From positions 868,001 through 932,000 of the forward strand of contig CP084619.1 of assembly GCA_025917655.1 (NCBI GenBank): DNA of 64,000 nt. The letters run 5' to 3'. The stretch is from Chlorella sorokiniana (taxonomy: Eukaryota; Chlorophyta; Trebouxiophyceae; Chlorellales; Chlorellaceae). The notes below the pieces were generated by a model. It had not been told where the DNA came from. It saw nothing but the letters and a program-made list of their open reading frames with translations, and did no database searches. The position numbers were made by a program, and so were the translations under genes. Positions within the stretch are counted from its first letter, which is position 1. Each line of letters starts with the position of its first letter. Shown here piece by piece: positions 1-64,000 of the stretch.

Positions 1-64
1 TCTTTAGCACGCAAGCAGCGTTCTGCGAGCTGCTCGCCTGCAGCAAGCCCCTACCAGTGTGATA

Positions 65-1519
65 ATGGAGGCGATACATCCCACAGAGTATGATCTTGTC
101 GTGCTCGGCACGGGGCTCACCGAGTCAATAGTCGCGGCGTGAGTTGCTAACGCTGCTGCCGGCTGCGGTTTCAATAGTAAGCAGCGCATGCAGCATCATG
201 CCGGCGTAGTCGCCCTGCGAAGGAGCAGATGGACAGCAGGACGGCGGCGGCACTGCTGCCAGCGCATCCCTCTTCACCCGCCCTTGCTGCAGGGCGGCTG
301 CCACAGCAGGCCGCAGCGTGCTGCATCTGGACCCTGCCGCGCACTACGGCGGCAGCTGGGCCAGCCTGCGTCCACGCGAATGGGCCAAGCTGCTGGCAAC
401 GCCGGCAGACGCTGCCACGGCGGGCGTGTCGGACGCGCTGACGTGGCACCGCCCGGCGCCGACCTGGGTGCTGGCGGGCAGCAGGCGGAGGGGCAGTACA
501 GTTTGGACCTGGCCCCAAAGGTGGCCTACGGTGCGGGACCCCTCATCCAGCTGCTGCTGGGCAGCGGAGCGCACCATTACCTCGAGTTCAAGCTGGTGCA
601 GGGCAGGTGGGCCTGCGGCCTGTCCCCCCCCCCCCTCCCAACCACCCCGAGCAGCCTCTGCGCGGCAGCGCCTTCCGCACACAGGCCGTCCACGTTATGG
701 GCGTGCTCAGCAGCGCTCGGCCCTTGCCGGGTGGCCTTGCTGGACCTCCCTCGGCCGGCCCCCTTCTCTCTCCCGCTTCCGCCGTTGCATCTGGTGAGAT
801 CGGCGCCCCATTCCCACGTGTTGCAGCTACGTGCTGCAGACGGGCGCAGGGCGGGACGGCGCGCTGGCTGCAGGCGAGCTGCACAGCGTGCCCAGCAGCC
901 GCTCCGCCGTCTTCCAGGACCGCACGCTGTCCCCGCTGCAGGTGAGCCGCCGCCGGGCGCCTCTGTTGCCGTGCGGCCCCGGCTCCGGCTTCACGCCCGC
1001 CCGCCGCTCCCGCCACGCACGCTGCCACCGCAGGGACCAACGGCAGTGGCACGCTTTTGGCCGCTTGCTGCTGCCCTCTGCCGCCACGCCCTGCAACCCT
1101 CTGACCCCATGTCGGGCATCCAGCCTTTCGGGCGAGCCTTGTATCTTTCTTCCGCGCTCGCCGCCCTGCAGAAGCGCAGCATCATGCGGTTCTTGAAGGC
1201 GGCGGCAGAGGCGCTGCAGGGCCAGGGCCCACTCAAGGCAAGGCAGCGGTGGCCCGCTGCTGCGCATCTCACCGCCGTTGCCTGCGAGCACGACCCCCTC
1301 TGGGCCCCGGCTGAGCGCCGCAGAGCAGGCGCCGTGCCGCCATTCCTTGCCGCTGCCCAGGACGCGACGCAAGACCCCATCTCCCTCCGCTGCTGGCCCA
1401 CCCGCTGCAGGATGCCTTTGGGGCGCAGCCAGTGCGGCAGCTGCTGGCAGAGCAGGGGCTGGATGAACGGCTGCAGCTGGCAGTGCTGCACGGCGTGCTG
1501 CTGGCCGACACCCCCGCCA

Positions 1520-1558
<39 letters not shown>

Positions 1559-3209
1559 AAGGCCAGGAGGAGCTGACGGCGGCCGAAGCGCTGGAGCGCC
1601 TGCGAGCCTTCACACAGTCGGCCGGCACCTACGGACCCGACACAGGTCAGGCGCGCGGGTTTGGAACACTTGCGCTTCGCTTGGAACAATTCCGCGTGAC
1701 TGGGATGGTCTGTTCCTTGATGACGCAGCACAGATTCTCAAGAGCCGAGGCCGTGCTGGCCACTCACCCTGCCACAAAACCAGCCGTCCATGCATCTCCG
1801 TCCTGCACCCGCCCCCGTGCAGGCCCCTTCCTCACGCCGCTCTACGGCTGCGGCGAGCTGCCGCAAGCCTTCTGCCGCGCGGCGGCGGTGGCGGGGGCTG
1901 TGCAGGTGCTGCGGTGTGGGGTGGAGGGGCTGTTGCTGGACGAGCCCACCCTGAGCTGTACCGGGGTGCAGCTGGCCAATGGGCAGGTGGGTGCTGCCTG
2001 TGGCGGCCTCGTTGCTTTGCGCTGCCTAGACCGCAGTGTGCTGGTCTGGTTGTTCCTGATGAGGGTGAAACTCTGTGAGGCTGGGGGACACAGCACCCAC
2101 CCACACCACCCAAACACCTGTCACCACCACCACCACCAGCCACGCGCACACGCACACATCCCTCGTCCCCTAACGAAATTACCATCCAGCATCCAGCAGG
2201 GCAGTCTACAATCTGCTGTTGCGTATCGCCCAAATCCCAGTGCATCCCCCACCACAACCCACGCCCAACCCGTTGCAGACCATCCGCTGCCGGCAGCTGG
2301 CGGCGACCGAGGCGGGGTTGGGCGAGTTGCTGGCGGCCTTGGGCCCGACCGTTGAGGAGCAGCGCACGCTCCGCTGCTGTGCTGTGCTGGAGGGCCCACC
2401 TGTGGCCGGCGAGCAGCAGACGCTGCTGGCGGTGCTGCCGCCGCCGACAGCGACGGCGACTGCGCAGGCGCAGCAGCAGCAGCAGCAGCAGCAGGGCGTC
2501 ATGGCCTCAGGGGTGGTGCGTGCTCTGGCCCTGTGCAACTCCACGGCTGTCTGCCCGCCTGGCAGGCATCTGCTGTACCTATGGGCGGCTGCGGGGCCTG
2601 AGAGCGGCGGCGGCGGCGAGCACGCAGCGGCACAGGCGCTGCTGCCAGTACTGGCGGCCCTTGCTGACGTGGACCCTGGTGAGGTGCTGCGTGGCGGTGC
2701 CGGGGACACTCAGGCGCCAGCCGGCGAGAGCACCGACGCGCAGCTGGCGGCGGGTGGAAACGTCACCGACACGCACCGTGCGGACGGGGTGGCGGCAGGG
2801 GGCGCGGGTACCCCCACAGTCAGGCCGGCTGTGCTGTGGGCGAGCTTCTACACCCAGAGCAGCCGGCGGCTGGCAGCTGGTGGCGGCGGCAGGTGGCCTG
2901 CCAACGTGGCGCTCTGCCCTGGACCGGACAGCACAGCCACCTTTTCCTCTGCGGTGGAGGCAGCCCAGGAGTGCTACTGGCGCCTGTATGCGGACAAGCA
3001 CAGCTCCAGGCCGCCCTTTCCGCTGGTGCCCAAAGCTCGGCGTGCGGCAGCTGCCAAGGAGCAAGGAGATGCAGCAGCGGCCGGCGAGCCGGGCCGTGGC
3101 GGCGGCTGCAGGGTCAGATTCGGATGACGAGGTTGTGGCAGCACTGCAGCAAGTGATGGGCAGGATGGGCCTGCAGCCTGAAGGAAGCGCTGAAGGCAGC
3201 GCTGATTAG
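65..3209 (+). CDS. REP: Rab escort protein (REP/CHM, GDI superfamily)
   Basis: REP presents newly made Rab GTPases to Rab geranylgeranyl transferase in the cytosol. The start MEAIHPTEYDLVVLGTGLTE is the family's N-terminal dinucleotide-binding-like motif. It is followed by VLHLDPAAHYGGSWASL, YSLDLAPKVAYG and, near the end, PAVLWASFYTQ, all matching REP/GDI proteins. Exons checked by phase: 65-138, 293-606, 827-941, 1172-1237, 1411-1645, 1823-1986 and 2279 to the end. Intron 1238-1410 has a GC donor. A polyglycine run (about 1521-1551) and a polyglutamine run (about 2470-2493) are lineage inserts. Within exon 2 the frame changes near 470-495, which fits one lost G. The C-terminus is ambiguous: one frame stops at 3127; the next carries an acidic tail (SDSDDEVVAALQQ) and stops at 3209, eight bases before TGTAA, so I prefer 3209. 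Confidence 0.9.
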
Positions 3210-3216
3210 GCAGCCA

Positions 3217-3221
3217 TGTAA
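3217..3221 (+). terminator. TGTAA poly(A) signal of REP
   Basis: TGTAA is the usual green-algal polyadenylation signal. It lies eight bases after the preferred REP stop and before the next start at 3437. Confidence 0.55.
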
Positions 3222-3436
3222 GCCGGCTTTCTCAGAGGGCAGGCGACCGGCTGGATGCTGCTGATGTGACGAGGGTACTGGAGCCCGCTGCCGATGAGAT
3301 GGGAGAGTGGCGCAGGGGAGGCCTTCTCCGCACCCTGCTTCGACATTCGCTGTGTTTCCTCCGATCATTCCTACGTAAGAATGTCGCCAAACGCGCGACA
3401 ACGTGCTGGGTGAGACGCCTCCGGCGCTTGTTTGCC

Positions 3437-6400
3437 ATGGGCGCCCAAAAGGCGGCTTATGGACTGGGCCGAAAGTCTGGAGTTTTCCTAGCTTCAGGTG
3501 CTATTAGTCTCTCTTGCTGCAACTGGGAGAAGGGGTTCCTTGCCACCTGTCTTGCTCTGCTTTTGCACCCGTTTCAGGCCTATGACAGCAGCAATGAAGT
3601 TTGTGTCGATTCGAATATGAGACCGGCGCAGCCGCTGGGTGGCGGTAGCGTCCGCCATCACCGCCGCCAGCGCCAACCTTTGGTTCGGTTGACAACGAGC
3701 GCGTCCCAGCCTGCCTTTCCCCTTTCGCAGGCCTTTTCATCTTGGGTGCATGGCTGCTGTTCCAACAGAACCCTTCGTGCTGGCAGCACCCTGCCGCCGC
3801 TGCTGCCGTGCTCCCAACTCAGGTGGCGCCCGCACACACGCCGTTCGGTTGCGGGATGGCCGCGCTGCTCTGCCGCCTGCCGCCCTCACACAGGCGGCCC
3901 TCGATCCACGTGCTCGCAGGATCAGGCGCCCCGGCATGGCAGTCGGCTCGCGACTGCCCCATTTACATTCTGGACGTTTCACGCGACGTGGCCCCTGCTG
4001 TCGGCATCCCGCAGTGCGACATCAACGACCCGCAGGCAAAGATGCGCCTCCTGCCTCGCCCCAGCCCAGCGTTCTGCCTTACCCGCTTTTAGTTTTGGCA
4101 TGGCGCCGGCAGGGATCAGGACGGCTGATTTCGCTGCAGCGCCTGCTGGCGTCAGCGTGGCTGACGGGGCCCTGCCGCCTCCGCCGCAGATGTGGCCGCT
4201 GGCGGCGCCCGGCCCGCTGCCCTGGGAGCTGCAGCGCATGAAGTCCATCCCCCACCCCCACTACATGTACGCGGGGCAGTACTGGCTGAACGAGGCGCTG
4301 CGCAACGCCAGCGGGGTGCTGACGGACGACATTGAGCAGGCGTGCCTCGTTTGGGTGGACACATACTGCTACAACCAGGCAGGTGTTGTTGGCTGGAGTG
4401 GGGTGGGGCCTGTGTTCTTTGCAAGGCTGTGGCCCGGTGGTGGGGCACAGAACAGCGCACCCGGGTCAGTGCATGGCGTCGACTTGGCTGGTGGGTGAGG
4501 TGGCGGCTGCTGGTGTGGATCTGTGGGGTGGGTGCTGGAATGGGAGCGTTCAGTGGAGTGGCCAGGCTGGGTCTGTGTTCGGCGGGTGTGCATGGGTGGC
4601 TAGGGCGGGGGCGACAGCTGGGCAGCAACCAGCAAGGCACAGCAAGGCACTGCGCGGGGGTGGGAACAGGCGCCGGTTGGGCGAGGCAGGGTTGACGGAG
4701 GAGCGGCGCTGCGGAGCGCTCCGACCGGCCGCTGCGGGTCGCCACGGCGCCGGCAGCGGTGCTGCCCCGCCCCACTCCACACAGGGCCAGGCAACAGGAC
4801 TGGGGGTCCTTGGCAGCTGGTGACAAGCCGCAGGACAGTGATGCACATGCCCCCCTGCCGTCCCCCTGTTTGTTCCCCCGGCCACACACCCTTGTATGCC
4901 TCCCCCACCCCTCCCTCTCTCGTTCCAGTGGTATGTGACGTGGCGCGCGCTGTCCTTGCGCAAGCGTCTGCAGCGCAAGTACAAACTGGGCAGCACGGAT
5001 GTGGCGGCGGCGCTCACCAAAGCCATGAGCCACATCGCCGCCTCAAAGCGGTTCCAGGTGTGCCGTTTGTGCTGCAACCTGTTCTGGCTCTGCACGTGCA
5101 ACGCTGGGTTTATACGTACTGATTGCAGACCCCCAGACTGCCCTCAGCCTGCGTCCTTGGTGCCGTGTTGCAGCGTCATGCTGTGCTGGCCAGCCGCCAG
5201 CTGCCGCCCCACTCCCTCGCCAGACTCTGCCCGCATAGCAATACTGCGCTGCCTTGTCGAATCCCCCTGTTCCCCCCCCCCCCCCCCAAACAAAACAGAG
5301 GCTTCAGGGGCGAGACTACGTGTTCCACACCCCGCTGACCAACCCCGGCAAAGCGTACGCCAAGCTGTGCAGCGACATGCGCCTGGCCCACACGCTGGTG
5401 GTGGAGCAGCCGCTGGCGTGCGGCCGGGTGCGGCCCAAGGTGGCGCTGCGCGAGACGCAGATCCTGCCGTACAATGCAGGTGGGCATGGACCCTTGTCCT
5501 GGATGTGGCTGTTGGCCTGAAGTTGCTGGAAACGGTTGTGGTGTGATGCGTGGTTTAGGCTGGCGGGCTGACGGGTTTCAAGCCAGCAGCGGGTAGGCTA
5601 AGGACTTCGCCGCCAACTCTTCCAACAAACTCGCCGCACCCTCTGCCCCCACCCCACCCCACCCCCCACCCCACCCTCATCGTATGCTGCAGTGGCAAAC
5701 GTCGATCTTTCCACCCCGGTCCCCGGCTCGCAGCGGCCCACCTTCTTGTACATGCAGGCCAATTGCGGCGACGCGCAGTGCGGCATGTTCGTACGGTTGA
5801 AGGCGGCGCAGGCCCTCAACAAAACGGAGGAAGACGTTCAGGTGGGCGGGCCCGCCGTGGCGGTGCACTGCAAATGAGCCGGGTGGCACAATGCGCAGCG
5901 CCGCGTGCTTGGGGGAGCGGGGGCGGCGGCGGAGCAGGCATGCAGGCGCAGGTGCAAGGGGGCCGCCTGGCAGGCTGGCGACCACGGCTGCACCATGCAA
6001 ATGAGCGCGCTGTCTGCTGCGCCTCCCGCCCCATACACCCCGGCTGGCCAGCACCCCACTCCCCTCCCCACGAGCGCAGGTGCGTTGCGCCAACCGTCCC
6101 GTGGTGCAGCCACGGGAACACGCGGAGGTGCAGGCGGAGATGCGGGCCTCCCGCTTCTGCCTCATGCTGCCCGGCGACAACGTGAGCAGCGGGCGGCTCA
6201 CAGAGGCCATACTGGCGGGGTGCATACCCGTGGTGAGAGGGCGGGGAGGGGGGCTTAGTGTGCAGCGAGGGAGGGCAAAAGGGGTGTGTGTGTGTAAAGC
6301 AGGGAGGTGGAAGGGTGGCGAGGCGGGTTGTGCCATCGAAGACGGAGTGGTGCGAGGCGGAGCGGTGCCCCAATCCACTTCAGCCGACTACCGCCGCCCT

Positions 6401-7033
6401 GCTCCCCCACAGTTCATTGGCCCGCCGTGGCACGAGATGCCGCTGGGCCAGGGGGAGGTGGACTGGGCGGGGCTGGGGTGTTCCTGCAGCTGGAGACGGC
6501 GCCCTGGCAGGCCGCGCCGCAGTGCGCTGCTCCCCTCGAGCTCTGGCGGCAGAATGCCGACGTGCAGTTTGTGACGGCGAAAGTTGCAGACCTGGAGGCG
6601 GCATACAAGCACCTGCGGTGGGCGCTCGTGTTGTTTGAGGGCGACGGCTTGCTGCCCGCTGCGTGCTGGGCAGGCGTCGCCCTCCTGTGTGCTGCCCTCC
6701 TGGCTGCTGGCTTGCCGCTTGCCGCCCCTGGCTGGGGCTGGCCAGCCGCGCACTGTCCTGGATCCTCGGGACTAATGCCCTTGGATTGTCTCACTCCTTC
6801 TGTTCTCCCTGTGAGTGTTCATGCTCAACCACTTGTGTCCGCTGCCCCCTCATCCGCGCAGGGCCATGCCCGAGGCGGCTGTGCGGCGGCGGCAGGAGGT
6901 GCTGCAGCGGGAACGGCTCAAGTTTTACTACGCCGTGCCGCCGGGCAGGCAAACCTCCGCGCTGGCAGACATTGTGTTCACCAACCTGCTGAATTATGGG
7001 CGGCGGGTGGCCACTGGCCAGTATCATCTGTAA
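3437..7033 (+). CDS. Exostosin-like glycosyltransferase (GT47), type II membrane protein
   Basis: GT47 enzymes add sugars to wall polysaccharides or glycoproteins in the Golgi lumen. The ATG at 3437 opens a short basic segment (MGAQKAAYGLGRK), and a membrane anchor is completed across the first intron (SGVFLASG joined to LFILGAWLLFQQ). Exons by phase: 3437-3497, 3731-4035, 4190-4378, 4929-5057, 5299-5479, 5693-5841, 6080-6232, 6413-6617 and 6862-7033. The C-terminal domain has the exostosin signature: FCLMLPGDNVSSGRLTEAI, then AGCIPVFIGPPWHEMPL and EVDWAG. The introns after 4035 and 4378 have GC donors. In exon 8 the frame shifts at the GGGG run at 6475-6478, so VFLQLETAPW reads only if one G is restored; a sequencing loss is likeliest. 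The stop TAA is part of a TGTAA. The acceptor sugar cannot be told from sequence. Confidence 0.85.
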
Positions 7034-7181
7034 TGATGCACGGATGCTCACGGCGGCGGCACAGCACAGCACGATGGGATAGGGGCAGGCGCCGCGCTGA
7101 AGATGCATTGTTTATGTCTTTAACAGTCAGCATCGTTTCGTGAGGCAGGAAACTAATATAAAAAAGGCACCCGTCAGCGCG

Positions 7182-8698
7182 ATGCAGACAGCACGGGTCC
7201 TCCATCCGGGCGCCTGCCGGCCAGCGCCGGTGCAGCTGCGGCAGCCACGCAGGACGATGCCCTGCAAGCCACAAATGCCGCAGCGCGCAGTCTCTGTGCG
7301 GGCCTCGATGGCCGGCTCAGGAGCGGCTGAGGACCCCTACCAGGCAAGCCGCCCCACCAGATGCTTGCGCTTGCCGCGAATTGTGCATGCTCGATGGCGC
7401 ATTGGCCTCGGCAGCCCCCTTGACCGCGCCGCCGCCTGCCTGCCGCCGCCAAAGCGCTCCCCCGCCTCACGTTGCAGGTCCTGGGCATCCCTCGCACCGC
7501 TGACTCCCTGTCCATTCAGCGCGCCTACAAGAAGAAGATGGCGGAGGTGAAGGGGCGCGATGAGGCGGCGCAGCAGCGGATAGAGGCGGCGCACTCGGCA
7601 ATCATGATGGCGTCGCTGACGTCGCGGCTGCAGGCGCGCCCCCACGCCGCGCTGCCTCCCGCCCTTCCGCTCTTGCGGCTGCCTCGATGCTGGCAACGTG
7701 CAGAGGATGGGATGCACGCCATGTCCCACGCTACGCATCGGTGCCTGCCGGGCTGCCCTGCCTGCCCTGCCCAGCCCACCCCGCCCGCCACTCATCCCAC
7801 GTCCGCAGCCCCCTTCCGCAGCCTCTCGTTCAGCAGGCCCCCATGCTCCCGCGCCTCTGCAGGGCGGCGTGTCCGTTGAGAAGGAGGTGCTGTTTGCCGA
7901 CCGCGCCCGCTACTTCCCGTGGCGCCCGCGGCTGTGGATGGCGGCCTACGACATCATGCTCTACTCCGCGGCGGCCCAGGCACTCATGCTGGCCTGGGCC
8001 CTGCTGTCCCCCATGACCGCCGGCACCCAGCCCGTCATCTGGTGTAAGCGGGGGCGGCGGGCGGCAGGGCGCTGCGCTGTTTGAGGGCAGGGGACCGAGC
8101 TTGCACGGGTATCATTTCCCTGGCGGCCGCTCTCCTCCCCTCGCTGCCCCTTGCTGCCCCCAAAGCGCCCCCACCACCCACCCCGCATGCAGCCGCCATT
8201 GCCGGCGCCGTGGGCAACATTGTGAAGCAGAACCGGCTGAACCCGGTGCCCAAGGGCGGGCCCGACGGCCCCCGGATGACAACAAGCAGGGTGCGGGCCG
8301 CCGCCGCTGCCGCTGCTGCCCCGACCCTCCAACCCTGCCTCAAGCCGCGCCGCAGGCTGCCGCGGGGCTTGCGCACCCCCTTGCGCCTGGCGCCGCCGCC
8401 TCCATTGCATCACAACCTGCGCCGCCTTCTCTGTAGCTTCCTTGCCTCAAGCGCTGCCTCCCTCCCCCGCGCTTCCTTGCTCCCCCTCCGACCCGCAGGC
8501 GGCAAGAACATCATGCGCGGCTTCCTCCTCGCCTTCATGGCCACCTTTGCCGGCTGCATCCTCTTCTACACCCTGCCCGACGCCATCGCCTCTGCCCTCG
8601 GCCGCGTGCTGCCCGTCGCTTTCTACGAGGGGCAGTCCATGCTGCTGGCCCTCGGCGCCTGCACCTGCAACTGGCTCTTCACCGCCTTCACCCGCTGA
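7182..8698 (+). CDS. CPP1: CPP1-like chloroplast J-like protein (DUF3353)
   Basis: CPP1 (CDF1) is a chloroplast-membrane chaperone-like protein; in plants it stabilises protochlorophyllide oxidoreductase. The N-terminus is a basic, Ser/Ala-rich likely transit peptide (MQTARVL... to about residue 45). A J-like region follows (VLGIPRTADSLSIQRAYKKK) without the HPD of true J proteins. Next comes FADRARYFPWRPRLWMAAYD, the conserved CPP1 block, then three hydrophobic segments: one before TAGTQPVIW and two in the last exon, including FLLAFMATFAGCILFYTLPD. Exons: 7182-7343, 7478-7633, 7863-8043, 8193 to about 8285, and 8499-8698. Introns 7344-7477 and 7634-7862 begin with GC. The last junction is uncertain: a plain GT donor at 8291 breaks phase, while a GC donor at 8286 keeps it. 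TGTAA lies at 9019. Confidence 0.83.
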
Positions 8699-9072
8699 GG
8701 CGGCGGGCGCGGCGCCGCCCAGCCGACAACAAAGACGCCGGCGCAGCACCGGCCAGGCTTGTTGCCGCCGACGCCTTGCGCGCGCTGAACATGCGGTTGC
8801 GGCGGCCCACGGCCAGGCGAGCCTGTTTGGCTGTTGCGCACCCGCAGCCCAGCGGAAAGAGCCAGCACGGCCGATGTGTGTGTGCAGCGCTGCTTCATGT
8901 GTGCGCTCAGCGCGTGCAAACCATGGTACAACCCTCTCTCTGACCCCCGGTCCGACCCATGCCGCCGCCCCAACTTCTTCTTTTTGACTGTCTTGGTGCC
9001 TTGATGCCACGCCACGCTTGTAAGATTTACACGCGCGGTCCGTAGGCAGCTGACTGCCCCGCTCGCCCGCCG
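8699..9072. other. Convergent intergenic region, CPP1 / COG1 3' ends
   Basis: No gene seen. It holds the 3' ends of both flanking genes: TGTAA on the plus strand at 9019-9023 (for CPP1, about 320 bases after its stop) and TGTAA on the minus strand at 9031-9027 (for COG1, 42 bases after its stop). The two signals lie only a few bases apart. Confidence 0.6.
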
Positions 9073-12000
9073 CTACTTGTTGAACCCGCGTGTGAGGGAG
9101 GAGAGGAGGCCGCCGCCGCCCATCTCGCTCCAGGCCGCCACGTCAGCGGCCTTGTCGCCCAGCAGGCCCTGCAGGCTGCCCACCAGCTTCGTGGCAGCTG
9201 CCGACACGCCCGCCCCCACCGCCGCCGCCGACGCGCCGGGTGCGGCTCCGCCGACGTCGCCGTCGACGACGTCCCGCAGCCGGGGGCGGTGAGCAGCGAG
9301 GCGAAGCTGTAGGCGGCGGCCGACTCGGCGGCACCAGCTCCCGCAGCTGCTGCGGCAGCCGCCGGGGCAGCCAGCATCCCGGACGCTGCCCGGGACAGCT
9401 CGCCCTGGGACCAGCTTCTGCCCAGCTGCAGGCCCGGGTGCAGCGCCGAGGCCTGCCGCAGCAGCGCCGAGGGGGCCGACACCGGCAGGTAGGAGAAGCG
9501 CGGCCCCGCCGCCGCCATGCGCAGCGTGTTGCTCTCCCGGCGGCGCCCGCCGCCGCATCCATGCCGCCGCCGACCGGCCGCGCGCACGGCTTCCGCGCAG
9601 CAGCACGCCAAACAGCACCTGGGGCGGGAGCGCCGGGGATGACTGGATGAGGTGGCGGGTGTACCGCAGGCATGCGGGGCACCAGGCGGCAAGAAGAAGC
9701 AGCGGGGACGCCGAGGCACAAAACACTGCGCCCCCTTTTCCCTCCCGCTTCTGCGGTGCTACGCTGTTGGGCAGAGGGCAGCCACCAAGAATCAAAAGAG
9801 CGCGACGGCATACACCAAAGCCAGCCCCCTTGCCACAGAGCCCTGGGCAGCTGTGCTGCGTCCCCACCCTGGCTGCCAGCACCCGGCACGCACCTGGCGC
9901 CGCGCCGCCGCCCGCTGCTTGTTGGCGTCGAGGTAGGGCTCATAGGTGGCCCAGTCGATCGGGTCCAGCCGCCCAGCCAGCGCAGATTCCAGGGCAGCGG
10001 CGGCACGCCGCCGCTCCGCCAGCGCCGCCGCGCGCCGCCGCGGCGGCGGCGCTGCGATGGAGGATGGACGGGAAAGGGGTGATAAATGAAGGTGCACGTA
10101 CGCTTGTGAGTGCGCATGTGTGTCCGAGGCGCAAATTAGGGGCTCTGCTGATGCGCGGAAGGAACCAGCGGGGCAGCGGGGCGGCGTCCAAGGCCCGGCT
10201 GCCCGGCCAAGACAGCCGCCGCCGGGGCAAGCAGGCAGTCCAGGCCAGGAAACAGGCAGCAACGCCCCCAACCAGGCGCGCTTGCGTCCCCCACCCCTTT
10301 CCCAGCCCCCTCATTGCCCAAGCTCCCTCCCCCTCTCCCCGTCTTCCGTCCAGCCCCTCCCCGCCTCACCCCTCAGCCAGTGGCGGCGGCGCCGCCGTGG
10401 CCAGCAGGTCCAGGAGGAAGCGTGTGTCCAGCAGCAGCTGCAGCACCCCCTTCTCAGACAGCCGCCCCCCAGCGCGCCGCCCCCGCTCGCAGGCTGGCCG
10501 TTGCTGGAGCTGCCGCTGGCGCCGCTGGCGGCGGCGCTGTGGTCGCTGTCGCCCAGCGCAGAGCCCAGCGCGCCCAGCAGCGCCCCCGCCAGGTGCCACT
10601 TGAACAGCTGCAGGGGCTCCTCTTCCAGCAGGTGACCGCCTGCGCAGAAACAAACAATGCTCGTTCAGACAGTGAAGATGTTGTCCGTGGAGCCGTGCAG
10701 CAAAGGCAACCCACGAAACAAACTGCCAGCGGCTGCACAGCTTGCAGCTAGGGGGCCGGGGGCCGCAGCTGCCAAGGACGGCGGGGGGGGGGGAGAGGGG
10801 GAGGGCAAGCAGACGTGGCGCGGCAGCAAACAGCGACATCAAGCAAGGGCGATCGGCGGGCGAGCGCACCCGCACGGTCGGCCTCGCGGCACGCGGCCAG
10901 CGCCAGCTGCGCGGCGGCGGGGGAGGGCGCGGCGGGCAGCAGGAAGCGCATCTCCAGGCCGCCGCCGCCTCGCCCTCGTCCCCTGGCCGCCGCCCTCGCC
11001 CTCGTCCCCCTGGCCGCCGCCGCCGCTGCTGTCGCGCACCACCGTCTCCTCCCACGCACGCAGCGGCGCATCCGCCGCCAGAGTGTGGTCGTTCGCCAGC
11101 TCAGCAGCGAAAGCGGCGGCCAGGCCAGCAGAGGCCCACTCCGCCCACACGCCATGCGCTTGCAGGCCGACCGCCCGCAGGCGCCGCTGCAGCAGCTCGC
11201 AGCGCGCCGACGGCGGAGGCGGCGCCGACGATGCAGCGCCCAGGCCGCCCGCCACGTATGCAGCGGGGGGCGGCTGCGCGGCTGCCGCCTGCTGCGCTCC
11301 GCCACTGTTCGGGGGGCCCAGCACCGCTGGCAGCATCGCGCTGCGGCCGGCCAAGCCCAGCGCCAGTCGCCCCAGCAGCAAGGCCTGGGTGGCGGGGGGG
11401 CGGCGGCGGCGCAGCCGCCGCCCGCCCGCTGGCAGCGCCGCCAGGCGCGCTTCCAGCGAGGCGGCGATGCCTTCCACGGCCTCGGCGCACCTGCCAGGCG
11501 CAGCAAGCAGGGATGATGGAGTGAAGCAGAGGTGACGCAGAGCTGGCAGCCACCCGAGGAGGTGATCAAGGAGCGCTCGCTGCCCTGCCAGCCTGGTATG
11601 GTGTCGCCAGCCTGGCACCGTACCGCACCTGTCCTGCACAAAGGGCTCCAGCGCCAGCGCCCGCTTGCTGACCGGCTCCCCTGCAGCGGCGCTGCCGCCG
11701 CATGCATCCATGGCAGCCCCGAGCGCCGCCTTGAGCCGCTCGTCAAACCGCGCCACCACCCGCTCGGCCTGAGCCAGCCACTGCTGCGCAGCGGGCACGG
11801 CGCGCCGCCGCCGCCGCCGCCGCTGCTTCGCCGTGCACGCCCCGCGAGGCGCCGGGCGCTGCCGCCCGCGCCGCCCTCGCCGCCAGAGGGCGGCGCCGCC
11901 GGCTGGAGCTCAACGGCATCTGCCCAGCCGCCCGTCTGGAAGGTGCCGGGGCTGAGGGCGGCAGCGCGGCTGCCTCCTGCGCATACCAAGGAGCGGCGTT

Positions 12001-14729
12001 GTTTTCAGAGCAGCCTGCTAAGCGCCGCATCACCGCCGGGCAGTGCGACCGTGCCTGCCGTGGCAGCCTCGGCACCTATCACCCGGAGCGCCAGCGAACA
12101 ACATTTCTAAGCCTACCCTCCAAGCGACCAAAGCGACCGCGGCCACAGTGACTCCTTGGAACCTCCCCCCCACACACACACAGCGGCAGGAGCTTGCCTG
12201 CAGCGCTGCGCCCAGCAGCTGCTCCACCTCTTCCGCCGCCGCGGCGAAATCGCGGGCCACAAGCTGCCGCGCACGGCCCACCAGCGGCGCCTCAAACAGC
12301 AGCGGCCACAGCGGCGCGGGCGCCCCAGCGCCCACTGGCAGGCGTCGCCCCAGGTCAGCGCCGCGGGCGGCGGCTCCTCTGGAGCGGCGGCGGCAGACGG
12401 TGCGCCCGGCGAACAGGCAGCGGCGCTGCGAGTAGGAGGAGGGGAAGGGGGAGGATGGAGGCGGGCTGAGGCCAGCTCATGGGTGCAGCTCAAGTTTGAG
12501 GGCAATGGGGCAGTGAGGAACTGTACAAACTAAGCGCGGCGCAGCGCGGCGTGGCCCCCCAGCCCCCCTTGGGGGTGCCGCACCTGCCCGCCTGCAGGCG
12601 GTACACCCAGCCATCCAGCGCCGCCCGTACCGCGCCCTCCACCTGCAGCAGCCCCGCGCCGCTGCCGCAGGCGCCCAGCAGGCCACCGCCCAGCGTGCCA
12701 AGCGCGGAGGACAGGCCGTCCAGCCAGCCGGAGCACTCCAGAGCGAGCCCCCAGCGCTGAGCTCCCCCAAGCGACCGCGCACCGCCTCCAAGTGTGCCTG
12801 CCGGGAAAGGGAGTGTGTGTGTGTGTGTGTGTGTGGGGGGGGGTCCCGCAGTTCAGTGGCGGCGATGGAGGTGCCCCAAAGGACAGCAGCGGAGGTCAGG
12901 CAGCGGCGGTACTGCAAGACATGCAGGGGAAGCACGGCCCACAGGCGAAAAGGGGCGGCCCAGAGGGGGCCTTGCGCAGGGGGCGCCAACAAGCTCTTGC
13001 TCAGCGTCGCGAGCGGCGGATCAGCGCAGCAGTACAGCTTGCGGTGCAGCCCCGCCGCACCTGCCAGGCCTCCGCTTCCCGGCCCGAGTCAAACAGGAGG
13101 TCGGCGGCGGCGCCCTCGCCATCGGTCAGCGTGCGCAGCAGCAGCGGCGTGGCGCTGACGCCGGGCAGGTGGAGGAAGAGCTCGCCGCATTGCGCCACTG
13201 TGGTGCATACCTGCGCGGGATTAGTAGAGTGTGTGTGTGTGCGTGTGTGTGTGTTCGGGGGCATGGGGGGCAGCAGTGTTGTTGAGGGTCGGGGTGCAGC
13301 CACCCGCCCAGCAACTTGCATGTGACCAGCTGCAGCAGCAACGCCGGTGCCAGCCAGGCAACAGGTGGCCCCTCCGCCCAAGCACTGTCGGGACCGGGTG
13401 AGGCACAGCAGGGCGAGCAGGGGGCAGCAGCTGCGAGCAGACCAGGGAAGCTGGCAGTGGGGGCCCGCACCATGGCCGCCACGTCAGACAGGATGCAGGC
13501 CAGGCTGTCGAGGTCGGTGTCGGCGGCGGTGGCAGCGGCGGTGGAGAGGCACTGCATGATGTAGGCCTGGCGGGCCGCCAGGAAGGCCTTGAGCACCTGC
13601 CGAGAAGGTGTGGAGGGGCAGGGGGTGTGGGGGTTGGGGGTGCGGGAGAACAGGAGCAAGCAGGAATCGCACATAACACGACGACGTGGCTCTGGTGCTG
13701 ACTCATGGCGCAGCGCAGTGCAGGGGAGCTGGTCAGCCTGGCAGCATGGCCATCAAGCGAAGCTAGCAGGCTGTGCAGTGCAGCGACAGAGGCAGCCCAC
13801 CTCCGCGCCATCCAGGGCTTGAGCAGCGCCAGCGCGGCCAGCGCGGCGGCGGCCTGCCCCGCGTCCAGCTCGCCCGCAGCTGCCAGCCAGCCGGCCGCCG
13901 CGTCGGCCACCTGCCCCCGCAGCTTCTTCACCAGCGGCCACTGGTGCTGCAGCAGCGGGAAGCGCTGCGCCACGGCCTTGGCGGCGCCGGCGCCCAGCAG
14001 GCGGTACGCCTCCGCCGCACGTACGTACCGCCGGGCTGCCTCCAGGAAATCGCTGCCATCCAGGCAGCCGTAGATTGTTTCCGGGGTGTCCACCAGGTAT
14101 TTGATCCGGCTGCCCAGGGCGTACAGACGGTCGTAGGAGGAGGCGGCGGCGGGCTCCGCGGCGGCGGCCGCGGCGCCGCCAGCGCCCGCCGCCAGCTCGC
14201 CGAGCCCCCGCTGCAGCGCCGCCGTCAGGTCAACCAGGCGGCGGCAGGAGCGCGAGATGTCGATGATGGTGTCCGCACTGGAGATCAGGTCCCTGCGTCA
14301 GACAGGAAACACGAACAGCGCAGGAATGAGTGCAGCCACAAAGAAGCGCAGCCACGGCGAGCACCCGCGACGCCCTGCTTGCCACCGCCGCACTGCCCTC
14401 ACCTGTACGAGTCGCCGACCACCTGCCGCAGCTGCTGCTTCTTCTCCTCAACCTCGCGTCGAGTGCGGGCCTCCACCTGCGCAGCAGCAAGGTGCTACAG
14501 GGGTTTGGCAGGGCGGCGACAGGCAGGTGGCGGGCAGGGGCGGAAGTCGCCACCGCTTGTTGGGTGAGGCCCGGGCGCTGGACGGTTGCCCATCAATGCC
14601 GTCAGCGGGCATGATGGACAAAGCAATCAAGTGGAGAAAAGGGGAACGAGCCACGATCACACTGAAAGTTAGTACCTCGCGCACTGCAGCGATCGGCTGC
14701 TGCTGGAACAGCTTTTCGACATCTGTCAT
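9073..14729 (-). CDS. COG1: Conserved oligomeric Golgi complex subunit 1 (COG1)
   Basis: COG1 is a lobe A subunit of the COG tether, which captures recycling vesicles at the Golgi. The ATG at 14729 opens MTDVEKLFQQQPIAAVRE, followed by EARTRREVEEKKQQLRQVVG and the Vps51-type helix SSADTIIDISRSC. Later exons keep the plant COG1 order: TPETIYGCLDG (start of a long helical exon, about 14292-13700), CGELFLHLPGVSATPLL (about 13200), SAPAGWLDGLSSALG (12700), LRAWEETVV (11060), SEKGVLQLLLDTRF (10450), RLDPIDWATYEPYL (9960) and FSYLPVSAP (9490), ending GGLLSSLTRGFNK at 9073. First junctions by phase: 14729-14676, 14476-14403, then from 14292. Alanine- and glycine-rich inserts lengthen it. Several exons switch frame without a clear intron, probably small sequence errors. 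It is divergent from RPN10. Confidence 0.88.
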
Positions 14730-15089
14730 CTTGTAGGACTAGCTAAACAGACAAACTCGACCTAGGTGCGTCCCATGGTGCTGCTAACAGCCGTTCTTCA
14801 AGCTGTAGCAACGCCTGGTATGCTAGGAAAGGTGATGGTCTAGGACTGAAGCGATCGTAGCCCCATGGAAACCCCGTGTACCGTGTACTTGGTATGTACC
14901 TCGAGGGTCTGGTTCGGCATGGTCTGGGCGACTTGAGAGGCTGTCAATGTGTGCAACTCTTGTTGGACCTAACGGGCCAGCTTCAGTAACACCCTAGGAA
15001 GGCCCAGTGGCCCAGTGACCTGAATAGTTGTTCACAGCTGCTTGTTTGATTCGTCCCGGCGTTGATAATCGATCCACGAATCTGTCGGG
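14730..15089. promoter_or_regulatory. Divergent intergenic region between COG1 and RPN10
   Basis: About 360 bases between two divergent starts, clearly lower in GC than the genes. It must hold both promoters and the 5' leaders. No TATA box or repeated motif stands out. Confidence 0.4.
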
Positions 15090-17678
15090 ATGGTGAGAAT
15101 GAAAGAGCAGCAGCCGATCGACACACTCCCTGGACCGATCGCTGCTCTCGCGGCCCGTGGCTCCCCACGCTCTTCGCCACCACACTCCCCTGAATCAGGC
15201 GTCTGTGCTGCGCCGCAAGGCCTCAATCATTCGCCGCCCGCTCCCTCACCGCCTGCCCCGCCCGCTCTGCGCAGGAGGCCACCGTGGTGTGTGTGGACAA
15301 CAGCGAGTTCACACGCAACGGCGATTACGCGCCCACGCGCTTTCAGGCGCAGGCGGACGCAGTTAACCTGCTGGCGGGGGCCAAGACGCAGCACCACCCT
15401 GAGAACACAGTGGGGGTGCTGACCATGGCGGGCAAGACGCCGCAGGTGGGGGCCCGCGTTCATCGTTCAGCCCTCCCCCTCAACCCCACCTGCCGTATCA
15501 GCAGACGGCAGTGCAGCGCCAACCCCGTTTGTCTCTGCGTCCAAGCCGGCTGCCAACACAACCGGCGCCAGTGCTGGTCCTGTATACCGGCAGAGCCGCC
15601 ATGTGTTGTGCACCACCCTGCCTGCTGCAGCCCACCCCCGCTGTCCCTGGCCCCCTTGTGCAGGTGCTCGTCACGCCCACCCCCGACCTGGGCAAGGTGC
15701 TGAACGCGATGCAGGAGATGCGCATCGAGGGCGACGTCAACCTGGCCACGTCGGTGCAGATTGCGCAGCTGGCGCTGAAGCACCGCCAGAACAAGAACCA
15801 GCGCCAGCGCGTCGTCATCTTTGTGGGCAGCCCCATCGCCGAGGACAAGGCAAGCCTGCTGGTGTCGTGCTTGTGCCGGGGCCGGGACGGGTTGTTTGGA
15901 ATGTCAGTGCTGGCGGCGCTGCTGCCATTGTTGGCCCCGCGATCCCCAGGCATGGCTGTACCCACCCCCGCTCTTGCCTCCCCAGCCCATCCGGCCACGC
16001 CCTGCCTCGGGCTCCCCTGCCCCTCCTTGCCCCGCTGCTCATTGCGCCGCCTGCTGTACGACACGTTCGCCACCGCAGGACTCGCTGGTCAAGATTGCCA
16101 AGAAGCTGAAGAAGAACAACGTGGCGGTGGATGTGGTGAGCTTTGGGTCGGAGGAGGCCAACGGCGAAAAGCTGGAGGCCTTCCACGCCGCCGTCAACTC
16201 CAACGACAACTCCCACCTGGTCACCGTGCCCCCGGCACCATCCTCAGCGACATGCTCTTCGGCACACCCATCTTCATGGAGGAGGGGGCCGGCGGCGGCG
16301 GCGGCGAAGACGGCGGCGAAGACGGCGCCCGGCCGCGCCCGCAGTGAGCCCCGCAGCCGGGGCCGGCGCCAGGGAGGGACAGCGTGTGGTGTGTGCGTGC
16401 ACCGAATCAGCGCGTGTGGGGCTGCCTGAGGGCCTGCCTAGGCCCGGCAGTCGCCATGGCCGGCGTGGTGGCTACAGCGCAGCTGCCGCCGCGCCGGGCG
16501 CCGCCGCCGAGCTGGGTGCACCTCCGCGCACCTCCGCGTTGATGTCTCACCCGCTGTGTGTGTTTGTTCCTTTCCTGGACAGGCAATGTTGTGGACGGCT
16601 TCGACTACGGGGAGCTGGGGGTGGACCCCACCCTGGACCCAGAGCTGGTGCGCGAGGGGCCAGCCTGACCCCGCGCTGGCACGCTGTGGCCGCACCGACG
16701 CGCCGCGTGGCTGGCAGCGGGCACTCCCCTGTGCCTGCCCAGTGGCTTCCTGCTCTGTCGGCGAGATGTGCCAGGCGGATGTGCCACGCGTGCAGCCGTG
16801 CATGCTTGTGACAGCTGCGCTGCCGCCTCCGCCCCCTTCCTCTGCCCCACAGGCCTTGGCCCTGCGGGTTTCCATGGAAGAGGAGCGGGCCAGGCAGGCG
16901 GCCGCCAGCGCCGCAGCGCAGCAGGCCGGCGGCGAGGCGGCGCCTGGCGGCGAGGCGGCGCTTGCCGACGCGCCGGGTGCGCTTGCGATTGCCGCCGCCG
17001 CCGCCGCTGGTGATGTGCATGGCCGCTGCTGGACCCAGCTGCACTGCACATCTCTGGGGCCTGCCATTCCGCCCTAGCCTCCCATCCACCCGCCCCGCCT
17101 CCTCGCCTGTTGCACGACAGCATGCCGCGCTACAGCTCGCATCCCTCCAGCGCCTCTCAAGCCCTCTTAAAGCATGCTCAGCCACGGAATGAGGGTTGTG
17201 CTGCGCAGGCGGCGAGGAGGCGGAGGGCATGGCCCTGGACGGGCTGGACGACGACGCGCTGCTGCAGCAGGCGCTGGCGCTGTCGCTGCAGCAGGGGGAG
17301 GGGCAGGCCACGCCCGCCCCGCGGCAGGTGGGCTGCCCCCGCCCTGCGTGCTTACGGAGGTGCAAGCGCGCGTGCGGGGAGCGGCCATGGATGCGCAGAT
17401 GGAGTTGGCTGTGACCTCAGGTGACGGCCGTCGAAGCCCTTTGCCCCCTCCCCCGGCAGGCGTGGCGCCCACCCCCGCAGCGCCCACCAAGCCCGCGGCA
17501 GCCAGCGAAGCCGCCGCGGGGCGCCCGCCTCCGCCCCAACCCCAGCCCCGATGCCAGCATGCCCACTGGCGCTGACGAGGCGATGGCTGAGCTGGAGGAT
17601 GACCCGGAGCTGGCGCTGGCGCTGCAGATGTCGATGCAGGAGCAGGACGGGGGGGAGGGCGGCGAGAAGAAGGAGTGA
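15090..17678 (+). CDS. RPN10: 26S proteasome regulatory subunit RPN10 (ubiquitin receptor)
   Basis: RPN10 binds polyubiquitin on the 19S regulatory particle. The N-terminal VWA domain is plain: [49 protein letters not shown], then [10 protein letters not shown] and [15 protein letters not shown]. Three ubiquitin-interacting motifs follow: [27 protein letters not shown] and [14 protein letters not shown]. Family proteins start MxLEAT, which here requires a first coding exon of only the ATG (15090-15092), joined to GAG at 15275. Other exons: 15275-15445, 15664-15849 (GC donor), 16079 to about 16340, 16583-16647, 16853-17009, 17209-17327 and 17460-17678. In exon 4 the C run at 16229-16233 seems one base short ([13 protein letters not shown] continues in another frame), probably a sequencing loss. 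Confidence 0.93.
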
Positions 17679-17742
17679 GCGGCTCCAGCGCCATGCTGGC
17701 ACCATGCTCCTGCCAGGGACAGGGCGCCAGACCTCTCCCAAA

Positions 17743-17960
17743 AGGGCTGGCCGCTCCTTGTGCTGGAGCGTCCCAGTCCCGCCAGCCTCGAAACAGGAGA
17801 CGGCTTCGATTGTAATGCGCCTGAAGCCTTTTTAGATGTTACACACGGCTGGCAGGCGGCCCGCGTCCAGGATATTTAGCAACAGTATGCCGAGAACCTG
17901 GGGCTTCAATGCTAGTTTCCCCAAGCCACTGCCCCGGGCGAGGATTTTGGCTTTGCCAGG
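17743..17960. repeat. First copy of the duplicated 3'-flank element
   Basis: This non-coding stretch recurs at 19203-19500 and, more diverged, at 20877-21060. Shared landmarks are GGGCTGGCCGCTC, 'cttcgattgtaatg', 'acacacggctggc' and 'gagaacctggggcttc'. It carries TGTAA on the plus strand (17811-17815) and on the minus strand (17843-17839). It follows RPN10 directly but elsewhere lies downstream of the small MG-family genes, so it may be all that remains of an earlier lost copy. Confidence 0.75.
17811..17815 (+). terminator. TGTAA poly(A) signal used by RPN10
   Basis: TGTAA lies 133 bases after the RPN10 stop. The same base context recurs at 19278-19282, after the first MG-family gene. Confidence 0.5.
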
Positions 17961-18389
17961 TTTAGGGTTTAGGAAAGGGTAGAACATTGTGTGTGTGTGT
18001 GTGTGTGTGGGGGGGCGGCGGGCGCAAGGACGTGCAGGTGGTGAAGGTTGGCACTACGCCCAGCAGGACAGAAGGGTGTGATTAAAGTGCCCACTCCACG
18101 GCTGCTGGGTCCAGTGCGCCCCAGCTTAATTTTCGTCTCGCATATTGTTCGGCAAGCAGCCTGGGTAGCACTTCACTGTCGACAAACACACTGTTGTTGC
18201 AAAGCAGCCTGGTGTCCTCATTCCGTGGCCATGTTAAGCCGTTGTCCTGTCGAAGCCTCACGACCCGCGCGCTTGCTGCAACAGCTTAGGCACAGTGCCC
18301 TCCCTTCGACAGCAGCGGACGCGGGTGCGGCGCTGGGTTCTCTGCCCTCCCCTCTTGCCGCAGCACGGTGTCTCTGGAGCCGCCGCTGG
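17939..18389 (+). repeat. 5'-flank unit of MG-family copy 1
   Basis: The unit starts 'gaggattttggctttgcc', includes a (GT)n tract and a short TTTAGGG-like run, and recurs at 19617-20069 before copy 2 at roughly 94% identity over its central 150 bases (hand comparison). A broken partial copy lies at about 19477-19610. It probably holds the promoter and leader of the following small gene. Confidence 0.75.
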
Positions 18390-19121
18390 ATGGGCTCGCA
18401 GCAAAGCTTGCCGCGTGACGAAGCAGAGCAGTACGCTTTGGTGAAATCATGGCTGACACAAACAAACACGAGGCTGGACTTGTTTGAGTCCCAAGGAAAA
18501 CCGGTCGACTCACCCGAGTATAAAGAGGCCTTAGAGTACTACGCTCAGGTACAGAGAGCAAGATGGGCGTGGCGAAGGCGTGAATGTGAGCGCTGCGACA
18601 GCTTGTGCGCTGGGTGTTGACTGCCACATGGCCTTCTGAACAGTGCAGCCATGGCCTTGCTAATCTGCTGAGTTTGTGGCGGTTGACCGTCTTAGCAGCA
18701 GTCCCGCGCTGCTGATCTGCCTGCGCAGACTGCTTTCTTATGGGCACACGGCCCCTGCCAGAGCAGCCGCCGCCTTTAACAGAGCCACCATGGCTGGGTG
18801 AGTGCGCGCAACGCTGCCAGACCGCCTGTTGCCTTCCATACGGCCCTGCCCACTTCGCGGCGCCAACCAGTAAACCCCACTGCTTCAATTCTTCTTCCCT
18901 TGGCTTGCTGTGCAGTTTGCAAAGCTGATGCGTCCACACAGGCGAAAGGAGTTGGCGAGGCACCATCGACGCCGCTGAGCGCAGGCAGCGTGGGCTGTGC
19001 TGAAATACAGCCTCCATCCATCCGTCAGCGCCGCGGTGTGCTGAGCGGCAGCACCGGGACCTGTGGCGACGCTGGGGGCAGTGAAGTACAGCGGCTGCTG
19101 CCCCATGAGCGTGCAGGGTAG
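18390..19121 (+). CDS. Unknown small protein, MGxQxSLP family, copy 1
   Basis: I do not recognise this gene. Three exons, 18390-18585, 18729-18797 and 18916-19121, join in phase (1, 1) to give 156 residues. Donors are consensus (GTGAGC after the first, GTGAGT after the second). The protein starts MGSQQSLPRDE and continues with a charged, Tyr/Trp-rich first exon ending WAWRRRE. The 69-base second exon encodes FLMGTRPLPEQ...EPPWLG, and the third is Ser/Gly-rich, ending EVQRLLPHERAG. Gly2 and Ser6 fit an N-myristoylation site, and there is no signal peptide or membrane segment. The frame stays open upstream, but the other two copies do not support an earlier start. The two other loci with the same exon plan make a real gene likely; the function is unknown. 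Confidence 0.72.
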
Positions 19122-20069
19122 AGTGTTGTTCGTTTGTCAGCAGCAGGCGCAATACTGCAAGAAGCGGCGGCGGCATGCCCCGATGAATTCCGCACTCCTG
19201 TAGGGCTGGCCGCTCTCATGTGCTGGAGAGCGCTGTTGCCCATTTCCGCCAGCCTTGGGTGCGAAGCCAGCTTCGATTGTAATGCCGCCTGAAGCCTGTT
19301 CTGGCAGTCGGCCTGTGTCCAGGAGGACACGTTATGCCGAGAACCTGGGGCTTCCAATGCTAGTTTGCCCAAGCCACTGCCCCGGGCGCACAGCGAGGGC
19401 GGTGGAGCTGTTTGCGTCGCCCGATCGGAGATATGGGGCCGCCGCGGGGGCCCCATAGTGCATTTGTCCCAAGGATTTCGGCTTGCCAGGTTTAATGTGC
19501 CTTTGACAGGCGCCGGGAGGAGAGGGTAGAACATTGGGGGGGGCCGAAGGATGTGCAGCCAAGGCAGGTGGTGATGGTTGGCACTACGCCCAGCAGGACA
19601 GAAGGTCCCACTCGACGAGGATTTTGGCTTTGCCAGGTTTAGGGTTTAGGAAAGGGTAGAACATTGTGTGTGTGTGTGTGTGTGTGGGGGGCGCGGCGGG
19701 CGCAAGGACGTGCAGGTGGTGAAGGTTGGCACTACGCCCAGCAGGACAGAAGGGTGTGATTAAAGTGCCCACTCGACGGCTGCTGGGTCCAGTGCGCCCC
19801 CGCTTGATTTTCGTCCCGCATATTGTTCCGCAAGTAGCCTGGGTAGCACTTCACTGTCAACAAACACACTGTGTGTTGTTGCAAAGCAGCCTGGTGTCCG
19901 CATTCCGTGGCCATATTAAGCCGTAACTGGTGCAAGACACAACCCGCGCGCTTGCTGCAACGGCTCACGCATAGTGCAGTGCCTACGATAGCAGCCGACG
20001 CAAGTGCGGCGCTGGGTCCTATTCCCTCCCCGTCTTGCCGTAGCAGGTCGTCTCTCGAGCCGCTGTCGG
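19122..20069 (+). repeat. Nested repeats between MG-family copies 1 and 2
   Basis: No gene is seen apart from flank repeats. 19203-19500 is a second 3'-flank element with a TGTAA at 19278-19282 and an extra insert near 19390-19460. About 19477-19610 is a degraded piece of the 5'-flank unit, and 19617-20069 is the intact 5'-flank unit of copy 2. The order (3' flank, partial 5' flank, full 5' flank) points to at least two unequal duplication events. Confidence 0.7.
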
Positions 20070-20795
20070 ATGGGCTTGCAGTACAGTTTGCCGCGTGATG
20101 AATCATACCAGTTCAGTGTGGTAAACTCACGGTGCATAGCAGCAGAGGCGAGGTTGCACTTGCTCAAGTCCCAAGGAAAAACGGGCGACTCGCCCGAACT
20201 CACAGAGGCCCTTGAGTACTATATTCAGGCGGTGACAGCAAGACAGGAGTGGGAAAAGCGTGAACGTGAGTGCTGCGACTGCGTATGCGCTGGGTGATGA
20301 CTGCCTCTTGGGTCTCTGAACAGTGCTGCGATGGCCTGCTTGCTTTGCTGTGTTTGTGGCTGCTGACCGTCTAAGCGGCAGCTCCATGTTGGTAATTCGC
20401 ATGTACAGTCAGTTTCGTAACGGGCGCACGACCCCTGCCAGAGCGGCCGCCGCCTTTGGCAGAACCGCCATGGCTGGGTGAGTGTGCGCAGTGCTGTAGA
20501 CAGCCTGTGTTCTTCCCATACGGCCCTGCCCGCTGCGCTTTGCCAACCAGTCAATCCAACTGCTTCAGTTCTTCTTCCCTTGGCTTGCTCTGCAGTTTGC
20601 AGAGCTGATGCGTCCACACAGGCGAAAGGAGTTGGCGAGGCACCATCAACGCCGCTGAGCGCAGGCAGCGCAGGCTCTGCTGCACAACGGCCTGCATTTA
20701 GCCGCCAGCGCCGCGGTGTGCTGAGCGGCAGCACCGACGCTGGCGACGCTGAGGGCTTTACACGGCCGCTGCTGCTCCATGATTATGGAGAGTAG
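20070..20795 (+). CDS. Unknown small protein, MGxQxSLP family, copy 2
   Basis: Tandem paralogue of the gene at 18390. The exons 20070-20265, 20409-20477 and 20596-20795 give 154 residues. The first two exons (196 and 69 bases) and both introns (143 and 118 bases) equal those of copy 1 in length. The protein starts MGLQYSLPRDES; exon 1 keeps SQGK, DSPE and EALEYY but otherwise differs at about half the residues. Exon 2 encodes FVTGARPLPER...EPPWLG. Exon 3 starts almost identical to copy 1 (ADASTQAKGVGEAPSTPLSA) and ends RPLLLHDYGE. Donors are GTGAGT at both introns. Intact frame, exact exon lengths and mainly amino-acid-changing differences all argue for a working gene. Function unknown. Confidence 0.72.
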
Positions 20796-21058
20796 TAGGC
20801 GGGTTGTTCGTCGGCAGCAGACACGACCGGCAAGAAGCGGCGGCGGCATGCCCCCACTGAAATCCTCCCTACTGTGGGGCTGGCCGCTCTAATGTGCTGG
20901 AGAGCGCTGCCGCCCGGCCCCGCAAGCCTCGGAAAAGGAGACAGCTTTAATTTCATTGCAGCCTGAAGCTGTTCGTATCTTACACACGGCTGGCGCTGGC
21001 AGCCCGCCTGCAGGCATGGCAGCCGCGGCGTGCTAGAGCTCTTGGGCGTCAACGCTAG
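20796..21058. repeat. Third, diverged 3'-flank element
   Basis: From 20877 this matches the 3'-flank element at 17743 and 19203, but the plus-strand TGTAA has decayed. The minus-strand TGTAA (20984-20980) remains, 75 bases beyond the stop of the minus-strand TBC gene, and probably serves it. Confidence 0.6.
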
Positions 21059-24000
21059 TCACCCAACGGTGCTGCCGCCATCGCCCGCTTGCGCAGCGTG
21101 CAGCGTGGCGGAATAGCTGTCCTCTGCGTCGTCGCTGCCGCCTGCCCCCAGTCCATGTCAAGCCGGAGCACCATGTTCATGAGCTGCGGAAATGGGGCAG
21201 GGGGCCGTGCAAGGAGTGTAAGAAGGGACCATCATGTCCGCCACATTTGAAGCAGTTGCATGCTTCAACAAGCATGCATGCGGGCCCTGCTGGCTACAAG
21301 TCCCAACAATCATGCAGGCAGCCGCAGCTGAAGGCTAACAAACTTGAGGCGAGGGCGGCGCGGGCGGCAGCAGTGGCCCCCAACCCGGCAGCAGGCCCCC
21401 ACCTCCTCGTCAATCTGCTGCTGCGCCGCCGCCAGCTCAGCCGCCACGAGGTCCTCCCCAACCGCGTCGGGCTGCCGAGGCTGGGCCAGCGAGGCAGCCT
21501 GCTGCGCCTGCTGCCCAGGCGCGAGGGCCTGGGCGGGGCGGGGGCGGCCGAAAGGTTTTGGTCGCCAGGGGGCGCCTCGGCGTCCGTGGTGGGGTTGCGG
21601 GTGAGTGAGCCCGCAAAGCCGAGGAGCAGCGCAGCCTCTGCATCTGCCAGGTCCTGCACAAACGGAGAGCATGAGCGAGGGCATGAATGAACGTGGATGG
21701 GGTTGGCAGGCAGCAAGGCTGGGACCACGTTGGCCTGTGCCGCATCGACTCAATAGCTGTGGGCCGAGGTGGCCCCCACTGCGCCACTGCAGTGCGGCGC
21801 CTGCCCAGACCCGGCCCACACACTTGCCCCTTTGGGGCCTATATACAGGCCATGATACAACATATATGCCACACCACAACGTCAAGACGCAGTAACCACC
21901 TGATAATGAGGACTGGCTTCTTCTGCTGCCCACTGGCACACAACCACCCAGCAAAATTCCGGATCCCTAGCTGTTAAAACCCCCTTGCCAACCAGCACAC
22001 AACAATTCAAGCTAACAGTTCCAGCCTGCGGCATGCCTGAGCCCCCAGAAGCTGTGCAACGCGCCTGCGCCGTGATGGGGCTGGCAATGGCGGCGTTGAG
22101 CACTCGGCGCAGTCGGGCGGCCGGCCACTGCACCGGCTCCACTTTGAGGTAGGTGAGCAGCGCCTCAAAGTCCTGGGAGGCGCGGGGGTGGGGGGGCGGG
22201 GCGGGCGGGAGGCACGCATAAGGGTATGCAGCCCCAACATCCTGCCGAGAGGTGCCAAAAATGCGGCGTTATGCTGTGGGAGCGTTGGCTGCGATCATGC
22301 CCCGCAAAGCCAGCAAGGCAGGCTGCAGGGAGGGACGCGAGCCGTAGCGACGCCTGTTGCTTAGACCCCCGGAGGCGCGGTCACCCACACAGCGCAACAG
22401 TGGCACCGCGCGGTGCACACCAGCAGCACGCACCTCTTGCACCAGCAGGTCGCCCTCACACTCCGCCAGGATCGTCACAGCTGCTTTGAGCAGGATGGCG
22501 TCGCTGTTCTCCTGCAGGGAGGCAAGGGAGGCGGCAGCGATAAGCACGATACAACGGGACTTGGAGGGCATCCCCCAGGCGAGCGCTTCGACTGCTTGCG
22601 CGTTGCTGAAGACCAGGCGGGAGACAAGGAAGCAGCAGCGGCGAGGGGCGCCAGCTGTGAAGGAGTTTCGGCAGCGCGTTAAGAGCTCTTGAAGCGCAGC
22701 GCGGCTAACCCATTGCAAGGACTAGCGGCAGCAGCCCGCCAGCCGAGCGGGCGGCGGCAGCCTGGCCGAGCCCTCGCGGCAGAGCGGCTGCCAGCGGCCT
22801 GTGCTGCCCTTTAGACAGGTCCAAAAACAGCACAGCACGAGCAGGAGAACCCGGGGCAGGGCTCGCCGCCCGACAGGCATGGGCAGGGAGGGGGAGGGGG
22901 CGGGACCTAACCAAAAAAAAAAAAAAAAACGTGCCTGCAGCATGACGTCCACCAGGCGGCAGGCGAAGCCGACTGGGAAGGGGCAGGAGTAGCAGGTGAG
23001 CAGCCATTGGGAGGCGAACAGCACAGGCACCACGCCCGCCGCCTGCGCAAGGGGGAGTGTGATCGTGGGTGGGTGGGGGCGGGTGGGAGGGGGTCGCGGC
23101 CAGAGGCCGCCAGCAGCTCAGCCAAAGCTTGGCTGCGCGAGGCGAGCCCAAGCACCGCGTCACTTCCTCTATCAGTATCAACGTGAAGCAAACAACACGC
23201 CCCTTGCAGTATCAACGTGAAGCAAACAACACGCCCCTTGCAGTATCAACGTGAAGCAAACAACACGCCCCTTGCTTCCCACCAAAACAAAACAACAGCA
23301 CCGAACACTAATACACCACCGCGTCAGGAACGCAGCCGTAGCGCATGTGCAGGAGGCGGGCTGGTGGGCGGGCGCTCACGCTGAGGTGGGCGGTGAGGCG
23401 GGGCAGGAAGCGCTCCAGCAGGAAGTCCAGCTTGCGCAGCTCCGCCTTGAGGCCGTCCAGGCCGGGCAGGTAGAGGCGGCGCAGGTTGGGCCCGCTGGTG
23501 CTGCGGGCGGGCAGGGCGGCGGGGGGCGTGTGGGAGTGTGACGTGTGTGTGTGTGTGTGGGTAAGGCGTGTGTGTGTGTGTGTGTGTGTGGGGGGTGGGG
23601 GTTGAAGAGCACGCAGCATGTAGTGCTCTTGCGACGCGCGAGCGGGAGGCAGGGAAGAGGCAAAGCCGCTGACGGGCGAGCAGGAGCGTTCTGGGAGGGC
23701 GGCGGCTTGGGACCAGCCCCCCGCCACAGCACCGGGCACGCCTTGCGCGTCCACAGCATTGCCCCTGTTCCACCCCACCGCCCCCACCCACCCCACCCCA
23801 CACACGACCTCACTCTCGCACCCCCGTCCCCCACCCACCTGAGCAGGCGGCAGAAGAGCTGGAAGGCTGGCTCCTCCGGGCGTAGAACAGCAGCAGGCCC
23901 GCCACAAACGCCATGCCCTGGCAGTAGGCGGCCTGCAGCAGTCGGCAGGGTGTGCAGATGGGTGGTGGCGATGGGACGGCGGGGGAGGCCTCGTTCAAGA

Positions 24001-26663
24001 GAAATGGCAAGGGCCACACAGGCGAGTCACAGCAGCACGTGTGGCGGTCCCAGGCAGGACCCCCAGGCCACGGCTGCAGCCTCCCGCTGCAGCTGGGCGG
24101 GCGCACGCGCTGCGCTGTGCTCCCACGCTGCACCACGCTGTGCTGCGCCGCGCTGTGCCACGCTGCCGTCGCACCTCCATGTCGTGCAGAGCGTACGCCT
24201 TGAGCACGTTAAACAGCGACTGCTGGCCCTGCAGGGCGCCGGGGCAGAGGACAGATGGATGTGGGCGCAAAGTGTCGTTGCCTGGCTGCGGCGTTGCGGG
24301 GGTGCAAGGCGGTTTCCAAACCTGGGAACCCCGGCTGCCCCCCAGGCACTGCATGTGCGTCAACAAGCCTGGCCAGCCCCGCTGTCCCGCTGTGCGAGCA
24401 GCTTCTTCCCAGGCAGGGATCCAGCTGGCGGCATGAGCACACAGCGGCCCTGGCTGGCGGCCCACCTGCTCGAAAGCAAAGAGGGGGTACTCGGGGAAGG
24501 TGCGGTGGATGTCCCGCGAGATGACCTCATCGATGTCCTCCTGGCCCACGCTGCAGGCGGGAGCAGGAGCGGGTGAGCGGGTGGGGGGTGAGGAGTTGTG
24601 TGTGTGTTTGGGTGTGTGTGTGTGTGTGTGTTGTTTGCGGGGACGCGGGGGCCACTAGCATAGGGTGGGAAACCGATGCAGGGCTTGGGCAGCCATGGGC
24701 CGACTCCCAAGCAAATGGGGCGAGAGGAGGGCAGCGGGCGGTGCGTTGATCGGTGCACAGACGCACTGCACGACTCTGCTGCGCTCGCAACGGGAGGCAG
24801 ACGTGCAGAAAACGACTGTCTTCCAGTCACGAGTCAAAACGGACAGGCAGGAGGCTGGCAAGAAAGACGATCGGCATGCAAGCCCTGCTGGGTGCGCTGT
24901 GGCGGCGTGCCGCGCTCCCACTACGGCAGCTGGCATGCCATGCAAGCGTGGCGCCTGACCATCCACCGTCGCGGCCTCGCTGCACCCCAAACACACCAAG
25001 CACGTGAGGCAAGCTGGCGGGCGCCCAGGAGCGGCGCCGCACCTGATCTGCAGCAGCGTCGCGTATCGGCAGTCGGGGGTGGGCGGCGGGCAGCGGCCAC
25101 GGCACGCTCATCATGGCGGTCATCAGGATGTTGCGAAAGCCCTCGCGGTCGCGGCTGTAGGGCGGCCGCCCCGCGGCGCCCGCCAGCAGCGGAGCCCCCT
25201 GCAGCGCGGCGGCGCCGGGCGCCGTCTGCCACGAGCTGCCACTCGTCATCGTCGTCGCCTCGCGGCGGCGGCGGCGGCACGTGGGGCGCGGCGGGCGAGG
25301 CGGAGGGGTGGTGCGCGGCCCAGGCGGCGGCGTGGGAGTTGGAGAGGTGGGCCGGGTCGGGGCTGCCGCCACGGGCGCCAGCAGGCAAGTGTGCAGGGTC
25401 GCCCGCCGCTGCCTCGGCGACGCCGTCCGGGACTCCGTCGGCGGGTGCTGCTGCGTCGCCGCCATCGCGGGCCCCGGGCGCTCCCTGGTGCCTCATGCTG
25501 CTGCGACGCGAGCGGGGCAGCTCCTCGACGCCTCCTCCTTGCTCCTGCCACTGCTGCTGCTGCTGCTGCAAGGCAGCTGCGAGCGTCTGCAGGCGGGGGG
25601 CAGGCGGCAGGCAGGCGCCTGTGCTGACAATGTTGTGCAGGCGGAAACGAGACAGCAGCCGCGCGCTGAGCAAAGGGAAACTGCCACAGCGGCACGCCCC
25701 GCCAGCAAGGTGCGCCGACCCAAACGCGAATACGCAGCACCGGCAGGCATGCACAACAGGACGCGCGCGCGTCAGGTGGAACGTCGAGGCAGTGTGGAGG
25801 CAGGCGGGGGGAGAGGCTGCCTGCCTGGTATTCGGAGCAGAGCTCGGGATGCTCCAGCACGGCCATCCAGAGGCGGGAGCGCAGCTCCTGTGGGGCGTCC
25901 TCATACAGCTGGAAGGCCACCTGCTGGGGCGGCGCAAGGAGCTCAGGGAAGCTGCAGGGAAGCTACGTGGCCGGAGACGGGACGAGGGACGCCCCAGTGC
26001 GGAGGGAAAGGGGAGCATGCCGGCGGGTGGGCCGCAAGCGCATCGCTTGCCTTCCCCCTGGCGGCCTCGGCAGCAGCACACCCACCTGCACATCCACCGG
26101 CGTATCCCGTTGCTCCTCCAGGAGCGCCGCAATGCGCTGCTCCTCTATGCGCTGCTGCAGCTTCTGAAGCACCCCGCAACGGTGCGGGGCCCCGCCGCGA
26201 TGCGCCCCGCCCCGTGCTGCAGCCCTGCTTGGGAGCGGAAGTGGGATGGGGGAGAGCACAGCGCTTGCGCAGGTGCACACTGTCTAAGGCTGGAGACACA
26301 TGCTGCGTCATACCAGTTCGCTTTGCTTCTCTTGGTCCCAGGATAGATGCGGGCAAATCTGCTAGCAAGGGCAGCAAAGCGCGCCCACCCAGCCACCCAC
26401 CCACCTCTGGCCACGCCGACGGCGCCCTCGGCCAGAGCGCGGCGCTGCGCGAGCGCAGCTCCTTGTCCAGCATGATCTCCCCAGCCGCTGCCGCCGTCCT
26501 GGCGATGCCCTCGCCCACATTGCTGGCCGCCAGGGCCAGCCGCTTGCCCAGCTGGCCGAGCGAGAAGCGGCGGGCTGCGCGGGGCTGCCCCCTCCTCTTC
26601 CTGCTCGTCGTGCACCTCCAAGGCTGGGTGTTGGGCCTCCTCCTGGAGTCGGTCTTCCTCCAT
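21059..26663 (-). CDS. TBC-domain Rab GTPase-activating protein
   Basis: TBC proteins switch off Rab GTPases using an arginine and a glutamine finger. Both are present: ISRDIHRTFPE (R finger) and AYCQGMAFVAGLLLFY (Q finger). The ATG at 26663 opens an acidic head, then an N-terminal helix (SLGQLGKRLALAASNVGEG). Checked exons: to 26405, 26163-26086 (KLQQRIEEQRIAALLEEQ) and 25920-25825 (APQELRSRLWMAVLEHPE, start of the TBC domain; its intron has a GC donor). A long exon from 25586 carries a low-complexity insert, then RYATLLQI. Later exons give LFNVLKAYALHD, FASQWLLTCYSCPFP, DAILLKAAVTILAECEGD and FEALLTYLKVEPVQW. The C-terminus ends MAAAPLG at 21059. The C run at 26588-26592 appears one base short. 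Architecture resembles the EVI5/GYP5 type; the Rab target is unknown. Confidence 0.87.
23173..23274. repeat. Three perfect 34-base tandem repeats
   Basis: The unit begins 'cagtatcaacgtgaagcaaa' and ends 'cccttg', three times in a row with no difference seen. It lies inside an intron of the TBC gene. Confidence 0.9.
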
Positions 26664-27111
26664 AGCCCTCAGTCTCGGACAGAGTTGGCTTCGGGCAAGG
26701 GTCGGAATACAGACACCGTCGAGAACCTAGAGTTTAGTGTAAGCCGCTGCAAATCATCCGAAGCCGCGGGTCTCGACCGAGACATGCGCTCTCGGGGACA
26801 CGCCGTACTGCCCGCCATTGCTGTACCCAGCACATCACAGTCCTCGAGCGAATGCGTTGAATCCGAGTGACTCTTGTCTTACAAATGTCTTCCACGTGTT
26901 CCATACCCGACGTATAGACAGTCGCTCGCCAGCTGACAAACCCCAGCCAGCGGCAACACAATCTTATTCGACAGGCCTTTGAAACGGTAGCGTTATCAGC
27001 ACCCCCGGGGAAAGGAGACGGTATCCCTATTCGACTGCAGACACCGACAGCAAGCCTGCGCCCGTTGCGCTGCAAAGGCGTCAGCACGTAGTCTAGGGGG
27101 CACCTTACCCG
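26664..27111. promoter_or_regulatory. Divergent intergenic region, TBC gene / MG-family copy 3
   Basis: About 450 bases between two divergent starts, AT-richer than the flanking exons. It should hold both promoters. It does not resemble the 5'-flank unit of copies 1 and 2. No further feature seen. Confidence 0.4.
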
Positions 27112-27804
27112 ATGGGCGCGCAGCACAGCTTACCCCAGGCAGAGTCTGCTCGAAAGATTCAAGTGGAATGCTGGTCCCGTGCAACTGACAGCCGGCTGAA
27201 GAATCTCCACTCCGAGGGCTTAACAACTTCGCCGGAGTATAAAGCAGCCGTGGATGTGTCGGGCCATTTGTTTGACGAAGGACTAGGGTGGCTTAAGCGT
27301 GAAGGTGCGCTGATGATGCACTTGGCTAACGCAGATTGCTGAGTGCCTGGCAGCGGACCCCTGCGCAGCGGTCTGTGCTGCTTGCCTGCCTGTGCAGCCG
27401 CCTTCATGAGTGGTGAACGCCCCCTGCCAGACATACCCCAAGCTGTGCCTTGTCCTCCGTGGCTGGGTGAGAACGCACCAGGAAGCCTCCTTTGCTGGGT
27501 GACTCCCCGCCTGCATTTGTGCCTGCCTGCCTGCCACTTGGGGTAAGGGTGCCGTTTACATTTGCAATGGTCCTCTGGGCCTTGTTCTGCTGCAGACCAC
27601 AGAGCGATTGCCTCCGGCAAGACGTGTCTGACCTACGAGGCGCCAGCAACGCAACTGAGCGCATGCAGCGCCGGCTCCCCTGCACGCCAGAGCACAAGCA
27701 CTTGCCAGCGTGGCGGCTTGCCGGTCGGCAGCGCTGCGCATGGTGAGGAGTTCAAAAGCAGTGAGGCCCAACAGCTGCTGCCCGACGAGCTTGCAGATCA
27801 TTAG
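27112..27804 (+). CDS. Unknown small protein, MGxQxSLP family, copy 3
   Basis: Distant paralogue of the genes at 18390 and 20070, about 7 kb away. Exons 27112-27304, 27398-27466 and 27596-27804 give 156 residues with the same splice phases (1, 1) and again a 69-base second exon. It starts MGAQHSLPQAES, keeps a TSPEYKAAV segment like DSPEYKEAL of copy 1, and has MSGERPLPD...PPWLG in exon 2. Exon 3 ends SSEAQQLLPDELADH, comparable with GGSEVQRLLPHERAG of copy 1. Introns (93 and 129 bases) and flanks no longer align, so it split off well before the tandem pair. Gly2 and Ser6 are kept. That the exon plan survives such divergence is the best evidence that the family is real. Confidence 0.7.
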
Positions 27805-28385
27805 CACGTGGCGTAGTCCTTTTTCTTTTGCGTGCTTTGTGAGCCCTGCTGAGGCAAGCGGTCCCCTCAGTAAACATGTGCATGTTGTGGTTGGTGCAAG
27901 AGGTTGCAAGAAAGAGCTCCTTGCTCGCCCGCCATCACACATGCACTAATCAACCCTGCTTTGTACATCTCTCATGATCTGCTGTGACATTTTCAACGTG
28001 TTCTTTCAGGGTAAGCGTTCAGGTAGCTCACAGGAAGAACTGGCTTCCTGCTGCAGCTGTGTGCTCAATTTTTGAAGGCTTGCTCCTGCTGGCTTGCTAG
28101 GCAGACTCACAGCCGCTGGCCAGACCCGCTGCTGGGCATGTGCAAAGCAGCACGTGTGTGCAAAGTAGGCATGCAGTTCAGGATTCACAAGGGTCGTCCG
28201 TTGCAGGCCAAGCTTTCTGACAAGGGGCCGACCGTCAATGGGGGCGATCAGCGCGGCGTCAAGAGCACTTGCCGACATCACCCAACCCGACATACGCCTA
28301 AGGCGCCTAAGGCACCTCGACCTTGCTGGCAGCTTGAACCGTGCCATGGACCGCATCAGCTGGCAACTGCCGGCAGCGCTGACGG
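27805..28385. other. Intergenic region, MG-family copy 3 / ASL 3' ends
   Basis: About 580 bases between a plus-strand and a minus-strand gene, lower in GC than its surroundings. There is a short open frame from the ATG at 28238 that runs into the last ASL exon; I do not call it. No repeat or RNA gene seen. Confidence 0.4.
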
Positions 28386-32391
<4,006 letters not shown>

Positions 32392-32650
32392 GGCGCAACT
32401 CATCCTTCGCAGCGCTTAAGGTGCTCAACACCAGGCAGCGGCACGGTGAACCGGACGCAGCAAGCAGGCGTTCACAGGAATTGTAGAGGTTGTCGGGAGA
32501 TCGGAGCAAGGGATGCACCGTTAAGGCCGATGGCAATGAGAACCAAGCTGGTCGCCGCACAGCGGCGACACCTCTCGCCAGCGCTGGACCTCAGCCCAGC
32601 TGCGTCAGTTGCAGACGAACTGGAGGGGCGAGTTTCACAGTTGGTATGTA

Positions 32651-35600
32651 TCAACCAGAGCACTTTGATCTGTGGTGGCCTCCATACGTGATATTGTCTT
32701 GCCCAACGTGCCACCACCACTCGCCCTTCTGCCACAGCTCCCGATACTTGTGCATGTCGCCGCCCGTCTCTGCCACCTGCTCAGCACGCAGCATGGCAGC
32801 AAGTCAGCCTAAGCTCAGGTCTCCGTGCGCCCAGGCCAATTGGCGATTGCTGCACTCCAGTTGTGCACACAGGAAAGCAGAACAACATGTCGTCCGCCCA
32901 CACCTGCCGCAGCACAGCCTCCATGGCCTCCCAGCGTAAGTGCATGTTGCGGTTTTTGGCCCAGCTCGCCTCCACCCCTGTCTCCGTCGCCTCTGCCGGC
33001 GAGGGTCGCCAGGCTGTTGGGTCACACCCCATGAGGACCCACCAGAGCACCTGTGTGTCGGCGTCCTGTAGGGTAGGGGAGCACAGCGGAGCTCGGTGGG
33101 CGGGCAGGCAGCCGAGAACCATGGCTGATGCGGCGGCGGCACCAGCCAGGCCAGATACCAGCAGCGATGCCACCGACAAGCAGCATCCCCTTCTTCCTTG
33201 GTACTGCCTTGTTGCGGGAATACAGGCGCCCCTTTTGACCCCGCTATCGGCAGCCAAAACGCCAGGCATCCTTTTGCAGTCGCCTGCCGAGGACGGCAGC
33301 TTCTGAGGCATGCTGAACAGCGCAGCGCCTCGCCTGTGCGTTGAAAAGCGGGTCTTGCAGGTGCGGCACATGCGCATCAAAGCCATACGGCTGCACCTCC
33401 ACCATGCTGGCCCCTGGTCGCATGAGCCAGCCGTTGGCCAGGTTGGCTCCTGCAGCGGCGGGGCGGGGTGGGAGAGAGGCATGGACGACAGGAGGGCTGA
33501 GCCCTACGTCCGCCCTTCGACACCGCATGAACTGATTACACGTCCTGTGTGCGCAGCCCACCGTGCATGCCCACAAACACGTCGGCCTGCAGCGCCGCCG
33601 TCATGCCGCTCAGCAGATCGGTGATCTCCGCCTGCGACAGGAGGCGAGTGAGGATGCAGAAGGAGTGTAGGTGTGCACTGACTTTTGTTTTGGGGGCATG
33701 AGGTGAGGGTGGGGGTGGGCGACACACGTGCAGACAATGAATTGGGGAGTGTGGGTTTTAGACCAAGGGTCCCGACGCATCGCAAGCCAGCTGTGCATGA
33801 ACGAGCCAGCATGTGCACAGAGCGCGCACCTCCCAGCACTTGGCGGCCAGCTGGCGCCCGCAGCGGTACGGTACCGCCAGGCGTTGCACCTTTCCAGCAG
33901 CTCCCCCAAGTTCAGCAGCTGGCGGGTGTCGCCCGGGCGCCGCTGGAACACCACGCTGAACTGGGTGGGGGCGTCCGGCCCGCTGCCCTGTGACGGAGGG
34001 CCCTGTGACAAATCGCCGCCGCCCCGCTGCTGCTGCTGCTGCTGCTGCTCTTCTCCGATGTGCCGCCGTCACCACGCTGCTCCACGATGCTGCTGGCGGT
34101 ACCAACCAGGCCCTGCACCTCTGGCTGCAGAAGGTGGCGGTACGTACGCACCACATGCTGCCCAAAGCCGTGCAGCGGCCAGCGGCTGATATTCAGGCCG
34201 TGGGTGCACACAAACATGCTCGAAGCAGCGCTGGTGGCTGCCCTCCGCGCTGAGTGGCAGCCCCGGCTGGAACAGGTCCATGCTGCCCGCGGGCTGCACA
34301 GCGGGGAGCACACACAACAGGGCAACCTCAGCCCGCTCTGCGCCTCTGCACCCGATGCAGAACCCCGCCAGGCTGTGCCCTGCGCACCAGCCTCGTGCTG
34401 AAGTCGGCCCATGTCTCCACTTGCAGCGGCGACATCGTCTGCAGCAGGGCGTAGTTGAAGCCGGGCAGAGCCAGGCCCTCCGCCGTCATCGGCACCAGCT
34501 TCAGGCTGGCGGCCCAGGGCGTGTCTTCAATGAACCCAAAAAGCTTCGCAGAGTTGTCTGCGCAGCGAAAATGGAAGGGACGGCGGCAGTTGGCACCGGA
34601 TCTCTCTATCAGCCAGATCCAAAACACGCTTGCGTTAGGGCCAGCCACGGACGCTGGGCTCACCCCGAAAGAAGTGCCCAAAGTTGGTCATCCTGCAAGG
34701 CACCCGCAAATATCACTGTTGTGTGCAAAATGCAGGCGTGGCAATAACAGATTAGCAGGAAGCAAGCCAGGCTGGGAGGAAGGCCAGCAGGTCAGCAGGA
34801 GCACCACCAGCCGGGAGCAGCAAACCACCATCTCCGCTACCCTCACCAAAAGGGGTACCAGACGACTGGGACGGTGCAGTTGGAGAATGCAGGGCTGCGA
34901 AGGTAGTCTGCACCCTCGTCGGCGGAGGCTGCCCGGGAGCGGATGGTGTCCAGCGGGTACATGTACTGCCCATGCTGCACGCCACGAACCACCGCGGCAG
35001 GCAGGCGTTCAGGCTCTGAGCAGCTGCTGCACCACAGCCGGGCCGGGCCCGCTGCAGCAGCACCTTTAACCCAGACGCTCGGCATGTAAGGTAACTTGCG
35101 GACAACATCTCACCCCGTTGCGATAGAAGTATATGTACTGCCCGTAGTTCTGCTCCGCGGCAAACTGCGGCGGCTCCTCGCCGCCGCCTTTTGGTGCTGG
35201 CTGGTAGCGGTCGTCAAAGAGCACGATCATGCCTGCAGCGCACATTGCAGGCGAAAGGCGGTTGGCAGGCTCAGGCCGTCGTGATTGCTGCGGGACGGGG
35301 CGGCTAGCATTGTGCAGGCACAGGCGCACGTAGGCGCTGCACACCCAAATCCCGTTTGGTTTGCAGTGCCTGCGAGTCCATTGCACAGCTTTATCACCTC
35401 TATCTACACACGCCTTCGTCACCAGGTAGCAGCTCTGCGCCCATGCAGAGGATTGGACCTCCTGCGGTGAAGGGCACGAGTCAGCTGCCTGTCGCTGTCG
35501 CCGACCTTCGTTGCCAGGCGTGGCGCCCAAGGTTGGCCGCTGCGCCAGGAAGAAAGCCGCGTTCTGGGTTGCGCAGAGGCCGCTGTTCTGCATTATATAC

Positions 35601-35845
35601 AACACCAGACAGACGGTTGCCACCATGCCAGCCCCGGTCAGGAGGGGCAGCCGGGCGTGGCAAGCGCCCCTCGAGGCCACCATGACGCCCATTTGTCGAT
35701 CGCCTGGTCTTCTCCAACGGAGCAAACTTGAAAATTGTGCTGCTCGGACTGCCATCGCACACGCAGCACGACAGCAGGAGGTGGGGGCCATCCATCGCCC
35801 ACCACGCCAGCGTAATTGTTGTCGCGCATTGTGTTTGCTAGTCAT
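32651..35845 (-). CDS. GT61-family (DUF563) glycosyltransferase, membrane-anchored
   Basis: GT61 enzymes include plant xylosyl- and arabinosyltransferases and animal EOGT, acting in the ER or Golgi lumen. The diagnostic C-terminal motif is split over two exons: ALQADVFVGMHG (about 33600) joined to ANLANGWLMRPG and ASMVEVQPYGFD (33450-33370). The first in-frame ATG (35845) gives about 50 basic residues. They are followed by a single membrane segment, LLTGAGMVATVCLVLYIMQ, which fits a type II Golgi protein; an ATG at 35692 would leave a shorter cytosolic tail. Middle exons carry YGQYIYFYRNG, LKLVPMTAEGLALPGFN, FVCTHGLNISRWPLHGFG and FSVVFQRRPGDTRQLLNL. The end, MHKYRELWQKGEWWWHVGQD, stops at 32651. 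It lies 260 bases upstream of ASL on the same strand, and its start is divergent from the IleRS gene. Donor and acceptor sugars are unknown. Confidence 0.8.
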
Positions 35846-36120
35846 TCAAGTGCATGTAGTGCGGGTGGCGGGAGTGGGTACCATACTCTGCTCAGTGCAT
35901 TCTTCCCACGCTCCACCGGCCGCTGGGCCGGCAAGATCACGCGGTTACATGAGCGTCGCCGCCCTGCACCCCATCCCGCCGCGCCCCACTGGCCACAAGG
36001 TCAGTGCAGGGGCTTGCCGCCGCCGCTGCTGCCGCTGCCAGCCACTCACTGCCGCTGCATGGTGCTGAATGCGGTTTGCCCCTGCCGCAGGTCCCCATCG
36101 GCGTTCGGTCCTCAAGCGCC

Positions 36121-44288
<8,168 letters not shown>

Positions 44289-44904
44289 GGCCCGGTGCAT
44301 GGGCGGCGTCACGCCGCGCGCCGTGCTCCTTCCCTACGCTGCTTGATCCCTTTTATTGGCATTGGCATTGGCCTGCCTCGTTGTATACTGCGGCTCAGAG
44401 CGCACTGAGAGAGCGGGCGGAGTTTGCGGCGTTGTTCCGGGCCCCATGTTGGGTTGTTGAAGACGGGCATGTTATGTGATGCATCCTAGCATGCTGGTTT
44501 GCTTTCCAGCACAAGGTATATTGGCAGGCGGGCAGCGTAGTGCACGGGTTGAGAGCCCTTTTCCAAAGTGGATTTGCATCAAGAACACATACAGCTATTG
44601 GCAACGAGAGATACATTCGTAGCGCCTGCGCTCCGACACAAAGAAAGGAGCACAATATGGCTGAAAAGCAGGGGCGTTGAGGGAAGGAAAACCAAGGAAG
44701 ATGAAAAGGGGTCGGTTAGCTTATTAGCAGATAAAACGTGACTATCAGCTAAAACAAAGCTAGAGGTAAACGTAAAGCTGGCGCATGGCAGGCTTGATTG
44801 GCAAGCAAAGTGAAGTAAAGGCGACATGGGCAGGGCACAAAATCTGGGGATTGTGGAGGCACTGTGGGACTTGACAGCCACTGCGGCAAGCGCAAGCTGC
44901 CCGC
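44289..44904. other. Convergent intergenic region, IleRS / secreted protein 3' ends
   Basis: About 615 bases of lower GC, holding the 3' untranslated regions of both neighbours. No gene, repeat or clear TGTAA signal seen. Confidence 0.45.
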
Positions 44905-47900
44905 TCATGGGCAGCTGCCCTGCAGGATGAGCATGGGCGCGTTGCGCGTGTTGCGCGCTCGGAACTGTGCCGTGTCCACCTGCACCTTGCCCGCCACCTG
45001 CTGCGGCATCACCACGCTCAGCTTCAGCGTCTTGCCCATGTACTTGTTGAGCTTGGCAGGGTCGAGCGTGACCTTGGCGTACTTGCCCTTGATCTTGGCC
45101 ATCACGAGCCCGTTGAAGGCGCCGCTGCCCACCTGCAAGCACGTGGCGCCGATGTGGGGACGTTGGCGGGTTTGTGGGGGCCAATGGGCAGGGCAGGTTG
45201 TTCAAGCCGTGCAAGTCTTCAGGCTTTCATCTGCTGAGAGCTGTTACTGCCAGCACGCGCACACGCCCGAGCCAGGAGCGCCTCACCTTGACCGGGGTGC
45301 AGGTTTTGATGGGCGGCACACACGGCACGCCGCTCTTGGGGGCGGGCGCAGAGTTATCATACGCTTCGAGGGTGACCCGCGTCAGCTGGGCGGTCGTGCC
45401 TTGTGGGTTGCCCACAGAGCTGATAAACATCCAGAGCTGCGCCGAGGTGAGGCGTGTGGAGGCGGACAGGAAGGACATGTCAAACTCCAGGTTCACCCAG
45501 CGCGCCATGGTCGGGATGTATGAGAAGACCTTGAGCGCGTTGGAAGCTGACGCTGCGTTGCCCTGGATGGTCGTAGGGGTGGAAAGCACACCCTGCGCCG
45601 TCATCGGCACGCTGCCATAGGAATCCTGAAGGGGGCCATGGGTGGGGGTCACTGGCAGAGAAGGAACTAAAGGGCACAGGCCGATGGGCAATGTACCGCT
45701 TTGACCAGCGACGATGAACACAACAGACAGCCTGGCAAGGTCTGCAAACAGGTCACCGTGTTCACAAAGGTGGCAAACGGCACCCGGTTGTTGGGAGGGC
45801 AGCCCTTCACCACCTCGACGTACGTGGTCTGGGACACTGCACCGCGCGACAGGGAGTATCCGGCTCGATTACACCATGGAAAAGCCCCTCAGCTCAGCAG
45901 GCATAGCAGAGGCCCGCCTGCCAGCTGGCAGTGTCCTGGCAGACTATCCCCACCCACCCTTCTGCGTGCCCTGCAGCACCGTGTCCTTGGCCTCTCCGTA
46001 CATCTCCAGCGTGTGCCAGCCAGCCGTGAGCTGCTTCAGGTTGAGGGTGAGGGGCTCCCCATGAAGCCCTGCCCCGCAGGGGTGTACATCATGCCTTGGC
46101 GGTTCACCACCGTGACTTGCTTTGAGGTGCCCTGCAGGCAAGGTGTGCAGAGGCAGGGATGCTTTGTGCTCACTCCAACAGGGCAAGCAGAGTTGCAGGC
46201 CGGCTGCAAGAGAGCGCTTCACGCCTCACCTGCGCCACACGCAGATCCCACCCAGCATTGTGCTGCCCGCTCCACCCCTTTCACTCAGCATGCTCAGCGT
46301 GCCTCACCCTGTCAAAAGCAATAATTGATTTGGTCACGGGGTAGCCCTTGTAGGTGTATGTAGCAGGCGGCGGCTCCACCATGCGCGAGACAAACACGGT
46401 TGTGCGCCAAAGCCCTCCAATCGGGATGGTGAAGATGGGGGCGATCTCCAGCTGCATGCCTTGCAGCAAAAGCAGTCAGCAGAGGCATTGAAGCTCTAGA
46501 GAGCAAGCATGCTGGGCGTCGCTGAGGTGCTGGCTGAGTGAACATTTCCCAGGAGGCCCAGGCCAGGACCTGGACCCCTGCTGCCCCACCTGTGTGAACT
46601 GCGTTTTGTCGTTCCAGCCCTTGAAATTCAGCATCAGCTGGTCGGGGTTGCTGTACTCGCAGTAGCGGCGGTCGCCAGCAATGCGGTCGCAGGGCTTGGT
46701 CGGCACGTCCACCTGCATTTGCAAAGGTGTCGGGCGGCATTGCCAGCAGAGTCTGAGAGGCGTTGTGCTGCAATCAAGTCTGCAAGGCATTGAAACGTTC
46801 TGCAACGCAGGCAGCACTCCAGGCGGCGGGCTGCAGCCCACCATGACTGGGATCTGGTTCATCAGCTGGATGGACAGGTACTTGGGACTCTTGGGGTTCT
46901 TCTCTGCGACCAGGCCCTGCTTGAACACGTGCTCGTTTGTCATCAGCTCAAACTGGACGGAACCGGTGGCTGGCACGGCCGTCAAGTCGTAATTCATGCC
47001 ATCGCTCCACGCGCAGGAGCGGTTGCCGGCGGTCCAGGTGCCTGGGGCGGGAGGCATCGTGCCATACTGCGCGGTCCAGCTGTCCTTGAAGTCGAGGGCC
47101 AGGCAGCTGTGGGCAGCAGCACAGCAGATGGCACCGCGTCATGAATGCAGTTGTCTTACTTGGCAGCGGCACCGTGGTACAGCTTGCAGGACAGCGGTTG
47201 CAATGAGTTGCTGTTGAGGGTGCTGCAACCATGCGGGCAGCCACCACAGCCACACAGCTGCATACCGCACCTGGTTTGGTCGTCGCCCAGGCGCCACTGG
47301 TCGTACAGGCAGCCCACGGGGCCATAGCTCTGTCCTGGGTCCATCAGGCCCTTGCGGTTGCAGTCCATGACCTTGCCGCCGTATGTCACCTTGACGGGGG
47401 TGATGCCTTTGATTTCGATGCTGTCAGGGCGGCGCAGCCGGAACTGGAAGTCGCGGACGGCATCGGGGTTGGCGGCCTGGATGGTGTTGAAGCTCCATGT
47501 GCCCTTGACTGGGATTTTCTGATTGTACGGCATGCATCCCTCCTGGATGGTGGTGCCATGGTTGCCTGTGGCCAAATCAACCCACGAGTATGTGGACCTG
47601 AGGGGTGGCGGGAGGGGCCAGGCGACTGGCGGCAACAATGAAGGCATGTGCCCGCCAACAGCCGCACGGCTCGCAAGCATGACAAAAGTGAAATTAACAA
47701 GGCAAAGCCACAAATGCTTGCCGCGGGCCGCCGCTGAGCAGGCAAGTCCACGGCTTGACCACCCACCGAGTGAATAGCGGCTTGCTGGCGGTGCATCTCA
47801 TCGGATGGGGCTGGAACGACTTGAAAACAATGTAAGGCGGAGGGGCTTCCAAGGCGGCTCCATGGCAGCACCATGCTGACGCTGTGGCGAGCAGCGCCAC

Positions 47901-47921
47901 CAGAAGCAGTGCTGCCGCCAT
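44905..47921 (-). CDS. Secreted protein, possible DNRLRE/CBM96-like C-terminus
   Basis: Not firmly recognised. The ATG at 47921 starts a classic signal peptide (MAAALLLVALLATASAW), so the protein should enter the secretory pathway. Exons from there (about 47595-47270, 47108-46850, 46710-46590, 46455-46306, 46130-46000, 45840-45740, 45626-45286 and 45133-44905) encode short cysteine-bearing segments such as EGCMPYNQKIPVKGTWSF, NRSCAWSDGMNYDLTAV and KPCDRIAGDRRYCEYSNPD, plus LKQLTAGWHTLEMYGEAKD. The C-terminal part alternates hydrophobic beta strands (WVNLEFDMSFLSASTRLTSA, LTRVTLEAYDN) and closes with VDTAQFRARNTRNAPMLILQ. That ending resembles the DNRLRE/CBM96 carbohydrate-binding fold, where an Arg-rich strand precedes a final APxL strand. 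An extracellular matrix or cell-wall role is inference only. Confidence 0.6.
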
Positions 47922-48592
47922 TCGCACGGAGCGAGGCGGTCTAAAGCCAAGCAAAGGCCCGGCAACTGAGGAGTCGGGAGCTGGTTTGCTCGGAAGTCCG
48001 AGCTTTGATACCGAGCTTGCAGAAAGAGGGCACACTCCTCGCTTGAAAAGGGAGATTTCGAAGGCCCAGTTGGCTTCCCTATACTCCTGACGGATGCCCC
48101 GCTCCCTGACACGGGTCACATCAGGTAAGCCCCTGCCCCATGCCAGGAGCAGCCACATCAAGTTGTCGTCTGACACAGACAAGCATCCCAGTTTGCTCAC
48201 TCCCCAGGCCTGTTATGTCGGCACTGCCATCCCCCATGTGAAGTTGCTGTGTGCTATCCCCAGCAGCCGTCAAACGCAACCAGCGAGAGCCCTGGCGCCA
48301 GTTTGAAGTGCTGATCCACTGCAGCACACACTGGCGGCAGCGTTCCTGCAGCGAGCAGCGAGAACTGGGGGCCTTGGAGTCATCGTACAACTGCTCTCCC
48401 CCTGCAACATCTCCCTTTTGCGCCGCCCCCCGGCCGCGCGTGCAATGGAATCCTACTTCAAAACTGCAAAAGCGTTGGCTGTAGTGTGCCCTTGCAGGAG
48501 GCTGAGGGGGACATAGTAGGTGTGTGACAACGCACAACCAAGAATTTGCATCGTCTTCCTCTGTGTATTGTGGCACCATGTGGGCTGCACCC
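47922..48592. other. Intergenic region between TGD2 and the secreted protein
   Basis: About 670 bases between two minus-strand genes: the 3' region of TGD2 on the right and the promoter and leader of the secreted protein on the left. A minus-strand open frame at 48606-48121 overlaps the TGD2 end and has no recognisable content, so I do not call it. Confidence 0.45.
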
Positions 48593-50565
48593 TCAGTCCA
48601 CAACAATGCGACTCAGTGCCTCGATGAGCTGCTTGAGGTTTGCCGTCACACGTTTGTCGCTGGTGAGCCCACCCAGATCACCTGCAAGGGACGTGGAGGG
48701 CTCAAACTTCCAAGTGAACACTCTCAATCGCAGACCAAGAAGCTCCTGTTCCCATGCCTATCTCCAACGTGCACCCCTGTATAGACATGGCACGTGCCTG
48801 TTATGCGCTCTATGTGCTGCAGCGTTTGGTGAGGGTTTGCACGCTTTCCCGCAGCGCCTTGACGTTGTTCTCCGTCAACACCTCTGTCTGCAAGCGCTGG
48901 ATGTCGGCTGCCGCCTCTGCCGCCACCTGCGCTGTTTTCAACAGCAGAATTAGTATGCACAGCATGGCAGCAGGGGCAGCACAGCGCACAGCCAACGCGC
49001 GGGCATTGGCGCAATGCAGGTGCGTGCCTGGGTCAGCGCCTCCACATTGCCCACTAGATTGCCCGCCCGCAGCTCAGTGAGCAATGGCAGGATCTGCGTG
49101 GCGCAAGCAAGGGCGCCAAACAGCTCACAAAGCAGAAGTGCACGCATGCCAAATGCGGACGCCAGCACGTCCAGGACCTCTGTGCCCACCTCATCACTCA
49201 GCTTGACCGCCTGTGTCAGCAGCGGCTTGGCGTCCTCGATGGCCGCCCTGGCCGACTCCATGGCCTCAAACACGCGGTCCACGCCCTGAGTGTCCATCTG
49301 CCGTGCAATCTTGGTGCAAATGTACACAAGGTCATCCAACGCGACGCCTGCGCAGAGGCAACAGAGCTGTGAGGGGCCAGCTGGCAGGCATGATGGGCTC
49401 GATGCGGGCTCCCTCATACATGCCTCCCACCTCGCTCGCCACGGATGCGCCCTTGGTGGCACACCACCAGCCCCTCCTTCTCGCAGTCCTCGTCCAGCGG
49501 GTTGGCTGCACGTCAAGGCAAGGACATGCAGTGGTGCAGGCAGGCTGCAATGACGTGCTACGCACACAGCCCTGCATATCCGTTCCTACCCTTGTACTGC
49601 GGCACGGGCGTCTGGGGAGTAATGTCGATCAGGGGTTCAGCAATCAGGCCACTCTGGTTGGCTTCAATAAGCGAATTGCGAGGTATGACGGTCGTTGAAT
49701 CTTTCATTTCAACCAACACATCAACCTGCATTGATCAAGCAGAATCATGCAAAGACTATCATGATCTTGGCCGTTCAAGCTCGGCGTTGGGAGCACAAAG
49801 ATTCGACGGACTCGCATTAAGAGATGTACGCACCTTTTCAAGGCTCGGCTGCACCGACAGCACGCCGCCAACGGGCACGCCGCGGATTCGCACTGGCGTG
49901 CCCACCGTGATGCCGCACGCAACCGGGAATTCAAGAATGGCCTGGTAACCCTGCAAGCAGCTCAACGCGCTGTGTCACAAGGTTAACCATGGCATGCTCA
50001 CAGGTTGGGCGCGATGCCACTGGTGAACCCACGTGACCAGCGCTGTTCACAAACCTGGCCTCGCCGCCCAAGCTGCCCACCACGTGCCCAAGCTACCAGC
50101 ATGAGAGCAAAGCCTGCATGAAAGAGAGGCGACTGATACTCCGATCGTCGACGGCACAGCGAACAATCAGCACATCATGCAAGGACAGGGGCGCCACACC
50201 TATGCCTGAAAACACAAAGAGGCCGACGCCACCCTGCACCAGGCTGGTGCGCCCAATGCCAAAGTCTCGCAGCGGCTTCAAGATGTTGGAAAGTAGTCCA
50301 GGTTTGTTCTGCTCTTCATTTTCGCTGTTACTTCCGCTAGGAGACCCTCGCTCGCTGTGGCAGCACGCCACAGCCGGCAACGGCGGGCGCTTGGCAGCGG
50401 CCCCTGCGCCGTGCTGCCAGCCGCTACCCACTGAAGTTGTGATGGTAAATTAGTGCCCGTGCATCGTGAGCTTGCAGCTTGAAGCCAGCGGCAGCTCCTG
50501 GGTGTGCTAGGTAGCGTTGAGCCGCCTAGCCTTTTCACAGGCTGTTGCAGCAGCCCGGCCCGCAT
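48593..50565 (-). CDS. TGD2: TGD2-like MCE-domain lipid-transfer protein of the chloroplast envelope
   Basis: TGD2 is the substrate-binding subunit of the TGD1-2-3 ABC transporter that imports ER-derived lipid into chloroplasts; it binds phosphatidic acid. A membrane segment, LVQGGVGLFVFSGIG, is followed by the MCE domain: YQAILEFPVACGITVGTPVR and IRGVPVGGVLSVQPSLEK, then VIPRNSLIEANQSGLIAEPL and IDITPQTPVPQYK. This matches plant TGD2 nearly word for word. After it come a helical region (GVALDDLVYICTKIARQM, ARAAIEDAKPLLTQAVKL, LQTEVLTENNVKALRESVQT) and the end, VTANLKQLIEALSRIVVD, stopping at 48593. The ATG at 50565 starts a Ser/Arg-rich likely transit peptide, but its frame does not join smoothly to the exon holding the membrane segment (through about 50430), so either a short intron or a sequence error lies there. 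Confidence 0.88.
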
Positions 50566-51018
50566 TAGGGCTTGATGAGTGCGCCGACAAAAGTGTCAGC
50601 TGTGCTGTCGGGCTCACGGATTTGCGGATGTCGCCAGTTTCCCTCGAAGGCAGGCTGCCCGCGTGGGGTAACAACATTCAGAGCTATGAGCACAGTTCAA
50701 GAGATGGTGGCAAGGAGCCAGCCCTCCGTACTGCACATCGGTGCCGTGCCTTGCTGTCTTCAAGCCGGCGCCGAAGAGCAGGTTAGCACCCAGGCGGCGG
50801 CGAGTTGGCTACTACTGGCGCGGATAACATTGTGCAGCCCCCAAGAAATAAATCATGTGAGATAAAGTAAGAGGACGGGGGCAAAAATGGGCTGACACAG
50901 CTGGGTGTCTGCGGATGCTGGGCAGCCTGCTGGCGGGCAGTAGTTTCAGGGCCAGACAGGGCAATGCATGCCTTGTTGGGCAACATACAGTGTGGAGGGA
51001 TGGCCGGCAGGCTGCAAG
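50566..51018. other. Intergenic region between the GT77 gene and TGD2
   Basis: About 450 bases between two minus-strand genes, holding the GT77 3' region and the TGD2 promoter. No gene, repeat or clear TGTAA seen. Confidence 0.4.
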
Positions 51019-54000
51019 CTATGTGAACTGCCCCGCGATGGCGGCTGCGGTGGCATTGCGCATGAACTGGCATGGGTGGTTAGGCCAGGCCGTGAACTCT
51101 GCTGTCGCTTTATCCACTTGGTCGCAATACGTTGGCATGGGGAACTCCGGCGCCACCCACTCCGTATAACCTCCTGCGCCAGAGGTTTTGCATTGAGTAG
51201 GGCGAAGGCTGACATGCAATGCTGGCTGGGAGAGCGGGAAGGCCGTGCCAACCGCAGCGCTGCCGACCGCACAAACGCTACGCTGCACCAGCCCGGCCTA
51301 AGTGCAGCATGGCATGAACAGCACAGCGCCTCGCGGCACACACGACGAGAAGGGTGGCGGTAGCTGGTACGCAATGCCGTTCCAGGCAGCCGTCCGCGAC
51401 TGCGCATAGCAGCACCAGTAAAGCTCCTGGGTGGCGTTGGCAAACAGCAGGTCAAATGCCCGGCCGTCAACCGCCGTGGCAAAGCCCTCCAGCGCTCCCG
51501 GGCGCAGGTTCCTACGGCACAGGGTGTGGGAGCAACAGGTGCGGCGTTGGGTGGGCAGAGCACAACCTCGCCCTCACCACTCTTCCAGGACAACAGTGCT
51601 CGTCTGTGTCAGCAGCCCAGGCTAACTGCCTCCAAGCACACCACACTCCCTCCAGACTGCGGCCGCACGTTAATGTGATGGCAGGAGCATCTTGCAAGGG
51701 CGCCAATGCTTCCAGCACGTCCCTCTGCCTCATGCGTGGCCACAACGCGCTTGTGGGTTTGCCAGGTTGTGCGTCTATGCCGCCATTCACGGCCGCCTGC
51801 GCAGCCAGGCGGGGCGGCCGGGCCGGCAGCATGGGCACTTGAGCCTGCCAGCGCCGCACCGACTCAGGCACCTGCAACACAGCGGGAGTCCAGGAGGGGT
51901 GGGGTGGGGTGGGGTGGGGCGCGATGGGGAGGCTGGGGGCGCCGGCAGGGGCGGCACGAACGCGTGCACTCGTGGTAGAGCCCTGCATTCCAGAAGCATT
52001 GGCAACAAGCCCACCAACAGTCATGCCAATATTTGGCTGCTCAGCACACACACGGGCATGCTAAGTGCCCAGCTGTGGCACTGGCTGCACGGGAGAAGTG
52101 TGTGCTCGTCACCTGAGGCAGCTGCAGGAAGCCGGGCATGCGATAGTCAACGCCGGCAGCCTCCATATGCGGGATGTGGAACACAAAATCGGCAGGGCAC
52201 TCAAAGGGCAGGCGCAGGTCGCTGCCCCTGCAGGGAGAGCACGGCGGGTGGGGAAGGGGCAGGGATCAGGCCGACGGTTTGCCTTGGAGGTGATGAAGAA
52301 AAGCAGCTGCGTGGCAGCAGCTGTGCACACTGCTGGTGCGCATAAACGAAAGTTACCTGATTTTGCAGCGCTCCACCACATGCGGCGTCCAGTCGTAGTC
52401 GCACCAACACCAGCTGGCGGGCAGCACCAGCGTGCGGTTCAGCAGGCGCGCCATTGCCAGTGCATCCCTGCATGTGTGTGTGCGCAAAGAGCCTGGCTGC
52501 CAGTGTGCAAGCAGTCCTCCGCACAGCAGGTGCATCGCACTGTGATCATCTTGCATGTACCCCGCCTGCAGCCCTCCCCCAACCTCCCTCGCGCGCGCAC
52601 ACACACACCATCATCATCACACACCCACACACGCTGACGCCCCCTGAACACCTGAACAGTGCTATCTGGTAGTTGACAGCCACGTACTGCTTGTACAGTG
52701 GGGCCATGGCGCCGCCAAAGCGCTCAACCGCCAGCTCCTCCACAACCCGCCGCACGTCGTGGGTGTACGTCAGGTAGCGAGCGCCGGGGGTCGTAATACT
52801 CAGGACCATCCAAGAACCACACGCCAAGCTCCCTGCGCAAGCAAACGGGGTGGCCCGGATGAGGCGGCCGCAGCACAGTAGGAGGCATGCATCCAGCCTG
52901 TGATCCCACATGGCAGAGGCCATCCTATCCCTGTGGCCTTCAACTCGTGTTTGACTGCAACCGACCACAACCGCGCTGGCGCTTCCCCAGAATGCCAACA
53001 AGCCCACTAGCCCCACCTCCCTCACAGCAACGGCTTGCCTGAACCGAGCCCTTTTGCCTGCCTGATGCATGGCAACCGCGTACCGCTGAAATGTGGCATG
53101 CACCACGAAAGGGTCAATGCCATGCCTGCACACAACCATATGGGCAGCATGGGGGCGAGCCAGGCCGGCAGTGGGGCCTGCGATAAGCCTTGCTGGCGGG
53201 CCCGGGCAGCCAATTTCTTGAGCGCGCCCCCACCCCCACTGGCTTCCCCACCCCACCCACCCACCCGCCACCACCACACAACACAGGTCCCTGGGCACCA
53301 TCAACTAGAGCCACCCACCGACCCACAAACACATACCTCCAGGGCAGGCGCTGCACAAACGCAACATGGCCGCTTGAGAAGCGCGCCACCGGCAGGGGGT
53401 GTAGACGCAGAGTGTCGTTTGGGGCCCAGCTCATTAGCAGCACTCGCTCATCTTCGGGTGCCGCCACCGCGGGCGGCCCGCAAAGGTCGCGTCCAGCACC
53501 ATGTTGAGTGCCAGCTGGTCGGTGATGCCCAGGGTGGCATTCGTGGCGGTCTGGAAGGTGCAAAGGGGGTGGTGTATGTGTGTGGGTGGGTGGGTGGGGG
53601 TGGGGGTGTGTGGGTGGGGGTGGGGGGGGGGTGGGGGCGGGGGAAGATGCACAGCATGTAAAAGTGTAAGCGACAGACCAAGGAGGGGGAACCAGCACGC
53701 TTTGGCCGAGCACGAAAGGAGAAAGGCACAACAAGCGCATGGCGGCGGCCAATGCCTCACCACCACCGTGGCGCGGTCCGGGTCCAGCAGCTTGTCCCGC
53801 CACCGTGCCAACAGCAGCCGTCCCGCCGGGCTGTTGCGTACTGCAAACACGCCTGTGTTGAAGGCGCGGCCCCAGCTGTTGCCCGGAATGTGCCCGCACC
53901 GCGGCTGAAAGTGTGCCGGCTTCCAATCAACCTCCACCTGAGCAGATGGGGGTGGGGGTGCGGGGCGGCGCGGCAAGGGTCAGGCCATAGCTTGAGCATC

Positions 54001-55282
54001 AGGCTGAACGAACAGACTTGTGGCTAACAGCCAGCCAGTTTAGGCGGTACACGGCAGGCAGTTGCATCTGGTCTGGGCGTGCACCCACGCACACACAGCC
54101 GCTAGCAGCTACGGCATTTGGCTCCGCAGCCCCACGCCTCCTGCCGCAACATGCAGGGGCACCGCTGCTGGCCGTGCTGCCTCCCCGTCACTTGTAGACA
54201 CGACAGATCAGATCATCAAAGAACTCAAGACACAACAAACACGCCCAAGCACATGGACGCCAACCTGGTGGGACAGGCAGTCTGTGGAGATGTAAAAATC
54301 AGCGGTACGATGCAAGCCCAAATAGCTGCTGGGGTCGCCCAGCCACGTTGTGTCTGCAGCAGGAACAGGAAACACACTCGTGCGGCCCATTTGCAACCGT
54401 CCTGGCAGCAAGGCGCAGGGACTGCCGACACGCCTGCTGGACTGTGTCCTGCCACCGCCGGAAAGCGCATCCCCTTGATGTGCGGATGTTGGCCAGCGAT
54501 GCAAGCGGCGGCGGCCCCCGCCCTGCCATCCCCCTCCCACACACACACATTCTCCCTCTGCCCCCAAAGTAAAAGCGATCAACAGTAAAGATAATACCAT
54601 TCACACAGCCAAACCCTACACTCCAGATCTGCCACCATCAAGCTTAGTAAATCAGCCACCCACCTGAATCCGATACCATGACCATGCCCAGCTGCATTTC
54701 TTCCAGCATGGTCAGCACCAACTGCACCTTGGTGGCCCCCATGGATCGGAAGGTGCGGAAGTCGGCTCGGAAGAAGGACGAGTTGCCGCGCACCAGCGCA
54801 GACACATCCAGGTGAGCCCAGCCGTGCTTGCGGCACATTTCCACCATGCCCGCATCCAGCGCCCCCACCAGGAAGGGCAGGCCCAAGCGCTGCACGCTGA
54901 GCACCCAATTGGTCACAAAGGGGGCAAAGGCGGCGTTGCCAAATGTGATGAAAGCGAGGTGTGCGTTGCGCACTGCCCCCAGCGCCGCGTTCGCTCCCGA
55001 CTGAGGACTGCGGCGTTGCTCCTCCCCAAAGAGGCTGTCTGCCACGCTACCCTTGCCATCCACGCAGCTGCAGTAGGAACAACAGAATGCGGGAAGGTGA
55101 GGTGCAGAAGGAAGAAGGCGTTGCAACCTTTGGCAGCGTACCAAAAGGCGCCCCCTCAATCACCTGCTCCAAGGGCGCAGCAGCAGTTGCAATTCCACCA
55201 GCGCAACCAATGCCAAAAGCAAGGGCACCAGGCCTCTGAGCGATCGGCGATAAGTCGGTCCCTGTGGCCTGAAAAGCCGCAT
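51019..55282 (-). CDS. XEG113: GT77 arabinosyltransferase, XEG113-like
   Basis: XEG113 adds arabinose to the hydroxyproline-linked arabinosides of extensin-type wall proteins in the Golgi. The ATG at 55282 opens MRLFRPQGPTYRRSLRG and a signal anchor, LVPLLLALVALVELQLLL. The nucleotide-sugar domain follows: HLAFITFGNAAFAPFVTNW, LPFLVGALDAGMVEMC, then VMVSDS joined across an intron to DTTWLGDPSSYL, making the catalytic DxD as DSD. Next are AFNTGVFAVRNSPAGRLLL, TLGITDQLALNMVLD, ARFSSGHVAFVQRLPW, FVVHATFQRY, VWFLDGPEYYD, VAVNYQIALFR and MARLLNRTLVLPASWCWCDY, the order seen in plant XEG113. The tail, ending NATAAAIAGQFT at 51019, is poorly conserved. Substrate assignment is by family only. Some exons near 52700-52830 and 53450 carry frame changes that look like small sequence errors. 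Confidence 0.86.
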
Positions 55283-55915
55283 GCTGTATAAGCGGGGCCC
55301 TCAGCGTGGCCCTCAGCGTGGCACCCCAAAGGGCACCAGTGGCTGCCCCGCCAAGTGACGGCGGCGCCCACAGCCAACCAGGCGCACAAGGTCACGGCTG
55401 TTCTCTTCCTCCCACAAGACCCCACTGACACAACAATTTTGCGGCGCTAGCGCGCTATTTGCCGCTGCGGACAGTCATGATACCGCCTGGTTGCGGTGGA
55501 CCCTGAAAGTGGGAAGGGGACCGAGATCGGCCCAAGGAGTGCAGAAGGGTTCTTCTGAACAGGGCAAAACTGTTACCGTTGAGCACACCGAGAGCGGAGG
55601 TACATAATTCCTCCAGCAGTACAGTGGAGAGTATTCAATCGGTGGCTCCAATCGCGGCCGTGACGGTACTGATGACATTGCAATTCTACCTGTCGACAGG
55701 CGAGGACACTGGGGAACGAGCATGGCCAAGATCCGTTATGGCCAAAGAGAAGAAGAGTGCGTGCTTCTAAGCATTGAAGCTGTAACTTCGCCGCTTTATT
55801 CATTTCATGGCGCTACACGGTAATCGTCTCTCCACTCCCAGTGTGCGCAGGTTCCCGTGGACGTGTACGCTCGTCTTCGCTGCAGGCCTGCGCTGTCGGC
55901 TTCCTTGCTGGCACC
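55283..55915. promoter_or_regulatory. Divergent region upstream of the GT77 and TylF-like genes
   Basis: It holds the GT77 promoter and probably the promoter and an unresolved first exon of the plus-strand methyltransferase. A hydrophobic stretch (VAPIAAVTVLMTLQFYL, about 55640-55695, plus strand) could be an N-terminal anchor exon, but I could not join it in phase. Confidence 0.35.
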
Positions 55916-56949
55916 ATGCGAGGAACGACAGGCGATTCTTTGTTTTCGCTTAAATCTAGGGCCACAAACGCGTCCAGCACCTCAGCAGGTGGCTGTTGCG
56001 CCTGGAACCCGTTCATGCTGACGGAGGCAGCTCAGCGAGCTGTGCTTGACAGTATGAATATTGAAGTCAACACCTTAGTTGGCCACCCAAGGCGCCAGTT
56101 GACCGTCCAGCTTGCATGGGGGCGCTGGAGCAGGTGAGCGCGCGACTATGGACTATGGAGTCATCCTGCTCCCGCCGCCCGGCCATGCCCTGCCCCCGCT
56201 GCTCTATTCCTTTCACGTTACTCTCCTGCCCGCCTCCTTGCAAGAAAAGGGAGTTGCAGGTGATTTTGTGGAGACAGGAGCCTACCTTGGCGGCATGACG
56301 GTGCTCATGTTAAAGGCATGCTTCAAGCTAATTTTGAGCTCCAGGTTAACGGCCATCAATGCTCTCAACCCCGTCGCGCTGTCCTTTCCCTGCAGGCCTT
56401 GCAAGATGGAGATCCCATGGCAACCAGAAAAATGTGGGCCGCCGACTCTTTTCAAGGGCTGCCCGATCTGGTGGCCCAGGATGCGGGCATCGGCTCCAAG
56501 GGCCTTTTTGCCACGACCCGCGATGCGTTCAACAATCAGATAAACACAGCAGTGGCCACACTGAACTTGACACACATGGACCAACGCCTGCAAGTGCTGG
56601 AGGGCTGGTGCGCAATCTTGCAAAGTTCTTCTGGGTTGAAGGTCGTCAATCAACTGCCTTTTGCATCCCTGCTTGGTGAGTTGCAGGTTTAATGAAACCC
56701 TGCCAACTGCGCCGATCGACAAAGTGGCCTACTTGAGGCTGGACGGACAAGGTCTCTCCTGGCGGCGTGATTTATGTCGACGACTACGGCTCATTCACGG
56801 GCTGCAAAGCAGCTGTGGACGAGTTCAGGCAGAAGCATGGAGTGCAGTGCCCGCTGTACACGTCAGCACTTCCAGAGCAGGGCCTGGTGGGGGTGGCTGG
56901 GGGAAGTGCTACCTGGGAGAGCGCATGGTGGGTCAAGCCAACCTGCTGA
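55916..56949 (+). CDS. TylF/MycF-type O-methyltransferase, probably defective or misassembled
   Basis: The TylF (macrocin O-methyltransferase) family transfers methyl from SAM, mostly to sugars. Recognisable parts: EKGVAGDFVETGAYLGGMTV (SAM-binding start, about 56245-56310), MWAADSFQGLPD (56430), FNETLPTAPIDKVAYLRLDG (56690-56750) and GGVIYVDDYGSFTGC (about 56760-56800), ending at 56949. Exon ends by phase: 56315 (GC donor, intron 56316-56395) and about 56608. Between RLDG and the VSPGG segment the family normally has some fifteen residues with a DxYxST motif; here they are absent and the frame changes. That looks like an internal deletion: a decaying gene or an assembly gap. The start is tentative: the ATG at 55916 gives a weakly convincing N-terminus, and a true first exon may lie further left. 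Confidence 0.6.
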
Positions 56950-57014
56950 CAGGCGCCCACTGACTTGACCTTTCCAATGTCAATTGTTTCATGCACAAGA
57001 TGCCAATCCTGATA

Positions 57015-57019
57015 TTACA
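57015..57019 (-). terminator. TGTAA poly(A) signal of GCP3
   Basis: Reads TGTAA on the minus strand a few bases after the GCP3 stop, in the gap of about 75 bases between two convergent genes. Confidence 0.5.
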
Positions 57020-57023
57020 ACAT

Positions 57024-59900
57024 TCAGATACCTTGAGCGGTAGCGGTTTCTGCATCAGCCCCCGCCTGCTCAATTCTGGCCATGAACATGCGCAGATCGA
57101 GGTGGGACTGCGCTGGCAGCAGCGTCAGGAAGGTGCGCAGGCTGTGGTCAAAGCAGGCGTGCACACGATTCATGCCGTCGCTGACCTCTCGCAAGACATC
57201 CTCGGCGATCGCAGGGGAGTTATACACCTGCGTGCCAGCCGCACGATCTGTTGACCAAACACGCCGCCAAAACCGGGCGGCATGCAAAGCAGGCAGCCAC
57301 CTATGCTCACCTCTGCATTCCACTGGCCAGCCGCCTCGCTGTCCTCAGCACGCTGCACATACAGCGCCTGCTCCACAACAGCCTGCTCAATGGTGGCTGC
57401 CAGTCGCCGGACGGGGCCCTGCATGTGGTAGCGAACAACCAGAAGTTGAGGTCACCCCAACTCATACGCAATGGCAAGAGACTGGTCATGACCCATGTGC
57501 AACAAGTCGGAACGGACCTGGATGTCGAGCATCGCTCTCAACGTCTTGCGCAGCCCTGCCTGCACGTCGGGCGCGCCGGCCCCGCCCACACCCAGCGGCG
57601 TGAGCGTCTTCGGTAGGCCGTCCAAGAACATGCCGGAGGCGATGGCCTGCATTGCACTTGGGATAAACGTCTTTGTATGCCCAACGAACAGGCGGGCATT
57701 GTCCTGCTGCCTCACACCTGCAGGGTGCCCTCGTGCAGGCTGATTGCATCATTCAGGTCGACGGCCTTGGGCAGCGATTGCATGAGCCTGGCCCAGTTGG
57801 GCTCCAGCACCTCAAACACGATGTAGTACTGCAGACTGGTCACAAAGCTGGACATTTCGGCGCGGTATGCGTGGAAGGCGCGCAGCACCGGCGGCACCTG
57901 CACCGGCAAGGGTGGCCGCCATCAGTGGCTCGAAGAACAGGCAAAGGCTAGGACTTAAGAGTTCAGCATGCGGCGCCCTCTTTCTGCGCGGCTTCCAATG
58001 GCGCACCAGCTCAGCATTATCCACAGCCACGCCATGCGTGCGCTCCTGGGCCTTCAGCGTGTTGAGCAGGCGGTGCGTGGTGTTGATGGTACCCCAGCAC
58101 TGCTCCAGCACCACCTCCACGTGCTTGATGGCCCACAACAGGCGGAAGATGCACAGGTAGCCTGCAAGCGAAGGGCATGGCAACAAGTCAAACCGCGCAT
58201 GGCTCGAAGGGCATCCGACACCGGGTTGACAGGGTGTGTGACATGCAAGCCGCGGTGCATCATGCCTCGCCATTGCACGCACCCTGGCCCGCTACCCGCC
58301 AGCCCACCTGCCATCGCGTCGGGGCTGAGCACCGCGCCCACCGGGCCGTCCACCTGGTAGTGCAGCGTGAAGGTGTCCCAGCCGAGGTCGCCCTCCAGCG
58401 GCTTGCTGGGCAGGCGCACATCCACGCGACGCAGGATGTCGGCATCCTCGCTGGCGGCGGAGGAGGAGCGCAGCGCGGCATCCAGGTAGCCCTGCGCGCG
58501 CAGCCGTGAGCGCCAAAGAGCCACCGGGGAGTCAAGGGGGTGGTGTCCGTGACGTTCAAGCCGGCCCTGGTGCTGAGCCTGACCCCCTACCTGCAGCGTG
58601 TACTGCGACACATCCTTGGCGCCTTTGTCCAGCTCCAGCTGCGCCGAGTCGAGCAGCACGCGCACAAAGTCGCCCTGGCCCAGCAGCAGGAACCGCTTGA
58701 TGGCCGACAGGTGGTGCAGCAGGCCGTGCCGCTGCATCACAATGTCCAGCAGGTGGCTGCTGACGGTGCGCTTCACCTCTGCCACCGTCGTCTCCAGCCA
58801 GCTGCGGGGCATGGGCGGTGCAGGTGCAGGTTGCAGGTGCAGGTTGCACGCAACACTGTTGTCAAAACAAAACAATGATGTGCACAGAAAGCAAAGCCAT
58901 GTGGTACAAAAGCATATCACTTGCTAACAAAGGACCATGCAGCTGTCAAGCCATGCAAGGAGCACCACAACAAGCGCTGCTGCTTGCAGGCATAGTCACA
59001 CTATAATCACAGCTTCATGACCCACCGCAGCTGCTGGTAAGTGCCGCCAGACGTGGCCAGCTGCTTGGCTGCCTCGCTCACAGCATCTGCCCAGCGTGTG
59101 TCCCCGCACCATTCGCGCAGGAATGCAATGGTTTTGCCGGCGGTGAATATGTCTGCGGCCAGCTGCGCAGGTAGAAAATTCGGCTGCATTGCTGCATTGA
59201 GCGAGTAGCCACCGCGCCAGACCGCAGCAGGTTCGTCGCAGTACGGCGGCGCCAGCTGCTCCTTGGCCACCAGGAACTCGCGGCTGGCGGCGTCCACGGT
59301 GCCGCTGACCACCCACATGCTGATCTGCTTGAAAAAGGGCACACATACATCCTCCAATACGGGTACCACCACCTTGCGCACGAGCGGATCGCCATGCTTG
59401 GACAGCGCGTGCAGCGAATTGATGAGCTGGCCGCCGCGCACATCGCGTGCCAACTCAAGGCACATGGTCAGCACCCGCAGCCGTCCCAGCGGCTCGCAAA
59501 GCCAGACTTGGAGGCGGCGCAGCGTCAAGGTGTTCTCCGCGGACGCAGTGGCAGTGCCCGCTGCTTGCTGCTGGGCATGTGCCTCCAAGATGGCTACCAG
59601 GCGGTGATGGTTGGCCACTTCCCGCCGCGCAGCAGCCACCAGCGCCTCGTGCACCACGCTGTGCAGCGTGGTCAGCTCGGCAGTCAGGAGCTCAACCTGG
59701 CGCAGCAGCCAGCCCAACTCTGCGGCTTTGCTGACCAGCTGTTGCTGAGTGTCGGGCACTCCTGCTGTGGCGCTGCAGGCCCAACGACCGCCATCTCGAT
59801 CATCATGGAACGATAGAATGCGACCGTTTTGCAGCGCGCTGCAGGCCCCCAACACGTCCCTGACCAAAACGGGCTCGGGCACTGAAGCAGCGGCCGCCAT
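57024..59900 (-). CDS. GCP3: Gamma-tubulin complex component 3 (GCP3/Spc98 family)
   Basis: GCP3 pairs with GCP2 to hold gamma-tubulin in the microtubule-nucleating complex. The first exon (59900 to about 59030) contains EPVLVRDVLGACSALQNGRI and SKAAELGWLLRQVELLT, the start of the GCP N-terminal (GRIP1) domain, then VWLCEPLGRLRVLTMCLELA and VPFFKQISMWVVSGTVDAAS. The GRIP2 region follows: WLETTVAEVKRTVSSHLLD, HHLSAIKRFLLLGQGDFVR, DADILRRVDVRLPSKPLEGD, LGWDTFTLHYQVDGPV, IFRLLWAIKHVEVVL and VTSLQYYIVFEVLEPNWARL, matching GCP3 rather than GCP2. The end (HLDLRMFMARIEQAG) is at 57024. The protein starts near residue 200 of typical GCP3s, and only 310 bases separate its ATG from the PEPC gene, leaving little room for the missing N-terminal extension. 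It is convergent with the TylF-like gene. Confidence 0.88.
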
Positions 59901-60212
59901 TTCAAATAGTGTGTAAGCAGACCAATGGTAACTTACACAGGCAACGATCAGATGCATGGGGCGTGCAACCCCAAGAGGCGAAGTGCAACATACTCACGCA
60001 GTACGGAAACACCCCAGTACTTCACAGCAGGCGGCAGTGCAGAGAGACTTGTGTGCTGTGCTCACTTCAACTTTACAAAGGACTCTTGAGTTGCAGTGCA
60101 GATGGAATGATGCAATTGTGCTTCGGAAGATTCAAAACAGGGAGCACAATGCGGAAACAGTCCAGTTGTCAGACCTACAGAAGTGCAGCAACAAGGAAGC
60201 AAGGCGACATGT
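59901..60212. other. Intergenic region between PEPC and GCP3
   Basis: About 310 bases between two minus-strand genes, AT-richer than the exons. It contains TGTAA on the minus strand at 60077-60073, some 140 bases after the PEPC stop, and presumably the GCP3 promoter. Confidence 0.5.
60073..60077 (-). terminator. TGTAA poly(A) signal of PEPC
   Basis: Reads TGTAA on the minus strand about 140 bases beyond the PEPC stop. Confidence 0.45.
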
Positions 60213-63200
60213 TCACCCCGTGTTCTGCATGCCTGCAGCGATGCCTTTCATCGTGATGATCCTGCATTGAGAAATCATAGCAACAGTGACATTGTCAATG
60301 GATTGGAACGAGCCTGCAACGATTGCAGTATACAGTTGACGCCCTGCCCCTCCCTGTTGCTCACATGGTGTCCTCGATGCCTGCCACAAAGGGGTGTTTG
60401 GTGTCGCCGCGTGACATGAGGGCCAGCGCCTTCTCACTGGGCTTGTAGTCGGCGGGCACCAGCTCATCCACGCTCTTGCCTGCCTCAATAGCACGCAGCG
60501 TCTTGAGGCAGCTAACCTGAAGCGGAAGCAAAGCACCAAGAGGTGAGAGCACAGGCAGGGCGGTATCTGTTGCACTCCGAACAGCATGCCGCCTTGCCAA
60601 CTCACCTGCAGGATGTTCAGCGGCGCAACATAGGGCGCACGCAGTTGCAGCTTCTGCTGGAGGAAAGCAGTGGAGCTGGAGCTGAGAAGCCGGCTGTGCT
60701 TCATGACCTGCAGGCACCAAGGAAGGCAATGATGTGCGCTGATCCGGCAGCCTGGCACGTTGCCAATAGGGCACGGCGCAGCGATAGGCAAAACACCCAA
60801 AAACACAGTGACAGCACGGAGCGAGTTGCCCCCGGCGCACCGTGAGGAGGGCCTGCTCCGTGTTATCAAACTTCTTCAGCAGCTCGCTGCCTAGGCCATG
60901 CAGCTCAGGGTCCACCAGTGCTCGCTCATACCTGCACGCAGGTGCGGTGCACAGGGGTGGCCCAAATGTTGGTGTTTAAGTGCGGGTGAGCAGCACCGGG
61001 CTGGGTGAGCAGCGCTTGGGACAAGCCGGCAGCGGGGCACATGTTCAAAGCCCTCCAGCCTCACATCTTCACCACCCGCGGGTCGGCCTTGGCAAACACC
61101 ATTTCCAGCATGTCAAGCGTGACACGGAAGAACATCCAGTTGGTGAACATGTCCTGGAGGCAGGACGCAAGCCAGCAGTTGCAAGTGAGCCAACTGCAGG
61201 GTCGTCAACTGAGTCAGGACACAAGCCAGCATTTCCCAGCGGGCCAACTGGAGGGTCGTCAAGTGAGTCAAGGGGTGTGGAGTCGCCAGTCAGTGATTGG
61301 CGCACCCCACCTGCAACAGCTCCAGCTTGCCGGCCTTGATCATTGCGCTCAGCGCCTCACCCACGCCCAGCCACACCGGCAGGTGGAAGCGCACCTGCAT
61401 TCATTTCACATGCACACATGCTGTTTGTACATCAAAGTGCTGTTGTTGAAGTTTACCAAGCAGGAGCACACCATGCGCAGTGCAGGCCGAGACGCAGCAC
61501 CCACCTGCGTCCATGCAAAGATCCAGGGAATGGCGCGCAGCGTGTCGATCGACCCATGGGAGCGACGCTTTGCGGGGCGGGAGCCAATGTTCATGCGGCC
61601 CAGCTCGTTCACTGCAACATCAAGGGCGTTGCTTGGTCGTGACGCCGTCACTCTGCTCACGAATGGCAGCACAGGGGAGCCCACCACAGGCATGCGACGT
61701 GGTGTGGTCGCAACAGCAGCGGAGGCGTCCCAGCGTGCGCACCAGGCGTGATGGACTGGAAGAAGTTCACAAAGCGTGCGTCGTCGCGCACCACGGCCCG
61801 GTACGCTTCGCACGAGATGCGAGCCATCTCCGCCATGGTCTCCCGCCACAGCTGCTCACCCCAGAACAAAGGGAAGGGGCCAGGCTGCTGTCACATTACG
61901 ACACTCGATGGAATGATAGGGGGTTCATGAGTGTGAGAGGCACGCTGTGCTGGAAAACGAGGCAAGGCACAAACCTGGGGCGGCTGCTCGGTCGGCGCCA
62001 GCGTGGCCTCCAGGACCGCCGAGGTGTACCTGTACAAGCAAGAGAAGCTTGCAACGTGAGCACCGGCGGCAGGCAGGGGTGCAGCGAGTCCCGCAGGAAG
62101 GAGGGGGCGCCCCAGCCAGCTAACTCACAGATCCATTGTGTGGAAGGCGCTCTCCTTCTCGCCAAACTGCTGCTCCATCACCTCTCCCTGCAGGCATACG
62201 TTGCCAGGTGCAGGCATGAGGAGGAGAACCACTTGAGACACACTGGAAATGTGCTGCATTATTCTGTAACCCACCTGCACCGTCACGCGGATGCTGCCCC
62301 GGATGGTCCCTGGCGGCTGCGACAGCACGGCGAGGTGTGCGGGGCCACCGCCGCGCCCCACGGTGCCGCCGCGGCCGTGGAAGAGCGTCATGCGCACGCC
62401 AAACTCGTCGGCCACCTTGGTCAGCCGCTCCTGCACCTCGTACAGGCCCCAGGCCGCCGCCAGGCGCCCGCGTCCTGCCGGAGTCGCTGTAGCCGATCAT
62501 GCACTCCTGCGGTCGAGCAAGACGCAGCCCTGGGCACCCTGCCGACAGCTGCTCCCAAAAGCGATTCAGGAACGTCCCCAGGCAGTGACACCGAGCATCC
62601 GGCCCCCGGCCCCGCACCTGCTGGCCCTGGATGTGCGCCAGGTACCATGGGTCGCTGAACAGCTGGCGCATCGCGGTCTCGGCGTAATGCAGATCGTCCA
62701 GCGTCTCAAACAGCGGCACCACCCGCAGCATGTTCTTGACTGCGGGGCGAATGGGGCAGGGCACGCCATGGCGGGGCTGTGCATAGGGGTACTCCAAGGC
62801 AAGGTGTTGCGTGCAAAGCGTCATGCTGCATTGCTCCACGAACTGTGTGCTGCGCTGGCCATCCGGCTCACCGCCGCACTCCTTCTGCAGCAGCACCACG
62901 GCCAGCACGTCGGAGGCGGTGTGGCTCATGGAGATGATGTAGGCTCCAAGGGAGTCGGAGGGCAGCTGCGACAGCATGCGGAAGGTGCCAATCACGTCCG
63001 CCACCTGCATGACAAAGGGCAGCCAGCATGTGTGACTGGGCCAGCAAGAGCGCGACGCGTGCGCCAGCCAGGCACTCGCCCAGCCTGCCACATCTGGCCT
63101 CACCTCTGGGGTCATGGGCAGGTCGGGCGGCAGCAGCGGGCGCTTGCCCGTCAGCGCACCGAGCAGGAACTCCATGCGCTTGGCCTCGTCCCACTCCCTG

Positions 63201-64000
63201 CAGCAGGCACGGCATGACCGCGCCGCCGTCTTCTCCCGTCCCGCACCTGCCCCCTGCCCACAGCCCCCCAAATCTGCCCCCAGCACGGTACAGGGCCTGC
63301 CTGGGCCTGTTTCCCACGGAATGCAACAAACACGCAGCAGGAGCAGCGGCACCATGCGCCCTCGCCCCCGCCTGCAGCGCTCACTTGTAGCTGCCCAGGC
63401 CCAGGTAGGTGGTGATGGCGTCCATCGCCTCGGTGTGCTTCACGCTCTCCTGCCGGATGTCCAGCTTGCACAAAAACAGGCCAAAGACGTGTGCCTGCCC
63501 GGGGGGGTGCGGCCGGAGGGCATGGGGCGCAGCAACACAAACAAGGGAGCCCGGCAAAGTCTGCGGGACGGCTCGCACAGACCACTAGGCTGGCGTCCCT
63601 TCCAGCAGATGCCAGCAGCACTGCGATCCACCCGAGAGAACCTTGCTCCTGACCTGGACAGCGCCTGCGACGAAACCCGCACCACCACTCCTACCCCCTG
63701 CCCCCCACCTACAGCACCCACCTGGCGGAGCACATCCAGCAGCTGGGAGTTGGCGATGTGGACGTCACCAGTGGCAATGAGCGAATCGTAGCACATGCGC
63801 AGCGTGCCCAGCAGCTCGGCTGCAGGCGGACACAACAGCAAGAGTGCTTTGGCAAAGCGGGCTCACGGCGCAGAGCAGGTCTGGGCCGTCCAACCTGTCA
63901 GAAGCGGGTTCATCACCCCCCACACACACACACACACCACTGCAGGCGCGCATGCCTTCCACTCACTCTCGTCGCGGTACGCCTCCGGGTCAGCCTCCAG
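60213..64000 (-). CDS. PPC: Phosphoenolpyruvate carboxylase, plant type (5' end outside window)
   Basis: PEPC fixes bicarbonate onto phosphoenolpyruvate to form oxaloacetate, feeding the TCA cycle and amino-acid synthesis. Family blocks from the right edge leftwards: [20 protein letters not shown] (63450), [13 protein letters not shown] (63140), [20 protein letters not shown] (62950), [16 protein letters not shown] (62710), [10 protein letters not shown] (62500), [20 protein letters not shown] (62380, catalytic), [32 protein letters not shown] (61600) and [10 protein letters not shown]. The last exon is tiny (60261-60213, phase 2 join after 60365) and encodes [15 protein letters not shown], the invariant plant-type C-terminus. 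After YSDSG the frame is off by one at the two-base C run 62474-62475, probably a lost base. The N-terminal third, with any regulatory phosphoserine, is beyond the window. Confidence 0.95.

Follow-up and report, generated by a model that had tools for sequence, protein, structure and literature searches.

A single myristate is a weak membrane anchor, and proteins sorted by AP adaptor complexes through a dileucine signal are typically transmembrane. Myristoylated endolysosomal anchors include LAMTOR1 (p18), which also carries a dileucine signal, and BORCS5; both are conserved proteins rather than a hypervariable family. HIV/SIV Nef combines a myristoylated N-terminus, a proline-rich stretch and an ExxxLL motif, and myristoylation sites follow the pattern G-{EDRKHPFYW}-x-x-[STAGCN]-{P}. 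To our knowledge, unicellular green algae have yielded few gene families of innate immunity or recognition. MGXXXS/T is given as the consensus of N-myristoyltransferase (NMT) substrates, with Ser6/Thr6 neither sufficient nor critical (PMC4736023), and the acidic dileucine AP signal is defined as (D/E)XXXL(L/I) (PMC9366067). The virus-immunity locus on chromosome 19 of Ostreococcus tauri resembles the present case as fast-changing, lineage-specific genome content of a green alga; it differs in being chromosome-scale and in involving glycosylation, and the excerpted account of it presents nothing like an 18-copy myristoylated family (PMC5082852).

We analyzed a 64,000-nucleotide stretch of the Chlorella sorokiniana genome (contig CP084619.1, positions 868,001 to 932,000; hereafter the window), in which a first-pass annotation had proposed three related three-exon genes, here g1, g2 and g3. 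Re-derivation of the exons and junctions placed all three models, to the base, where they had been drawn. The features are as follows.

17743..17940, + strand: 3' flank of a further tandem unit upstream of g1, 73.6% identity to the g1 unit, without a recognisable gene
17939..19616, + strand: tandem unit with g1, about 1.68 kb
18390..18585, + strand: g1 exon 1, 196 nt; MG start and predicted two-helix hairpin (residues 11-35 and 42-64; AlphaFold2 mean pLDDT 81); 18 genome matches
18729..18797, + strand: g1 exon 2, 69 nt, phase 1-1; proline-rich, with PPWL at its end
18916..19121, + strand: g1 exon 3, 206 nt; tail rich in Ser/Pro/Arg
19083..19100, + strand: g1 acidic dileucine motif EVQRLL, residue 145 (coordinates derived from the gene model)
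19616..20974, + strand: tandem unit with g2
20070..20265, + strand: g2 exon 1, 196 nt (gene model)
20409..20477, + strand: g2 exon 2, 69 nt (gene model)
20596..20795, + strand: g2 exon 3, 200 nt, without the acidic dileucine motif
27112..27304, + strand: g3 exon 1, 193 nt (gene model)
27398..27466, + strand: g3 exon 2, 69 nt (gene model)
27596..27804, + strand: g3 exon 3, 209 nt (gene model)
27763..27780, + strand: g3 acidic dileucine motif EAQQLL, residue 144 (coordinates derived from the gene model)

The predicted proteins are 156 (g1), 154 (g2) and 156 (g3) residues long, all six introns are GT-AG and in phase 1, and the reading frames are open. A shared PPWLG had been noted in exon 2; its PPWL stands, whereas the G arises only on read-through of the second donor, the next residue after splicing being V in g1 and g2 and D in g3. 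The coding totals are divisible by three as reported, but this is uninformative as evidence because the gene models terminate at an in-frame stop. The remark that the introns and flanks of g3 are beyond alignment holds for g1 versus g3 (flanks 41–45% identity, introns 50–66%). g1 and g2 are tandem duplicates with 81.5% identity across 1,371 nt, and identity along the tandem copies is uneven.

Three loci turned out to be an undercount. We observed 18 loci that share the three-exon plan in the same genome, in arrays spread over three chromosomes; of 85 protein matches in the window, none lay outside g1, g2 and g3. Introns occupy identical places in all 18 copies, and their retention rules out a retroposed family. 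Exon 1 aligns in a single frame at every locus and exon 3 at 15, and at 14 loci the frame runs without interruption into a tail of the family type; the members include damaged or altered copies, and one locus lacks Gly2. Two kinds of weak match were left out of the count: an extra one at C3:386334 (E 0.64), and others, to exon 3, on C3, C4 and elsewhere. Splice sites of several copies were set by hand from homology, replacing wrong automatic choices; the exon-3 acceptor of C1_3259151 is uncertain, and exon 2 was modelled only as 66, 69 or 72 nt, with 69 nt resting on aligned sequences. The arrangement points to a nuclear family of proteins of ~155 residues that would have spread via DNA duplication, largely in tandem, and evolved by birth and death.

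Gap lengths were compared by aligning unspliced genes in 46 pairs, covering 14 of the 18 copies (all but C2_895112, C1_3259151, C1_4072226 and C7_1164185). Within exons, every one of the 41 internal gaps has a length divisible by three, compared with 51 of 235 intron gaps – counts that are not independent, as gap events were tallied per pair. Unlike total length modulo three, gap length is unconstrained, so this comparison counts as evidence of coding. Conserved frame, splice sites and gap lengths thus support, at the level of sequence, a real three-exon protein-coding family.

The first-pass annotation had recognised no known domain, and searches of HMM libraries bore this out. Nothing credible was found in Pfam with the three window proteins and 14 of the 18 members (the stray matches, TMEM108 at E 0.014 and SpoU_sub_bind_like at E 0.029, each came from one member of the 14 scanned), or in NCBIfam with two members. 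A full-length profile search of the PDB gave no match at E up to 10; exons 1–2 gave 13, the best of which, a mitoribosome protein at E 0.23, was dismissed. One window protein found no match in a protein database, and a search of 5.8 billion proteins returned no relative except open reading frames containing this genome's own exons. Query A2 (14/18 members) retrieved P0001 and P0002, and query A6 (11/18) P0003–P0006; each includes the exact exon-1 sequence of one copy (C7_1435979, C7_1167427, C2_886390, C1_1409625, C2_888070 and C2_895112), and we therefore count them as reading frames of this genome or of its species rather than as independent homologues. In viral and prokaryotic contigs, single-protein queries, which reach close relatives only, gave 17, 26 and 100 pattern matches, none of them a relative, and among the papers listed by literature searches there was no account of such a family.

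The function, called unknown in the first-pass annotation, can be narrowed to a set of predicted parts: a signal for N-myristoylation, a hairpin of two helices, an exon with PPWL and a dileucine signal of the acidic type. MGxxxS is present at 17 of the 18 loci, with the residues between Gly2 and Ser6 free, and the same 17 match the myristoylation pattern from residue 2, the exception having Val2. MGxxxS is no proof of myristoylation. The genome encodes an NMT domain (PF01233, in three pieces at C1:4,120,582-4,121,279, best E 1.4e-26) and AP sigma-type domains. PPWL occurs at 18/18 loci, and a C-terminal [DE]xxxLL lies at a homologous position in 13, nowhere else in those proteins, and is missing from five; MGxxxS, the dileucine and freedom from internal stops coincide at only 11 loci. 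On a 14-gene tree, PPWL (14/14) and [DE]xxxL[LI] (12/14) were kept at levels never reached in 1,500 neutral runs, and Gly2/Ser6 (13/14) at a level reached in 0.4% of them.

Known N-myristoylated proteins thus share Gly2/Ser6 with this family, which differs in lacking Cys3 and any other obvious site for a second lipid and in that its modification is predicted. The near-C-terminal motif resembles that of AP dileucine cargo, with binding again predicted, although the anchor would here be a lipid. Like LAMTOR1 and BORCS5, the proteins are small, begin with MG and are predicted to be helical; up to E 10, however, none of the 14 members scanned matched a Pfam model of the LAMTOR1/BORCS5 type. The likeness to Nef is of layout only, in that a single small protein combines a predicted myristoylated N-terminus with a proline-rich stretch and ExxxLL, whereas the family is cellular, intron-bearing and present in 18 copies. 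Nothing named Nef appeared among the PDB profile matches, and Foldseek gave no significant match with exon 1 among the best 50 of 94; by analogy, the proteins may work like Nef, and we do not assign them to its family.

Residues 11–35 and 42–64 are predicted to form a helical hairpin (AlphaFold2 mean pLDDT 81, pTM 0.59). A Foldseek search with the exon-1 model gave as its best match a designed protein (E 0.84, among the best 50 of 94 matches), dismissed as a two-helix hairpin is too generic. Positively selected sites, described below, cluster on one face of helix 2 (p=0.005) and of both helices jointly (p=0.003); a first look at helix 2, with boundaries chosen by the analyst, gave p=0.001, or 0.009 with the angle free. 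Helix 1 alone has no significant face for these sites (p=0.11; p=0.70 with the angle left free).

Conservation of exon lengths and motifs had been judged difficult to account for unless a protein were under selection. Selection is indeed present, but it does not take the form of plain conservation: the gene-wide omega (dN/dS) of 0.90 is not distinguishable from 1 (p=0.20), pairwise values run from 0.36 to 1.32, and kept motifs occur together with positively selected sites. Codon models were fitted to full-length genes (14 of 18, without C1_4072226, C7_1164185, C2_710509 and C1_3259151; 155 codons) and to exons 1–2 (17 of 18, without C2_710509; 89 codons). A site class with omega>1 outperformed nearly neutral models, as in gene families under diversifying selection: 2dlnL was 80.8 and 40.5 for M1a versus M2a (full length and exons 1–2, respectively), 91.3 and 44.4 for M7/M8, and 80.8 and 37.7 for M8a/M8, while 100 M1a null simulations reached a maximum of 7.3. 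About a fifth of sites have omega >=3. The C1+C2 clade by itself gives a statistic of 35.1; the C7 clade alone is weaker (7.7, p=0.02), with only 3% of sites in the class above 1. The strongest sites are alignment columns 15, 16, 23, 27, 57, 60, 63, 67, 71 and 73 (exons 1–2), four in helix 1, three in helix 2 and three beyond the predicted helices. Exon 3, at an omega of 0.98, gives little sign of constraint over most of the tail. Near-neutrality is statistically rejected, and fixed motifs coexist with positively selected sites.

We propose, at a probability of roughly 0.5, that the genes, a nuclear birth-and-death family, encode membrane proteins that are N-myristoylated and sorted by adaptors, with a helical domain that diversifies against a partner which itself changes. 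Given MGxxxS and an NMT gene, Met would be removed and Gly2 myristoylated by the cellular enzyme, tethering the protein to a membrane. Residues 11–64 would fold into the modelled hairpin with a conserved packing face and the opposite face exposed; positive diversifying selection, which has statistical support, would act on the start of exon 2 and on exposed positions, whose one-face pattern is clear on helix 2. AP complexes may read the C-terminal [DE]xxxLL and route the protein through endomembranes. In the weakest step, the variable surface would bind an ever-changing partner, the likeliest candidate being a factor from a parasite or virus, with a mating or self partner as another possibility.

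It is possible, though we think it doubtful, that this is instead a young, lineage-specific orphan family under weak constraint, whose duplicates drift and whose "selected" class stems from relaxed constraint, from gene conversion that escaped notice and from small-sample modelling. The gene-wide omega indistinguishable from 1, the damaged or altered copies and the one without Gly2 would fit, as would the uneven identity along the tandem unit, which gene conversion could leave; and among nine close pairs dN significantly exceeds dS in none, while exon-1 dN is significantly below dS in three. However, a mix of conserved and neutral sites is the M1a null already simulated, a self-made PHI-type test found no recombination in exons 1–2 (p=0.44), the signal stands on all eight alternative bootstrap trees (39.9–47.0), and motif retention is far beyond neutral. 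Self-recognition or mating proteins, with a hypervariable surface that discriminates kin or mates rather than parasites, seem unlikely: reproductive and allorecognition proteins display the same kind of signature, but N-myristoylation would leave the protein on the cytosolic side, where it is badly placed for cell–cell recognition, and no signal peptide or transmembrane stretch was noticed by eye. Host genes domesticated from matrix/Gag-like or other viral fragments would share the layout (MG start, helical domain, proline-rich PPWL, dileucine); we consider this origin very improbable given introns at the same places in every copy, no credible Pfam match, no significant fold match among the best 50 of 94 and no viral relative within the reach of the contig searches. 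That the loci are a dispersed repeat with frames open by chance is scarcely credible, for although GC-rich DNA is poor in stops and exon 3 omega is about 1, the exon and intron gaps differ, one frame is kept in exon 1 at all 18 loci and in exon 3 at 15, PPWL is universal and omega is 0.68 across exons 1–2 (p=1e-4).

Returning to membrane-tethered proteins that diversify against a partner, a bolder and rather unlikely extension is that they form an unrecognised intracellular, hypervariable recognition family, in which a fixed chassis – the predicted myristoyl anchor, helical core, PPWL and AP-sorting tail – would carry a diversifying helical surface and serve as decoys or sensors against viruses or other intracellular parasites. 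If the selection signal is a real arms race, the named positions and natural variants would offer a route to the partner; if it is not, the family would still be a clean case of a precise exon structure missed by domain libraries.

The three-gene family described in the first-pass annotation is confirmed and grows to 18 loci in the genome. Exon-1 queries from g1 and g3 (two of the window genes) and from the copy C1_3259151 each recovered the identical 18 loci – five on contig C1, seven on C2 and six on C7 – and a C7_1443779 query recovered 17, missing C2_888070; a weak additional C3 match (E 0.64) was left out of the count. The window (G000:C2:868001-932000; assembly 38.8 Mb, 15 contigs) is GC-rich, intron-rich nuclear DNA, in which an ORF domain search placed ordinary nuclear genes near the family and gave no match for four further ORFs (window positions, with the family genes entered in order):

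15511-16344, VWA domain, RPN10-like by eye
18390-19121, family gene g1
20070-20795, family gene g2
27112-27804, family gene g3
30682-31569, lyase family, argininosuccinate-lyase-like by eye
36783-37715, class I tRNA synthetase
59010-59957, gamma-tubulin complex N-terminal domain
62123-63355, PEP carboxylase

Gene models bear out the exon number, lengths and phase proposed for the three window genes, with GT-AG introns, and correct one residue: the spliced products carry V, V or D after PPWL, the motif ending exon 2, rather than the proposed G. g1 and g2 are tandem copies (unit ~1.68 kb, 81.5% identity over 1,371 nt); g3 is a distant copy relative to g1, with flanks, as noted earlier, highly diverged (41-45% identical). 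Both tandem units open with a stretch containing TTTAGGGTTTAGG (17961-17973 and 19638-19650, the only two exact plus-strand occurrences in the window), which adjoins a (TG)n run and resembles plant and algal telomere repeats. TTTAGGG-like repeats, the high GC and intron content, and the lyase, class I tRNA synthetase, PEP carboxylase and gamma-tubulin-complex domains among the ORFs would fit a green alga near Chlorella. Upstream of g1, 17743-17940 corresponds to the 3′ flank of another family unit in which no gene can be recognised, and one more copy was therefore probably lost there. Between g2 and g3, a 34-base unit is repeated head-to-tail in three exact copies (23174-23275).

Models for all 18 copies, set at homologous splice sites, have an exon 1 of 193-199 nt, an exon 2 of 69 nt without exception, and introns of 87-148 and 97-204 nt. 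Fourteen copies are uninterrupted, including C2_712531, in which residue 2 is Val; the remaining four are not family-type throughout. C2_710509 has an in-frame TAA inside exon 1; C1_4072226 has an exon-3 frameshift, its usual tail running on in another frame; C7_1164185 (188 aa) has a replaced tail, the usual one being absent from every frame; and C1_3259151 has a diverged tail and an uncertain exon-3 acceptor. C2_710509 adjoins C2_708477, whose first donor is GC, in one three-gene array, an arrangement consistent with birth and death. Because introns are retained, duplication occurred at the DNA level. Among the 45 longest matches, most dispersed copies share ~0.8-1.1 kb, which is gene-sized, the two C2 arrays share 1.2-1.3 kb, and 2-3 kb or more is shared by copies of one array and across the two C7 arrays.

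The earlier proposal of a conserved protein holds as to coding. When unspliced genes were aligned in 46 pairs, gap lengths were divisible by three for 41 of 41 internal exon gaps and 51 of 235 intron gaps, counts in which events recur among related pairs. An exon-3 search gave a single-frame match at 15 of 18 loci, a frame-split match at one and none at two. With exon 2 as the query, 12 places were hit, every one of them a family locus, but the six C7 copies were missed; this search is therefore not sensitive. Domain, structure, protein-database and viral/prokaryotic contig searches yielded no relatives outside this genome; contigs were scanned with single-protein queries, and the collections are seemingly poor in eukaryotic gene models. 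The six database proteins recovered each contain exon 1 of one of this genome's own copies, without a letter changed. "Lineage-restricted" thus means only "not found" in the collections searched.

"Conserved" is better refined to a rapidly diversifying, probably myristoylated 18-copy family. Pairwise dN/dS ranged from 0.36 to 1.32 (pairs with dS < 1.2), and one-ratio omega was 0.90 over the full length (against 1, p=0.20) and 0.68 in exons 1-2 (p=1e-4); our own code and IQ-TREE GY agreed on the one-ratio likelihood (-4374.92 versus -4374.82). Adding a site class above 1 raised 2lnL by 80.8 over the full length (omega 3.6, 17% of sites) and by 40.5 in exons 1-2 (omega 3.0, 20% of sites), where the maximum among 100 M1a parametric bootstrap data sets was 7.3. 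Gains were 25.1 for the four C2-cluster copies, 35.1 for the C1+C2 clade, 7.7 for the C7 clade (p=0.02) and 10.8 for exon 3 alone (p=0.005). The signal persisted on all eight bootstrap trees, and a PHI-type test written for this analysis detected no recombination (p=0.44). Chief among the rival readings is an orphan family under weak constraint, for which the site models would give an inflated signal. Close pairs count against positive selection: dN significantly exceeded dS in none of nine, and exon-1 dN was significantly below dS in three of the nine.

Under naive empirical Bayes, with branch lengths fixed up to scale, posteriors reached at least 0.9 at alignment columns 15, 16, 23, 27, 57, 60, 63, 67, 71 and 73. 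AlphaFold2 (five-row alignment; mean pLDDT 81, pTM 0.59) predicts exon-1 helices at 11-35 and 42-64. Seven of these ten strongest sites map to the predicted helices, of which helix 1 has four and helix 2 has three; the others are just past helix 2 and at the exon 2 start. Conserved positions cluster on one face of each predicted helix (p=0.002 and 0.001). For the selected positions, one-sided placement is seen on helix 2 (p=0.005) and on both helices jointly (p=0.003), and is not significant on helix 1 (p=0.11); with the helical angle free and slightly different boundaries, p was 0.009 for helix 2 and 0.70 for helix 1.

At the N-terminus, MGxxxSLP, columns 1, 2, 6, 7 and 8 fall in the conserved class and columns 3-5 outside it, the pattern expected if this sequence were an N-myristoylation signal. 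The acidic dileucine [DE]xxxL[LI], a candidate sorting signal for adaptor complexes (AP), occurs in 13 of 18 copies, confined to one C-terminal place, with its three intervening residues variable. Neutral simulations on the 14-gene tree kept PPWL as well as observed in 0 of 1,500, likewise the dileucine in 0 of 1,500, and Gly2/Ser6 in 0.4%. The genome encodes both an N-myristoyltransferase and AP sigma-type domains.

The simplest account of this probably myristoylated family is a small protein that would be lipid-tethered and adaptor-sorted, combining an unchanging chassis with a helical surface that varies. A first guess at the binding partner of that surface is a putative parasite or virus factor, since the protein would face the cytosol; a role in mating or self recognition comes second.
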